The notes beneath the pieces were generated by a model. That model searched no databases, was not told where the DNA came from, and was given only the letters and a program-made list of their open reading frames with translations. Below are positions 1 through 64,000 of a stretch of DNA of 64,000 bases, piece by piece. Positions within the stretch are counted from its first letter, which is position 1. Every line of letters starts with the position of its first letter. Both the position numbers and the translations under genes were made by a program. This stretch comes from Mixta sp. Marseille-Q2659 (GTDB lineage: Bacteria; Pseudomonadota; Gammaproteobacteria; Enterobacterales; Enterobacteriaceae): the NCBI RefSeq assembly GCF_940807255.1, contig NZ_CALNWY010000019.1, forward strand, positions 1 through 64,000, written 5' to 3'.

Positions 1-102
1 CGGTGGTCCCACCTGACCCCATGCCGAACTCAGAAGTGAAACGCCGCAGCGCCGATGGTAGTGTGGGGTCTCCCCATGCGAGAGTAGGGAACTGCCAGGC
101 AT
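1..102 (+). rRNA. rrf: 5S ribosomal RNA, 3' part
   Basis: The first 102 bases match the enterobacterial 5S rRNA from about nucleotide 19 to its end; the conserved block CCATGCCGAACTCAGAAG and the closing GCCAGGCAT are both present. The 5' end lies outside the window. It is the last gene of an rRNA operon pointing into the window. Because yhdZYXW follows convergently, as in E. coli, the operon probably corresponds to rrnD; no distal tRNA-Thr or second 5S copy follows here. Confidence 0.97.
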
Positions 103-116
103 CAAACCAGCGACGG

Positions 117-143
117 AGCCTCAGCGAAAGCTGAGGCTTTTTC
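117..143 (+). terminator. rRNA operon terminator
   Basis: A perfect 9-bp stem (AGCCTCAGC / GCTGAGGCT) with a GAAA tetraloop is followed by a T-run, 15 bases after the end of 5S rRNA. This is a classical intrinsic terminator for the rRNA operon. Confidence 0.93.
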
Positions 144-218
144 GTTTCTGTCATCAGAAAGATAGCTATCCGGGAAAACCAAAAAATACATTCTGCCGTT
201 AAGCGCGCCAGCATCCTG

Positions 219-314
219 CCAGACCAGACCAGACCAGACCAAACCAAACCAAACCAAACCAAACCAAACCAAACCAAACCAAACCAAACCAAACCAAACA
301 AGCCAGACCAGACC
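219..314. repeat. Pentanucleotide tandem repeat (CCAGA/CCAAA)n
   Basis: About 19 near-continuous 5-bp units: four AGACC, then eleven AAACC, a variant unit, then two more AGACC. It lies between the rRNA terminator and the 3' end of the convergent yhdZ. Read on the minus strand it encodes a repeating WFGLV peptide in open frames, but no start signal or family supports a gene, so I treat it as a microsatellite in a convergent intergenic region. Confidence 0.9.
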
Positions 315-349
315 GAATTTCTCCGGCCCGGCCCGCGTTAACTTTATCC

Positions 350-1105
350 TTAATGAATAACCTGCGATAAAAAAGTACGAGTTCGTTCAGATTTGGGATG
401 AGCAAAGAACTCTTCCGGCGGCGCTTGCTCGACAATCTCACCACGATCCATAAAAATTACGCGGTCGGCAACCGTGCGGGCAAAGCCCATCTCATGCGTG
501 ACACAAAGCATCGTCATTCCATCCTCAGCCAGTCCAATCATCGTATCCAACACTTCCTTTACCATTTCTGGATCGAGCGCCGAGGTCGGTTCATCAAACA
601 GCATAATTTTAGGCTTCATACAGAGTGAACGGGCAATGGCCACTCGCTGCTGCTGTCCCCCAGAAATCTGTCCGGGGAATTTATGCGCATGTTCAGCAAT
701 ACGCACGCGTTCCAGGTAATACATAGCAAGCGCTTCGGCCTCTTTTTTAGGCATCTTGCGCACCCAAATCGGCGCCAGCGTACAGTTCTGTAAAACTGTC
801 AGATGGGGAAAAAGATTAAAGTGCTGAAATACCATTCCCACTTCGGTTCGTACTTTTTCGATATTACGTAAATCATCATTCAAATGAATGCCGTCAACGA
901 TAATGCGCCCTTGTTGATGCTCTTCAAGATGATTGATACAGCGTATTGTTGTGGACTTCCCCGAGCCCGACGGGCCGCAAAGGACAATGCGCTCGCGTGG
1001 TTTAACCGTCAGATTGATATTTTTCAGCACATGAAATTGCCCATACCATTTATTCACATTTTCGAGCGTAATCATCGCATCGGCAGAATGAGTCACAGGT
1101 TTCAT
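350..1105 (-). CDS. yhdZ: Polar amino acid ABC transporter, ATP-binding subunit
   Basis: 251 aa, nearly identical in length and sequence to E. coli YhdZ (AapP-like). The Walker A motif GPSGSGKST is at residues 44-52, the ABC signature SGGQQQR at about 148-154 and Walker B IMLFDEP at about 167-173. It is the cytoplasmic ATPase that powers uptake of polar or acidic amino acids. It is the last gene of the yhdWXYZ operon, 11 bp after yhdY. The start at 1105 matches the E. coli protein; an internal ATG ten codons in (MITLENV) is the alternative. The exact substrate range is not established by the sequence. Confidence 0.95.
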
Positions 1106-1116
1106 TAAAATATTCC

Positions 1117-2217
1117 TTAGTGCGCTTTACGCCCGGTGTTAAAACGTTTCTCAAGGCGCTGACTGTAGCGCGACATACTAAAACAGAAGATCCAGTAAAC
1201 GAGGGCAGCAAAAACATAGCCTTCCGTCGACATGCCCAGCCAGGTGGGATCGACCGTAGCCTGCTGTACGCTACTGAACAGATCAAACAGACCGATAATG
1301 ATCACCAGGCTGGTATCTTTGAACAGTGCGATAATGGTATTCACCAGGCCGGGGATCGTGAGTTTAAGTGCCTGTGGCAGGATCACCAGCAGCTGGGTTT
1401 TCCAGTAGCCCAGCGCCAGTGACTCAGCGGCTTCGGTTTGTCCTTTAGGCAATGCCTGTAAACCGCCTCGCACTACTTCCGCAACGTAGGCAGATTGAAA
1501 GAGAATCACGCCGACTAACGCCCTGACCAACTTGTCGATACTGGTGCCTTCCGCCATAAACAGCGGCAGCATGACCGATGACATAAACAACACCGTTATA
1601 AGCGGCACGCCGCGCCAAAACTCAATAAAGATCACAGCCAGAGCGCGCACGATCGGCATTTTCGAGCGGCGTCCCAACGCCAGTAAAATGCCCAACGGTA
1701 GTGCGCCGGCAATGCCTACCGCAGCAATAATCAGCGTCAGCGTTAAGCCGCCCCACTGGCGTGTTTCAACCTGTTCAAGACCAAAAAGCCCGCCATAAAG
1801 CATCAGCCAGACGAAAAGGGGAAAGACGACCGCCCAAACGGCAATATAACGTCCCCGGCGCGGCATCCGATTAATGAACATGGGAACAATCGAAAGCAGG
1901 CCGATAATTAAGGTGACATTAATACGCCAGCGTAGCTCGTGCGGATAAAGGCCATACATAAACTGACCAAAGCGTGCATGAATAAAGACCCAGCAGGCGC
2001 CTTCTTTGGTGCAGTCGGCGCGGCTATCACCAAACCAGTTGGCCTGGAAAATCAGCCAGTTAAGTGCAGGTGGAATAAGGCTCCATGCCAGCCATAAGCA
2101 GAACAAGGTCAGCAGGGAATTAAACCAGCTGGAGAAGAGATTTTTACGAGCCCAGGCCGAAATGCGTTTCACTGCATTGGTCGGAACGAGCGGCGTATCG
2201 TGTGTAGTTACTGTCAT
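1117..2217 (-). CDS. yhdY: Polar amino acid ABC transporter, permease
   Basis: 366 aa inner-membrane permease of the HisMQ/AapM type, close to E. coli YhdY (367 aa). A long N-terminal part with membrane helices precedes the conserved permease core. The EAA-type loop ([14 protein letters not shown]) near the C-terminus is the docking site for the ATPase YhdZ. It partners with YhdX to form the membrane channel. Third gene of the operon, 15 bp downstream of yhdX. Confidence 0.95.
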
Positions 2218-2232
2218 GATATTCCGTACCTT

Positions 2233-3411
2233 TTAACGCTCAACCAGCGCAATTTTGCGGTTATAGATATTCATCAGCAGTGAAATAAGCAGGCTGATAG
2301 TCAGGTAAACCGCCATCGTCATTGCAATGGTTTCAATCGCCTGGCCGGTCTGGTTGAGTACCGTCCCGGCAAATAGCGAAACCATATCGGGATAGCCGAT
2401 CGCGGCCGCCAGCGAGGAGTTTTTCACGATGTTCAGGTACTGACTGGTTAACGGCGGGATAATGACCCGCATCGCCCGCGGGATAATGACCTGACGCAGC
2501 GTAACCTGTGCGGGCAGGGCCAGCGACATTGCGGCTTCATGCTGCCCATGCGGAACCGACTGAATACCGGAGCGAATCACCTCAGCGATAAATGAAGAGG
2601 TATAAATAGAAAGCGCAAGCGTCAGCGCCGCCAGTTCAGGAATTAATGCAAAACCGCCGCGGAAGTTGAAGCCGCGCAGTGCAGGGATATTCCAATGCAT
2701 CGCCGCGCCAAACAGCAGGTGCGCAATCAGGGGAAAGATAATCAGCATTGCCAGCGCGGCGGGCCATGTGCGGCGCAGGCGGCCAGTCTTCAACTGAGAG
2801 GAGCGATTAAAACGGAACAGTGCGACGGTAGCGATAATGGCTAACAGAAGCGCAGCAATGAAAGGCAGCGTACCCGGCGTATATTCAGGCCAGGGAATAT
2901 AGAGACCACGGTTACTGATAAAGGCGATGTCAAACGCGCTAAGCGCCTGACGGGGCCCAGGCAGATTGCGCAATACGGCGAAATACCAGAAAAAGATCTG
3001 CAGCAGCGGCGGGATATTGCGGAAGGTCTCAATATAACAAGCAGAGATTTTACGCAGCAGCCAGTTATCAGAGAGGCGCGCCAGACCGATAAAAAAGCCC
3101 AGCACAGAGGCAAATACAATACAGAGTGCGGAAACTAACAGCGTATTGGTTAAGCCAACCAGAAAAACGCGGGCGTAGGTATCGCCATCGGAATAATCGA
3201 TGAGATGCTGCACAATGCCAAAGCCAGCGCCGCGTTCTAAAAAGCCAAAACCAGAAGTAATACCGCGGTTAGCCAGATTAATAACGGTGTTGTGGATTAG
3301 GTAACCCACCACGGCAAGGACCGCGAGAACCGCAAAAAGCTGGTAAACCCAGGCGCGAACCGCAGGATTAGAGAATGAAAAGTCCCTTTTTACGGTTGGG
3401 CGTTGAGACAT
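2233..3411 (-). CDS. yhdX: Polar amino acid ABC transporter, permease
   Basis: 392 aa permease, AapQ/YhdX family. The reading frame is open for 12 more codons upstream, but the ATG at 3411 gives MSQRPTVKRDF, which aligns with the E. coli start and has a TGAGG ribosome-binding site at proper spacing. An EAA-type loop (HEAAMSLALPAQVTLRQ) marks the ATPase contact near the C-terminus. With YhdY it forms the heteromeric transmembrane unit, fed by the periplasmic binding protein YhdW. Confidence 0.94.
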   Translation of the reverse strand: MSQRPTVKRDFSFSNPAVRAWVYQLFAVLAVLAVVGYLIHNTVINLANRGITSGFGFLERGAGFGIVQHLIDYSDGDTYARVFLVGLTNTLLVSALCIVFASVLGFFIGLARLSDNWLLRKISACYIETFRNIPPLLQIFFWYFAVLRNLPGPRQALSAFDIAFISNRGLYIPWPEYTPGTLPFIAALLLAIIATVALFRFNRSSQLKTGRLRRTWPAALAMLIIFPLIAHLLFGAAMHWNIPALRGFNFRGGFALIPELAALTLALSIYTSSFIAEVIRSGIQSVPHGQHEAAMSLALPAQVTLRQVIIPRAMRVIIPPLTSQYLNIVKNSSLAAAIGYPDMVSLFAGTVLNQTGQAIETIAMTMAVYLTISLLISLLMNIYNRKIALVER

Positions 3412-3477
3412 GGTAGACCTCAGCAACGAGCATACTGACATGGGCACCGCGAACGGTGCCCTGTATGGGAGCAGAAA

Positions 3478-4503
3478 TTAACGTACGGGCGGTGCGTACT
3501 GGATACCGCCATCTTTCCAGAGGGCATTTTGACCACGGGCTATTTTGAGCGGGCTATCTTTACCGACGTTGCGATCGAAACTCTCCTGATAGTTGCCGAC
3601 CTGCTTGATAATGTTGTAAGCCCACTTATTATCCAGCTTCAGATCTTTGCCAAAATCGCCTTCTGAACCGAGCAGGTGCGCCATGTCCGGTGTGGTTGGT
3701 TTAGCTGCCATCTGGTCGACGTTTTTCGAGTTGATGCCCATCTCTTCGGCGTTAAGCATGGCGTAGAACGACCATTTTACGATGGTGAACCAGTCATCAT
3801 CGCCACGGCGTACTAACGGCCCCAGCGGCTCTTTTGAAATGACTTCAGGCAGAACAATAAACTCATCGGGCTTGCCCAGCTTAATACGTAAGGCATAGAG
3901 CTGTGACTGATCGGAGGCCAGCGTATCGCAGCGGCCGCTATCGAGCGCTTTTGCTGATTCATCGGAACGGTCAAAGGTGACCGGCGTGTACTGCATCTTG
4001 TTGGCTTTAAAGTAATCCGCCACATTCAGCTCGGTATCGGTTCCCGCCTGAATACAGACGGTAGCGCCATCAAGCTCTTTGGCGCTCTTCAGTCCCGCTT
4101 TGTTATGAGTCAGGAAGCCGATGCCGTCATAGTAGTTAACGCCCGCGAACAGGAAACCCATGCCGCCATCGCGCGAAGAGGTCCAGGTAGTGTTGCGAGA
4201 TAAAAGGTCGACTTCGCCAGACTGCAGCGCGGTAAAGCGCTCCTTGGCGGTCAGCGGGGTATATTTCACTTTGTTGGCATCACCAAATACAGCGGCAGCC
4301 GTCGCACGGCAAACATCAACATCCAGTCCGGTGAATTTGCCGCCTGCATCAGCGTAAGAAAAGCCTGGCAGGCCATCGCTGATACCACACTGGACGAATC
4401 CCTTTTTCTTAATGGCATCAAGCGTAGTGCCAGCGTGAGCCTGGTTAACGACGGCCATTAGCGACGTGGTTGCAACCAGAGCGGAGAGCATCATTTTATT
4501 CAT
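3478..4503 (-). CDS. yhdW: Polar amino acid ABC transporter, periplasmic binding protein
   Basis: 341 aa, the same length as E. coli YhdW. The start at 4503 is chosen because it gives a typical signal peptide (MNKMMLSALVATTSLMAVV...QAHA) cleaved before AGTTLD, and because AGGAT precedes it; the frame extends 65 codons further upstream without such support. It is a family 3 solute-binding protein (AapJ-like) that binds polar amino acids in the periplasm. First gene of the operon; a sigma54-type promoter lies about 95 bp upstream. Confidence 0.94.
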   Translation of the reverse strand: MNKMMLSALVATTSLMAVVNQAHAGTTLDAIKKKGFVQCGISDGLPGFSYADAGGKFTGLDVDVCRATAAAVFGDANKVKYTPLTAKERFTALQSGEVDLLSRNTTWTSSRDGGMGFLFAGVNYYDGIGFLTHNKAGLKSAKELDGATVCIQAGTDTELNVADYFKANKMQYTPVTFDRSDESAKALDSGRCDTLASDQSQLYALRIKLGKPDEFIVLPEVISKEPLGPLVRRGDDDWFTIVKWSFYAMLNAEEMGINSKNVDQMAAKPTTPDMAHLLGSEGDFGKDLKLDNKWAYNIIKQVGNYQESFDRNVGKDSPLKIARGQNALWKDGGIQYAPPVR

Positions 4504-4597
4504 AAATAATCCTGTGTGGCGTAATCGTATTGTTATGTTGGTGACGAGTGCTTTTGCTGCACTTTTCCTGTCTGTGGCGGTCAGCCATCCACAACTG

Positions 4598-4613
4598 TGC
4601 AAAGAAAATGCCA
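4598..4613 (-). promoter_or_regulatory. Sigma54-type promoter of yhdWXYZ
   Basis: On the minus strand the sequence TGGCATTTTCTTTGCA carries the -24 GG and -12 GC with exactly the 10-base gap required by sigma54, and matches TGGCAC-N5-TTGCW except for the last base of the -24 element. Transcription would start near 4587, about 85 bases before the yhdW ATG. The E. coli yhdWXYZ operon is reported as part of the nitrogen (Ntr) regulon, which agrees. Confidence 0.8.
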
Positions 4614-4687
4614 GAGTTGCGGAATCCTGATTATTTGTAGGGATAGTGTTAATAACTGAGGGTAATTGACGAGTTTGGTTACTATCG

Positions 4688-4704
4688 CGCACCAACATGA
4701 GGCG
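4688..4704. promoter_or_regulatory. Possible NtrC-binding site upstream of yhdW
   Basis: CGCACCAACATGAGGCG keeps the left half and centre of the glnA-type NtrC site (TGCACCAACATGGTGCA) but has a degraded right half. It lies about 100 bp upstream of the predicted sigma54 transcription start, a usual enhancer distance. A perfect inverted repeat GGCGAC-GTAA-GTCGCC overlaps its right edge (4701-4716). The assignment is inference. Confidence 0.4.
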
Positions 4705-4802
4705 ACGTAAGTCGCCGCGATCACAAAGAGTGCAAACAGTTTAACAATATCATCGCAATGTGAGCTGGCGCGCATATTAAAGCGCTATGAAGCTGCGCGC
4801 AT

Positions 4803-4833
4803 AAAAAAGCCCGCTGGAGACCGCCAGCGGGCT
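4803..4833 (-). terminator. Terminator of lpxP
   Basis: A perfect 9-bp stem (GCCCGCTGG / CCAGCGGGC) with a 6-base loop is followed on the minus strand by six U residues, 23 bases after the lpxP stop codon. Confidence 0.9.
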
Positions 4834-4855
4834 GTGTTCAATGCAGATTGGGTTA

Positions 4856-5782
4856 TTAATAAAGCGAGGTCACGCCTGCCGGGCGGGTTTTAAAACGGCG
4901 GTGCAGCCAGAGATACTGGCTCGGCGCACGCAAGATTTCCCGTTCGATAATTTTATTCATATAAGCGGCGGCGGCCTGCTCATCATCCAGCGGATAATCT
5001 CTCAGTTCCGGCTGAATCACCAGTTCATAGCCCTGGCCACGCTCTTTACGAATCAGAACCACGGTAATCATTGCCGGTTTCGCCATGCGGGCCAGCATAA
5101 AGGTGCCGCTGGTGGTAGCCGCCTGCGGTACGGCAAACAGCGGAGCGAACACGCTGCCTTTCGGACCGTAATCCTGATCGGGCGCAAACCAGACGGCTTC
5201 GCCTTGCTTAAGCGCCTTAACCATGCCGCGCAGATCGCGGCGGTCTATCATCGCTTTATTTGAGCGAGTGCGGCCTTTGGTTTGTACCCACTCCATCAGC
5301 TTGCTGTTGTGCGGGCGATACATAGCCATCATTGGCTGACACAGGCCCATGGTGCGGCCTCCCAGCTCCAGCGACATAAAATGCACGCCGATAATCAACG
5401 CGCCACGCTTATCTTTTTGCGCCGCCTGCAGATTGTGCAGGCCATTAACGGTAAACCAGCGTTTGACGCGCGCATCAGACCAAAACCAGGCCATACCGGT
5501 TTCCATCAGGCCCATGCCTAACGATTCAAAATTATGAACGATCCGCAGCTCCAGCTCCGCCTTATCCAGCTCGGGGAAACAAAGTTCCAGGTTACGTCGC
5601 GTAATACGAACCCGGCGCGGCAGGAAACGCATCGAGGTGCGGCCCATCCAGACACCGAGGCGCTCAAGCAACGGAAAGGGAAGCTGAACCAGCAGAAACA
5701 GGACGCCGAGTCCAAACCAGGTAAACCAATAGCGGGGATGTAACAGCTCAACAGTAAAACGTGGAGACGATTTCGATTTCAT
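4856..5782 (-). CDS. lpxP: Lipid A palmitoleoyl/lauroyl acyltransferase, LpxP type
   Basis: 308 aa member of the LpxL/LpxM/LpxP late acyltransferases, which add a secondary acyl chain to Kdo2-lipid IVA at the inner membrane. The catalytic HX4E motif is HFMSLE, followed by the conserved blocks MYRPHN, SNKAMIDRRDLRG and WFAPDQDYG. An N-terminal membrane anchor is present. The ATG at 5782 (MKSKSSPRF) fits the family length of about 306; the open frame reaches 16 codons further. It matches LpxP more closely than LpxL (HFMSLELGG-MGLCQPMMA). In E. coli lpxP is cold-induced; no cold element is visible to me here. Monocistronic, with its own terminator. Confidence 0.9.
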   Translation of the reverse strand: MKSKSSPRFTVELLHPRYWFTWFGLGVLFLLVQLPFPLLERLGVWMGRTSMRFLPRRVRITRRNLELCFPELDKAELELRIVHNFESLGMGLMETGMAWFWSDARVKRWFTVNGLHNLQAAQKDKRGALIIGVHFMSLELGGRTMGLCQPMMAMYRPHNSKLMEWVQTKGRTRSNKAMIDRRDLRGMVKALKQGEAVWFAPDQDYGPKGSVFAPLFAVPQAATTSGTFMLARMAKPAMITVVLIRKERGQGYELVIQPELRDYPLDDEQAAAAYMNKIIEREILRAPSQYLWLHRRFKTRPAGVTSLY

Positions 5783-5928
5783 GACGCTCTCATATGCGTG
5801 AAAGAAGGATGTAACGCATAAAGGTGCCAATCAGTCGCGGTACAGATTCTCAGACAGCGGTTGGGTAAAGAAGTTAGGTAGGACGGCCCGTATTTACAAA
5901 AAACGGACAATTCTTGCGTGCCAGGCAT

Positions 5929-5963
5929 TAAAAAAGGCGCACCCGGAAGATGCGCCTTTTTTT
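5929..5963 (-). terminator. dusB-fis operon terminator (bidirectional shape)
   Basis: AAGGCGCA / TGCGCCTT stem with a 9-base loop, flanked by A-runs on the left and T-runs on the right. It sits 14 bases after the fis stop codon and can terminate in either direction. Confidence 0.9.
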
Positions 5964-5976
5964 ACAGCCGTGAAGA

Positions 5977-6273
5977 TTAGTTCATGCCGTATTTTTTCAG
6001 TTTCTTACGCAGCGTACCGCGGTTGATGCCCATCATCAGGGCTGCACGGGTCTGGTTGCCACGGGTATATTGCATCACCATGTCCAACAGAGGCTGCTCT
6101 ACTTCAGCCAGTACCAGCTCATACAGATCATTCACATCCTGACCATTCAGTTGAGCAAAATAGTTCTTCAGTGCCTGTTTTACCGAATCACGCAGCGGCT
6201 TTTGCGTCACCTGATCCTGTGAGTTAACGGTAGAAACGGTCAGTACGTCAGAATTTACGCGTTGTTCGAACAT
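5977..6273 (-). CDS. fis: DNA-binding protein Fis
   Basis: 98 aa, the standard Fis length. The C-terminal helix-turn-helix ([23 protein letters not shown]) and the N-terminal part of the dimer are conserved essentially as in E. coli. Fis is an abundant nucleoid protein in fast-growing cells that activates rRNA promoters, bends DNA and represses its own operon. It follows dusB after a 24-bp gap and is expected to be co-transcribed from the promoter upstream of dusB. Confidence 0.98.
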
Positions 6274-6297
6274 AGTTCTGTCAGCTCTTTATTTCGT

Positions 6298-7263
6298 TTA
6301 CGCAAGTTTTTCGAAGTATGCCTCCAACGCCTCCAGCTGTTCGCTGGCATCCTCTATGGCGTTGAATGTGCGCCGAAACTGGTCGTTCGGGGCGTTCTCC
6401 TGGAGATACCAGGAGACGTGTTTTCGTGCAATACGGTATCCCTTGCCGTGACCGTAAAAGTCGTGCAGTTCCCGTATATGCCCGATTAGCAAGCGCTTCA
6501 CTTCTGCCAGCGGCATGGGTGGGAGCAACTCCCCAGTGTCCAGATAATGCTGGATTTCCCGGAAGATCCACGGTCTTCCCTGAGCGGCACGGCCTATCAT
6601 CAGAGCGTCAGCTCCCGTATAGTCGAGTACCGCCCTGGCCTTGTGCGGGTCAGTAATGTCTCCGTTCGCGATAACCGGAATGGAAACGTTCTGCTTAACT
6701 GTCCGAATGCTGTCGTATTCAGCATTGCCGTTGAACAAACAGGCGCGGGTACGTCCATGAATGGTCAAAGCCTGGATACCACAACGTTCAGCCAATTGGG
6801 CAATTTCAGTGCAATTACGATTGTCTCTATCCCAGCCGGTACGAATCTTTAAGGTAACCGGCACCTCTACGGCATTAACCACGGCGGTAAGAATATTCTT
6901 CACCACATCGGGATATTGCAGCAGCGCGGAGCCTGCCATCTTACGATTAACCTTTTTGGCCGGGCAGCCCATATTAATGTCGATAACCTGTGCGCCGGAT
7001 GCCACATTAATCCGGGCCGCTTCAGCCATCTCATCAGGATCGCAACCGGCAATCTGCACGGCACGAATTCCGGGCTCGTCACTATGAACCATGCGCAAAC
7101 GAGACTTATCGCTGGCCCAAACTTCTGGGTTCGACGACATCATCTCAGAAACGGTCATCCCGGCCCCCATCTGATAACAAAGCGTTCTGAAAGGCCTGTC
7201 AGTAATACCGGCCATCGGAGCGGCTATCAGTTGATTACGGAGCTGGTGTTGTCCAATGCGCAT
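6298..7263 (-). CDS. dusB: tRNA-dihydrouridine synthase B
   Basis: 321 aa FMN-dependent enzyme that reduces uridine to dihydrouridine in the tRNA D-loop (position 17 in E. coli). The N-terminal TIM barrel begins with [12 protein letters not shown]; the catalytic cysteine is Cys100 in NMGCPAKKV, and the phosphate-binding region [11 protein letters not shown] is near residue 225. First gene of the dusB-fis operon. In E. coli prmA lies directly upstream, but here cah separates them. Confidence 0.97.
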
Positions 7264-7299
7264 GAAAAGAAGTGACCGTATCTACTCGCAAGGCGGCGT

Positions 7300-7328
7300 A
7301 TATTACGCATTTTTTAATGAAGATGAAA
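7300..7328 (-). promoter_or_regulatory. Promoter of the dusB-fis operon
   Basis: On the minus strand TTTCAT (7323-7328) and TAATAT (7300-7305) are 17 bp apart and followed by a GC-rich discriminator (ACGCCGCC). This arrangement is as I know it from the E. coli fis promoter, which starts at a C and is under stringent control. The 301 bp between dusB and cah hold this promoter and AT-rich DNA suitable for Fis and IHF binding; I see no gene there. Confidence 0.8.
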
Positions 7329-7564
7329 GGCCAAACTTTGAACAATCAGCGGGTAAAAATCATGGAAAAGCCGGTTACTGTTTGACCCTTTAAACTTTAT
7401 CTTTAAAAAACATGACGTTAAAAATATAAGCCTGAATTGTGAGCAAAGATTTTTCTTAAAATGTGATCGCGTCGGCAGTATAAAAGCGCGTTTCCGACAG
7501 GTAAAACCAGAGGAACGACGTGAATAGCGCGCATCAAACTGGTCGTAATAACCACAAAAACGCC

Positions 7565-8299
7565 TTATTCCGTAATCTGCCTGCCATGCAGCGGCTGCAG
7601 CGGACGGTTATTTGCATTACGCAGCGCTCTAGCAAAACGCGCCAGCTGAGCGTGCGAAGCTTCTACCGGCCGTTTCATTACCAGGCAGATAAAGCCTTCG
7701 GTACAGGGTGGCGTGGTCAGCGAGCCGCTAAAGCGATAATAGTGTTTATCCTGAGGAAAGCGTTTTTCCAGCATCATATCCTGCTGTAAGGCTTGCTCCT
7801 GATGCACCGTCGTTGGCAAAACATCAAGTAAGATATCCAGCGCCGGGTTGGTTTTACCCGGCGTCAGCATGACGGCTAACACGGCCAGCTCGCCTTGACT
7901 GTTAGCGTGGAAAAAATGCAGCTCCAGAGGAAAACGCTGTCCGTTAATGTGGTTTTCGCTGGGCGAATGAAAGTGGAACTGTTTTAAATTCCAGATCTGC
8001 CCATCCAGCAAAAAATCATCTTCATCATGGACGGTAATTTGGATCGTATGGCCATTATTAACGATCGATTTCACATTGGTATGAAAATTAAAGTCTAACG
8101 GCGGCAGGTTGGCGGAAACGGGATGACTGATATTAATGGGCGACTGATACATGCCTTCCTTACAGGTTTGCCACTGTTCACTTAACTCACCCCAGTGTTC
8201 GGGCGAGCCTTTTCCTTCATATGACCGGGTCATCTGCGCGCATGTTGCTGAGAAGCAGGCCAGCGTCAAAGCCAGCAGTGTATAAGGGGTTTTTAGCAT
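7565..8299 (-). CDS. cah: Periplasmic alpha-class carbonic anhydrase
   Basis: 244 aa. It has a signal peptide (MLKTPYTLLALTLACFSATCAQ) and the alpha-carbonic anhydrase fold: zinc ligands His109, His111 (QFHFHSPSEN) and His128 (ELHFFH), and the SLTTPPCTEG loop near residue 195. Cys46 and that loop's cysteine probably form the conserved disulfide. It interconverts CO2 and bicarbonate in the periplasm. A TATACT -10-like element at 8370-8375 suggests its own promoter. Its position between prmA and dusB is not that of E. coli, so it is probably a later insertion into a conserved neighbourhood. Confidence 0.93.
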   Translation of the reverse strand: MLKTPYTLLALTLACFSATCAQMTRSYEGKGSPEHWGELSEQWQTCKEGMYQSPINISHPVSANLPPLDFNFHTNVKSIVNNGHTIQITVHDEDDFLLDGQIWNLKQFHFHSPSENHINGQRFPLELHFFHANSQGELAVLAVMLTPGKTNPALDILLDVLPTTVHQEQALQQDMMLEKRFPQDKHYYRFSGSLTTPPCTEGFICLVMKRPVEASHAQLARFARALRNANNRPLQPLHGRQITE

Positions 8300-8461
8300 A
8301 CCGAATCCTTTCCTGTTAATGCCGGCGCATCATGCGCCTTTAGATAGCCTGAAGATATTAAACGGGCGGAGTATAAAAAATAACCGGGTTAAATTATCAG
8401 GAAAGTCAACGATGGGGTAGCGCGCTGCGGCTGATATACGCAGCGCGCCGGGGATTAAGCA

Positions 8462-9343
8462 CTAACGGCAAATACCGGTAATGCGGCACCATTCCTCTTT
8501 TTCTGCAACCGGATCGAGCGCAAAGCGTTCTGCATAGGCTTCGCACACGCTCTCTGCCTGGCTGGCGAGAATACCGGATAGGCCTAGATAGCCGCCCGAT
8601 TTCGGCAGGGCGCTAATCAGCGGTGCCAGTTCACGCAGCGGTCCGGCAAGGATATTCGCCACCACAACATCGGCGCTCAGATCGGCAGGTTGCTGGTGGG
8701 GCAGATAGAGCGACAGCCGATCGGACACGCCATTACGCTCGGCATTATCCCGGCTGGCCTGGATCGCCTGCGGATCGATATCAATGCCGATCGCCTGTGC
8801 GGCGCCCAGCTTAAGCGCGGCGATCGCCAGGATGCCGGAACCGCAGCCAAAATCGATAACCGTCTTGCCCTGCAGATCCAAACCATCGAGCCAGCTCAGG
8901 CAGAGCGCGGTCGTGGGATGGGTGCCGGTGCCGAAAGCCAGACCGGGATCGAGCATGACATTCACCGCGTTGGGATCGGGCACGTCGCGCCAGCTTGGGC
9001 AGATCCACAGGCGCTCTCCGAAACGCATCGGATGAAAATTCTCCATCCATTCACGTTCCCAGTCCTTATCTTCGATCTGTTCGATCTTATGGCGGAAACC
9101 TTTCCCCAGCAGCGGATCCTGCTCCAGCAGCTGGATTACTTCCGCCATATCCGTTTCGGCATCGAACAGGCCAATCGCATCGGTATCGCCCCACAGGCGG
9201 GTTTCGCCCGGCAGCGGCTCGAATACCGGCGTGTCGTGCGTATCCTGGAAGGTTACCGACACGGCACCCTGTTCCATTAACAGGTCACCCAGCGCTTCAG
9301 CATCCGCGCCGGTAGTGTTGATCTTAATTTGTATCCAGGGCAT
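8462..9343 (-). CDS. prmA: Ribosomal protein L11 methyltransferase
   Basis: 293 aa SAM-dependent methyltransferase that trimethylates L11 at the N-terminus and lysines. The N-terminal L11-binding domain is followed by a linker, and the SAM-binding core carries [15 protein letters not shown] at about 160-174 and an NILAGPL motif typical of PrmA. It lies 11 bp downstream of panF and is probably co-transcribed. An inverted repeat (GCGCTGCG / CGCAGCGC) after the stop lacks a U-tract, so a terminator there is uncertain. Confidence 0.97.
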
Positions 9344-9354
9344 AGCAATTCTCT

Positions 9355-10809
9355 TTATTCGTACAGTGAAGAGGTGTCGTCCGGCGACGACGCCGAACGG
9401 CCAAACAAGTTACCGATAATAAAGGCCAGCAGGCTTAACAGCAGCGCTGGCACTATCGGATGGAAGCCAGCCGGTTGCATATGCAGCGCAGCCAACAGCG
9501 TATAAGAGGCCGCGCCGGCAATCATGGCGCTCAGCGCGCCCGCGGCATTGGCTTTTTCCCAATAAAGGCCCAATACCAGCGGCCAAAGGAAAACCGCTTC
9601 CAGCCCGCCAAAGGCCAGCAGATTTAGCCAGATCAGCATATCGGGCGGGTTCCATGCCGCCAGCAGCAGCAGTAAGCCGATGACCAGCGTCACGACGCCA
9701 GAGAGGCGGCGCAGGCGCGGCTCGTTATCCATGTGCTGTGGATACAGACGCAGATAGAGATCTTTCACGATCGTCGCGGACGACTGCAGCAACTGAGCGT
9801 TAATGGTCGACATAATGGCCGCCATCGGCGCCGCTAAAAAGATCCCGGCGGCGAAAGGCGGCAACACGGTCAGCATCAGCGTTGGAATAACGCGATCCGG
9901 CACCGTCAGATCGGGCAGGATCGCCCGTCCCAGCGCGCCCGCCAGATGCATACCAAACATCAGCACTGCCACCACAACGGTGCCAACGATAATACCGCGA
10001 TGCACCGCCTTGCTGTCTTTATAGGAGATGCAGCGCACCGCCGTATGGGGCAGACCGATAACGCCAAAGCAGACCAGCACCGCGAAGGAAGAGAGGAAAG
10101 TCGGCGTAATGATATTGTCCACGCCCTGCGGCGCAACCAGCTGCGGATCGATATGTTGCAGCTTGCTGACGGCGGCGGACATGCCGCCAGCCGCATGAAC
10201 GACGGCAAACAGCAGCAAAAACGTACCGACCAGCATCACCAGTCCCTGCATTGCATCGTTCAGCACGCTGGCGCGAAAGCCACCGAAAGCGGTATAGAGC
10301 GCCACGGTTCCACCGAAAATCAGCAGGCCGGTATCGTAAGGAATGCCCGCTGCGGTCTCCAGTAGCCGGGCGCCGCCGATAAACTGCACCGTCATCGCGC
10401 CGACAAAGGCCACCAGCAGGCTCAGGCTCGACAGCCAAACCAGCAGCGGGCTGCGGTAGCGGGCATAGAGCATGTCATTCAGGGTAACCGCATTATAGCG
10501 GCGCGCCAGGATTGCAAACTTCTTGCCCAGAATGCCTAGCGACAGCCAGACGGCGGGCACCTGAATCATCGCCAGCAGCACCCAGCCGAGACCATATTTA
10601 TAGGCTGCGCCGGGGCCGCCGATAAAAGAGCTGGCGCTGATATAAGTGGTGGTCAGCGTCATGGCCAGCACGAAGCCGCCCATAGAGCGACCGCCAAGAA
10701 AATATTCGTTAAGGAAGTTTCCCTGCTGACGTTTGCGCATGGCATACACGGACAGCACGCCAATCAGCAGCAGGTAGCCCAGCAGGGGAAGAATGACTTC
10801 AGCTTTCAC
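9355..10809 (-). CDS. panF: Sodium/pantothenate symporter
   Basis: 484 aa member of the sodium:solute symporter family with about 12-13 membrane segments; it takes up pantothenate with Na+. The conserved block [19 protein letters not shown] is near residue 55. The chosen start is GTG at 10809: it gives [12 protein letters not shown], which aligns with the E. coli start, and is preceded by GGAGGA at ideal spacing. The start lies 11 bp inside the end of yhdT, so the two are probably translationally coupled. An upstream in-frame start at 10833 is less likely. Confidence 0.95.
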
Positions 10810-11056
10810 GATCGTCCTCCAGCGAAATATCACGGAAGCAGATGCGGATCATCAGCCAGCAAAGGAAAATAAACAGCAGCGGAGCAAACAGACAGGAGAG
10901 TTCAAACCAGCGCGGCAGGCCGGTGAAGCCGGGCTGCGTGCCGCCGAGCCAGGCAGAGAGCGCCCAGACGGTGAGATAAGCGATCGCCAGCCAGAAAGAC
11001 CAGCGGGCTTCACGGTGTGCCTGAATAAAGCGCGCATCAGTAATAGTGCTTTTCAT
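10799..11056 (-). CDS. yhdT: YhdT family small membrane protein
   Basis: About 85 aa, with two predicted membrane helices and the signature PGFTGLPRWFEL between them, as in E. coli YhdT (80 aa; DUF997). Function unknown; it always sits before panF and overlaps it here, so an accessory role for the pantothenate symporter is an attractive guess. The start is uncertain: ATGs at 11056, 11059 and 11071 have no clear ribosome-binding site. Confidence 0.85.
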   Translation of the reverse strand: MKSTITDARFIQAHREARWSFWLAIAYLTVWALSAWLGGTQPGFTGLPRWFELSCLFAPLLFIFLCWLMIRICFRDISLEDDRES

Positions 11057-11070
11057 CATCAGCAAAACCA

Positions 11071-11099
11071 AAAAGAGAAAAGGCCGGACAAGCCGGCCT
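11071..11099 (-). terminator. Terminator after accC
   Basis: A 7-bp stem AGGCCGG / CCGGCCT is followed on the minus strand by TTTCTCTTTTT. It lies between accC and yhdT and should separate accBC transcription from yhdT-panF-prmA, at least partly. Confidence 0.8.
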
Positions 11100-11119
11100 C
11101 AGACAGGGCAACAGGAGAA

Positions 11120-12469
11120 TTACTTCTCCGCCAGACCCAGTTTTTTCTCCAGATAGTGGATGTTCGTTCCACCGTGCTGGAAGTTTTCATCGCACATGAT
11201 CTTCATCTGCAGTTCGACGTTGGTTTTAATGCCGTCGATGATCAGCTCAGCCAGCGCATTCTTCATGCGGGCGATGGCCACGTCACGGTTTTCGCCGTAA
11301 GCGATCAGTTTGCCGATCATGGAATCGTAGTATGGCGGCACGGTGTAGCCGGCATAAATATGCGATTCCCAACGTACGCCGAAACCGCCAGGCGCGTGGA
11401 AGCGGGTGATTTTGCCCGGACTCGGCAGGAAGGTGTTCGGATCTTCCGCATTGATACGGCACTCCACCGCGTGGCCTTTCACTACCACTTCTTCCTGTTT
11501 GATCGACAGCGGCTGACCGGCAGCGATACGCAGCTGCTCTTTAATCAGATCCACGCCGGTGATCATTTCGGTAACCGGATGTTCAACCTGAATACGGGTG
11601 TTCATTTCAATGAAGTAGAACTCGCCGTTTTCATACAGGAACTCGAAGGTACCTGCACCGCGGTAGTTGATTTCCACGCAGGCCTGGGTGCAGCGTTCGC
11701 CGATATAACGGCGCATCTCTGCGGTAATACCCGGCGCTGGCGCTTCTTCCACCACTTTCTGGTGACGACGCTGCATAGAACAGTCGCGTTCTGCCAGATA
11801 GATAGCGTTGCCCTGGCCATCCGCCAACACCTGAATTTCGATGTGGCGCGGATTTTCCAGGTATTTCTCCATATAAACCATGTCGTTGTTGAAAGCAGCT
11901 TTCGCTTCCGCACGGGTCATGTTGATGGAGTTTTCCAGCTCTTTATCGCTGCGAACTACGCGCATACCGCGTCCGCCGCCGCCGCCGGAGGCTTTGATAA
12001 TAACCGGATAGCCGATGCGCTTGGCAATCGAACGGTTCTTATCCATATCATCGCCCAGCGGGCCGTCAGAGCCGGGTACACAAGGAACGCCAGCTTTTTT
12101 CATCGCGTTGATCGCGGAAACTTTATCGCCCATCAGACGAATGGTTTCAGCACGCGGACCGATGAAAATAAAGCCGGAACGCTCTACCTGCTCGGCAAAA
12201 TCAGCGTTTTCTGACAGGAAGCCGTAGCCTGGGTGAATCGCTACCGCGCCGGTGATCTCCGCTGCGGAAATCAGTGCCGGGATATTCAGGTAGCTTTTTA
12301 CTGACGGCGCCGGACCGATACAAACGGTCTCATCCGCCAACAGCACATGTTTTAAATCGCGATCCGCCGTGGAATGTACCGCAACGGTTTTGATGCCCAG
12401 TTCTTTACAGGCACGCAAAATACGCAGGGCAATTTCACCACGGTTGGCAATAACAATTTTATCCAGCAT
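11120..12469 (-). CDS. accC: Acetyl-CoA carboxylase, biotin carboxylase subunit
   Basis: 449 aa, the standard length. It carboxylates the biotin on AccB using ATP and bicarbonate, the first half-reaction of fatty acid synthesis. ATP-grasp features are clear: the glycine-rich loop [12 protein letters not shown] near residue 159, the EAPAPG segment, and the active-site region [16 protein letters not shown] near 285. The protein is almost identical to the E. coli one. It starts 11 bp after accB, in the conserved accBC pair. Confidence 0.98.
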
Positions 12470-12480
12470 GGTTCGCCTCG

Positions 12481-12948
12481 TTATTCGATGACGACCAGCG
12501 GCTCGTCAAACTCAACAGGTTGACCGCTTTCGACCAGGATAGCTTTAACCACGCCCGCCTTGTCTGCTTCGATCTGGTTCATCATTTTCATCGCTTCAAC
12601 GATGCAAAGGGTATCGCCGATGTTAACCTTCTGGCCCACTTCAACAAACGCTTTAGCGTCCGGGCTTGGGGTGCGGTAGAAGGTGCCGACCATCGGTGAA
12701 CGAACAATATGACCACTCAGTTCAGCAGCGGCAGGTGCTTCCATCGCTGGCGTGCTGGCTGGCGCAACGGCGGTAGCCAATGCCGGCTGCGGAGCCGGTG
12801 CGGCGTAAGCCTGTTGCATCATGGGATAAGGAGCGGCTGCAGGTGCGCGGCTGATACGAACTGATTCTTCGCCTTCGGAAATTTCAAGTTCAGCGATACC
12901 GGATTCTTCAACCAGTTCGATCAGTTTTTTAATCTTACGAATATCCAT
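12481..12948 (-). CDS. accB: Biotin carboxyl carrier protein of acetyl-CoA carboxylase
   Basis: 155 aa. An N-terminal dimerisation segment is followed by a flexible Ala/Pro-rich linker and a C-terminal biotinyl domain in which Lys121 in [13 protein letters not shown] is the biotin attachment site. The carrier shuttles carboxyl groups between AccC and AccAD. In E. coli AccB also represses its own operon. It is the first gene of accBC, 21 bp downstream of aroQ. Confidence 0.98.
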
Positions 12949-12969
12949 GAGTGTGGTTCCGTACTCTGT

Positions 12970-13422
12970 TTAATTTGATTTTGACAGGCGTTTTACTGCC
13001 GTTTGTAAAGCCCAGGAGTAACCGTCGACGCCAAGTCCACAGATTACACCGGCAGCGATATCAGAAAGCCAGGAATGGTGGCGGAAAGGCTCGCGGGCAT
13101 GCACATTGGAGATATGCACCTCGATAAAGGGAATCTCCACCGCCAGCAGCGCATCGCGCAGCGCTACGCTGGTATGAGTAAAAGCCGCCGGGTTGATGAC
13201 GATGTAATCGACGTTGCCTCTCGCCTCGTGAATACGTTCAATCAGAACGTGTTCTGCATTCGACTGCAAATGGCTGAGTTTCACATTCAACGCGCTGGCC
13301 TGCGATGTCAGATCGTCTACGATCCCGGACAGCGTGGTGTGCCCATATTTGTCCGGCTCCCGCGTCCCCAGTAAATTGAGGTTGGGGCCATTCAAGAGCA
13401 GAATATGAAAATCATGCGCCAT
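12970..13422 (-). CDS. aroQ: Type II 3-dehydroquinate dehydratase
   Basis: 150 aa, shikimate pathway step 3. Type II hallmarks: the start [17 protein letters not shown], the catalytic Tyr in [13 protein letters not shown], and the [15 protein letters not shown] block with the catalytic His. The ATG at 13422 ([12 protein letters not shown]) matches the family start; the frame is open 22 codons further upstream. AGGAG lies about 11 bases before. E. coli uses the unrelated type I enzyme AroD, but many relatives carry aroQ upstream of accB as here. It probably shares a transcript with accBC. Confidence 0.97.
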
Positions 13423-13533
13423 TTTGCTGCTATCTCCTGCAATAAGTGAGGCATCGCGTAAAATACCTTGGGAAAAGCCATTTGTCACCTTTCTCCAGCG
13501 AAAAATGGTCCTTCATAGCAACTAAGGTCGGGC

Positions 13534-13539
13534 ATTATA
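13534..13539 (-). promoter_or_regulatory. Probable -10 box of the aroQ-accBC promoter
   Basis: On the minus strand GATATAATGCC contains a perfect TATAAT about 105 bases before the aroQ ATG. No good -35 hexamer sits at 16-18 bp, so the promoter may depend on an activator. The 236-bp gap between aroQ and msrQ holds nothing else I can support. Confidence 0.4.
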
Positions 13540-13658
13540 TCTATTTCGTTACTTTTCGCAGCTAAATACTGGTCTTATCTGCGAAGATTATCAACCGCAG
13601 GCGGGGAAACTTTTAGAGAAGTTAAACAGATATGTGGGATGCGGCACAGATTATGCCG

Positions 13659-14264
13659 CTATTTAACGAACCACTTACGTATCTTCTTGTGCCGATAAAG
13701 CAGCAAGATCGCCGCGATAAGCGCGTATATCACCGGCTGTGGCGAAATGACTTTTACCGACCAGATATAGTGAATCGGCGCCAGAATAGCGACCAGATAA
13801 ATCGTATTATGTAGCGTTTGCCAGCGCCGTCCCAGTTTGCGCTGCGCCTTTTGAAAAGAGGTCAGCGCCAGCGCCATCAGGATTAGCCAACTGATAATAC
13901 CGAGTGTTAAATAGGGGCGTGATATCAGCTCAGATCCCAACAGCCGCATATTGCTGAGGCCGAGTTCCAGCAGCGAATAACTCACGAGATGCAGCGTCGC
14001 CCAGGCAAAGCACCACAAACCCAGCAGACGGCGCACCCGAATCAGCAGCGGCTGACGACCATAGCGCGCCAGCGGCGTGACCAGTAGCGTGGCGAGCAAA
14101 AATTTCAGCGCCATCCTGCCGGTAAAATGTTGTATATCCTTCGCCGGATCGGCGCTGAAGCCGGTTCCCTGCCAGACGGCGAAAACCAGCCACAACAGCG
14201 GCAGCAATCCCGCCAGGTGCAGCAGCACCTTCAGGCCGGTCACCTGTTTTAACGTCAGACGCAC
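13659..14264 (-). CDS. msrQ: Heme-binding membrane subunit of the MsrPQ methionine sulfoxide reductase
   Basis: 201 aa, six membrane helices, b-type heme protein of the ferric-reductase-like family (formerly YedZ). It passes quinone-pool electrons to periplasmic MsrP. Conserved histidines occur in [22 protein letters not shown], the [12 protein letters not shown] helix and [21 protein letters not shown]. The start is a GTG directly abutting the msrP stop (TGA-GTG), implying translational coupling. No clear terminator follows. Confidence 0.95.
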
Positions 14265-15269
14265 TCAGAAGTTCTCCCGTAAATCGAGTCCGCGATAAAG
14301 CGACGCAACCTGTTCCGCATAGCCGTTAAACAGTAACGTCGGCTGCCGCTTCACATCTAAAATTCCGCCGCTGCCGATAAAGCGCTCGGTAGCCTGCGAC
14401 CAGCGCGGGTGATCGACATGCGGATTTACATTGGCGAAAAAGCCATACTCATCCGGCGCCAGCTGGTTCCAGGTAGTAGGCGGCTGGTCGCGCGTCAGCT
14501 TGATATGAACAATGGATTTAATGCCTTTAAAACCATATTTCCATGGCACCGTTAACCGAATCGGCGCGCCATTTTGCGGCGGCAGCGCTTTACCGTAAAC
14601 GCCGGTGGAAAGCAGCGTCAGCGGATGCATCGCCTCATCGAGGCGCAATCCTTCTATATAAGGGTAATCCAGCCCGCCACCGATAAAGCGATCTTTCTGG
14701 CCGGGCATTTGATCGGGCGCGTAAACCGTTTGAAAAGCGACGTAACGCGCATTGCTGGTGGGTTCGGCGGCTTTCAGCAATTGACTCAGTTCAAAGCCGA
14801 CCCAGGGAACCACCATCGACCAGGCTTCAACGCAGCGCATACGATAAATGCGCTGCTGTTGCGGGAACCGTTTAAAAATATCATCCATATCCAGCGTCAG
14901 CGGCTTCGCCACTTCACCATCGATACGGATCTTCCAGTCTTCTGTTTTCAGCGTGCCGGCGTTAGCGGCAGGATCCGCCTTATCCAGGCCAAACTCATAA
15001 AAATTGTTATAACCGCTGACTTTATCTTCCGGCGTCAGGGGAAGCTGCGTCTGCCAAACTTCTGGTTTACTGAATTGCAGCGGACGACCCGCGGGCGCGG
15101 GCGGGCGATCGTTGCCCTTGAACCAGGAAAGCACATCGGCGCGAGCGCCTCCCGGTACGCTTAGCGCCGCCGCGCTCAGGCCTAGCGCTTTCAGCACCTG
15201 ACGGCGCTGCTGATGGAAAATAGATTCGGGGGTTACATCGGCTTCGGTTAGCTTTTTCACCGGCTTCAT
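14265..15269 (-). CDS. msrP: Periplasmic methionine sulfoxide reductase, molybdopterin catalytic subunit
   Basis: 334 aa, the same length as E. coli MsrP (YedY). A Tat signal with twin arginines at residues 22-23 (RRQVLKALG) exports the folded molybdoenzyme. The molybdenum-ligating Cys is in [17 protein letters not shown]. It repairs oxidised methionines, both R and S forms, in envelope proteins. The ATG at 15269 matches the family start and has CAGGAG upstream; the open frame extends 19 codons further. It lies first in the msrPQ pair, and its leader contains a perfect hairpin. Confidence 0.95.
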
Positions 15270-15287
15270 GGCGTGGCTCCTGTGCAA

Positions 15288-15312
15288 GCTCCCCGCCATG
15301 CAAGCGGGGAGC
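15288..15312 (-). promoter_or_regulatory. Hairpin in the msrP leader
   Basis: Perfect 9-bp inverted repeat GCTCCCCGC / GCGGGGAGC with a 7-base loop, ending only a few bases before the msrP ribosome-binding site. No U-tract follows in either direction, so it is not a standard terminator. It could affect mRNA stability or translation, or be an operator. Function is inference. Confidence 0.45.
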
Positions 15313-15387
15313 GAATACCTAAGCATGAAGCAAAAAGCGCATCCGTCGCGCGTTTTAGCGCGAAAATATGAAATTTCCTGGGAAAGC

Positions 15388-16371
15388 TTATGTACGGCTT
15401 ATTTTTACCAACGTGCGACCGGTGACTTCATTATTCAGCAGGCGCTGCGCTGCGTCCGCGGCTTCCGCTAAGGTCACTTCGGTGGTGGCCTGCTGGTAGA
15501 AGCTGGCTGGCACTGTTTTGACCAGGCGTTTCCATGCTTCAATACGGCGCGCCGCTGGCGTCTGGACTGAGTCCACGCCCTGCAGCCGCACATTGCGCAG
15601 AATAAACGGCATCACCGACGTCGGCAGAGCAAAACCGCCCGCCAGGCCACAGGCCGCGACCACGCCGGAGTAGTGCATTTGCGCCAGCACGCTGGCAAGC
15701 ACCTTGTCGCCTACGGTATCAATCGCGCCGACCCAGCGCTGTTTTTCCAGCGGACGGCTGTCGGCGGCGAATTCGCTGCGCGGCAACACATTGACGGCGC
15801 CGAGCTGGCGTAAATAATCCGTATTGCTTTCGCGCCCGCTGACGGCGGTGATCTGATAGCCCAGCGCGCTCAACAGCGCGACCGCCGTGCTGCCAACGCC
15901 ACCACTGGCGCCGGTCACCAGCACTTCGCCTTTTTCTGGCGTAATGCCGCCATCTTCCAGCGCCATCACACACAGCATGGCGGTAAAACCAGCGGTGCCG
16001 AGGATCATTGCCTGCCGCTCACTCAGTCCTTCCGGCAGCGGCACCAGCCAGTCGCCGTTTACGCGTGCTTGTTCTGCCAGGCCGCCCCAGTGCGTTTCGC
16101 CGACGCCGAAGCCGGTTAAAATCACCTGCTGCCCCACGTGAAAACGCGGATCTTCGCTGTGATGCACCGTACCGGCAAAATCGATACCGGGCACCATCGG
16201 GAACTGACGAATAATTTTGCCTTTGCCGGTAATCGCGAGCGCATCTTTATAGTTAATGCCTGACCAGCTAACATCCACGGTCACGTTACCCGACGGCAGC
16301 TGCTCTGGCGAAACATCACTCAATACCGTGCGGTATGCGCCGTCAGACTGCTCGATCAGTAAAGCCTGCAT
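15388..16371 (-). CDS. acuI: Acrylyl-CoA reductase (NADPH), YhdH/AcuI family
   Basis: 327 aa zinc-free medium-chain dehydrogenase. It reduces toxic acrylyl-CoA to propionyl-CoA with NADPH. Visible features: the GroES-like N-terminal domain with [19 protein letters not shown], and the Rossmann motif [20 protein letters not shown] near residue 150. The start at 16371 (MQALLIEQ) fits the family and has CAGGAG upstream. It is divergent from csrD, as in E. coli. Confidence 0.95.
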
Positions 16372-16586
16372 GAGATTCTCCTGAATTTTATTTTTCAATG
16401 GTAACGATAAGGTCTCTGGCAACTATACTCGCCGAATGTTAGCAGAGGCTGACCAGCCGCAAATAAACAACGGGCATATTCGGTTATTTTAACGCTGACA
16501 ACGCTGGCAGTTTCAGATCGTTTACAATCTGGCACCCGCTTAATCGTTAATAGCGTGGTCATAACCGCAGTGAAAAAGGCACAGGG

Positions 16587-18536
16587 ATGCGATTAACCAC
16601 AAAACTATCAGCGTCTGTCACGCTGCTTATCACTCTGGCAATGGTTTTAATGTTGGTCGGCTGCGCGCTGAGTTTCTTCTGGCTGCGCAGCGAACGCGTT
16701 GAAAAACAGGTGCAGTCGCTGATGACAGAAGTGGATCAGGCGCTGCTGACGCAAAGCCCGACGGAGCTGAAGCCTTGGCTGCAACGCATGATGCCGCTTA
16801 TGGACATTGAGCAGGTTCAGATCCTCGAAAGGCAAAAGGTTATTCTCTCACTTTCCCGCCATCAATATCCTCTGCTGGAGGATGTGCCGAATCGTTTTCG
16901 CCGCTACGACCTGCCGCTGCTACATCAGCAAGGCCTGATACTGCGCGTTGAACTGCTCGATCCGGCGAATACCTGGTTTAGCTCTTTTGTCGGCTCTTCA
17001 ACCATTATTGTTATCGTGCTGGTGGCGGCATTTATGATGCTGTTGCTGCTTCCGACCCATCGTTGGCTATGGCGTCAGTTAAAAGGTATGGAAAGCCTGG
17101 AAACGCGGGCTGAGCGCATCCTTGAGGGCGAACGGCGGGGAATAGGGCGTGGTAATGTCAATGAATGGCCGCCGAAAGCTTCGACGGCGATCGATCTGCT
17201 GCTGGACGACCTTCAGGAAGCGGGCGAACAGCGTACCCGCATTGATACGCTGATTCGTGCTTTTACGGCGCAAGACGCCGCCACCGGCCTTAATAACCGG
17301 CTGTTTTTCGATAATCAGCTGGCAACGCTGCTGGAAGATCAGGAAAAAGTGGGAACGCATGGCGTGGTTATGATGATTCGCCTGCCTGATTTTGACAGCC
17401 TGAGCGAACACTGGGGCAACAGCGCCATGCAGGATTATCTTTTCTCGCTGGTGAATATGCTTTCCACCTTTGTTATGCGCTATCCCGGCGCCTTGCTGGC
17501 GCGCTACTTCCGCAGCGATTTTATGGTGCTGCTACCGCATCGCACCCTGAAAGAAGCGGGCACCATGGCCGAACAGCTGATAAAAGCGGTAGATGCGTTG
17601 CCGCCTACGCCGATGATCGACCGGCAAAATATGATTCATATCGGTATCAGCGCCTGGTGCAGCGGACAAACCACGCAGCAGGTAATGGAAAGCGTAGAGC
17701 AGGCCACGCGCCATGCCACCTTGCAGGGCGGCAATACCTGGATCGCTGGCGAAGGCGGCGATATGGAGAGCGGGCGCGGCAGCGTTAAATGGCGCACGCT
17801 GCTGGAACATACCTTAAAGCGCGGCGGCCCGCGGCTCTATCAAAAGCCCGCCGTGCTACGTAATGGACAGGTGCATCACCGCGAAATGCTGCCGCGCATC
17901 TTTGATGGCGAAAAAGAGCTGCTGGCCGCCGAGTTTATGCCGCTGGTTCAGCAAATGGGCCTTGCAGAAGCTTACGATCGCCAGATGATGCAGCGCATTA
18001 TGGCGCTATCCGCCTGCTGGCCCGAAGAAACACTGGCGATCCCCGTTACCATCGACTCTTTATTACAGCCGGGCTTTCAGCGCACATTGCGCGATATGTT
18101 GCTTCAGTGTACAAAATCGCAGCGGCAGCGTTTTTTATTTGAACTTGCTGAGGCAGAAGTGTGTCAACACTTCAACCGTTTGCAGCCGGTGCTGCGTTTA
18201 CTGAAAGGGTTTGGCTGCCGTCTGGCCGTCAGCCAGGCGGGATTAACCGTGGTCAGCACCGCCTATATTACCCAGGCTGGCGTAGAGCTGATTAAGCTCC
18301 ATCCGGGCCTGGTACATAATATTGACCGTCGCACTGAAAACCAGCTGTTTGTGAAGAGTTTACTGGAAGTCTGTAAGATGACGCCGACACAGGTTTTTGC
18401 CGCAGGGGTCAAAACGCGCGATGAATGGCAAACGCTGTCGGCGCTAGGCGTTGCCGGCGGTCAAGGCGACTTTTTTTCCACTTCACAACTGGTTAACAGC
18501 AATGTGAAAAAATATTCGCAAAGAATTCGGGTTTAG
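16587..18536 (+). CDS. csrD: RNase E specificity factor CsrD (degenerate GGDEF/EAL protein)
   Basis: 649 aa (E. coli 646). Two N-terminal membrane helices flank a periplasmic region and precede a coiled segment, then degenerate GGDEF and EAL domains. The GGDEF motif is replaced by HRSDF-like residues (ARYFRSDF) and the EAL motif by EFM in AAEFMPLV, so neither cyclase nor phosphodiesterase activity is expected. In E. coli CsrD targets the CsrB and CsrC sRNAs for RNase E decay and so frees CsrA. Followed by mreB on the same strand after 304 bp. Confidence 0.95.
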   Translation: MRLTTKLSASVTLLITLAMVLMLVGCALSFFWLRSERVEKQVQSLMTEVDQALLTQSPTELKPWLQRMMPLMDIEQVQILERQKVILSLSRHQYPLLEDVPNRFRRYDLPLLHQQGLILRVELLDPANTWFSSFVGSSTIIVIVLVAAFMMLLLLPTHRWLWRQLKGMESLETRAERILEGERRGIGRGNVNEWPPKASTAIDLLLDDLQEAGEQRTRIDTLIRAFTAQDAATGLNNRLFFDNQLATLLEDQEKVGTHGVVMMIRLPDFDSLSEHWGNSAMQDYLFSLVNMLSTFVMRYPGALLARYFRSDFMVLLPHRTLKEAGTMAEQLIKAVDALPPTPMIDRQNMIHIGISAWCSGQTTQQVMESVEQATRHATLQGGNTWIAGEGGDMESGRGSVKWRTLLEHTLKRGGPRLYQKPAVLRNGQVHHREMLPRIFDGEKELLAAEFMPLVQQMGLAEAYDRQMMQRIMALSACWPEETLAIPVTIDSLLQPGFQRTLRDMLLQCTKSQRQRFLFELAEAEVCQHFNRLQPVLRLLKGFGCRLAVSQAGLTVVSTAYITQAGVELIKLHPGLVHNIDRRTENQLFVKSLLEVCKMTPTQVFAAGVKTRDEWQTLSALGVAGGQGDFFSTSQLVNSNVKKYSQRIRV

Positions 18537-19884
<1,348 letters not shown>

Positions 19885-19954
19885 TCTGCCAGAAGGGGAG
19901 CGACGGGCGAAAGCCACGCTCCCTCTTCTTGATGTCGGGGAATACGCAGAGTTT

Positions 19955-21085
19955 ATGAAGCCAATTTTCAGCAGGGGGCCCTCCTTGCAGCTCCGCCTTT
20001 TTCTGGCGGTTATCGTGGCCATCGGCATTATTGTTGCCGACAGTCGCGTGGGTTCGTTTACCCAAATCCGTAACTACATGGACACGGCGGTAAGTCCATT
20101 CTATTTTCTGGCCAACGGGCCACGACAGATTCTGGACAGCGTTGCGGAAACGCTGGCCTCTCGCCAGCAGCTGGAGCAGGAAAATAAAGCGCTACAGCGC
20201 GAACTGTTTCTGAAAAACAGCGAACTGCTGATGCTGGGACAATACCGGCAGGAAAACGCGCGTCTGCGCGAACTGTTAGGCTCGCCGCTGCGTCAGGACG
20301 AGCAAAAAATGGTGACGCAGGTGATTTCCACCGGCACCGATCCCTATACCGATCAGGTGGTTATTGATAAAGGCAGCGTCAACGGCGTTTATGAAGGGCA
20401 GCCGGTTATTAGCGATAAAGGCGTAGTCGGCCAGGTCATTGCGGTAGGGCAAATGACCAGCCGCGTGCTGCTGATTTGCGATGCTTCCCATGCACTGCCG
20501 ATTCAGGTATTGCGTAATGATATTCGTGTGATCGCCGCGGGCAACGGCTGCACGGAAGATCTGCAGCTGGAACATCTGCCGGGCAATACCGATATTCGCG
20601 TGGGCGATGTGCTGGTGACCTCCGGGCTCGGCGGCCGCTTCCCGGAAGGTTATCCGGTCGGCGTGGTGTCGTCCGTGAAGGTCGATACGCAGCGCGCCTA
20701 TACTGTTATTCAGGCGAGGCCGACGGCCGGGCTTCAGCGTCTGCGCTATCTGCTGCTGCTGTGGGGCGCGGATCGTAACGGCGATCTGCCGATGGCGCCG
20801 GATGAGGTGCATCGGGTTGCGAATGAGCGTCTTATGCAAATGATGCCGCAGGTGCTGCCGCCTGCGGGAGAGATGGGGCCGCCGCTACCGCCAGAGGTAC
20901 AAAATGCGCCAGCGGGAAGTGCCGCGCCCGCCAACGGCGCAGCGGTAAGCAACCCGACCGTCACGCAAAATAATCAGTCTGGCGCGCAGGGACGTCAACC
21001 CGCGACATCGGCCACAAACCCATCCGCTAACCCGCGTAATCAAGCGGCAGGCAGCCGACCTGTGACACAGGGAGGCCAACCTTGA
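19955..21085 (+). CDS. mreC: Rod shape-determining protein MreC
   Basis: 376 aa. One N-terminal membrane helix ([16 protein letters not shown]), a coiled coil around residues 65-105, and a periplasmic beta-barrel domain. The C-terminal 70 residues are rich in Pro, Ala, Gln and Asn, longer and more repetitive than in E. coli (367 aa). MreC dimers bind PBP2 and RodA partners to activate cell-wall elongation. It follows mreB by 70 bp; its stop overlaps the mreD start by four bases. Confidence 0.97.
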
Positions 21086-21570
21086 GCCGCTACCGCAGTC
21101 ATGGCCGCTGGGTGATCTGGCTTTCTTTCCTTGTCGCGCTGGTGCTGCAAATTATGCCGTGGCCGGACGATCTTTATATGTTCCGTCCCTCCTGGCTGCT
21201 GTTGATTCTGATCTACTGGCTGCTGGCGCTGCCGCATCGGGTAAGCGTCGGCACCGGTTTTCTGATGGGCGCGGTGATGGATCTCATCTCCGGCTCCACG
21301 CTTGGCGTACGTGCGCTGGCGCTCAGTATTATTGCCTACCTGGTCGCTTTCAAATTCCAGCTTTTCCGTAACCTGGCGTTGTGGCAACAGGCGTTAATGG
21401 TTATGGTGCTGTCGCTGGCGATGGACGTCATTGTTTTCTGGGCTGAGTTTTTAGTTATCAATATCTCGTTCCGACCAGAAATTTTCTGGAGCAGCGTGGT
21501 AGACGGTATTTTGTGGCCCTGGCTATTCTTATTGATGAGAAAGATTCGTCGTCAATTCGCAGTTCAGTAA
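21082..21570 (+). CDS. mreD: Rod shape-determining protein MreD
   Basis: 162 aa inner-membrane protein with about five helices; partner of MreC in the elongasome. The start is TTG at 21082, overlapping the mreC stop (TTGA), supported by GGAGG six bases upstream and by alignment with the E. coli MreD start (which uses GTG). Confidence 0.96.
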
Positions 21571-21578
21571 GGACAACT

Positions 21579-22166
21579 ATGCTATCCCTTTATCTTGCCT
21601 CCGGTTCACCGCGTCGTCGTGAACTGCTGACGCAGCTTGGCCTGCATTTTGAGCGCGTCATCACTGACGTGGAAGAGCTGCGTCGCGAGGAGGAGAGCGC
21701 GCAGCAGTATGTCCGTCGGCTGGCACGAGAAAAAGCGCAGGCGGGCGTGGCAGCCGCGCCGCAGGATCTGCCGGTGCTGGGTGCGGATACCATTGTGGTG
21801 CTGAATGGCGAAGTGCTGGAAAAACCGCACGATGCGCGTCACGCGGCGGATATGCTCGCACGCCTCTCTGGGAAAACGCATCAGGTTATGACGGCGGTGG
21901 CGCTGGCCGATCGTCAGCGTGAACTGGATTGTCTGGTGATAACGGAAGTGACCTTCCGTTTGCTGACACCGCAGGATATTCACGACTATATCGCCAGCGG
22001 CGAACCGATGGATAAGGCGGGCGCCTACGGTATTCAGGGGCTTGGCGGCAATTTTGTCAGAAAAATTAACGGAAGCTATCATGCTGTGGTTGGCCTGCCG
22101 CTGGTGGAAACCGGCGAACTGTTCAGTCATTTTCAATCATTGCGTGAGGTAGGTAAGGGGACATGA
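21579..22166 (+). CDS. yhdE: Maf-like nucleoside triphosphate pyrophosphatase, dTTP/UTP type
   Basis: 195 aa. Maf family signature [10 protein letters not shown] at residues 7-16, [17 protein letters not shown] and the [17 protein letters not shown] block. It hydrolyses dTTP, UTP and modified pyrimidine nucleotides, probably as house-cleaning. The ATG at 21579, 8 bp after mreD, is preferred over upstream in-frame starts inside mreD. Its stop overlaps the rng start (ATGA). Confidence 0.95.
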
Positions 22167-23634
22167 TGACGGCTGAGCTACTGGTTAACGTTACGCCATC
22201 GGAAACGCGCGTAGCCTATATTGACGGCGGAATCCTGCAAGAAATCCATATTGAACGTGAAGCGAAGCGCGGTATTGTCGGTAATATTTATAAAGGCCGC
22301 GTAAGCCGCGTCTTGCCGGGAATGCAGGCGGCGTTTGTCGATATTGGTCTGGAAAAAGCGGCGTTTCTGCACGCCTCCGACATCATGCCGCATACAGAAT
22401 GCGTGGCGGGCGAAGAGCAAAAAAACTTTAGCGTCCGGGATATTGCCGAGCTGGTGCGCCAGGGACAGGATCTCATGGTGCAGGTGGTGAAAGATCCGCT
22501 GGGCACCAAAGGCGCGCGCCTGACGACAGATATTACATTACCTTCGCGTTACCTGGTTTTTATGCCCGGCGCCTCGCACGTTGGCGTATCGCAGCGCATT
22601 GAAAGCGAAGCGGAACGCGATCGCCTGAAGGCGGTGGTTTCGGCCTACTGCGATGAGCAGGGCGGATTTATTATTCGCACCGCGGCGGAAGGTATTGGCG
22701 AAGAAGAGCTGGCGCAGGATGCCGCCTTTCTTAAACGCCTGTGGACGAAAGTCATCGAGCGTAAAAAACGCAATAAAACCCGCTGCCGTCTTTATGGCGA
22801 ACTGGCGCTGGCGCAGCGCGTGCTGCGTGATTTCGCCGGCGCCGCGCTCGATCGTATTCGCATCGATTCACGCCTGACTTATGAACTGCTGCTGGAATTT
22901 ACCTCTGAATATATGCCAGAGATGACTGCCAAACTGGAGCTTTACAGTGGGCGTCAGCCGATTTTCGATCTTTATGATGTGGAAAATGAAATTCAGCGTT
23001 CGCTCGATCGTAGGTCGAGCTTAAATCGGGCGGTTACCTGATTATCGATCAGACTGAAGCGATGACCACTATCGATATTAATACCGGCGCCTTTGTCGGC
23101 CATCGCAATCTCGATGAAACCATTTTTAATACCAATATCGAAGCGACGCAGGCGATTGCGCGCCAGCTGCGGCTGCGTAATCTCGGCGGCATTATCATCA
23201 TCGACTTTATCGATATGAATAATGAAGAGCATCGCCGCCGCGTGTTGCACTCACTGGACAGCGCGCTCAGTAAAGATCGGGTGAAAACCAGTATTAACGG
23301 TTTCTCGGCGCTGGGGCTGGTGGAGATGACGCGCAAGCGTACCCGCGAAAGCATTGAGCATGTGCTGTGCCAGGATTGTCCGGTTTGCAAAGGGCGCGGC
23401 ACGCTGAAAACGGTAGAAACTGTCTGCTACGAAATTATGCGGGAAATTGTGCGTGTGCATCACGCCTACGACTCCGATCGCTTCCTGGTCTATGTTTCGC
23501 CAAGCGTGGGCGAAGCGCTGAAAAGTGAAGAATCGCATGCGCTGGCCGAAGTGGAGCTATTTGTCGGCAAGCAGGTTAAGGTGCAGATCGAGCCGCTCTA
23601 TACCCAGGAGCAGTTCGACGTGGTGATGATGTAA
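22163..23634 (+). pseudogene. rng: Ribonuclease G, frameshifted
   Basis: The reading frame is split. Codons 1-283 encode the S1 and RNase H-like N-terminal part of RNase G. At about 23012 the frame shifts, giving a stop at 23039-23041 (292 aa). The rest, from SGGYLIIDQTEAMTTIDINTG to the C-terminus QFDVVMM, continues in the other frame to 23634. Family comparison expects CGT-AAG-GTC-GAG where the window reads CGTAGGTCGAG, so one A is missing. With it restored the protein is 490 aa (E. coli 489). The truncated product lacks the catalytic aspartates (TIDINTG, IIDFIDM) and the zinc-link CPVCKGRG. No slippery heptamer is visible. RNase G trims 16S rRNA 5' ends and is dispensable in E. coli. Confidence 0.9.
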
Positions 23635-23812
23635 AATCTGGTTAATATTTTGGCTTGTCTTTGACTCTTTCTCTCCAGTCAAGCGCTAAAAATGCGCGTC
23701 GGTTTCAGGTAAACTCTGCTGACCTGATTCTCCCTGGCTGCTGCAACGGCACGTTCGGGAATATGAGCCAGCTTATTCATCCGTTCAGTTTGCGCAAAAC
23801 AAGGAGAGGAGT

Positions 23813-26800
23813 GTGAGGCAACTGCCCAGGATCCTGTTACTTACAGGCGCTGCGGTAATCGTTATCGTTGCGCTACTGGTCAGTGGCTTGCGGCTGGTGA
23901 TGCCGCAGATCAATCATCATCGCGGCACGCTACTTAACGCTGTCTCCTCCGCGACCGGATTAACCATCAATGCCGCCTCGCTACAGGGACGCTGGGAAAA
24001 CTTTGGCTCCACGCTGGATGTTCGCCAGCTCGCGGTCGCCCTGCCTGACGGCGACTCGTTGAATATTGGCCGCGTCACGCTGGCGCTGGATGTCTGGCAA
24101 TCCCTGCTGCATGCCCGCTGGCAGTTTCGTGAGCTGACTTTCTGGCAGCTTGATTTCGACAGCCACTCGCCTCTTATCAGTAACGACACCACCAACCATA
24201 CGCTAAAGGCGGGACAGATTAACGATCTGTTCCTGCGCCAGTTCGACCATTTTGATTTGCGCGACAGCCGTATCCGTTTCCAGACGCTCTCCGGCCAGCG
24301 TGCCGAACTGTCGATCCCGCGTCTGAGCTGGCTAAATGAAAAAGCCCGCCATCGTGCGGAAGGCGAAGTCAGCCTTTCCAGCTTTACCGGACAGCACGGC
24401 GTGGTGCAGGTGCGTCTGGATCTGCGTGATGAGAACGGCTTGCTGAACAGCGGACGCATCTGGATGCAGGCTGATGACGTAGATGTGAAGCCGTGGCTGG
24501 GGCAGTGGATGCGCGATAACACCACGCTGCAGAGCGCGCGCTTTAGCCTGGCGGCCTGGCTGAGCCTGAAAGAGGGCGAAGTTTACGATGGCGATGTCTG
24601 GCTGAAGCAGGGCGGTGCCCGCTGGCAGGGCGATAAGCAGGCGCATCGTCTGGAAGTGGATAACCTGACCATGCATCTGGCGCGCTGGCACAGCGGCTGG
24701 ACGGTCACCGTGCCGCAAAACAGTCTGCGTACCGACGGCGTTGCCTGGCCGCAAGGGCACTTTTCGCTGGCGTGGCTGCCGCCGCACGGTATCGGGCCGG
24801 AATCACAGAGCGCGGAAGAGTTGCGCGTACGCGCTACTGGCTTAAACCTTCAGCGTCTGGAGCCGCTGATTCCCTTATTCGCACAGCTGTCCCCGCAGCT
24901 GTTGGAAAACTGGCGTACCCTTCAGCCGCAGGGACAGATTGATGCGCTGGCGCTGGATATACCGCTCAAGCAGCCGGATCAGAGCCGTTTTCAGGCGCGC
25001 TGGCGCGACCTGAGCTGGCAGCACTGGCAGCTGCTGCCGGGCGCGCAGCATGTAAACGGCGAGCTGAGCGGCAGTCTGGCGGATGGGCGGCTGGATATCG
25101 GGCTGCACGATGCTGTGATGCCCTACGGCACCATGTTCCGCGCGCCGCTGGAAGTTCAACGCGCCACCGGCACGCTCAGCTGGCAGCACAGTGAACATGC
25201 GCTGGCGCTGCAGGGCACAAATCTTGATGTGCAGGCGCGTTCGCTTTGGGCGAAGGGCGATTTTAGCTATCGCCAGGGCGACGGCCTGACGCCGCGACTG
25301 GATATTCTGGCGGGCATTAACGTCACCAACGCGGGCGATGCCTGGCGTTATTTCCCGGAGCCGTTAATGGGAACCGGTTTAACCAACTACCTCAGCGGCG
25401 CCATCAAGGGCGGACAGGTTAACAACGCCACGCTGCTGTTCGCCGGTAATCCTAAGCTGTTCCCCTTCCGACATAACGACGGCATGTTTGAAGTCTGGGT
25501 GCCGCTGCGCAATGCCAGCTACGCTTTCCAGCCGGGCTGGCCGGCGATCGATAATCTCGATATCGACCTCGATTTTGTTAATGACGGCCTGTGGATGAAG
25601 GCGCAGCAGGCAATGCTGGGCAAGGTGCAGGCGAACAATGTCAGTGCCGTGATCCCCGATTACCTGAAAGAGAAGCTGATCATTAACGGCGATCTACGCG
25701 GCGAAGCGGCGGATATTCATGACTACTTTAAACAAACGCCGCTGAAATCTTCCCTGGGCGCGGCGCTGGACGAACTACAGCTGGGAGGGCAGACCGGTGG
25801 ACATCTGAAGCTCGATATTCCGCTGGACGGTGAACTGGTTCATGCGCGCGGCGACGTGCAGCTGGCCGATAACACCCTGTTTATCGCACCGCTGGAGACC
25901 CGTTTAACGGCGCTTAACGGCAGCTTCACTTACGATAACGGTAACCTGCGCAGCGATACGCTGCATGCCAGCTGGTTTGGTCAGCCGGTTAACGTTGATT
26001 TTCACACCACAGAAGGGCCGCAGGATTATCAGATTGGCGTTAACCTGGCGGCGGACTGGCAGGTTAATAAACTTACGCCGTTACCGGCAGGCGTCAGCCA
26101 GCAGCTGAACGGTACGCTTCCCTGGCAGGGTAATGTGGCTATTACGCTACCGCATCAGGGCGGGGCGAATTACAAGATTAACCTGGCGGGCGATCTGAAG
26201 AATGTAAGCAGTAACTTACCTGCTCCGCTGGCAAAAGCGCGTGATGAAGTGCTGCCGCTGAACGTCACCGCCACGGGCGATCTGAATCATTTTGATTTGC
26301 AGGGCGTGGTAGCGAAGCAGCAGCGCTTTAACAGTCGCTGGCTGTTGGGCAAACAGCTGCGGCTCGATCGCGGTATCTGGCTGAATAATGCCAAAACCAC
26401 GCCGGCGCTGCCGGATACGCGCGGTATAACGCTGAATCTGCCGCCGCTGGATGGCGATAGCTGGTTGAAACTGCTGATGGCGAGCGGCGGAACGGCAGGA
26501 AGCGCTAAAAAAACGGGCGGCAACGCGTTTAACAAGAACGCGCTGCCGGGTGATATTACGCTTAGCACGCCCGCGCTCCAGCTGGCGGGCCAGCAGTGGC
26601 ACGATATACAGGTTACGCTGCGTCAGCTGATGGCTGGCGGCATGCAGGTAGAAACCAAAGGCCGTGAAATCAGCGGTCAGCTCGATATTCCCAACAGCGG
26701 CCCGTGGCGCGCGCATCTCGGTTGGCTCTATTACAACCCTGAATGGCAAAGCAGCGGAGGGGCACTCTCCTCCGGTTCAGCACAAAACAGCAGCACCATT

Positions 26801-27640
26801 AAGTTTGCAGGCTGGCCGGCGTTGCAAATCCGCTGCGATGACTGCTGGCTGCGTGGGCAGAAGTTTGGCCGGATGCAGGCCAACCTGACGCCACAGAATG
26901 ATACGTTAGCGCTTACTGACGGGCTGGTAGATACCGGCAGCTCCCGTTTGCAGATCAACGGAGAATGGGTTAACCGGCCCGGCGAGCAGCGTACATCGCT
27001 TAAAGGTAAGCTGAGCGGCAGCAATATCAACAATGCAACCAACTGGTTTGGCGTGAATACGCCACTGCGTGATGCTTCGTTCGCGCTTGATTACGATCTG
27101 CACTGGCGCGCCGCGCCCTGGCAGCCGTCGGCTTCCTCGCTGAGCGGCCTGTTGAAAACGCACTTTGGCAAAGGGCAGATTGCCGATGTCAGCAGCGGAC
27201 GCGCCGGACAGCTGCTGCGGCTGGTCAGTTTTGACGCGCTGCTGCGCAAGCTGCGCTTCGATTTCAGCGATACCTTTAGCGAAGGCTTCTGGTTCGATTC
27301 TATTAACGGCACAGCCTGGATTAAAGACGGCATTATGCAGACCGACAACCTGCTGGTGGACGGGCTGGAAGCGGATATTGCGATGCAGGGCAAGCTGGAT
27401 CTGGTGCAGAGGCAGATTGATATGGAGGCGGTTGTTGCGCCTGAAATTTCCGCTTCGGTTGGCGTCGCCACTGCTTTTGCGATTAATCCAGTGGTCGGTG
27501 CGGCGGTCTTTGCCGCCAGTAAGGTGCTGGGCCCGCTATGGAATAAAATTTCGCTGCTGCGCTATCACATCAGCGGCCCGCTGGATAAACCGGAAATTAA
27601 CGAAGTGCTGCGTAAACCGCGTGAAAAGAGCGCGAAGTGA
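23813..27640 (+). CDS. yhdP: AsmA-like phospholipid transport protein YhdP
   Basis: 1275 aa (E. coli 1266). One N-terminal membrane helix (ILLLTGAAVIVIVALLVSG) anchors a very long repeating-beta-groove periplasmic body of the AsmA-like/DUF3971 type, with a conserved C-terminal region ending near VLRKPREKSAK. In E. coli YhdP, TamB and YdbH together carry phospholipid from inner to outer membrane. The start is GTG at 23813, preceded by AAGGAGAGGA. It follows rng after 178 bp. Confidence 0.96.
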   Translation: MRQLPRILLLTGAAVIVIVALLVSGLRLVMPQINHHRGTLLNAVSSATGLTINAASLQGRWENFGSTLDVRQLAVALPDGDSLNIGRVTLALDVWQSLLHARWQFRELTFWQLDFDSHSPLISNDTTNHTLKAGQINDLFLRQFDHFDLRDSRIRFQTLSGQRAELSIPRLSWLNEKARHRAEGEVSLSSFTGQHGVVQVRLDLRDENGLLNSGRIWMQADDVDVKPWLGQWMRDNTTLQSARFSLAAWLSLKEGEVYDGDVWLKQGGARWQGDKQAHRLEVDNLTMHLARWHSGWTVTVPQNSLRTDGVAWPQGHFSLAWLPPHGIGPESQSAEELRVRATGLNLQRLEPLIPLFAQLSPQLLENWRTLQPQGQIDALALDIPLKQPDQSRFQARWRDLSWQHWQLLPGAQHVNGELSGSLADGRLDIGLHDAVMPYGTMFRAPLEVQRATGTLSWQHSEHALALQGTNLDVQARSLWAKGDFSYRQGDGLTPRLDILAGINVTNAGDAWRYFPEPLMGTGLTNYLSGAIKGGQVNNATLLFAGNPKLFPFRHNDGMFEVWVPLRNASYAFQPGWPAIDNLDIDLDFVNDGLWMKAQQAMLGKVQANNVSAVIPDYLKEKLIINGDLRGEAADIHDYFKQTPLKSSLGAALDELQLGGQTGGHLKLDIPLDGELVHARGDVQLADNTLFIAPLETRLTALNGSFTYDNGNLRSDTLHASWFGQPVNVDFHTTEGPQDYQIGVNLAADWQVNKLTPLPAGVSQQLNGTLPWQGNVAITLPHQGGANYKINLAGDLKNVSSNLPAPLAKARDEVLPLNVTATGDLNHFDLQGVVAKQQRFNSRWLLGKQLRLDRGIWLNNAKTTPALPDTRGITLNLPPLDGDSWLKLLMASGGTAGSAKKTGGNAFNKNALPGDITLSTPALQLAGQQWHDIQVTLRQLMAGGMQVETKGREISGQLDIPNSGPWRAHLGWLYYNPEWQSSGGALSSGSAQNSSTIKFAGWPALQIRCDDCWLRGQKFGRMQANLTPQNDTLALTDGLVDTGSSRLQINGEWVNRPGEQRTSLKGKLSGSNINNATNWFGVNTPLRDASFALDYDLHWRAAPWQPSASSLSGLLKTHFGKGQIADVSSGRAGQLLRLVSFDALLRKLRFDFSDTFSEGFWFDSINGTAWIKDGIMQTDNLLVDGLEADIAMQGKLDLVQRQIDMEAVVAPEISASVGVATAFAINPVVGAAVFAASKVLGPLWNKISLLRYHISGPLDKPEINEVLRKPREKSAK

Positions 27641-27704
27641 ATTTGACGCCGCAGGGGAATTACCGCAGGCTATAGCAATAATGTCACACAACGAGTGAGA
27701 AACG

Positions 27705-29150
27705 ATGAGTCTGAACCTGGTAAGTGAGCAATTGCTAACTGCGAACAACATCAATCAGCAGGATCTGTTCACCCTGCTTGGGCAGCTTTCAGAACGTCGT
27801 CTGGATTATGCCGATCTCTATTTCCAGTCCAGCTACCATGAATCCTGGGTGCTGGAAGACCGCATTATTAAAGATGGCTCCTGGAATATCGATCAGGGCG
27901 TTGGCGTTCGCGCTGTGAGCGGCGAGAAAACCGGCTTCGCCTATGCCGATCAGATCACCCTGAATGCCCTGCAGCAGAGTGCGCAGGCTGCGCGCAGCAT
28001 CGTGCGCGAACAGGGCAACGGCAAAGCGCAGGTGCTGGCGGCGATCCAGCATCAGGCGCTCTATCCTGCACTCGATCCGCTACAAAGCCTGTCGCGTGAA
28101 GAGAAAATTGCGCTGTTGCATCGCGTAGACAGCGCGGCGCGCGCGGCGGACAAGCGCGTACAGGAAGTGAGCGCCAGCCTGACCGGCGTTTATGAGCTGG
28201 TGCTGGTTGCGGCCACTGACGGTACACTGGCGGCGGATGTGCGTCCGCTGGTGCGTCTGTCGGTAAGCGTGCAGGTGGAAGAAGACGGTAAACGCGAGCG
28301 CGGCGCCAGCGGCGGCGGCGGGCGTACCGGCTACGATTTCTTCCTGGCCGATGAAGAAGGCGAAGTGCGTGCCGAGCGCTGGGCGCGTGAAGCGGTGCGC
28401 ATGGCGCTGGTCAACCTTTCCGCCGTTGCGGCGCCGGCAGGCTCTATTCCGGTAGTTCTGGGCGCGGGCTGGCCGGGCGTGCTGCTGCACGAAGCGGTCG
28501 GACACGGGCTGGAAGGCGATTTCAACCGTCGCGGCACTTCCATGTTCAGCGGTCAGATGGGCAAGCTGGTGGCTTCTGAACTCTGTACCGTGGTGGATGA
28601 CGGCACGCTGAACGGTTTACGTGGCTCGCTGGCTATCGATGATGAAGGCGTGCCGGGCCAGTATAACGTGCTGATCGAAAACGGCGTGCTGAAAGGCTAT
28701 ATGCAGGACAAACTCAACGCGCGTCTGATGGGCGTTAAGCCTACAGGTAACGGTCGCCGCGAATCCTATGCGCATCTGCCGATGCCGCGCATGACCAATA
28801 CCTATATGCTGGCGGGCCAGTCTACGCCGCAGGAAATCATTGAAAGCGTTGAGTATGGCCTGTATGCACCTAACTTCGGCGGCGGTCAGGTGGACATCAC
28901 CTCCGGCAAGTTTGTCTTCTCTACCTCAGAAGCCTATCTGATTGAAAAAGGTAAAGTGACGCGGCCGGTAAAAGGCGCCACGCTGATTGGCTCTGGTATT
29001 GAAGCGATGCAGCAAATCTCAATGGTCGGCAACGACCTGGCGCTGGATAAAGGCGTGGGCGTTTGCGGTAAGGAAGGGCAAAGCCTGCCGGTTGGCGTGG
29101 GTCAGCCAACGCTGAAACTGGATCGCCTGACCGTGGGCGGCACCGCCTGA
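27705..29150 (+). CDS. tldD: Metalloprotease TldD
   Basis: 481 aa, the same length as in E. coli. The zinc motif [11 protein letters not shown] near residue 263 is followed by the conserved glycine-rich C-terminal domain. TldD works as a heterodimer with TldE (encoded elsewhere) and degrades unfolded peptides; in E. coli it is needed for microcin B17 maturation and CcdA degradation. It lies 64 bp after yhdP and ends convergently to aaeR. Confidence 0.97.
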
Positions 29151-29185
29151 TCTCTTTCCCCCGGCTGGCGTCCGCTGCCGGGGGC

Positions 29186-30106
29186 TTAACCGCCGTTGCG
29201 GTGTTCCTGATAAATTTGCGCCACTTTTTTGAACCAGGCGCTGAGATAATCGATACAAACCTGAACTTTTAACGGCAGCTTATCTTTCTGCGTGTAGAGC
29301 GCATAAACCGGGCGCGGGTCGGACTGATAGCGGCTAAACAAAATCTCAACCTCGCCCGCCTTAATCTCATCAATCACCCACATCAGCGGCACATACGCGA
29401 TCCCGCAGCCCGCCTTTAGCCAGCGAATCAGCGTTTGTGAATCGTTAGTCACAAAGCGCCCCTGCGGCGAAAGATGCGTACTGATCCCTTCCGGTGCGAT
29501 AAGCTCGAAATCGCTGTCAGGCCGCACGCTGTATTCCAGCCAGGAAAAGTTAGCGATGTCGGCCGGTTTGTCGGGCGTGCCATGTTGCTCCAGATAGTGT
29601 TTCGCAGCGCACACCACCATCGGCATCGAACCGAGACGGCGGGAAAACAGGCTGGAGTCCTGCAGCGCCCCAACGCGGATCACCACGTCCAGCCCGTCGG
29701 CAATCAAATCCGGCGCCGGAATACCGGTAACCAGATTCACCGTCAGGCCAGGATATTCCTGCAGCATTTCCGCCGTCATGGTTGCCAGCACGTTCTGCGC
29801 CATGGTTGAAGAACTGCCAATGCGCAGCGTGCCAATTGGCGAGTTATTAAAGGCGTAAAGCTGTTCATGCACCTGATGCGCTTCGGCTAACATTCGTCGG
29901 CAGCCCTGATAATAGATGCGTCCCGCTTCGGTCAGCCCAATACTGCGCGTGCTGCGATTCAACAGCTTCACCTGCAGTTCATCTTCCAGTTTAGCGACAG
30001 TTTGGCTTATGGATGAGACGCTCATCTGTAGCTGACGCGCAGCGGCAGTAAATGAACCTAATTCAACCACTTTGGCGAAAACCGACATACCTTTGAGTCG
30101 TTCCAT
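29186..30106 (-). CDS. aaeR: LysR-type regulator AaeR
   Basis: 306 aa (E. coli 309). The N-terminal winged helix-turn-helix (GSFTAAARQLQMSVSSISQTVAKLE) is followed by a LysR effector-binding domain. It activates the divergent aaeXAB efflux genes in response to aromatic carboxylic acids such as p-hydroxybenzoate. Identity to E. coli AaeR is high through the DNA-binding domain and the DLIADGLDVVIRVGALQDSSLFSRRLG block. Confidence 0.95.
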   Translation of the reverse strand: MERLKGMSVFAKVVELGSFTAAARQLQMSVSSISQTVAKLEDELQVKLLNRSTRSIGLTEAGRIYYQGCRRMLAEAHQVHEQLYAFNNSPIGTLRIGSSSTMAQNVLATMTAEMLQEYPGLTVNLVTGIPAPDLIADGLDVVIRVGALQDSSLFSRRLGSMPMVVCAAKHYLEQHGTPDKPADIANFSWLEYSVRPDSDFELIAPEGISTHLSPQGRFVTNDSQTLIRWLKAGCGIAYVPLMWVIDEIKAGEVEILFSRYQSDPRPVYALYTQKDKLPLKVQVCIDYLSAWFKKVAQIYQEHRNGG

Positions 30107-30121
30107 TATTCACTCTGGCTT

Positions 30122-30143
30122 AAAAGTGATTTAGATCACATTA
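30122..30143. promoter_or_regulatory. CRP-binding site between aaeR and aaeX
   Basis: AGTGATTTAGATCACA fits TGTGA-N6-TCACA at nine of ten positions and is centred at 30132.5, about 26 bp upstream of the aaeR start codon and about 246 bp upstream of aaeX. Its nearness to aaeR suggests control of aaeR more than aaeX. Confidence 0.65.
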
Positions 30144-30154
30144 TGTAGATAACT

Positions 30155-30176
30155 TATAGTCATGCGCGTTACTATA
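30155..30176. promoter_or_regulatory. Inverted repeat, candidate AaeR operator
   Basis: TATAGT-N10-ACTATA is a perfect 6-bp inverted repeat in the 272-bp divergent region. Its size and position suit a LysR-type recognition site. The link to AaeR is inference. Confidence 0.45.
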
Positions 30177-30378
30177 TGACGGCCGGGTCGCCGTCTGGCC
30201 GCTCACACTTCTGTGCCAGGATCTTTAGTACACGCTATGCTTTAGGTGCTGATATTCGTCTGACAGTGTACCTGTCGCCCGATCATCATCAACCCGTAAT
30301 GCGAAACATCCTGTATCGACAGGCTGGTTTCGTGCTGGCAAACGGAATGGCCCGGCTACGTATCAACAAGGATAAAAG

Positions 30379-30582
30379 ATGAGTGTGCTACCGGTTATCG
30401 TCATATTTGGGCTCTCTTTCCCGCCCATATTTTTTGAAATTATCGTTTCGCTTTTGCTGTTCTGGCTGGTACGTCGCGTACTGTTGCCGATCGGCCTGTA
30501 TGACTTTGTCTGGCATCCGGCGCTGTTTAATACCGCACTCTACTGCTGCCTGTTCTATTTAGTATCCTGTCTGTTCGTCTGA
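30379..30582 (+). CDS. aaeX: AaeX small membrane protein
   Basis: 67 aa, DUF1656 family, two membrane helices, start [20 protein letters not shown] as in E. coli AaeX. Its exact role in the AaeAB efflux pump is unknown. First gene of aaeXAB, nine bp from aaeA, divergent from aaeR. Confidence 0.95.
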
Positions 30583-30590
30583 GGTTATAA

Positions 30591-31523
30591 GTGAAAGCTC
30601 TAATAAGAAAAATTACGCGCTATGCCATTACGCTAATTCTGGTTGTCATCGCCGTGGTGGTGGTTTTCCGCGCCTGGGCTTTTTATACCGAATCGCCCTG
30701 GACGCGAGATGCTAAATTCGCCGCTGACGTGGTCGCTATCGCGCCCGACGTCACGGGCCTGGTGACCGATGTGCGCGTGCATGATAACCAACTGGTGAAG
30801 AAGGGCGAGGTACTGTTTACCATCGACCAGCCACGCTTTGAAAAAGCGCTGGATGAAGCGGAAGCGGATGTGCAGTACTACCAGGCGCTAGTTAATGAGA
30901 AACGGCGCGAAGCCGCCCGCCGTAATAAGCTGGGCGTGATCGCCATGTCGCGCGAAGCGATCGAGCAATCCAATAACGATCTGCAGACGGCTGAACACCA
31001 GCTGGCGAAGGCGCAGGCCTCGCGCGATCTGGCGAAGCTGGATCTGGAGCGCACGGTGATCCGCGCGCCGGCGAATGGCTGGGTCACTAACCTGAATGTC
31101 TTCTCCGGTGAATTTATTACGCGCGGTACCACCTCGGTGGCGCTGGTCAAACAGAATTCCTACTACGTTCTGGCCTATATGGAAGAAACCAAGCTGGAGG
31201 GCGTACGCCCCGGTTACCGCGCGGAGATTACGCCGCTGGGCAGCAATCGTGTGATGCTCGGAACGGTAGATTCCGTCGCAGCGGGTGTGACCAACAGCAG
31301 CAGCACCGTGGACAGCAAGGGCATGGCGACCATCGACTCGAATTTGGAATGGGTGCGCCTGGCGCAGCGTGTTCCGGTTAAGATCCTGCTCGATCATCAG
31401 CCGGGCAATCTCTATCCGGCGGGCACCACCGCGACCATCGTGGTGACCGGCGAGAAAGATCGTGAGCAGAAGCCGCAGTCGCCGTTAACCCGGTTGCTTC
31501 ATCGCCTGCGTGAGTTCGGTTAA
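30591..31523 (+). CDS. aaeA: Aromatic carboxylic acid efflux pump, periplasmic adaptor AaeA
   Basis: 310 aa, the same length as in E. coli. One N-terminal membrane helix, then a split lipoyl domain ([27 protein letters not shown] / [21 protein letters not shown]) around a coiled-coil hairpin, typical of membrane fusion proteins. It couples the inner-membrane pump AaeB to the periplasm and outer membrane. It is intact, although its partner aaeB is frameshifted. Confidence 0.96.
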
Positions 31524-31534
31524 GCGAGGGCGTG

Positions 31535-33497
31535 ATGCAGCTCGAACGGTTACGCTTCCCGATTAAACTGACGTTCGCCATTCTGACGGCGCTATTAATC
31601 GGCTTTCATTTTAATCTGGAAACGCCGCGCTGGGCGGTGATGACCGCCGGGATTGTAGCGGGCGGCACCGCTTTTGCCGCTGGCGGCTCCTTACTCCGGC
31701 GCGCTGCGTCATCGCGGTATATTGCGTATTATCGGGACTTTCCTTGGCTGCCTGGCGGCGCTGGTGATTATGATCGCCACCATCCGCGCGCCGGTGGTGA
31801 TGATGCTGCTCTGCTGTATCTGGGCGGGCGTTTGCGTCTGGCTCTCATCGCTGATCCGCGTCGAAAACTCCTACGCGCTGGGGCTGGCTGGCTATACCGC
31901 GTTGATTATTGTCATCAGCGTCGATCTCTCTGCGGAAACACCAATGCTGGCACCGCAGTTTGCCGTCGAGCGCTGCAGCGAGATTGTGATTGGTATTGTC
32001 TCAGCAATTCTGGCGGATATGGTTTTTTCGCCGCGCTCAATTAAAAAAGTCATTGATAAAGAGATCGAGACGCTGCTGCTTGAGCAGTATCGCCTGCTGC
32101 AACTCTGCGTAGCGCATGGCGATAAAGAGGAGGTGGATAAGGCCTGGAGCAACCTGGTACGCCGCACCACCACGCTTAACGGGATGCGCAACCAGCTGAA
32201 CATGGAATCCTCACGCTGGCAGCGCGCCAATCGTCGCCTGAAAGGGATCCATATGCTTTCGCTGACGTTAATTACCCAGGCGGCAGAAACCTTTCTGATC
32301 CAAAACTCCCGGCCGGAATATATTCCACCGCAGTATCGTGTACTACTGGAAAAGAATGCCGATAGCCTCAGCGATCTGCACAAGCACCTGAAGAACCTGC
32401 GACGCGTGGTCAGCGCTTCCGGCAGTAAAAGCACGCCGATTACGCTGGTCAGCTGGATTGGCGCCGCCACGCAATATCTGATGCTGTTAAAAGGCGTGCA
32501 AACGAACAGCAGCATTAGTCAGCAGGAGGAAGCGCTGCTGAGCAAAGAGGTGGAAGTGGTGCGCGCGCGATCGGCGGAAACCCATCACGCAATGATTAAC
32601 GGCATCCGTACTTTTGTGGCAACGGCGCTGGGCACGCTGTTCTGGTTGTATAGCGGCTGGACCTCCGGCAGCGGCTGTATGCTGATGCTGGCGGTGATTA
32701 CCGCGTTGGCAATGCGCGCGCCCAATCCGCTAATGATGGCGAAAGACTTTCTCTACGGTATGACGGTGGCGATTCCGCTTGGCGCGCTCTACTTTATGGT
32801 GATCATGCCCGCCACGCAGCAAAGCATGCTGCTGCTCTGTATTGCGATAGGTACGCTGGCATTTGTGGCCGGTATCTTTATTCAACGGCGGCAGATAGGC
32901 ACGCTGGGCGCCTTTGTCGGTACGCTTAACATACTGGTGTTGGATAATCCGATGTCCTTTTCGGTGGATGCGTTTTTGGATAACGCGTTGGGTCAGGTTA
33001 TTGGCTGTTTCGTGGCGCTGATGGTGATTCTGATTATTCGCGATAATTCACGGGCGCGTACCGGTCGCACGTTGCTGAACCGCTTTATGTATGCGGCGGT
33101 ATCGGCCCTGACGACCAATCAGGCGCGCCGTAAGGAAAATCATCTGCCCGCGCTCTATCAGCAGCTGTTCTTACTGCTGAATCTGTTTCCCGGCGACATT
33201 GATAAATATCGCCTGGCGCTGACGCTGATTATCGGACACCAGCGCTTACGTAATGCGGAGATCCCGGTAAATGCCGATCTGTCAGCGTTTCATAAGCAGC
33301 TGCGCTATACCGCAGATCGGGTTATCGCCTCGCGCAGCGACGAGAAGCGCCGCTATTACTATCAAAAGCTGCTGCGTGAGTTTGATACCTATCAGGAAAA
33401 GCTGCACCAGTATCAGGCGCCGCTGAGTGTGACCGAGCCGGTGCAACGCCTGGCCGATATGCTAAAAAAATATCAGAACACGCTGATCAATATCTGA
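31535..33497 (+). pseudogene. aaeB: Aromatic carboxylic acid efflux pump AaeB, frameshifted
   Basis: The first 50 or so codons encode the AaeB start ([20 protein letters not shown]...[15 protein letters not shown]). At 31685-31691 the frame shifts: after GGC-GGC a single T precedes CCT-TAC, where a whole codon is expected (E. coli has GG-E-PYSG). From [18 protein letters not shown] onward the rest of the protein runs in another frame to 33497. The net change is two bases missing (or one extra). Restored length is about 654 aa (E. coli 655). The body has two membrane blocks and a cytoplasmic domain of the FUSC/DUF type. A TTG inside the second frame could only give an N-terminally truncated product. 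The start codon is ATG 31535 (a GTG precedes it). Confidence 0.88.
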
Positions 33498-33504
33498 TCC
33501 TGCT

Positions 33505-33532
33505 ACCGGCGCCATCCAGGCGCCGGTTTTTT
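33505..33532 (+). terminator. Terminator of aaeXAB
   Basis: An 8-bp stem CCGGCGCC / GGCGCCGG with a 5-base loop is followed by six T, eight bases after the aaeB stop codon. Confidence 0.92.
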
Positions 33533-33575
33533 ATGATTTCCTCTTTTACTCCTGTACTGCGGCCAAAGGCTGCTT

Positions 33576-33599
33576 TTTTGCCAACTATACTTGGCAAAA
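33576..33599. promoter_or_regulatory. Inverted repeat over the promoter of the semialdehyde dehydrogenase gene
   Basis: TTTTGCCAA-N6-TTGGCAAAA is a perfect 9-bp inverted repeat centred 38 bp before the ATG. A -10-like TATACT (33586-33591) lies inside it, and a third half-site TGGCAA follows at 33606. This is the layout of a repressor operator. The cognate regulator is not encoded next to it. Confidence 0.55.
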
Positions 33600-33625
33600 C
33601 AGGATGGCAATAACAGGAGCGAAAC

Positions 33626-35077
33626 ATGGCGCAGTCCCTGCAGGATCACGAACTTTTTCAAACCGGCTGTTTCATCAACGGCCAGTGGCAAACCCTGAGC
33701 GAAACCTTTGACGTGCTGAATCCGGCGACCGGAGAAATCATCGCGCGCGTGGCGAAGGGCGGCAAAAAAGAGACCGAACAGGCGATCGCCGCCGCCGAAC
33801 AAGCCTTCCCTGCCTGGCGCGCTCTGACGGCAAAGCAGCGTTCGGAAATTCTCTATCGTTGGTATCAACTGATTATCGAACATAAAAGCTGGCTGGGACA
33901 GCTGATGACGGCCGAGCAGGGCAAGCCGCTGAAAGAGGCGGAAGGCGAAGTGGAATATGCCGCCAGCTTTATTCAGTGGTTTGCTGAACAGGCCAAACGC
34001 GCGAACGGCGAAATTATTCCACCGACGAAAAGCGGCGCGCGAATTCTGGCGACGCGTGAGCCCGTCGGTGTGGTTGCTGCCATTACGCCATGGAATTTTC
34101 CAATGGCGATGTTAACGCGCAAGCTGGGGCCGGCGCTGGCTGCAGGCTGTACCGGCATCATTAAGCCAGCCAATAACACGCCGCTGTCTGCCTTTGCGCT
34201 GTTAGCGCTGGCGCAAAAAGCGGGGATTCCCGATGGCGTCCTTAACGGCGTGGCGGGTGATACGCACGCCATCAGCGATGCCATTATGGCCAGTGGTGCG
34301 GTGCGCAAAATCTCCTTTACCGGATCCACCGCCGTCGGCAAAACGCTGATGCGTAACGCCGCAGAAACGATGAAAAAGATCTCTATGGAGCTGGGCGGCA
34401 ACGCACCTTACATCGTGTTCGACGATGCGGATATTGATGCGGCAGTGAAAGGCGCGATTGCCAATAAATTTCGTAACACCGGACAGGTTTGCGTTAGCGT
34501 CAACCGCTTCTTTATTCAGGATGGAATTTACGATCGTTTCGTCAGCCAGCTGGCGGAAGAGGTAAACAAGCTCAAAACCGGCAACGGCATGGATGAAGGC
34601 GTGGTGGTCGGCCCGTTAATTAATCAGGCTGCCGTGGAGAAAGTGGAAGAGCATGTGAAAGATGCACAGGCGAAAGGCGGACGTATCGTCGCTGGCGGTG
34701 CGCGCCATGAACTGGGCGGCAATTTCTGGCAGCCTACGGTGATTGCCGATGCCAGCGAAGAGATGAAGCTGGCGCATGAAGAGACTTTTGGCCCGGTAGC
34801 GGCCTGTTTTCGCTTTACCGATGAAGAGGAAGTTATTCGGCGGGCGAATGCCACCGAATACGGTCTGGCTGCCTATTTCTATACGCAAAATCTTCAGCGG
34901 GTGTTTCGCGTCTCTTCCGCGCTGGAGAGCGGCATGATTGGTATTAACGAATGTGCGGTCTCTACCGAGGTAGCCCCGTTTGGCGGTGTTAAGGAATCTG
35001 GGTTGGGACGCGAAGGATCGGTACTGGGAATGGAAGAGTATCTGGAAGTAAAAACTTTACATATTGGTAGCCTGTAG
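33626..35077 (+). CDS. gabD: NAD(P)-dependent succinate-semialdehyde dehydrogenase
   Basis: 483 aa aldehyde dehydrogenase of the GabD clade. ITPWNFPMAMLTRKLGPALAAG, the glutamate motif MELGGNAPYIVFDDAD and the catalytic Cys in FRNTGQVCVSVNRF are all present. It oxidises succinate semialdehyde to succinate in GABA and related catabolism. No gabT or gabP lies nearby, and the gene sits between aaeB and yhcO, which are neighbours in E. coli. It may be a paralogue of a main gabD elsewhere, so the symbol is tentative and the substrate could be another semialdehyde. AGGAG precedes the ATG. Confidence 0.85.
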   Translation: MAQSLQDHELFQTGCFINGQWQTLSETFDVLNPATGEIIARVAKGGKKETEQAIAAAEQAFPAWRALTAKQRSEILYRWYQLIIEHKSWLGQLMTAEQGKPLKEAEGEVEYAASFIQWFAEQAKRANGEIIPPTKSGARILATREPVGVVAAITPWNFPMAMLTRKLGPALAAGCTGIIKPANNTPLSAFALLALAQKAGIPDGVLNGVAGDTHAISDAIMASGAVRKISFTGSTAVGKTLMRNAAETMKKISMELGGNAPYIVFDDADIDAAVKGAIANKFRNTGQVCVSVNRFFIQDGIYDRFVSQLAEEVNKLKTGNGMDEGVVVGPLINQAAVEKVEEHVKDAQAKGGRIVAGGARHELGGNFWQPTVIADASEEMKLAHEETFGPVAACFRFTDEEEVIRRANATEYGLAAYFYTQNLQRVFRVSSALESGMIGINECAVSTEVAPFGGVKESGLGREGSVLGMEEYLEVKTLHIGSL

Positions 35078-35081
35078 CAAA

Positions 35082-35106
35082 TTGGGCGCGTCCGCGCCCG
35101 ATTTTC
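35082..35106 (+). terminator. Weak terminator after the dehydrogenase gene
   Basis: GGGCGC / GCGCCC stem with a 4-base loop followed by GATTTTC. The short U-tract suggests only partial termination before yhcO. Confidence 0.55.
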
Positions 35107-35124
35107 TGGTAAGGAGCAACCGGC

Positions 35125-35394
35125 ATGAAGAAAGAGCGTTTTGATTTTAATGAGATTGTTGACCAGGCGCACTTTTACCGGCAGTTCAGCGAACGCTTTG
35201 CCCTGGCGGATCGTTTAGTGGTTGATCTCGATTCGTTGTGGGACGCCGTTACCGGCTCTGTGATCCCACTGCCGGTAGAGATTGAGTTCGTGCATTTAGG
35301 CGCTGGACAAAAGCGTCGTTATGGCGCGCTGATACTGCTTTTTGACGAAGCGGAAGAGGAGCTGGAAGGGCAGCTCCGCTTTAATATTCGTTAG
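35125..35394 (+). CDS. yhcO: Barstar-family protein YhcO
   Basis: 89 aa, close to E. coli YhcO (90 aa): [26 protein letters not shown] and the acidic tail [19 protein letters not shown]. Barstar-fold proteins inhibit barnase-type ribonucleases, but no barnase-like gene is present here and the cellular target of YhcO is unknown. Adjacent to the convergent yhcN-type genes, as in E. coli. Confidence 0.93.
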
Positions 35395-35404
35395 CAGCAG
35401 CCCA

Positions 35405-35432
35405 TAAAAAAGGCCCCGACGAGCAGGGCCAA
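35405..35432 (-). terminator. Terminator of the yhcN-type array
   Basis: On the minus strand GGCCC / GGGCC stem with a 9-base loop followed by a six-U run, 28 bases after the last yhcN-type stop codon. It also lies just after the convergent yhcO. Confidence 0.8.
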
Positions 35433-35459
35433 AGGGTTCGTCAAGCAGTTGACGAGGAA

Positions 35460-35723
35460 TTACTTGTAGAGTTCTGCCGTAGCATGCCAGCTGTCACCGC
35501 TGCGCGCTTCGATGACGCGATAAGCGCGGGCACCTTGCGCATCCGCTTTTTCAGAAAGCTGCGCACGATAATCCATGGGAGAGCCGCCAGTCCCGCTCAC
35601 GGTGATGATTCCCGCAGGCTGCAAATTCTGCGCCTCTTGCCGGGTAATCTGTTCAGCAGCGGTTGCGCCGAACGTTACCAGCGATAACAGGCCAAGAGCT
35701 TTAATAGCCGTTTTAATTCTCAT
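35460..35723 (-). CDS. yhcN: YhcN/BhsA-type (DUF1471) periplasmic stress protein, copy 3
   Basis: 87 aa. Signal peptide MRIKTAIKALGLLSLVTFGATA, then the DUF1471 pattern LQPAGIITVSGTGGSPMDYRAQLSEKADAQGARAYRVIEA and the ending HATAELYK. E. coli YhcN is 87 aa and linked to acid and peroxide stress. One of three tandem paralogues, all minus strand; a 64-bp gap separates it from the middle copy. Which copy is the orthologue of yhcN cannot be decided by reading alone. Confidence 0.88.
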   Translation of the reverse strand: MRIKTAIKALGLLSLVTFGATAAEQITRQEAQNLQPAGIITVSGTGGSPMDYRAQLSEKADAQGARAYRVIEARSGDSWHATAELYK

Positions 35724-35787
35724 TGTTCATCTCCTCCTGTGATCAACAACCTGCGGTTTACAACATCAAGACCGGGTTTTTGGGCAA

Positions 35788-36057
35788 TTATTTATAAATT
35801 TCAGCGGTCGCGTGATAGTTACCGTTGGCATAGGCCTCAATCACACGGTAGGACGACGCGCCTTCTTTATCCGCTTTTTGCGACAGATGCTGACGAATAG
35901 CGGTAGGGCTGGCATCGATACCGCTAACGGAGATCGTACCTATAGGTTGCAGGTTCTGGCTGACGACATCTTGTTGTGTGACCAGATCCGCGGCGGCTGC
36001 GCCGAATGAAAGGACGGAAGCCAGGCCTAAAGCAGCAAAGGTATAAGTGGTTTTCAT
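35788..36057 (-). CDS. YhcN/BhsA-type (DUF1471) periplasmic stress protein, copy 2
   Basis: 89 aa with signal peptide MKTTYTFAALGLASVLSFGAAA and the core LQPIGTISVSGIDASPTAIRQHLSQKADKEGASSYRVIEAYANG, ending HATAEIYK. It is the most divergent of the three copies (NGNYHATAEIYK in place of GDSWHATAELYK) and nearer to BhsA-like members by eye. Function unknown; family members respond to stress and affect the cell surface and biofilm. Confidence 0.86.
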   Translation of the reverse strand: MKTTYTFAALGLASVLSFGAAAADLVTQQDVVSQNLQPIGTISVSGIDASPTAIRQHLSQKADKEGASSYRVIEAYANGNYHATAEIYK

Positions 36058-36157
36058 GGTTTACTCCTGAATATCTCTGATTACGGCAGCCGGTATGGCT
36101 TGATAGCGATTGTTATTTCTGAAGCTGCCTGAACGTATGGTTGTTAAAAACGAGTGC

Positions 36158-36421
36158 TTATTTATACAGCTCAGCGGTAACGTGCCAGTTATCGTTATTA
36201 CGTGCTTCGATAATGCGATAGGCGCTGGCACCCTGTCGGTCCGCTTTTTCCCGTAACGCCTGATGTATATCCATCGGCGCACCTGCTACACCGCTGAGGC
36301 TTACTGTGCCGACCGGCTGCAGATTTTTCGCCTGTTCAGCATTGACAGATTCTGCGGCGAAAGCACCAAATGAAAGTGCAGATAGCAGGCCAGCGGCTGC
36401 GATAGTAGTTTTAATGTTCAT
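36158..36421 (-). CDS. yhcN: YhcN/BhsA-type (DUF1471) periplasmic stress protein, copy 1
   Basis: 87 aa, signal peptide MNIKTTIAAAGLLSALSFGAFA, and a core (LQPVGTVSLSGVAGAPMDIHQALREKADRQGASAYRIIEA) closest by eye to E. coli YhcN. First gene in the array; GAGGAA lies eight bases upstream of its ATG. A TATACT -10-like box (36484-36489) and a CRP-like palindrome lie just upstream. Confidence 0.88.
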   Translation of the reverse strand: MNIKTTIAAAGLLSALSFGAFAAESVNAEQAKNLQPVGTVSLSGVAGAPMDIHQALREKADRQGASAYRIIEARNNDNWHVTAELYK

Positions 36422-36458
36422 TGATCTGTTCCTCGTCTTCTGTTTTTGTCTTTATTTG

Positions 36459-36480
36459 CTCTGTGATCCGCATCACGAAA
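36459..36480. promoter_or_regulatory. CRP-like palindrome upstream of the yhcN array
   Basis: TGTGATCCGCATCACG fits TGTGA-N6-TCACA at nine of ten positions. If TATACT at 36484-36489 (minus strand) is the -10 box, the palindrome would lie around +8, a repressing position. Another regulator of the family could use the same GTGAT/ATCAC symmetry. Confidence 0.55.
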
Positions 36481-36958
36481 ACAAGTATAGATCTAATAAC
36501 GCATGAAATTAATATTCTGCTAATAATGATTTGTTGTGACACTTTAGCGATTTAGCGCTTTTTTATATCGAAAAGTTATAAAAAATGAGTGTTTTTCGAT
36601 CAATTAGCGTTAAATTTACTTAAAAACAGTAACATAAGTGGCTTTATCTATTTGTGCTTTGCTTTGCAGTCGATCACTCTGTTGAGTTTTAAAAACTAGC
36701 CAGATGCACTAAATATGCCGTCTAAAGGCAGCACAAAATGCGAATTGTGTGGTAAGGATAGCAATAGGTGAGTAGAAGCTTATTCCTTTTGGCAATACTT
36801 ACGCGGCGCTGGCTTTGGGCCGATTAGGTAAAGACAGGCGTAAAGGTGGAGCGAAGAATAAGAATAAATAGAGGCAGCACCACGCGAACAGAGGCGTAGC
36901 GGAGAAGCAGTTGAATTACCAAAACGGTTAAGGAGACTGTTTTCTGAGAGGGGTATGA
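36481..36958. other. Intergenic region between yhcN array and argR
   Basis: About 480 bp without a confident gene. The left 230 bp is AT-rich. The right half (36715-36930) has coding-like stretches on the plus strand broken by stops and frame changes (see findings). No known RNA gene is recognised. Confidence 0.5.
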
Positions 36959-36996
36959 AGAAAAAAGATCACCGGCGGCTGTACCAATGATCTTTC
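36959..36996 (-). terminator. Terminator of argR
   Basis: An 8-bp stem AAAGATCA / TGATCTTT with a longer, partly paired loop is followed on the minus strand by six U. It begins five bases after the argR stop codon. Confidence 0.85.
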
Positions 36997-37000
36997 TCTT

Positions 37001-37474
<474 letters not shown>

Positions 37475-37516
37475 CTACCGATAATATAAAAATGCTGTGA
37501 AGCCCGGCCAGCAGGC

Positions 37517-37554
37517 GATACATTATTATGCAATTATATGAATGTTTATGCAAA
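37517..37554. promoter_or_regulatory. Pair of ARG boxes upstream of argR
   Basis: The proximal-to-mdh box TGAATGTTTATGCA (37539-37552) matches the TGAAT-N4-ATTCA core at nine of ten positions. A weaker box (TACATTATTATGCA, 37519-37532) precedes it with the two 18-bp boxes 2 bp apart. I recall that 2-bp spacing is peculiar to the E. coli argR operator. They should mediate autoregulation. The remainder of the 444-bp argR-mdh region holds mdh promoter DNA that I cannot resolve. Confidence 0.7.
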
Positions 37555-37864
37555 CAGGTTGCGGGGCGTTAACGCTTTACTTCCCGATGGGCGCGCATTT
37601 TACCAGACTTTCAACACAGAGAAAATTTTCCCCCGACGCATAGCTATGGCAGACGAAGTGAACGAATTGTTATAAAATTGATGTTGTTCTGCTAAGCGCG
37701 AACGGTGTAAGGTACTGCTGGTTAAACTGTCTGCATCTGGTTACGGTCAGCTTTCAGCCTGTACGTAATGCTGTCATTCTCACCCGTTTTGCATCCTGTT
37801 TGTGCCTTACTACGCAAAACGATGACAACGTCCTCGCTATTACTTCTCAGGCCGTCCAGCATAG

Positions 37865-38851
<987 letters not shown>

Positions 38852-38865
38852 ATCTGCAAATTAAC

Positions 38866-38893
38866 AAAAGGGAGCCTGCGGGCTCCCTTTTTT
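38866..38893 (+). terminator. Terminator of mdh
   Basis: GGGAGCC / GGCTCCC stem with a 4-base loop followed by six T, flanked by an A-run on the left, 19 bases after the stop codon. Confidence 0.93.
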
Positions 38894-38966
38894 GTCTGCA
38901 TCAGAAAGAAATTTCGGGTTCCTGTTTGTTGGTATCGGAAAGAAGCCCTTCGTCTCTTTTTGAATA

Positions 38967-40025
38967 TCAGGACTGCGCCGGATATTCCTGAATGGTGACT
39001 TTCAGCGTTAACTTCTTATCGTTACGGATCACCTGCACATCAATCACCGAACCCGGCCGTATCTCGGCAACCTGATCCATTGTTTCCTGCGCCGATACAG
39101 CGGGCTTGCCGTTAACGCTGGTAATCAAATCGTTCGCCTGGATACCCGCTTTAGCGGCCGGGCCATCGGGCGCAACATTATTAACCACAATGCCCTGGAT
39201 GCGATCGATTCCGGCATTTTGCCCATGCAGCGGCGGAACTTCACGGCCGGTGATGCCGATATAGCCACGGATTACCCGCCCGTCACGAATCAGCTTATCC
39301 ATGATTTTTGTCGCCAGCGCGGTCGGTATAGCGAAACCGATACCTTCCGGCGTTTCACCGTCATTACTTTTGTCAAAAGAGAGCGTGTTGATACCCATCA
39401 GTTCGCCGAGCGAGTTAATGAGCGCGCCACCCGAATTGCCGCGGTTAATCGACGCATCGGTTTGCAGGAAGTTTTGTCGTCCTGACGGGCTTAAACCCAC
39501 ACGTCCGGTTGCGCTGATAATCCCCTGCGTTACCGTTTGTCCAAGGTTATAAGGATTACCGATAGCCATCACGATATCGCCTACGTGAGCGACCCGTTCG
39601 CGGTTGATAGGAATGACCGGCAGATTAGCCGCGGTAATCTTCAGAACCGCCAAATCGGTGAGGCTATCCGAACCGACCAGCATCGCTTCAAAAAAGCGCC
39701 CATCCTGCAGAGCAACGATAATCTGATCGGCACCATTAATTACGTGGCGATTGGTCAGAATATAACCTTTGCTGTTCATGATCACACCGGAGCCGAGCGT
39801 GGTGATGCCTCGCCCGTTACTGCTTGACGCGCTACGGTTATAGACGTTTACCACGGCCGGAACGGCGCGGCGCACACCCTGATTAAAACTGAACGGCGCT
39901 TGATCGGCACTGTTTTCAGGCACAGAAAGCAGATTGTTGCCGATACGTAACGCAGGCATAACCGCCAGTAGAATACCTGCGACGATCAGCCCCAGAACTA
40001 CCGAGCGCAAGAGTTTAAGAAACAT
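38967..40025 (-). CDS. degS: Outer membrane stress sensor protease DegS
   Basis: 352 aa. One N-terminal membrane helix (LLRSVVLGLIVAGILLAVMPAL), a trypsin-like domain with catalytic His in TNRHVING, Asp in SLTDLAVL and Ser in RGNSGGALIN, and one PDZ domain. Its PDZ binds C-termini of misfolded porins and unlocks cleavage of RseA, releasing sigma E. It follows degQ on the same strand, separated by a hairpin. Confidence 0.97.
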   Translation of the reverse strand: MFLKLLRSVVLGLIVAGILLAVMPALRIGNNLLSVPENSADQAPFSFNQGVRRAVPAVVNVYNRSASSSNGRGITTLGSGVIMNSKGYILTNRHVINGADQIIVALQDGRFFEAMLVGSDSLTDLAVLKITAANLPVIPINRERVAHVGDIVMAIGNPYNLGQTVTQGIISATGRVGLSPSGRQNFLQTDASINRGNSGGALINSLGELMGINTLSFDKSNDGETPEGIGFAIPTALATKIMDKLIRDGRVIRGYIGITGREVPPLHGQNAGIDRIQGIVVNNVAPDGPAAKAGIQANDLITSVNGKPAVSAQETMDQVAEIRPGSVIDVQVIRNDKKLTLKVTIQEYPAQS

Positions 40026-40074
40026 GATGTTAAGCTATACCGGAAAATAACTGGGGCAGAATATCATGAGTTAA

Positions 40075-40100
40075 GCGGACACACACGGGCTTGTGTCCGC
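40075..40100 (-). terminator. Hairpin between degQ and degS
   Basis: Perfect 9-bp stem GCGGACACA / TGTGTCCGC with an 8-base loop, 19 bases after the degQ stop. The following minus-strand bases TTAACTC are only weakly U-rich, so it may give partial termination or protect the degQ 3' end. Confidence 0.55.
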
Positions 40101-40118
40101 AACTTGATACCGTTCTTT

Positions 40119-41489
<1,371 letters not shown>

Positions 41490-41600
41490 CGTTACGACGC
41501 TCTCGCTGCTCAACAGGGGGAAAAGATAGAGTTGCGTGCCAAATAAAGGTGGCCGGCCTGATAAATCATTGAGGAAAAGGGCGCTGGCGCGCCCTGTTAA

Positions 41601-42002
41601 TCAGTCGCGTGGCGTACGCTCGCTACGCAGCAGACCGGAAGCATTTTCCGAATAATCGCGCGGCATTTGTACCGGCGCCTGATCGTTATCCGCTTCCGCT
41701 TCAGTCAGCTGGTAAGCGAACGGGTTTTTCTCGCCTGGCAGATTGGGTAACAGATCGTTAGATCCTTTCGCCATATGCTGATAGAGCTGGCGATAATCAC
41801 GCGCCATGTTGTCCAGCAGCTCAGCGCTATGGGCAAAGTGGTTGGTTAACTCTTCGCGATAATCCGCCAGCTCCGCTTTGGATTTCTCCAGCTCATACTG
41901 CAGGCTGCGCTGCTCGCGCAATTTTTTATTACCAAAACGCATGGCGACGGCGCCGATAATAATGCCAATGACTAAACCAATTAGCCCGTATTCCCAGGTC
42001 AT
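41601..42002 (-). CDS. zapG: Z-ring associated protein ZapG (DUF1043, YhcB)
   Basis: 133 aa. One N-terminal membrane helix (YGLIGLVIGIIIGAVAMRFG) followed by a long coiled coil and a disordered C-terminus. In E. coli YhcB/ZapG links cell division, envelope growth and phospholipid balance. The start at 42002 (MTWEYGLIG) matches the family; the frame extends 16 codons upstream. Divergent from zapE. Confidence 0.94.
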   Translation of the reverse strand: MTWEYGLIGLVIGIIIGAVAMRFGNKKLREQRSLQYELEKSKAELADYREELTNHFAHSAELLDNMARDYRQLYQHMAKGSNDLLPNLPGEKNPFAYQLTEAEADNDQAPVQMPRDYSENASGLLRSERTPRD

Positions 42003-42176
42003 AATGACTCCCGTATTGTCCTCGTTGTTCCGTAGGGCGTTCCACTTCAATAATAGCCACTATAACCGTTAATCTTATGGAAGTGGAATCCTGCGGCAGC
42101 ATCGCTTAGTGTAGAACGAACTTTTTTTCGGCAAACAGAGAGTTGCCTGACATTTTTTAGGAAAGCAGGATTAACA

Positions 42177-43304
42177 ATGCAAACCATCTCTCCGCTGGCG
42201 CGCTATCAGCAGGCGCTGGATAAAGGCGAATATCAGCCTGATGAAGTACAGCATGCTGCCATAAGCCGTTTAGAGGCGATCCAGCAGGCACTTATCGCCC
42301 GGCAATCCGCAGCGCAGGCGCCTGCGTCGGGCTGGCGCGGCAAGTTGGGTAAGCTGCTGGGCAAGGAGAAAAGCGGTGATTTGCTGCCGGTGCGCGGGCT
42401 GTATATGTGGGGCGGAGTCGGTCGCGGAAAAACCTGGGTAATGGATCTCTTTTTTCAGTCTATTCCTGGCGAGCGCAAGCTGCGGCTCCACTTTCATCGT
42501 TTTATGCTGCGCGTGCATGAAGAGCTGACTGCGCTACAGGGCGAAAGCGATCCGCTGGAAATCGTCGCCGATCGTTTTAAAGCGCAAACAGATGTACTGT
42601 GCTTCGATGAGTTTTTCGTTTCCGATATTACCGACGCCATGCTGCTGGGTACGCTGATGGAAGCGCTATTTGCGCGCGGCATTACGCTGGTGGCAACCTC
42701 CAATATTCCGCCTGATGAACTCTATCGCAACGGTCTGCAGCGCGCGCGTTTCTTACCTGCTATTGACCAGATAAAGCAGCATTGTGAAATTATGAACGTC
42801 GATGCGGGCATTGATTACCGCTTGCGCACCTTAACGTCGGCACATCTCTGGATCTCACCGCTCAATGAGGAAACGCAGCGCGAGATGGAACGGATGTTTG
42901 TTGCGTTGGCGGGACAAACTGCGCAAGAGAAGCCGGTGCTGGAAATCAATCATCGCCAGCTGCCGACGCAGGGCGTCGAAAAAGGCGTGCTGGCGATAGA
43001 TTTCGCCACGCTTTGCGGAGAAGGGCGCAGCCAGCATGACTATATTGAGCTGTCGCGCCGCTTTCATAGCGTTTTGTTGCTGGATGTGCCGGTAATGCGG
43101 GCGCGCAGCGAAGACCGGGCGCGCCGCTTTCTGGCGTTGGTGGATGAATTTTACGAACGTCACGTCAAGCTAGTGGTTTCCGCCGAGGCGTCGCTGTTTG
43201 AGATTTATCAGGGCGAACGGCTGAAATTCGAATATCAGCGCTGTCTGTCGCGCCTGCAGGAGATGCAGAGCGAAGAGTATTTGCGTCTGAAGCACCTCTC
43301 CTGA
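42177..43304 (+). CDS. zapE: Cell division protein ZapE (AFG1-like ATPase)
   Basis: 375 aa. Walker A GGVGRGKTWVMD near residues 79-90; Walker B LCFDEFFVSDITDA near 142; sensor region LVATSNIPPDELYRNGLQRARFLPAI near 175, all typical of AFG1/ZapE ATPases. It associates with the Z-ring at constriction and destabilises FtsZ polymers. Divergent from zapG across 174 bp, upstream of rplM. Confidence 0.96.
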   Translation: MQTISPLARYQQALDKGEYQPDEVQHAAISRLEAIQQALIARQSAAQAPASGWRGKLGKLLGKEKSGDLLPVRGLYMWGGVGRGKTWVMDLFFQSIPGERKLRLHFHRFMLRVHEELTALQGESDPLEIVADRFKAQTDVLCFDEFFVSDITDAMLLGTLMEALFARGITLVATSNIPPDELYRNGLQRARFLPAIDQIKQHCEIMNVDAGIDYRLRTLTSAHLWISPLNEETQREMERMFVALAGQTAQEKPVLEINHRQLPTQGVEKGVLAIDFATLCGEGRSQHDYIELSRRFHSVLLLDVPVMRARSEDRARRFLALVDEFYERHVKLVVSAEASLFEIYQGERLKFEYQRCLSRLQEMQSEEYLRLKHLS

Positions 43305-43332
43305 AGCAGGCACTTTTTTTGAAGAAAAGTGA

Positions 43333-43361
43333 TCGATTTTTAGCAACGACTTCTCTATAAT
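43333..43361 (+). promoter_or_regulatory. Promoter of rplM-rpsI
   Basis: A perfect TATAAT at 43356-43361 is followed by CTTGCGACC, the GC-rich start region usual for ribosomal protein promoters. The -35 at 17 bp (TCGATT) is poor. A roughly 160-base leader runs to the rplM ATG; a leader of this kind is where L13 autoregulation would act, but I cannot assign its structure. Confidence 0.6.
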
Positions 43362-43529
43362 CTTGCGACCCCACGTTACGGCAAAGTTTTTTTTCCCAGA
43401 AACTTTGTAGCACCGGCAAAACTGTCCGAGGGGGTGGCTTGCTGGTCGATAAGGTCGTGTGAGCCTCAACCGTTTATTCAAGCGTTTGGGATTTCACCAA
43501 CGTGTAACTTAATTTGGGTAAGCTTTTAG

Positions 43530-44366
<837 letters not shown>

Positions 44367-44396
44367 TTGTTTCTGCTTCGGCAGCAGCAGTTGCAA

Positions 44397-44427
44397 AAAA
44401 CCCGGCGCCTGGCGCTGGGTTTTTTTA
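44397..44427 (+). terminator. Terminator of rplM-rpsI
   Basis: A 10-bp stem (AACCCGGCGC / GCGCTGGGTT, one G-T pair) with a 3-base loop, A-run before and seven T after, 30 bases past the rpsI stop. Confidence 0.93.
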
Positions 44428-44666
44428 TGCCCGAAAAGCAGTGAAACAGAGGGAAACACTGGCTTTTAAGCGGCAATTCTTTTGTTGCTTCCCCACAAAC
44501 TGCCTAAAATCTGGTAAACTGACTGTCACTTTGCGCCCGTTAAACGGAGAGCGTCCTGACAGGAAAGGATCGACGTAGCTTTGGCTAACGGGTGGTTTCG
44601 TCAAGCAGGTTAGTCGCCGCGCGGTTGGCTATTCGCACTGTATTCTGGATAAACTTGGAGGTTTTC

Positions 44667-45308
44667 ATGGCTGTCGCTGCCAACAAACGTTCGGTAATGA
44701 CGCTGTTTTCTGGTCCGACTGACATTTTCAGCCATCAGGTGCGTATCGTACTGGCAGAAAAAGGTGTCAGCGTAGAGATCGAGCAGGTTGAAATGGATAA
44801 TCTGCCGCAGGATCTGATTGACCTCAACCCGTATCGTACCGTGCCTACGCTGGTCGATCGTGAGCTGACGCTGTATCAATCACGCATCATTATGGAATAC
44901 CTCGACGAACGTTTCCCGCATCCGCCGCTGATGCCTGTTTATCCGGTTGCCCGTGGTGAAAGTCGTTTGATGATGCATCGTATTGAGCAGGACTGGTACA
45001 GCCTGATGCGCACCATCGAAACCGGCTCCGCTCAACAGGCGGAAACGGCGCGCAAACAGCTGCGTGAAGAGCTGCTGGCCATTGCGCCGCTGTTTACCCG
45101 CACACCTTTCTTCCTGAGCGAAGAGTTTAGCCTGGTGGACTGCTATCTGGCTCCGCTGCTGTGGCGTTTGCCGCTGCTCGGCGTAGAACTGGTCGGAAGC
45201 GGTACGAAAGAGCTGAAAGGCTATATGACGCGCGTTTTTGAGCGTGACTCTTTCCTCGCTTCGCTGACCGAAGCAGAACGCGAAATGCGCCTGCAAGCCC
45301 GGGGCTAA
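44667..45308 (+). CDS. sspA: Stringent starvation protein A
   Basis: 213 aa glutathione S-transferase-fold protein that binds RNA polymerase and supports stationary-phase and acid-tolerance transcription. The conserved block FSGPTDIFSHQVRIVLAEKG is at the N-terminus. The ATG at 44667 has TTGGAGG upstream and matches the family; the longer frame from 44592 reads into the leader. Five bp before sspB. Confidence 0.97.
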   Translation: MAVAANKRSVMTLFSGPTDIFSHQVRIVLAEKGVSVEIEQVEMDNLPQDLIDLNPYRTVPTLVDRELTLYQSRIIMEYLDERFPHPPLMPVYPVARGESRLMMHRIEQDWYSLMRTIETGSAQQAETARKQLREELLAIAPLFTRTPFFLSEEFSLVDCYLAPLLWRLPLLGVELVGSGTKELKGYMTRVFERDSFLASLTEAEREMRLQARG

Positions 45309-45313
45309 CGGCT

Positions 45314-45802
45314 ATGGAAATGTCTCAGCTTACCGCTCGCCGTCCTTATCTGTTGCGCGCCTTCTATGAATGGTTGCTGGATAACCAGTTGACCCCGCAT
45401 TTGGTGGTGGACATTAATCAGCCTGGCGTTTTGGTGCCGCTCGAATATGCGCGCGACGGACAGATTGTATTGAATATCGCGCCACGCGCGGTGGGTAATC
45501 TGGAGCTAGGTAATGATGAAGTGCGCTTTAACGCGCGCTTCGGCGGCGTTCCACGTCAGGTAACCGTGCCTATCGCAGCGGTGCTGGCAATCTATGCGCG
45601 TGAAAATGGCGCGGGCACCATGTTTGAGCCTGAGCCTGCTTATGAGCTACAGGATACGGATGAGCTGTCACAAGGTCAGGAAGAAACGGTTATGTCAGTG
45701 ATTGATGGCGATCGTCCTGATGATGCTGAATCTGACAGTGATAATCCTGACGACGATCCGCCGCCGCGTGGCGGGCGTCCAGCTTTACGCGTCGTTAAAT
45801 AA
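45314..45802 (+). CDS. sspB: ClpXP adaptor protein SspB
   Basis: 162 aa (E. coli 165). The folded N-terminal domain (PYLLRAFYEWLLDNQLTPHLVVD) binds ssrA tags; an acidic flexible linker follows; the C-terminal GGRPALRVVK tail docks on ClpX. It speeds degradation of ssrA-tagged proteins and the cleaved RseA fragment, connecting functionally to degS nearby. Co-transcribed with sspA. Confidence 0.97.
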   Translation: MEMSQLTARRPYLLRAFYEWLLDNQLTPHLVVDINQPGVLVPLEYARDGQIVLNIAPRAVGNLELGNDEVRFNARFGGVPRQVTVPIAAVLAIYARENGAGTMFEPEPAYELQDTDELSQGQEETVMSVIDGDRPDDAESDSDNPDDDPPPRGGRPALRVVK

Positions 45803-45805
45803 AAG

Positions 45806-45832
45806 AGCGGGCCTGAAGGCCCGTTTTTTTTA
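45806..45832 (+). terminator. Terminator of sspAB
   Basis: CGGGCC / GGCCCG stem with a TGAA loop followed by eight T, a few bases after the sspB stop. Confidence 0.93.
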
Positions 45833-45904
45833 TTGGCGTTTACCTTACTTTTTCTCATTATGGATAACCTGACGTCGCGTTATAGCGGAGCCAGACGGCC
45901 ATCA

Positions 45905-45940
45905 TAAAAAAGCCCGCAATGCTTCATTGCGGGCTTTTTT
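45905..45940 (-). terminator. Terminator of gltBD
   Basis: An 11-bp stem AGCCCGCAATG / CATTGCGGGCT with a 3-base loop, A-run on the left and T-run on the right. It is 16 bases after the gltD stop and can act in both directions. Confidence 0.92.
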
Positions 45941-45955
45941 CATCGGGTGAGATGA

Positions 45956-47383
<1,428 letters not shown>

Positions 47384-50300
47384 TTACTGCGCCTGCACCC
47401 GCAGCTCTGCTGCGGAACGACTACGATGCCCCAACAATGCTTTGACATCACTGGATTTAGGTTTGACCAGCGCAAATTTGGCTGACCAGGCTGGCCAGTT
47501 AGCCAGAATTTCTTCGCCACGCGACGAGCCGGTATGTTGAACATGCTCGGTAATCAGACCGCGCAGATGTTCTTCATGAATCGCCAGTTCGTCCACGCTC
47601 AGCACTTCCACCAGCTCCGGGTTAACACGTTTGCGGAACTCGCCGTCTTCATCCAGTACATAGGCGAAGCCGCCGGTCATGCCCGCGCCAAAGTTGACGC
47701 CGGTTTTACCCAGTACGCAAACAATGCCGCCGGTCATATATTCACAACCGTTGTCGCCAATACCTTCGACGACGGTAATGGCGCCGGAGTTACGTACCGC
47801 AAAGCGTTCGCCTGCGCGACCTGCTGCAAACAGTTTGCCGCCGGTGGCGCCATACAGGCAGGTGTTGCCGGCGATCGTGGCTTCATGGCTGCGGAAAGCG
47901 GAGCCAACCGGCGGACGAATAGCGAGAATGCCGCCAGCCATGCCTTTACCAACGTAGTCGTTGGCGTCGCCGGTAAGGGTTTGCTCAACGCCGCCGGCAT
48001 TCCATACGCCGAAGCTCTGTCCCGCCGTACCGCTGTAGTGGATCTTAATCGGATCGGCGGCCAGGCCCTGATCGCCATGGATCGCGGCAATGGCGCCGGA
48101 GAGCGTCGCGCCAACGGAACGATCGGTATTGCGAATATCAAACCAGAACGTTTTGCTCTGCTTCGCTTCCACATAAGGCATCGCCTGCTGCAACAGCGCT
48201 TTGTTAAGGTCGCCCTTATCAAACGGCGGGTTGCTGCCTTCGGTACAGTAGACCGCTTTGCCTGGCATCGGCGTTGCCGTAACCAGCAGCGATGAAAGAT
48301 CCAGGTTCTGCTGTTTCGCTGTAAAGCCGTCCAGCACTTTCAGCAGATCGGTACGACCGATAAGGTCTACCAACCGCGTAACGCCCAGCTCGGCCATAAT
48401 TTCCCGCGTTTCCTGCGCGATAAACTGGAAGTAGTTCGTCACGCGATACGGCAGCCCGTGGTAGTGGTTTTTACGCAGTTTTTCATCCTGCGTCGCCACG
48501 CCAGTCGCACAGTTGTTCAGATGGCAAATACGCAGATATTTACAGCCCAGCGCCACCATCGGCCCGGTTCCGAAGCCGAAGCTTTCCGCGCCCAGAATCG
48601 CCGCCTTGATGATGTCGCGTCCGGTTTTCAGGCCGCCGTCCACCTGAAGGCGGATCTTGTGACGCAGGCCGTTAGCGACCAATGCCTGCTGCGTTTCAAC
48701 CAGCCCCAGCTCCCACGGACAGCCGGCATATTTCACCGAGCTGAGCGGGCTGGCGCCGGTGCCGCCATCATAGCCAGCAATGGTAATCAAATCGGCATAG
48801 GCTTTCGCTACGCCGGTAGCGATAGTGCCCACGCCCGGTTCGGAAACCAGCTTCACGGAAATCATCGCTTTCGGATTGACCTGCTTCAGGTCGAAAATCA
48901 GCTGCGCCAGGTCTTCAATCGAGTAGATGTCATGGTGCGGCGGCGGTGAAATCAGCGTAACGCCCGGCACGGAATAACGCAGCTTGGCAATATAAGGCGT
49001 GACCTTATCGCCCGGCAGCTGGCCGCCTTCGCCGGGTTTCGCACCCTGCGCGACTTTGATCTGAATGACATCGGCATTGACCAGGTAAGCAGGCGTTACG
49101 CCAAAACGACCGGAAGCCACCTGCTTGATACGCGAAACCTTATTGGTACCGTAACGTGCCGGATCCTCGCCGCCTTCGCCGGAGTTAGAGTAGCCGCCCA
49201 GGCTGTTCATCGCTTCCGCCAACGACTCATGCGCCTCCGGGCTCAGCGCGCCGATAGACATGGCTGCGGTATCGAAACGCTTGTACAGTTCGCTGGCAGG
49301 CTCAACCTCATCCAGTCTGACCGGCTGCGTGCCTGGCTGGATCTCCAGCAAATCGCGCAGCGTTGCGACCGGACGCTCATTGACCGTACGGGCATAAAGC
49401 TGGTAGTCGCTGTATTCTCCGCTCTGTACCGCTTTTTGCAGCGTGCCTACGACGTCCGGGTTATAGGCGTGATATTCCCCGCCGTGAACATATTTCAGCA
49501 ATCCGCCCTGATCGAGCGGTTTACGCTGCAGCCAGGCGCGTTTCGCCAGGTTAACCAGATCCTGTTGGAAATCGGTAAAGTTCGAACCGTTAATACGGCT
49601 GACGACACCCTGGAAACAGAGCGAAGAGACATCTTTATGCAGGCCGACCGCCTCGAACAGCTTAGAACAACGGTAAGAAGCGATAGTTGAGATGCCCATT
49701 TTGGACATGATTTTATACAGACCTTTGTTGATGCCGTTACGGTAGTTCAACATCAAGGTGCGGTAATCTTTTTCGATCACGCCGCTGTCAGCCATTTTCG
49801 CCAGCGATTCATAAGCGAGGTAAGGATAGATAGCTGTCGCGCCGAAGCCCAACAGCACAGCGAAATGATGCGGATCGCGTGCGCTGGCGGTTTCAACGAT
49901 GATATTGGCGTCGCAGCGCAGATTTTTTTCTACCAGGCGCGTCTGAACCGCGCCCACGATCATCGGCGCCGGAACCGGCAGACGATGCTCGGCAATCGCC
50001 CGATCGGAAAGTACCAATAACACCGTGCCGTTGCGCACCATGCTTTCAGCCCGATCGCAGAGTTGATGGATGGTTGCTTCCAGCGTCTGCTCGGCCGGAT
50101 TAAAGGTGCAGTCCAGCGTGTCAGCGCGATAGTATTCGCCTTCCATCGTGGTCAGCTGACGGAAATCTGAATAGAGCAGAATCGGTGATTTAAACGAGAC
50201 GCGATGCGCCTGGCCTTCCGCTTCGCAAAAGACATTCATCTCGCGACCAATACTGGTTGCCAGCGACATCACATGATTTTCGCGCAGCGGATCGATTGGC

Positions 50301-51853
50301 GGGTTGGTCACCTGCGCAAACTGCTGACGGAAATAGTCATAAATAATGCGCGGACGGCTGGACAACACGGCGAACGGCGTATCGTCACCCATTGATCCCA
50401 CCGCTTCCTGACCATTCTCGCCCAGCACGCGAATAATCTGATCCAGCTCTTCGCTGCTGTAACCGAACTGTTTCTGATAAGTCGCCAGCGACGTATCGTC
50501 CAGCTCGCGGCTGCCCACCTGATCGTCAGGCAGATCTTCAAACGGCACCAGACGCTTAACGTTTTTCTCCATCCACGACTGATAAGGATGACGGCTTTTC
50601 AGATCGTTATCGGTTTCAGCGGAATGCAGAATACGGCCAGAGCGTGTATCGATGACCATCAGCTCGCCAGGCCCTACGCGGCCTTTCTCCAGCACTTCAT
50701 CCGGCTGGTAATCCCAGATGCCGACTTCAGAGGCGCAGGTGATCAGCTTGTCTTTGGTAATGACATAGCGCGCCGGACGCAGGCCGTTACGGTCGAGGTT
50801 ACAGGCGGCATAACGGCCGTCCGACATAACGATACCGGCCGGGCCGTCCCAAGGTTCCATATGCATGGAGTTAAAGTCAAAGAAGGCGCGCAGCTCTGGG
50901 TCCATATCGGGGTTGTTCTGCCAGGCCGGTGGCACCAGCAGACGCATTGCACGGATCAGATCCATGCCGCCGTTAAGGAACAATTCCAGCATGTTATCCA
51001 TTGAGCTGGAATCGGAGCCGGTTTCATTAACGAAAGGCGCAGCGTCCTGTAAATCGGGAATCAGCGGCGTCTGGAACTTGTAGGCGCGCGCGCGCGCCCA
51101 CTGGCGATTGCCGGCAATGGTGTTGATTTCGCCATTGTGCGCCATATAGCGGAACGGCTGGGCCAGCGGCCAGCGCGGTACGGTGTTAGTCGAAAAACGC
51201 TGATGGAACAGGCAAATGGCCGATTCCAGACGCAGATCCGCCAGGTCCAGGTAAAAGCGCGGCAGATCTGCCGGCATACAGAGACCTTTATAAATATTGA
51301 CCTGGTTAGAGAAGCTACAAATATAGAATTCTTTATCGCCTAACGCTTCAATACGTTTTTCAATACGGCGGCGCGCCATATAGAGACGACGCTCCATATC
51401 GCGTGGACGCCAGCCCGCAGGCGCATTAATAAAAATCTGCTCAATGCGCGGCAGAGAGGAGAGGGCAATCTCACCGAGAACGTCCTGATTGGTCGGCACG
51501 TCACGCCAGCCGACAATCGATAAGGTTTCACGCAGCACTTCTTCTTCGACAATGCGGCGGCTGGCGCGGGCTTTCTCATCGTCCTGGCTAAGAAACAGCA
51601 TGCCTACAGCGTAATTTTTCGCTAAGCGCCAGTTCTGTTCTTCGGCGACAACGCGAAAAAAGCGGTCAGGCTTTTGTAATAACAGGCCGCAGCCGTCACC
51701 GGTCTTGCCGTCAGCAAGGATTGCGCCACGGTGCTGCATACGAGCCAGGGCGTGAATAGCGGTGCGAACCACTTTATGGCTGGGTTCGCCTTCAATATGA
51801 GCGATCAGGCCGAAACCACAGTTATCCTTTTCAAGGGATTTATCGTACAACAT
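47384..51853 (-). CDS. gltB: Glutamate synthase (NADPH), large subunit
   Basis: 1489 aa. A short propeptide (MLYDKSLEKDN) precedes Cys12, the N-terminal nucleophile of the class II glutaminase domain (CGFGLIAHIEGEPSH). A central domain, the FMN-binding synthase barrel (VNADVIQIKVAQGAKPGEGGQ; GYDGGTGASPLSSVKYAG) and the 3Fe-4S cysteines (CRICHLNNCATG-type segment) follow, then the C-terminal beta-helix. GGGGAGG lies ten bases before the ATG at 51853. It is the main ammonium-assimilation route with glutamine synthetase. Confidence 0.98.
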   Translation of the reverse strand: MLYDKSLEKDNCGFGLIAHIEGEPSHKVVRTAIHALARMQHRGAILADGKTGDGCGLLLQKPDRFFRVVAEEQNWRLAKNYAVGMLFLSQDDEKARASRRIVEEEVLRETLSIVGWRDVPTNQDVLGEIALSSLPRIEQIFINAPAGWRPRDMERRLYMARRRIEKRIEALGDKEFYICSFSNQVNIYKGLCMPADLPRFYLDLADLRLESAICLFHQRFSTNTVPRWPLAQPFRYMAHNGEINTIAGNRQWARARAYKFQTPLIPDLQDAAPFVNETGSDSSSMDNMLELFLNGGMDLIRAMRLLVPPAWQNNPDMDPELRAFFDFNSMHMEPWDGPAGIVMSDGRYAACNLDRNGLRPARYVITKDKLITCASEVGIWDYQPDEVLEKGRVGPGELMVIDTRSGRILHSAETDNDLKSRHPYQSWMEKNVKRLVPFEDLPDDQVGSRELDDTSLATYQKQFGYSSEELDQIIRVLGENGQEAVGSMGDDTPFAVLSSRPRIIYDYFRQQFAQVTNPPIDPLRENHVMSLATSIGREMNVFCEAEGQAHRVSFKSPILLYSDFRQLTTMEGEYYRADTLDCTFNPAEQTLEATIHQLCDRAESMVRNGTVLLVLSDRAIAEHRLPVPAPMIVGAVQTRLVEKNLRCDANIIVETASARDPHHFAVLLGFGATAIYPYLAYESLAKMADSGVIEKDYRTLMLNYRNGINKGLYKIMSKMGISTIASYRCSKLFEAVGLHKDVSSLCFQGVVSRINGSNFTDFQQDLVNLAKRAWLQRKPLDQGGLLKYVHGGEYHAYNPDVVGTLQKAVQSGEYSDYQLYARTVNERPVATLRDLLEIQPGTQPVRLDEVEPASELYKRFDTAAMSIGALSPEAHESLAEAMNSLGGYSNSGEGGEDPARYGTNKVSRIKQVASGRFGVTPAYLVNADVIQIKVAQGAKPGEGGQLPGDKVTPYIAKLRYSVPGVTLISPPPHHDIYSIEDLAQLIFDLKQVNPKAMISVKLVSEPGVGTIATGVAKAYADLITIAGYDGGTGASPLSSVKYAGCPWELGLVETQQALVANGLRHKIRLQVDGGLKTGRDIIKAAILGAESFGFGTGPMVALGCKYLRICHLNNCATGVATQDEKLRKNHYHGLPYRVTNYFQFIAQETREIMAELGVTRLVDLIGRTDLLKVLDGFTAKQQNLDLSSLLVTATPMPGKAVYCTEGSNPPFDKGDLNKALLQQAMPYVEAKQSKTFWFDIRNTDRSVGATLSGAIAAIHGDQGLAADPIKIHYSGTAGQSFGVWNAGGVEQTLTGDANDYVGKGMAGGILAIRPPVGSAFRSHEATIAGNTCLYGATGGKLFAAGRAGERFAVRNSGAITVVEGIGDNGCEYMTGGIVCVLGKTGVNFGAGMTGGFAYVLDEDGEFRKRVNPELVEVLSVDELAIHEEHLRGLITEHVQHTGSSRGEEILANWPAWSAKFALVKPKSSDVKALLGHRSRSAAELRVQAQ

Positions 51854-52036
51854 TTCAGTGAACCTCCCCAGGCTCTGCGGATTCCCGGCGCCGATGGCAG
51901 GCGTAGAAAGGGCTGGCGGCAGGCTGGCGTTTCATACGCTCACATGTCGCATTAGCTCCCATTCATAGCCTCAGGCATCGGTGTCACAAGTATTGCGGAC
52001 TTGTTTCAGAGGGAATCTCAATTACTGCATAAATAT

Positions 52037-52055
52037 GATGAGTGGAACACTCATC
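52037..52055. promoter_or_regulatory. Inverted repeat in the gltB upstream region
   Basis: GATGAGTG-GAA-CACTCATC is a perfect 8-bp inverted repeat with a 3-base centre, about 190 bp before the gltB ATG. It is not followed by a U-tract on either strand, so an operator or leader hairpin is more likely than a terminator. Its binding factor is unknown. Confidence 0.45.
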
Positions 52056-52598
52056 CGAAAAGCTTCCAGCGGATTTCCAACTTATCGGGAAAGCGCAAAG
52101 AGGTCAAATAGCGTTCTTACTTATGCTTTTTGCGACTTTATTCGATTAAATATTTGTTTTATATGGTTTTTATGGTGTTTATTGTCCTGCTGTAATAACA
52201 AGCCTGACGGGAAGAAGTGTGAGCTGACTCACTATGGGGTAGTGGCCAAATCTCTGCACCATGCTAGTGCTGGCGCGTATTGTAGTATTATCTGCTACCA
52301 AATACCCTTCAGAGGCGGAATGTATCTGTTTTTCTTATGGCAACTTATTGAAGGTAAATTGCGACGTGTTATAAGGAAAATTAATCAAGCAAAGAGTGCC
52401 TAAAAAAACGCTTAATTTGAATGATTATTCGTTTGGATAAAAGAAAAGAGAAGAGAAGACACTGCGATGGCATTGCCTTGAAAAGCATCAATTGTGGGAA
52501 TAAACCTGCCTGGACAGGGCCTTCAATGTATGCGACTTCATAAAATAGTCAATACTTTTAGCCCGCTAACCTTAATTTTCGAGCAAAGCCGCTTTATT

Positions 52599-52615
52599 TG
52601 CACTTTAATAGTGCA
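52599..52615. promoter_or_regulatory. NtrC-like palindrome upstream of arcB
   Basis: TGCACTTTAATAGTGCA is a perfect 17-bp palindrome with the TGCAC-N7-GTGCA frame of NtrC sites. It is about 100 bp upstream of the arcB start. No sigma54 promoter lies close by, so the NtrC reading is inference; another factor may use it. Confidence 0.4.
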
Positions 52616-52715
52616 GAGCCACGCTATTTCCTGCCTGAGGTGAGTTTGAGCCAGCCATCTCCCGTCGGCATTAAAGTGGGGTATGATGGGAAAAGAGACC
52701 GGGAAGGAAACAGCT

Positions 52716-55058
52716 ATGAAACAAATTCGCCTGTTGGCGCAATATTATGTCGATTTGATGGTTAAGCTGGGTTTAATTCGTTTTTCCCTGCTGTTGGCTT
52801 CTGCGCTAGTGGTGTTGGCCATGGTGGTGCAAATGGCCGTCACGATGCTGCTGCGCGGCCATGTTGAAAGTATTGATATGGTCCGTTCCGTTTTTTTCGG
52901 CCTGTTGATTACGCCGTGGGCAGTCTACTTTCTCTCCGTTGTGGTTGAGCAACTGGAAGAATCACGCCAAAGGTTGGCGCGGCTGGTAGATAAGCTGGAA
53001 GAGATGCGCAAACGTGATTTGGAACTTAACCACCAGATGAAGGAGAACATCAGCCAGCTCAACCAGGAAATCACCGATCGTATCAAAGCCGAAGAGGCGC
53101 GTTTGCTGGTTGTCGATAAGCTGAAAGAGGAGATGGCGCGGCGCGAACAGGCGCAAATCGAACTTGAGCAACAATCTTCCTTCTTACGTTCTTTCCTCGA
53201 TGCCTCGCCCGATTTAGTCTTTTACCGCAATATCGATCAACAATTTTCCGGCTGTAACCGGGCGATGGAGCTGCTAACCGGGAAAAGCGAGAAGCAGCTG
53301 ATCGGCCTGACACCGAAAGAAGTCTACGACGAAGAAGCGGCAGCGAAAGTGCTGGAAACTGACGAAAAAGTGTTCCGGCATAACGTTTCTCTAACCTATG
53401 AGCAGTGGCTGCAATACCCAGATGGTCGCAAAGCCTGTTTTGAAATTCGAAAAGTACCTTATTACGACCGCGTCGGTAAACGTAGCGGTCTGATGGGCTT
53501 TGGACGCGATATAACGGAACGCAAGCGTTACCAGGACGCGCTGGAAAACGCCAGCCGCGAGAAGACCACCTTTATTTCTACTATCAGCCATGAACTGCGT
53601 ACGCCGTTAAACGGCATTGTAGGGTTGAGCCGCATTCTGCTGGATACCGAACTCAATCAGGAACAGTTGAAATACCTGAAAACTATCCACGTTTCAGCGA
53701 TAACGCTGGGCAATATTTTCAATGACGTTATTGAGATGGATAAGATCGAGCGCCGCAAGGTACAGCTCGATAATCAGCCGCTCGATTTCACCGGTTTCCT
53801 GGCGGATTTAGAAAATCTCTCCGGCCTGTTAGCCCAGCCGAAAGGGCTAAAATTTGTCTTGCAGCCGCATCTGCCGCTGCCGCATAAAATCATCGCCGAC
53901 GGTACGCGTCTGCGCCAGATTCTGTGGAACCTCATCGGTAATGCGGTGAAATTTACCCAGCAGGGCGAAATTATCGTGCGGGTATCCTACGAAGCGGAGC
54001 AGCTACGCTTTGAAGTTGAAGATTCAGGGATGGGTATTCCACTGGACGAACAGGACAAGATCTTTGCGATGTATTATCAGGTTAAAGATCAGCACGGCGG
54101 TAAACCTGCAACCGGCACCGGCATTGGGCTGGCTGTTTCACGGCGGCTGGCGCAGACAATGGGCGGCGATATTACTGTGCGCAGCCAGCCCGGCGAGGGT
54201 GCTTGCTTTACGGTGACATTAAATGCGCCGCATATTGCTGAGGAAGTGGAGGATGAAATGCCTGCGGATGAGATGCCATTACCGGCGCTGCATGTACTGC
54301 TGGTGGAAGATATTGAGCTGAACGTAATCGTGGCGCGTTCGGTACTGGAGAAGCTGGGAAATAGCGTTGAGGTCGCCATGACCGGGCAGGCCGCTCTGGA
54401 CATGTTTGACCCTGATGAGTTCGATCTGGTCCTGCTGGATATTCAGCTGCCGGATATGACCGGGCTGGACGTAGCGCGCGCTATTCATCAACGTTTTAGC
54501 GGGCAAACATTGCCGCCGTTAGTGGCATTAACCGCAAACGTACTCAAGGATAAAAAAGAGTATCTGGATGCCGGTATGGATGATGTCCTCAGCAAACCGC
54601 TGGCGGTGCCGGCTCTGACCGCGATGATTAAAAAGTTCTGGGACTATCAGGAAACGGCGCTGACGGAGCCTCAGGCCGATTTAGACAATAAGAAGCTGGC
54701 TCTGCTCGATCTGCCGATGCTGGAGCAATATATCGAGCTGGTCGGCCCCGATTTAATCACGCGCAGCCTGGATATGTTTGAACAGATGTTGCCTGGCTAT
54801 CTGGCAGTGCTTGATTCGAATATGATGGCGCGCGATCAGAAGGGCATTGCGGAAGAAGGACATAAAATTAAAGGCGCCGCAGGGTCGGTTGGCTTACAAC
54901 ATCTTCAACAGCTGGCGAAGCAGATCCAAAGCCCGGAATTACCTGCCTGGTGGGATAACGTTCAGGAATGGATTGACGAGTTAAAACAGGAGTGGCAGCA
55001 CGACGTAGCGGTATTACGGGAGTGGGTTGCACAACAGGAAGCGAGAAAAAAGCAGTAG
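52716..55058 (+). CDS. arcB: Aerobic respiration control sensor kinase ArcB
   Basis: 780 aa (E. coli 778). Two N-terminal membrane helices, a leucine-zipper region, a PAS domain with the redox-sensing Cys180 and Cys241, a kinase domain with His292 (FISTISHELRTP), a receiver domain with Asp575 (LVLLDIQLPD) and an Hpt domain with His716 (EEGHKIKGAAG). It senses quinone redox state and phosphorylates ArcA. The ATG at 52716 (MKQIRLLAQYYVDLM) matches E. coli and has GGAAGGA upstream; 11 further codons are open upstream. The sRNA ArcZ lies convergent at its 3' end. Confidence 0.98.
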   Translation: MKQIRLLAQYYVDLMVKLGLIRFSLLLASALVVLAMVVQMAVTMLLRGHVESIDMVRSVFFGLLITPWAVYFLSVVVEQLEESRQRLARLVDKLEEMRKRDLELNHQMKENISQLNQEITDRIKAEEARLLVVDKLKEEMARREQAQIELEQQSSFLRSFLDASPDLVFYRNIDQQFSGCNRAMELLTGKSEKQLIGLTPKEVYDEEAAAKVLETDEKVFRHNVSLTYEQWLQYPDGRKACFEIRKVPYYDRVGKRSGLMGFGRDITERKRYQDALENASREKTTFISTISHELRTPLNGIVGLSRILLDTELNQEQLKYLKTIHVSAITLGNIFNDVIEMDKIERRKVQLDNQPLDFTGFLADLENLSGLLAQPKGLKFVLQPHLPLPHKIIADGTRLRQILWNLIGNAVKFTQQGEIIVRVSYEAEQLRFEVEDSGMGIPLDEQDKIFAMYYQVKDQHGGKPATGTGIGLAVSRRLAQTMGGDITVRSQPGEGACFTVTLNAPHIAEEVEDEMPADEMPLPALHVLLVEDIELNVIVARSVLEKLGNSVEVAMTGQAALDMFDPDEFDLVLLDIQLPDMTGLDVARAIHQRFSGQTLPPLVALTANVLKDKKEYLDAGMDDVLSKPLAVPALTAMIKKFWDYQETALTEPQADLDNKKLALLDLPMLEQYIELVGPDLITRSLDMFEQMLPGYLAVLDSNMMARDQKGIAEEGHKIKGAAGSVGLQHLQQLAKQIQSPELPAWWDNVQEWIDELKQEWQHDVAVLREWVAQQEARKKQ

Positions 55059-55062
55059 CCTG

Positions 55063-55183
55063 AAAAAAAATGACCCCGGCTTATGCCGGGGTGCGCGAAT
55101 ACTGCGCCAACACCAGGGAAAAGGGTCGCTCAGGCCATTTTTCGTAGAGTTCACAAGCGGCATAAGCTCGGTATTGGTTAACG
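55063..55183 (-). ncRNA. arcZ: Small regulatory RNA ArcZ
   Basis: On the minus strand, the segment from 55121 to 55063 reads TTCCCTGGTGTTGGCGCAG, then TATTCGCGC, then an ACCCCGGC / GCCGGGGT hairpin and CATTTTTTTT. This is the processed, Hfq-binding 3' part of E. coli ArcZ with its terminator, as I remember that sequence. The position also agrees: convergent with the 3' end of arcB. ArcZ activates rpoS translation, represses flhDC and others, and reduces arcB mRNA; ArcA-P represses it. The 5' end is set by analogy with the 121-nt E. coli RNA and is approximate. Only the conserved 3' half is certain. Confidence 0.88.
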
Positions 55184-55951
55184 CTTTGACACACCTTAGC
55201 AAATCTCAACGTATCTGTTAAATGATTCATTAAAATATGTGATGTAGTCCAGCCTTTACACTCAGAAAACATTAATTTGCTGACACAGTCAGACAGCAAG
55301 TTAACTGAGGGCCTATCTTGGCGTCAATTTGAGCTTTTGTAAAGGATTTCATTGCAAAAATCTTCTCCTTTTCTGGACTCATGGATGAACAGCGAAACTT
55401 CGCCAGCGTGCGTTAAAAATAACAGGTTTTATCTTTTCTTAATCTATTGTAATTAAAGAAAATAAAAGCCATGCATTCGACTGCTGTCTGATGCAAGAAG
55501 GAGCGCCTTGCTGTCGTGTAAACCTGGTTTTACTTGCCAGCGTTGAGTAAAATTTTAAGACAAAATAAAAGGATATGGTGAACGATAAACGTGCTGTAAA
55601 GCGGGCACCTGTTTTCAGCTTTACTTCAGTTAATTTTGTATTTTTCATCACGATAGTGTTCATTTATCAGGCTATTCATAAAAAGTTTAAATGTTTTTTC
55701 TAATGGGTGAGCAGGGCTGATTTAAGCAAAATATGCGAAAACAGCAAAGCAACTAAACTTTGGAACCGATTCCCTTGGAATGGAACTCATTGATGTAATA
55801 AGAAATTAACAATTTCTGAAATTATGAATCATAAAATAGTGTGTGAAAAAAAGCCTTTTTGTGATTGCCGCAGGAGCGTAATTACACCCTGGAACAGAGC
55901 GGTATCAAGAGTAATTGATAAGTGAAAAAAACATGTAATGGACAAAAACGC
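55184..55951. other. arcZ-mtgA intergenic region
   Basis: About 770 bp, strongly AT-rich. E. coli has elbB between arcB/arcZ and mtgA; no ElbB-like frame is present. The region should hold the arcZ promoter on the left and the mtgA promoter on the right. It also contains a 42-codon open frame (55575-55703), a perfect palindrome AGAAATT-AAC-AATTTCT (55801-55817), and a short minus-strand frame with a good ribosome-binding site (55272-55382). Confidence 0.55.
55575..55703 (+). CDS. Possible small single-pass membrane protein
   Basis: A 42-codon frame (ATG at 55575, GTG alternative at 55578) after AAAAGGA. The protein has a basic N-terminus (MVNDKRAVKRAP), one hydrophobic segment of about 20 residues (FTSVNFVFFITIVFIYQAI) and a basic end (HKKFKCFF). 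I do not recognise a family. The charge pattern is that of small inner-membrane proteins, but the AT-rich DNA could yield such a frame by chance. Distance to SD is short for the ATG and better for the GTG. Confidence 0.3.
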   Translation: MVNDKRAVKRAPVFSFTSVNFVFFITIVFIYQAIHKKFKCFF

Positions 55952-56668
55952 ATGGGAAAAATTAAAAGCGGTGTATTACGTACCGGCAGGCGTTGGCTGA
56001 CGCGTTTGCTGATAGCGGTTATTGGTCTTTGGCTGGCGGGCATCATCATTTTCGCCTTTCTTCCGGTTCCATTTTCAGCCGTTATGGCAGAGCGGCAAAT
56101 TTCTGCCTGGCTTCGGGGTGATTTTTCCTGGGTTGCGCATTCCAGCTGGGTTTCCCGAGATGGAATCGCGCCGTGGATGCCGCTGGCGGTTATCGCTGCT
56201 GAGGATCAAAAGTTTCCTCAACATTGGGGATTTGATGTCGAAGCGATTGAATCAGTACTTGATAAAGAGAACGGACGCTTGCGTGGCGCCTCGACGATTT
56301 CACAGCAAACGGCAAAGAATTTGTTCCTCTGGGATGGACGCAGCTGGGTACGCAAAGGGCTTGAGGCGGGCTTGACGCTAGGATTAGAAGGCGTCTGGAG
56401 TAAAAGACGTATTCTCACCGTCTATTTAAATATTGCAGAATTCGGTGACGGTATTTTTGGCGTTGAGGCTGCATCGCAACACTATTTTCATAAACCTGCC
56501 AGCCGTTTGACGATGGCTGAGGCCGCGTTGCTGGCGGCGGTATTACCTAATCCGCTGCGTTTTCGGGTTGATGCGCCTTCGGCTTATGTCCGCCAGCGTC
56601 AGGCGTGGATTATGCGTCAGATGCGCCAGCTGGGCGGCGTCGGCTTTATCCAACGGCAGCATCTGTAA
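55952..56668 (+). CDS. mtgA: Monofunctional biosynthetic peptidoglycan transglycosylase
   Basis: 238 aa from the ATG at 55952; a GTG ten codons upstream is possible and neither has a strong ribosome-binding site. One N-terminal membrane helix, then a GT51 domain with the catalytic Glu in [15 protein letters not shown] and the block [22 protein letters not shown]. It polymerises lipid II into glycan strands and is found at the septum. It ends just before the convergent npr. Confidence 0.95.
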
Positions 56669-56673
56669 TTTAA

Positions 56674-56946
56674 TTACTCTTCGTCAAAACCTGCTTCAAA
56701 AAGCTCAATGACGGCTGCCAGCGCCTGCTGTTCTTGCGGGCCGCTGGCTTCAATTTCAATATGTCCGCCTTTTGCTGAATCGAGCATTAGCAGGGCAATC
56801 ACGCTGCTGGCTTCGGCCTCGGTGCCCGCCTCATTACGCAGCAGCACTTCCGCATCAAAACTCTGTACCAGCTCAAACAGCTTCATTGCCGGGCGTGCGT
56901 GCATGCCCAGCTTATTTTTAATCTCAACGGTTTGTCTGGCGGTCAT
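56674..56946 (-). CDS. npr: Phosphocarrier protein NPr
   Basis: 90 aa HPr paralogue of the nitrogen phosphotransferase system (ptsO). The phosphorylated His16 is in [10 protein letters not shown]; the Ser-containing helix ([14 protein letters not shown]) is conserved. It carries phosphate from EI-Ntr (PtsP) to EIIA-Ntr (PtsN). Its ATG overlaps the rapZ stop by four bases. Confidence 0.97.
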
Positions 56947-57797
56947 GATTTACGTTTTTCCAGCGTGCGATGACGGGATTGAACATTTTTACCGCGCGAG
57001 CGGAAATAATCAGCCAGCTGTTCGGCAATATAAACGGAGCGGTGCTTGCCGCCGGTACAGCCGATAGCCACCGTTAAATAGCTGCGATTATTGGTTTCCA
57101 GCATCGGCAGCCAGAGTTCCAGATAGCTGCGCGTCTGATAAATGAAGTTATGAACTTCCGTATGACGATCGAGGAATGCCGCAACGGGACGATCGAGGCC
57201 GGTCATCGGGCGCAGTTTGGGATCCCAGTGCGGATTGGGAAGAAAGCGCACGTCGAAGACATAATCGGCGTCGATAGGAATCCCATGCTTGTAGCCAAAA
57301 GATTCAAACACCATAGTCAGTTCGCGTTCACGCTTGCCAAGCAGGCGCGTACGCAGCATTTCGGCCAGTTCATGCACAGACATTTCAGAGGTATCAACGA
57401 TCAGATCGGCGCGTGAGCGTAGCGGCTCCAGAAGATCGTTCTCTTCATCAATGGCGCTTTCCAGCGACAAATTTTTGCTGGAGAGTGGATGCAGGCGGCG
57501 GGTATCGCTATAACGACGAATCAGTGTATTACGATCGGCATCAAGAAAAAGTAGCTGGGGCGAGAAGCTGCCGGGCAGGTTAGTTAATGCTTTTTCCAGT
57601 ACATCCGGCGACTCCGGCATATTGCGCACGTCAATACTGACAGCAGCGGAAATGTTACGTTCTACCAGCGAGCTTGCCAGGTCGGGCAGTAGCGCTACCG
57701 GCAGGTTATCGACACAGTAAAAACCCATATCTTCCAGCGCGCGTAGCGCGACAGATTTCCCTGAGCCTGAACGACCGCTGACGATCATCAGCACCAT
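56943..57797 (-). CDS. rapZ: RNase adapter protein RapZ
   Basis: 284 aa, the E. coli length. N-terminal ATPase-like domain with Walker A GRSGSGKS at residues 8-15, C-terminal GlcN6P- and RNA-binding domain with [20 protein letters not shown]. It delivers the sRNA GlmZ to RNase E and so controls glmS translation. It lies between ptsN and npr in the rpoN operon. Confidence 0.98.
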
Positions 57798-57862
57798 TAA
57801 GTTATCTCCCCATTTAACCCGCTACCGGCTGTCCGGCGCGGGCAAAAGTGCAAGCTGACTAA

Positions 57863-58348
57863 TTAGTGATTTTCTTCTGGCGTCGCGGTGATGATTTCAT
57901 ATAAATCTTCATCGCTTTGCGCTGCCCGCAGCCGACGGCAAACGGTTTTGTCGGCCAGTCGCTTCGCTACCAGCGAAAGGGTATGCAGGTGTGTTTTACA
58001 TTGATCCGCTGGCACCAGCAAGGCGAACAGCAAATCGACCGGCTGGTTATCAATCGCATCAAACGCGATAGGCTGATCGAGGCGAATAAAAACGCCCACG
58101 GCGCGCAGCGTATCCTCTTCCAGCTTGCCGTGCGGAATCGCTATGCCGTTGCCAATACCGGTACTGCCCATACGTTCACGCGTCAGAATAGCTTCAAAAA
58201 CCGTCTGATGCGGCAGGTTGAGCTGCTTGGCAGCCAGTTCACTGATGATTTCCAGTGCCCGCTTTTTGCTCTGGCAATGTACTCCGCTGCGGGTACAGTC
58301 AAGATTAAGTACAGAGCTGAGTTCCAGTGAGAGTTCGTTATTCATCAT
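57863..58348 (-). CDS. ptsN: Nitrogen regulatory EIIA protein PtsN
   Basis: 161 aa. The phosphorylation site is His73 in GIGNGIAIPHGKLEEDT. Unphosphorylated PtsN controls K+ transport (TrkA, KdpD) and other targets. Two adjacent ATGs (58348 and 58345) are possible starts with a weak ribosome-binding site. Upstream is hpf, downstream rapZ. Confidence 0.97.
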   Translation of the reverse strand: MMNNELSLELSSVLNLDCTRSGVHCQSKKRALEIISELAAKQLNLPHQTVFEAILTRERMGSTGIGNGIAIPHGKLEEDTLRAVGVFIRLDQPIAFDAIDNQPVDLLFALLVPADQCKTHLHTLSLVAKRLADKTVCRRLRAAQSDEDLYEIITATPEENH

Positions 58349-58533
58349 AGTTTCTGTATATTCACATTTACTGGCGCATCGCGCTACTTTACGCGTCTTG
58401 CGACGAGAAAAGCAGTAAAAAATTGCCAGCGTGGCGTGAATGGAAAAAGGGGGCGAAAAAGATCGCCCCTGTCAGCGCCGTACTATCGTCTCCGATAAGC
58501 TGTCGGCCTGTTTTTCCTTCCGCCGCGTGAAGG

Positions 58534-58821
58534 TTAGTGTTGTTTTAATTTGTCTTTATGTTTGGTTAGCTGGCGAGCCAGCTTATCAATTAAACCATCA
58601 ATCGCCGCATACATATCATCAGCTTCAGACGTTGCGTGCAGTTCGCCACCGCTAACGTGCAGCGTTGCTTCGGCAATCTGCTGGACTCGTTCTACCTTTA
58701 GCACAATATGAACCTGGGTTATCCGGTCCGAATATTGTTCCAGTTTGGCAAATTTATTGTTCACGAAGTCACGTAAAGCACTAGTGATTTCAATATGTTG
58801 CCCGGTAATGTTGAGTTGCAT
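58534..58821 (-). CDS. hpf: Ribosome hibernation promoting factor
   Basis: 95 aa short-type HPF, the E. coli length. MQLNITGQHIEITSALRDFV at the start; GGELHATSEADDMYAAIDGLIDKLARQLTKHKDKLKQH at the end. It converts 90S into 100S ribosome dimers in stationary phase. The ATG at 58821 has GAAGGAAG upstream; the frame is open nine codons further. It follows rpoN by 23 bp. Confidence 0.97.
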   Translation of the reverse strand: MQLNITGQHIEITSALRDFVNNKFAKLEQYSDRITQVHIVLKVERVQQIAEATLHVSGGELHATSEADDMYAAIDGLIDKLARQLTKHKDKLKQH

Positions 58822-58844
58822 AGCGTCTTCCTTCTCAGTGATGA

Positions 58845-60278
58845 TCAAACCAATTGCTTACGCTGGTTCGATGGCGGGATGGACAAAGACTCGCGGTACT
58901 TGGCGACAGTGCGGCGCGCTACCATAATGCCTTGCTCAGACAACATGGAGGTCAGCTTGCTGTCGCTCAGCGGTTTGGCGGGGTTTTCCGCCGAGATAAG
59001 CTTTTTCACCAGCGCGCGAATAGCCGTTGATGAGGCTTCGCCGCCGCCTTCGGTATTCACATGGCTGGAGAAAAAGTATTTCAATTCGAAAATGCCGCGT
59101 GGGCTGTGAAGATATTTTTGGGTAGTCACGCGGGAGATGGTGGATTCGTGCATATCGACGGCCTGGGCAATATCTGCCAGCACCATCGGGCGCATAAACT
59201 CTTCGCCCTGTTCGAAAAAAGCCTGCTGCTGTTCGACAATACAGCGCGTCACTTTCAATAGCGTATCATTACGGCTTTCAAGGCTTTTAATCAGCCACTT
59301 CGCATCCTGCAGGTTGGTGCGGATAAACTGGCTATCGCTCTCGTTACGCGTTGAGCTGCCCAGAGCGGCATACTGCTGATTTATCTTGAGGCGCGGAACG
59401 CTATCGCCATTTAACTCCACCGTCCAACGATTGCCGATTTTACGCACCAGAACGTCAGGAATGACATATTCCGGCTCGCTGGTATTAACCGACTGACCGG
59501 GCCGGGGATCGAGCGACTGAATCAGCGCCATCGCGCCTTTTAATACCTCTTCTTTCAGGCGCGTCACGCGCATCAGGCTGCGAAAATCGTGGTTCGCCAA
59601 CAGATCGAGGTGTTGGTCGACAATGAGTTGCGCTTCCGCAAGCAGCGGCGTCGCGCGTGAATACTGGGAGAGCTGTACCAGCAAGCAGTCGCGCAAATCG
59701 CGGGCGCCAACGCCGATCGGATCGAAGCGCTGAATGCGCTTTAATACCGCTTCAACTTCATCCAGCGCCAGCTCTTCGTTGCCAATGCTGTCGCGGATCT
59801 CATCCAGCGTCACGGTCAGGTAGCCCGTATCATCAATGGCATCGACAATAGAGGTTGCAATAGCGCGATCGGTATCGGTAAAGGGCGTCAGTTCTACCTG
59901 CCACATCAGGTAATCCTGCAGCGATTGGGTGGTTTCGCCCTGATAAACCGGCAGTTCATCATCGCGATAATCATTGCCGGTGCCTGAGGGCGTACCGGCC
60001 GTGTAGATCTCATCCCAGGTGGCATCAAGGGGCAACTCGTCCGGCATATCCTTTTGCTCAAGTGCTTCCCGCGTATCAAGCATTTCACTTTCGCTATACT
60101 CGCGAGAATCCACCTCTTCATGGATATCGGTCTGCTCAAGCAGCGGATTACTCTCCAGCGCCAGCTGAATCTCCTGTTGGAGTTCCAGCGTGGAAAGCTG
60201 TAGCAAACGAATTGCCTGCTGTAGCTGCGGCGTCATCGCCAGCTGCTGACTGAGCCTGAGTTGCAAACCTTGCTTCAT
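58845..60278 (-). CDS. rpoN: RNA polymerase sigma-54 factor
   Basis: 477 aa, the E. coli length. The Gln-rich region I ([31 protein letters not shown]) binds activators; an acidic region II follows; the RpoN box [10 protein letters not shown] near the C-terminus reads the -24 element. It directs transcription of nitrogen and other regulons, including the promoter predicted here for yhdWXYZ. Followed by hpf, preceded by lptB. Confidence 0.98.
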
Positions 60279-60326
60279 ATTCAGAATACAGATTCCTGAT
60301 AAAACACCGCCATAACTGACACCATA

Positions 60327-61052
60327 TCAGAGTCTGAACTCTTCACCCAAATAGACGCGCTTCACTTGTTCATCGGCCAGGATCGCCTCCGGGGTGCCGT
60401 GAGCGATCAAATGGCCCTGGCTGACGATATAGGCACGTTCGCAAACGGCCAGCGTTTCACGCACGTTATGGTCGGTGATCAGTACGCCAAGCCCGCTGTC
60501 GCGCAGGTGTTCGATAATCTTTTTAATATCAATCACCGAAATAGGGTCAACGCCGGCAAAAGGCTCATCCAACAGGATAAATTTAGGATTCGCCGCCAGC
60601 GCACGTGCGATTTCTACACGCCGACGTTCGCCGCCCGATAACGCCTGGCCAAGGCTATTACGCAGATGTTCGATATGAAACTCTTCCATCAGCTCTTTAG
60701 CGCGATCTTCGCGCTGCTCGGTGGTCAAATCGTCCCGTACCTGCAGTACGGCCATCAGATTGTCATAAACGCTCAGACGGCGGAAGATAGAAGCTTCCTG
60801 CGGCAGATAGCCGATACCGCGACGTGCGCGCGCATGCAGCGGCAGAATGCTGATATCTTCATCATCGATGACAATGCGGCCCGCATCGCGCGGCACAATG
60901 CCAACAACCATATAAAAGGTGGTGGTTTTGCCCGCGCCGTTCGGACCAAGCAGCCCGACGATTTCGCCTGATTTAACCTGAAGGCTGACATCCTCCACCA
61001 CACGGCGGCCCTTATAGGCTTTCGCCAGATTTTCAGCGAGTAGTGTTGCCAT
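60327..61052 (-). CDS. lptB: LPS export ABC transporter, ATPase LptB
   Basis: 241 aa. Walker [18 protein letters not shown] near residue 35, signature [16 protein letters not shown] near 138, Walker [14 protein letters not shown] near 158. With LptFG it drives lipopolysaccharide out of the inner membrane. It lies five bp downstream of lptA. Confidence 0.98.
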
Positions 61053-61057
61053 ACGAA

Positions 61058-61609
61058 TTAGTTACTCTTCTTTTGGCCAGTAGATGAGGCGGGTTTATCC
61101 TGCAGTTGCGAAGGCACCAGTACCGTCGTTACGCGCTTATTCTCGCCAGCGCTTGAGGCCTGCATTTTCTGCTCTTTCACCAGATAGGTAATGCGATCGC
61201 CTTTTACATTGCTGTCCAACTGCTCGATATAGGCGTTGCCGGTCAGTTCGACGAAATCTTTCGCCAGTTCATAGCGCATCTTTGACGCGTGGCCTTTTAC
61301 CGGCTTCCCATCATCCTGCAGTTGATAAAAGGTCGCGGGATTGCCGTAAGCATCAACTACGGTTTTTTTGTTATCACCGCCGGGGCGGGTGACGACCACT
61401 TTATCCGCGGTAATTTTGATCGAACCCTGCGTCACAATAACGTTGCCGGTAAAGGTCGCGACATTACCTTGCATATCCAGCGCCTGGTTAGCCGAGTCGA
61501 TGTTCACCGGCTTTTCAGAATCGCCGGTTAATGCGAAAGCCGGAATACTGGTGGCCAGCAGGGTACTGATAAGCAGTAACTTAAGGCTGTGGTTGTTCAT
61601 TGATTTCAT
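61058..61609 (-). CDS. lptA: LPS periplasmic bridge protein LptA
   Basis: 183 aa. Signal peptide [26 protein letters not shown], then the OstA beta-jellyroll ([31 protein letters not shown]). LptA oligomers form the bridge that carries LPS across the periplasm from LptC to LptD. The start at 61609 is preferred (61600 is an alternative); it lies inside the end of lptC, an overlap of 29 bases also seen in E. coli. Confidence 0.96.
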
Positions 61610-62156
61610 AATTAGTTTTGACCTTTTCAATCAGCTCGGCCGTTTTCGTCCGTAAATTACCGCGCATTTTCATACCAGTGGAATTAAAGCTGCGGCCATA
61701 AAGCGTTACCTGGTCGTTGGACATTACATCCTGCGTAACCAGATTTACCTGCGCGTTATCAGTCTTAATCCGCTCAAGCTGTGCATCTTTCGTCAGGCTG
61801 TTCACTTCAACATGACCGTACAGATAGAGCATGCGATCTTTAGTCAGTTTGGCTTTATCCGCACGTACTGACCAGGCAGGAATTTTATTGTCGTCGTAGG
61901 TGGTCATCAGCGGATTATCAAACCAGCTGACCTCATCGGCGGAAAAGTAGGTCACCTTATCCGACACCAGTTTGTAGCTCAGGCTGCCGGTCGGGTTATA
62001 GACCACCGTGCTGGAGTTCGCACTGGTATAGGTCGGCTCCTGATTATCCATTTCAACCGGCGCCTGCGTTTCATCAGTTCCCGCAAGATTCCAGCCGATC
62101 AAGATAATGGCAATCAACGCCAGTAATAGCGTTATCCAACGCCTGGTTTTACTCAT
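61581..62156 (-). CDS. lptC: LPS export protein LptC
   Basis: 191 aa bitopic protein: one N-terminal membrane helix (WITLLLALIAIILIGWNL) and a periplasmic jellyroll. It receives LPS from LptB2FG and passes it to LptA. Its start overlaps the kdsC stop by four bases; its end overlaps lptA. Confidence 0.97.
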   Translation of the reverse strand: MSKTRRWITLLLALIAIILIGWNLAGTDETQAPVEMDNQEPTYTSANSSTVVYNPTGSLSYKLVSDKVTYFSADEVSWFDNPLMTTYDDNKIPAWSVRADKAKLTKDRMLYLYGHVEVNSLTKDAQLERIKTDNAQVNLVTQDVMSNDQVTLYGRSFNSTGMKMRGNLRTKTAELIEKVKTNYEINEQPQP

Positions 62157-62719
62157 ACCGATTGCCCTTTGGCATCATCAAACTTATCCTGGGCGATCAA
62201 AATCAGATCGCAAACTTCACGCACTGCGCCACGGCCGCCGGCGATGCGGGTCACATAGTTAGCGCGTCCCAGCAGCAACGGATGGGCATCAGCGACCGCC
62301 ACGCTGAGACCAACCTGCGCCATTACCGGCCAGTCGATTAAATCATCGCCGATATAGGCGACCTGATCCGGAGATAACGACAGTGTATCCAGAAGTTCCC
62401 GGAAGGCCAAAAGCTTATCGGACTGGCCCTGGTAAAGATGTGTAATGCCCAATGTCTGGCAGCGGTCTTCCAGCAATTTAGCGCGGCGGCCGGTGATAAT
62501 CGCCACTTCAATATCGGATGTCAGCAGGCAACGAATGCCATAGCCATCCCGCACGTTAAACGCTTTCAGCTCTTCGCCGCTGTTGCCCATATAAATCAGG
62601 CCATCAGACATTACGCCGTCCACATCGCAGATTAACAGGCGAATTGCGCTGGCGCGTTTGATTATGTCCTGGCGTACCGCGCCGTAGCAGGTTTCCACGA
62701 CATCCAGTTCTTGCGTCAT
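62153..62719 (-). CDS. kdsC: 3-deoxy-D-manno-octulosonate 8-phosphate phosphatase
   Basis: 188 aa HAD-family phosphatase, equal in length to E. coli KdsC if started at 62719. The nucleophile motif is CDVDGVMSDG; GDDLIDWPVM provides the Mg2+-binding acids; the tail IAGGRGAVREVCDLIL is conserved. It makes free Kdo from Kdo-8-P for the LPS core. ATGs at 62725 and 62731 are possible but give a longer N-terminus than the family. Confidence 0.96.
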   Translation of the reverse strand: MTQELDVVETCYGAVRQDIIKRASAIRLLICDVDGVMSDGLIYMGNSGEELKAFNVRDGYGIRCLLTSDIEVAIITGRRAKLLEDRCQTLGITHLYQGQSDKLLAFRELLDTLSLSPDQVAYIGDDLIDWPVMAQVGLSVAVADAHPLLLGRANYVTRIAGGRGAVREVCDLILIAQDKFDDAKGQSV

Positions 62720-62736
62720 TCTCATTTCCATTCGGT

Positions 62737-63723
62737 TTACACTACGCCGGCGCGCAGCATGTCATGCATATGTACGATACCAATCAACTGGTCGCCGTCG
62801 GCCACCATGATCGCCGTAATATGCTTACTCTGCATCAGGTTTAGCGCATCCACTGCCAACATATTGGGGCGTACGCGGATGCCGCCCGGCGTCATCACGC
62901 TGGCGATAGAAGCATGTTGAAAATCGATGCCCATATCAAATACGCGACGCAGGTCGCCATCGGTAAAAATGCCCTGGATTTGCATCAAATCATCGACGAT
63001 TGCCGTCATGCCCAGGTTTTTACGCGTAATTTCCAGCAGGGCATCGCGTAGCGAAGCTTCTTTGGTGACGTGAGGGATTTCGTCGCCGGTATGCATGATA
63101 TCACTGACGCGCAGCAACAGCTTGCGTCCCAGCGCGCCACCTGGATGAGAAAGTGCGAAGTCTTCAGCAGTAAAGCCACGCGCTTTGAGCAGCGCAACGG
63201 CCAGCGCGTCGCCCATGACCAGCGTCGCCGTGGTGCTGGTGGTTGGTGCCAGGCCCAGCGGACAGGCTTCCTGCGGCACTTTAACACAGAGATGAATATC
63301 CGCCGCGCGCGCCATGCTGCTATCGGGGCGGCTGGTCACGCAAATCAGCGCAACCTTAAGCCTTTTCAGTACCGGAATCAGTGCCAGAATCTCGTTCGAT
63401 TCGCCGGAATTGGAAATCGCGATAACGACGTCGCTGGGGCTAACCATGCCCAAATCGCCGTGGCTGGCTTCGGCAGGATGGACAAAAAAGGCCGGTGTAC
63501 CGGTGCTGGCAAAGGTTGCCGCCATCTTTTTGCCGATATGTCCTGATTTGCCCATGCCCATGACCACCACTTTTCCCTGGCAAAAGAACATCATTTCGCA
63601 GGCGCGGGAAAAGTCGTCGTTAATATACTGATCGAGCTGTTCCAGCCCCTGACGTTCAATATCCAGTACTTCTTTACCGGCTTTTCGGAAATCAAAACCC
63701 GGCTCGGGCATAATGTGAGTCAT
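62737..63723 (-). CDS. kdsD: Arabinose 5-phosphate isomerase KdsD
   Basis: 328 aa, the E. coli length. N-terminal SIS domain (VVMGMGKSGHIGKKMAATFASTGTPAFFVHP) and two C-terminal CBS repeats (DIMHTGDEIPHV... and VMTPGGIRVRPN...). It converts ribulose 5-phosphate to arabinose 5-phosphate, the first step to Kdo. Eighteen bp upstream of kdsC. Confidence 0.98.
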   Translation of the reverse strand: MTHIMPEPGFDFRKAGKEVLDIERQGLEQLDQYINDDFSRACEMMFFCQGKVVVMGMGKSGHIGKKMAATFASTGTPAFFVHPAEASHGDLGMVSPSDVVIAISNSGESNEILALIPVLKRLKVALICVTSRPDSSMARAADIHLCVKVPQEACPLGLAPTTSTTATLVMGDALAVALLKARGFTAEDFALSHPGGALGRKLLLRVSDIMHTGDEIPHVTKEASLRDALLEITRKNLGMTAIVDDLMQIQGIFTDGDLRRVFDMGIDFQHASIASVMTPGGIRVRPNMLAVDALNLMQSKHITAIMVADGDQLIGIVHMHDMLRAGVV

Positions 63724-63737
63724 TAATATTCAGTCCT

Positions 63738-64000
63738 TTATCCGTTGAGACTAAATGGCTCCAGGTAGAGTACCGCTACCCAGGCGATGAAACCGATTAA
63801 TAAAATCGCGCCGGCGCGGCGACCGATTCGGCGGCTGCGCTGTAAACAAATCAGCATAAACAGTGCGCTGACGCCCAGCATAATCCAGTAATCACGCGCA
63901 AAGGCGTCACTGTCGAAATCGCCGGGCTGAAGCAGGGCCGGCAAGCCCAGCACAATAGCCAGATTATAAATGTTGGAGCCGATAAGGTTGCCAATGGCAA
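63738..64000 (-). CDS. yrbG: CaCA-family sodium/calcium exchanger YrbG, C-terminal part
   Basis: The last 87 codons of an inner-membrane antiporter; the gene continues beyond the window. The conserved alpha-repeat GNLIGSNIYNLAIVLGLPAL and two further hydrophobic segments are visible. E. coli yrbG precedes kdsD in the same order. Its exchange activity is assigned from family membership. Confidence 0.93.
   Translation of the reverse strand, partial: AIGNLIGSNIYNLAIVLGLPALLQPGDFDSDAFARDYWIMLGVSALFMLICLQRSRRIGRRAGAILLIGFIAWVAVLYLEPFSLNG

Follow-up and report, generated by a model that had tools for sequence, protein, structure and literature searches.

The aaeB gene in the 64,000-nucleotide stretch of DNA analyzed here (the window) is broken by a change of reading frame at 31687/31688, where alignment with congeners leaves it a net two bases short. 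The window belongs to a Mixta draft genome (4,336,038 bases in 71 contigs), which was compared with seven genomes of the same genus (G001 to G007). Among these Mixta genomes the break was seen only in this assembly, and an error of the consensus sequence, introduced in sequencing or assembly, is marginally the likelier cause (probability of roughly 0.5). If so, the living bacterium would keep a normal AaeAB pump, controlled by AaeR and exporting acids of the p-hydroxybenzoate type. Nearly even with a consensus error stands a true frameshift of very recent date that inactivated aaeB in this strain or species; AaeR, AaeX and AaeA would then still be encoded, but the inner-membrane pump, and with it this export route for such acids, would be missing.

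Layout of the broken gene and its neighbors

The aaeB stretch runs from 31535 to 33497 on the plus strand (1963 bases), starting at ATG 31535, with GTG 31532 as a possible alternative. The 5′ piece (31535..31687, plus strand) holds 51 codons in frame and matches positions 2 to 51 of the NCBIfam AaeB model NF007916 (E = 3.2e-22). The 3′ piece (31689..33497, plus strand) lies in a different frame and consists of 602 codons (31689 to 33494) and a stop (33495 to 33497); by itself it matches positions 53 to 648 of the 648 in the model at 1059.5 bits (cutoff 870), so that the two pieces together tile the whole of it. No single continuous frame covers the gene, as the frame changes at the junction (31687..31688). 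Read onward from the start codon, the 5′ reading as given has 169 residues, namely the 51 residues of AaeB and then an off-family, out-of-frame tail (31688..32044, plus strand, with its stop at 32042 to 32044), and no stop interrupts the 602 codons of the 3′ piece after the break. A preliminary description had placed a frame break behind GGC-GGC, just after residue 50, and had allowed for either two missing bases or one extra. The place was confirmed, although 51 residues precede the break, and the alignment with congeners supports two missing bases and not an extra one. The same description had proposed an error in a run of C (CCCC shortened to CC), which the comparison does not support: six of the seven congeners have two C at the junction like the window, G006 has three, and within the 26 bases around the junction no base occurs more than 2 times in a row. 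This position outside long homopolymers counts against a consensus error, and a clean net two-base shortfall outside any homopolymer speaks for a true loss.

The genes adjoining aaeB proved intact, as had been claimed, each scoring above its NCBIfam equivalog cutoff over the full model, and their presence identifies the neighborhood as that of AaeB. They are aaeR, encoding a LysR-type activator (29186..30106, minus strand, 306 aa; NF007917, 631.7 bits with a cutoff of 425, positions 1 to 303 of 303), aaeX (30379..30582, plus strand, 67 aa; NF008615, 127.9 bits with a cutoff of 82, positions 1 to 67 of 67) and aaeA, encoding the periplasmic adaptor from a GTG start (30591..31523, plus strand, 310 aa; NF007850, 582.3 bits with a cutoff of 400, positions 1 to 303 of 303). 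That these partner genes are unharmed argues against a true loss of the pump. Elsewhere in the window, on the minus strand at 35460 to 36057, two small adjoining frames of 87 and 89 residues looked by eye like paralogues.

A search of the whole genome (all 4,336,038 bases on 71 contigs) found no second full-length AaeB. The only other matches were two stretches of 24 to 25% identity (one 694-residue frame on contig C11), and rescue by a second AaeB was rejected. If the break is real, the 169-residue product could hardly be a pump, and AaeB efflux would be lost, because only 51 of about 654 AaeB residues are kept and the genome has no other full-length copy.

aaeB among relatives and the age of the break

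aaeB was located in all eight genus genomes and forms one open frame in each of the seven congeners, G006 included. The open frames returned by the genus search measured 660 to 662 codons in the congeners versus 612 for the 3′ piece of the window, lengths counted more or less from one stop to the next and greater than those of the true genes. The matching gene is 1965 bases long in G005 and G002, 1968 in G007, G004 and G003 and 1962 in G001, and each of these six genomes carries it as one open frame of 653 to 655 residues. Protein identity between the 3′ piece of the window and the seven congeners was 91 to 95%.

Selection on the 3′ piece was assessed from dN/dS, which was 0.037, 0.045 and 0.038 for the window against G006, G005 and G002, compared with 0.040 to 0.080 among the pairs of those three genomes and 0.045 to 0.056 when the intact aaeA of the window was set against them. 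The 3′ piece gave 0.066 to 0.079 with the four congeners that are more distant, and 28 of the 37 changes found only in the window were synonymous. A pseudogene in neutral decay would show dN/dS moving toward 1 and further disabling changes; the closest comparisons gave 0.037 to 0.045, with 602 codons free of stops. An old pseudogene is thereby rejected, the 3′ piece being as constrained as in genomes where the gene is intact. Since the 3′ part shows no decay, the break is either very young, placed at the extreme end of the branch, or not biological. This agrees with the preliminary description, which had offered a recent loss or a sequence error; the undecayed 3′ part and the single frame in seven congeners uphold that pair of readings. 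Within it, the lack of any decay in the 3′ part weighs against a true loss.

A wider scan with intact AaeB covered 110 loci, some species being included twice, of which 100 were single-frame and full-length and 10 were flagged, among them the window's own. Three of the flagged loci carry a broken aaeB, and these favor a true loss: L089 (Pantoea rodasii LMG 26273) has a frame change at residue 623, at about 4701; L097 has two stops, although its source is a Pantoea metagenome bin; and the third is L027, although the completeness of its genome is rated at 49%. The other flags were dismissed, L028 to L030 as distant paralogues, L104 as a gene cut by a contig end, and L022 and L031 as tandem copies. 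The last two, both from G018, resemble aaeB and lie in tandem; their identity to the 3′ piece of the window is 61% and 56%. On the other side, most genomes retain aaeB: of 5426 complete E. coli genomes, 5374 matched a Klebsiella aaeB query at a cover of at least 80%, a count that concerns cover and not the frame. Taken together, aaeB is a stable gene that is occasionally broken in the record.

Frame breaks elsewhere in the assembly

The same assembly was scanned for further breaks in two whole contigs and portions of three others, 743 kb in all, which gave 297 coding-like genes that could be set against the complete congener G002. Internal frame breaks were found in 6 of the 297 (aaeB, rng, mlaC, hisD, an FAD oxidoreductase and a fructokinase), each of these genes being, on balance, one or two bases shorter than in G002. 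For the five other than aaeB the comparison took in a smaller set of genomes, or G002 only, which counts against a consensus error. The gene for ribonuclease G, rng (22163 to 23631 of the window), has a net one-base shortfall near 23011 to 23023, and its pieces match positions 1 to 286 and 284 to 489 of the NCBIfam RNase G model. On the aaeB contig beyond the window, mlaC (67103 to 67733; L138, 3103 to 3733), identified by NCBIfam, is a net two bases short, which alters only about its last 25 residues. On contig C11 of the window's genome (G000), small net deletions break two genes: hisD at about 98594 (L166), which NCBIfam identified from the copy in G002, and, at about 101502 (L167), a DAO-type FAD oxidoreductase (PF01266). 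The fructokinase (NF007108; G000 C2, about 19612, L176) is one base short versus G002, affecting about the last 30 residues, and the G002 copy matches positions 2 to 301 of the 303 in the model. No nonsense change was found inside a recognized gene among the 297 genes of the window's genome, and the sites of the other breaks that were printed all lie outside long homopolymers.

These counts depend on how the scan was sorted. The first frameshift scans returned many false entries, caused by shadow frames or by frames extending beyond the true start on its upstream side. In the comparison with G002 the genuine entries were picked by our own judgement, aided for part of them by family matches, and not by a blind rule. 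For the window's genome, 6 of 11 frame-change entries were kept and 5 dropped as upstream of the true start, and all 4 nonsense entries were dropped, two of them being upstream of the family match. The other two, in one 137-residue frame (78% identity), were taken for a shadow frame. Family matches placed the differences at 84173, 102230 and 111765 before the start of the family, and the entries at 111412, 121093 and 6799 were dismissed by eye. Also rejected were an apparent break in the minus-strand gene at 6301 to 7345, where the difference precedes its start, and those in the frame at 68086 to 68406 and the minus-strand frame at 19518 to 20242. For G002, all 7 frame-change entries were discarded, one of them mirroring the fructokinase break, and 8 nonsense entries in 7 genes left one, in a 1267-residue protein. 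The nonsense entries in cpxR and fieF of G002 have the stop before the start of the family, and a further dropped one lies upstream of a gene that we take to be mlaF.

The reciprocal scan thus left G002 with one clear break in 300 genes, a nonsense change at residue 1173 of the 1267-residue protein, which is intact in the window's genome (L178, 10649 to 14452), where the family match reaches residue 1253. Three further genes of G002, mreC among them, differ at the C terminus. Comparison of 6 of 297 with 1 of 300 broken genes was not significant (Fisher test, P = 0.068), nor does the difference sharpen with 5 versus 1 (P = 0.12); leaving out the nonsense change of G002 (6 versus 0) gave P = 0.015. 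The excess of frame breaks in the window's assembly is suggestive, and a break rate not significantly different from that of G002 is compatible with true losses. Over the 77 to 85 kb around aaeB, breaks relative to all four other genomes numbered three in the window's own assembly (rng, aaeB and mlaC, in its 77-kb contig), one each in G005 and G001, and none in G002 or G006. The separate breaks of G005 and G001 near aaeB count against a consensus error. G001 also has a stop in a 364-residue gene near aaeB versus three references.

What tilts the balance is the nature of the six breaks. True decay is expected to yield nonsense changes and insertions as well; here all six are small net deletions, with no insertion or nonsense change in the recognized genes, and hisD is included, all of which tells against a true loss. 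A truly broken hisD would mean histidine auxotrophy, which would be odd in a free-living bacterium. We infer that the small net deletions of this assembly share a technical cause, and we lean slightly toward a consensus error because only small net deletions are seen and because hisD is among the genes broken.

Rescue, loss and known parallels

A gene that still works because it is rescued in translation would need either programmed or leaky frameshifting or an internal start at TTG 31674, giving nearly full AaeB. In favor of this, the 3′ piece has no stop, selection holds it as tightly as in the congeners, and the TTG is in its frame. Nevertheless, rescue is highly improbable. The break occurs in none of the seven congeners, hence there is no conserved recoding site, and the RNA around the junction folds in an ordinary way (z = −1.13, with 28 of 200 shuffles folding as well). 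Only a G-rich stretch was seen by eye before the TTG, with no AGGAGG-like run, and a start there would drop the first 46 or so residues of AaeB, probably a membrane segment. A programmed frameshift gene was accordingly rejected, all seven congeners being single-frame and the fold ordinary.

Work on E. coli bears on how readily the pump could be lost. There, p-hydroxybenzoate and p-coumarate act as inducers of aaeXAB, and induction requires AaeR (PMC9301823). Cells deleted for aaeB still grow, and their greater sensitivity to p-coumaric acid is confined to the two higher doses tested (PMC9301823), and E. coli without aaeB has a lower tolerance to vanillin (PMC6561319). The gene is thus dispensable in E. 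coli on the evidence of both reports (PMC9301823, PMC6561319), which favors a true loss in Mixta. It is also among the genes mutated in evolved E. coli, in one strain (PMC12196164). Absence of the pump can also be an advantage: inhibition of E. coli without aaeB takes several times as much of the antibiotic DHB (PMC11481567), again in keeping with a true loss. By analogy with this protection from DHB (PMC11481567), the break might be not only true but advantageous, recent loss of AaeB having been selected, for example, through 4-hydroxybenzoate retained against an antibiotic that competes in ubiquinone synthesis; we consider such selection very unlikely. Among the literature matches listed for pseudogenes, nothing on the genus Mixta was recognized.

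The practical consequence is mostly one of caution, in that single-genome breaks in conserved genes of this draft should not be taken for gene losses until the reads have been inspected. Were the break true, aaeB would be a further case of an export pump that is not essential and was recently lost, and the bacterium would be predicted to be more sensitive to phenolic acids.

The locus resembles the E. coli aaeR/aaeXAB locus in its genes and their order, with aaeR divergent from aaeX, aaeA and aaeB, the layout described for E. coli in PMC9301823, and aaeR, aaeX, aaeA and the 3′ piece of aaeB each score above the NCBIfam equivalog cutoff. It differs from the E. coli locus in that aaeB is split over two frames. 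In this respect it resembles the single-genome frameshifted genes of draft genomes, with a break in one of eight genus genomes, a small indel and the rest of the gene under normal constraint. Nothing sets the aaeB of the window apart from such genes, be they young pseudogenes or consensus errors, and whichever the cause, a frame-broken aaeB is an ordinary matter of a known kind.
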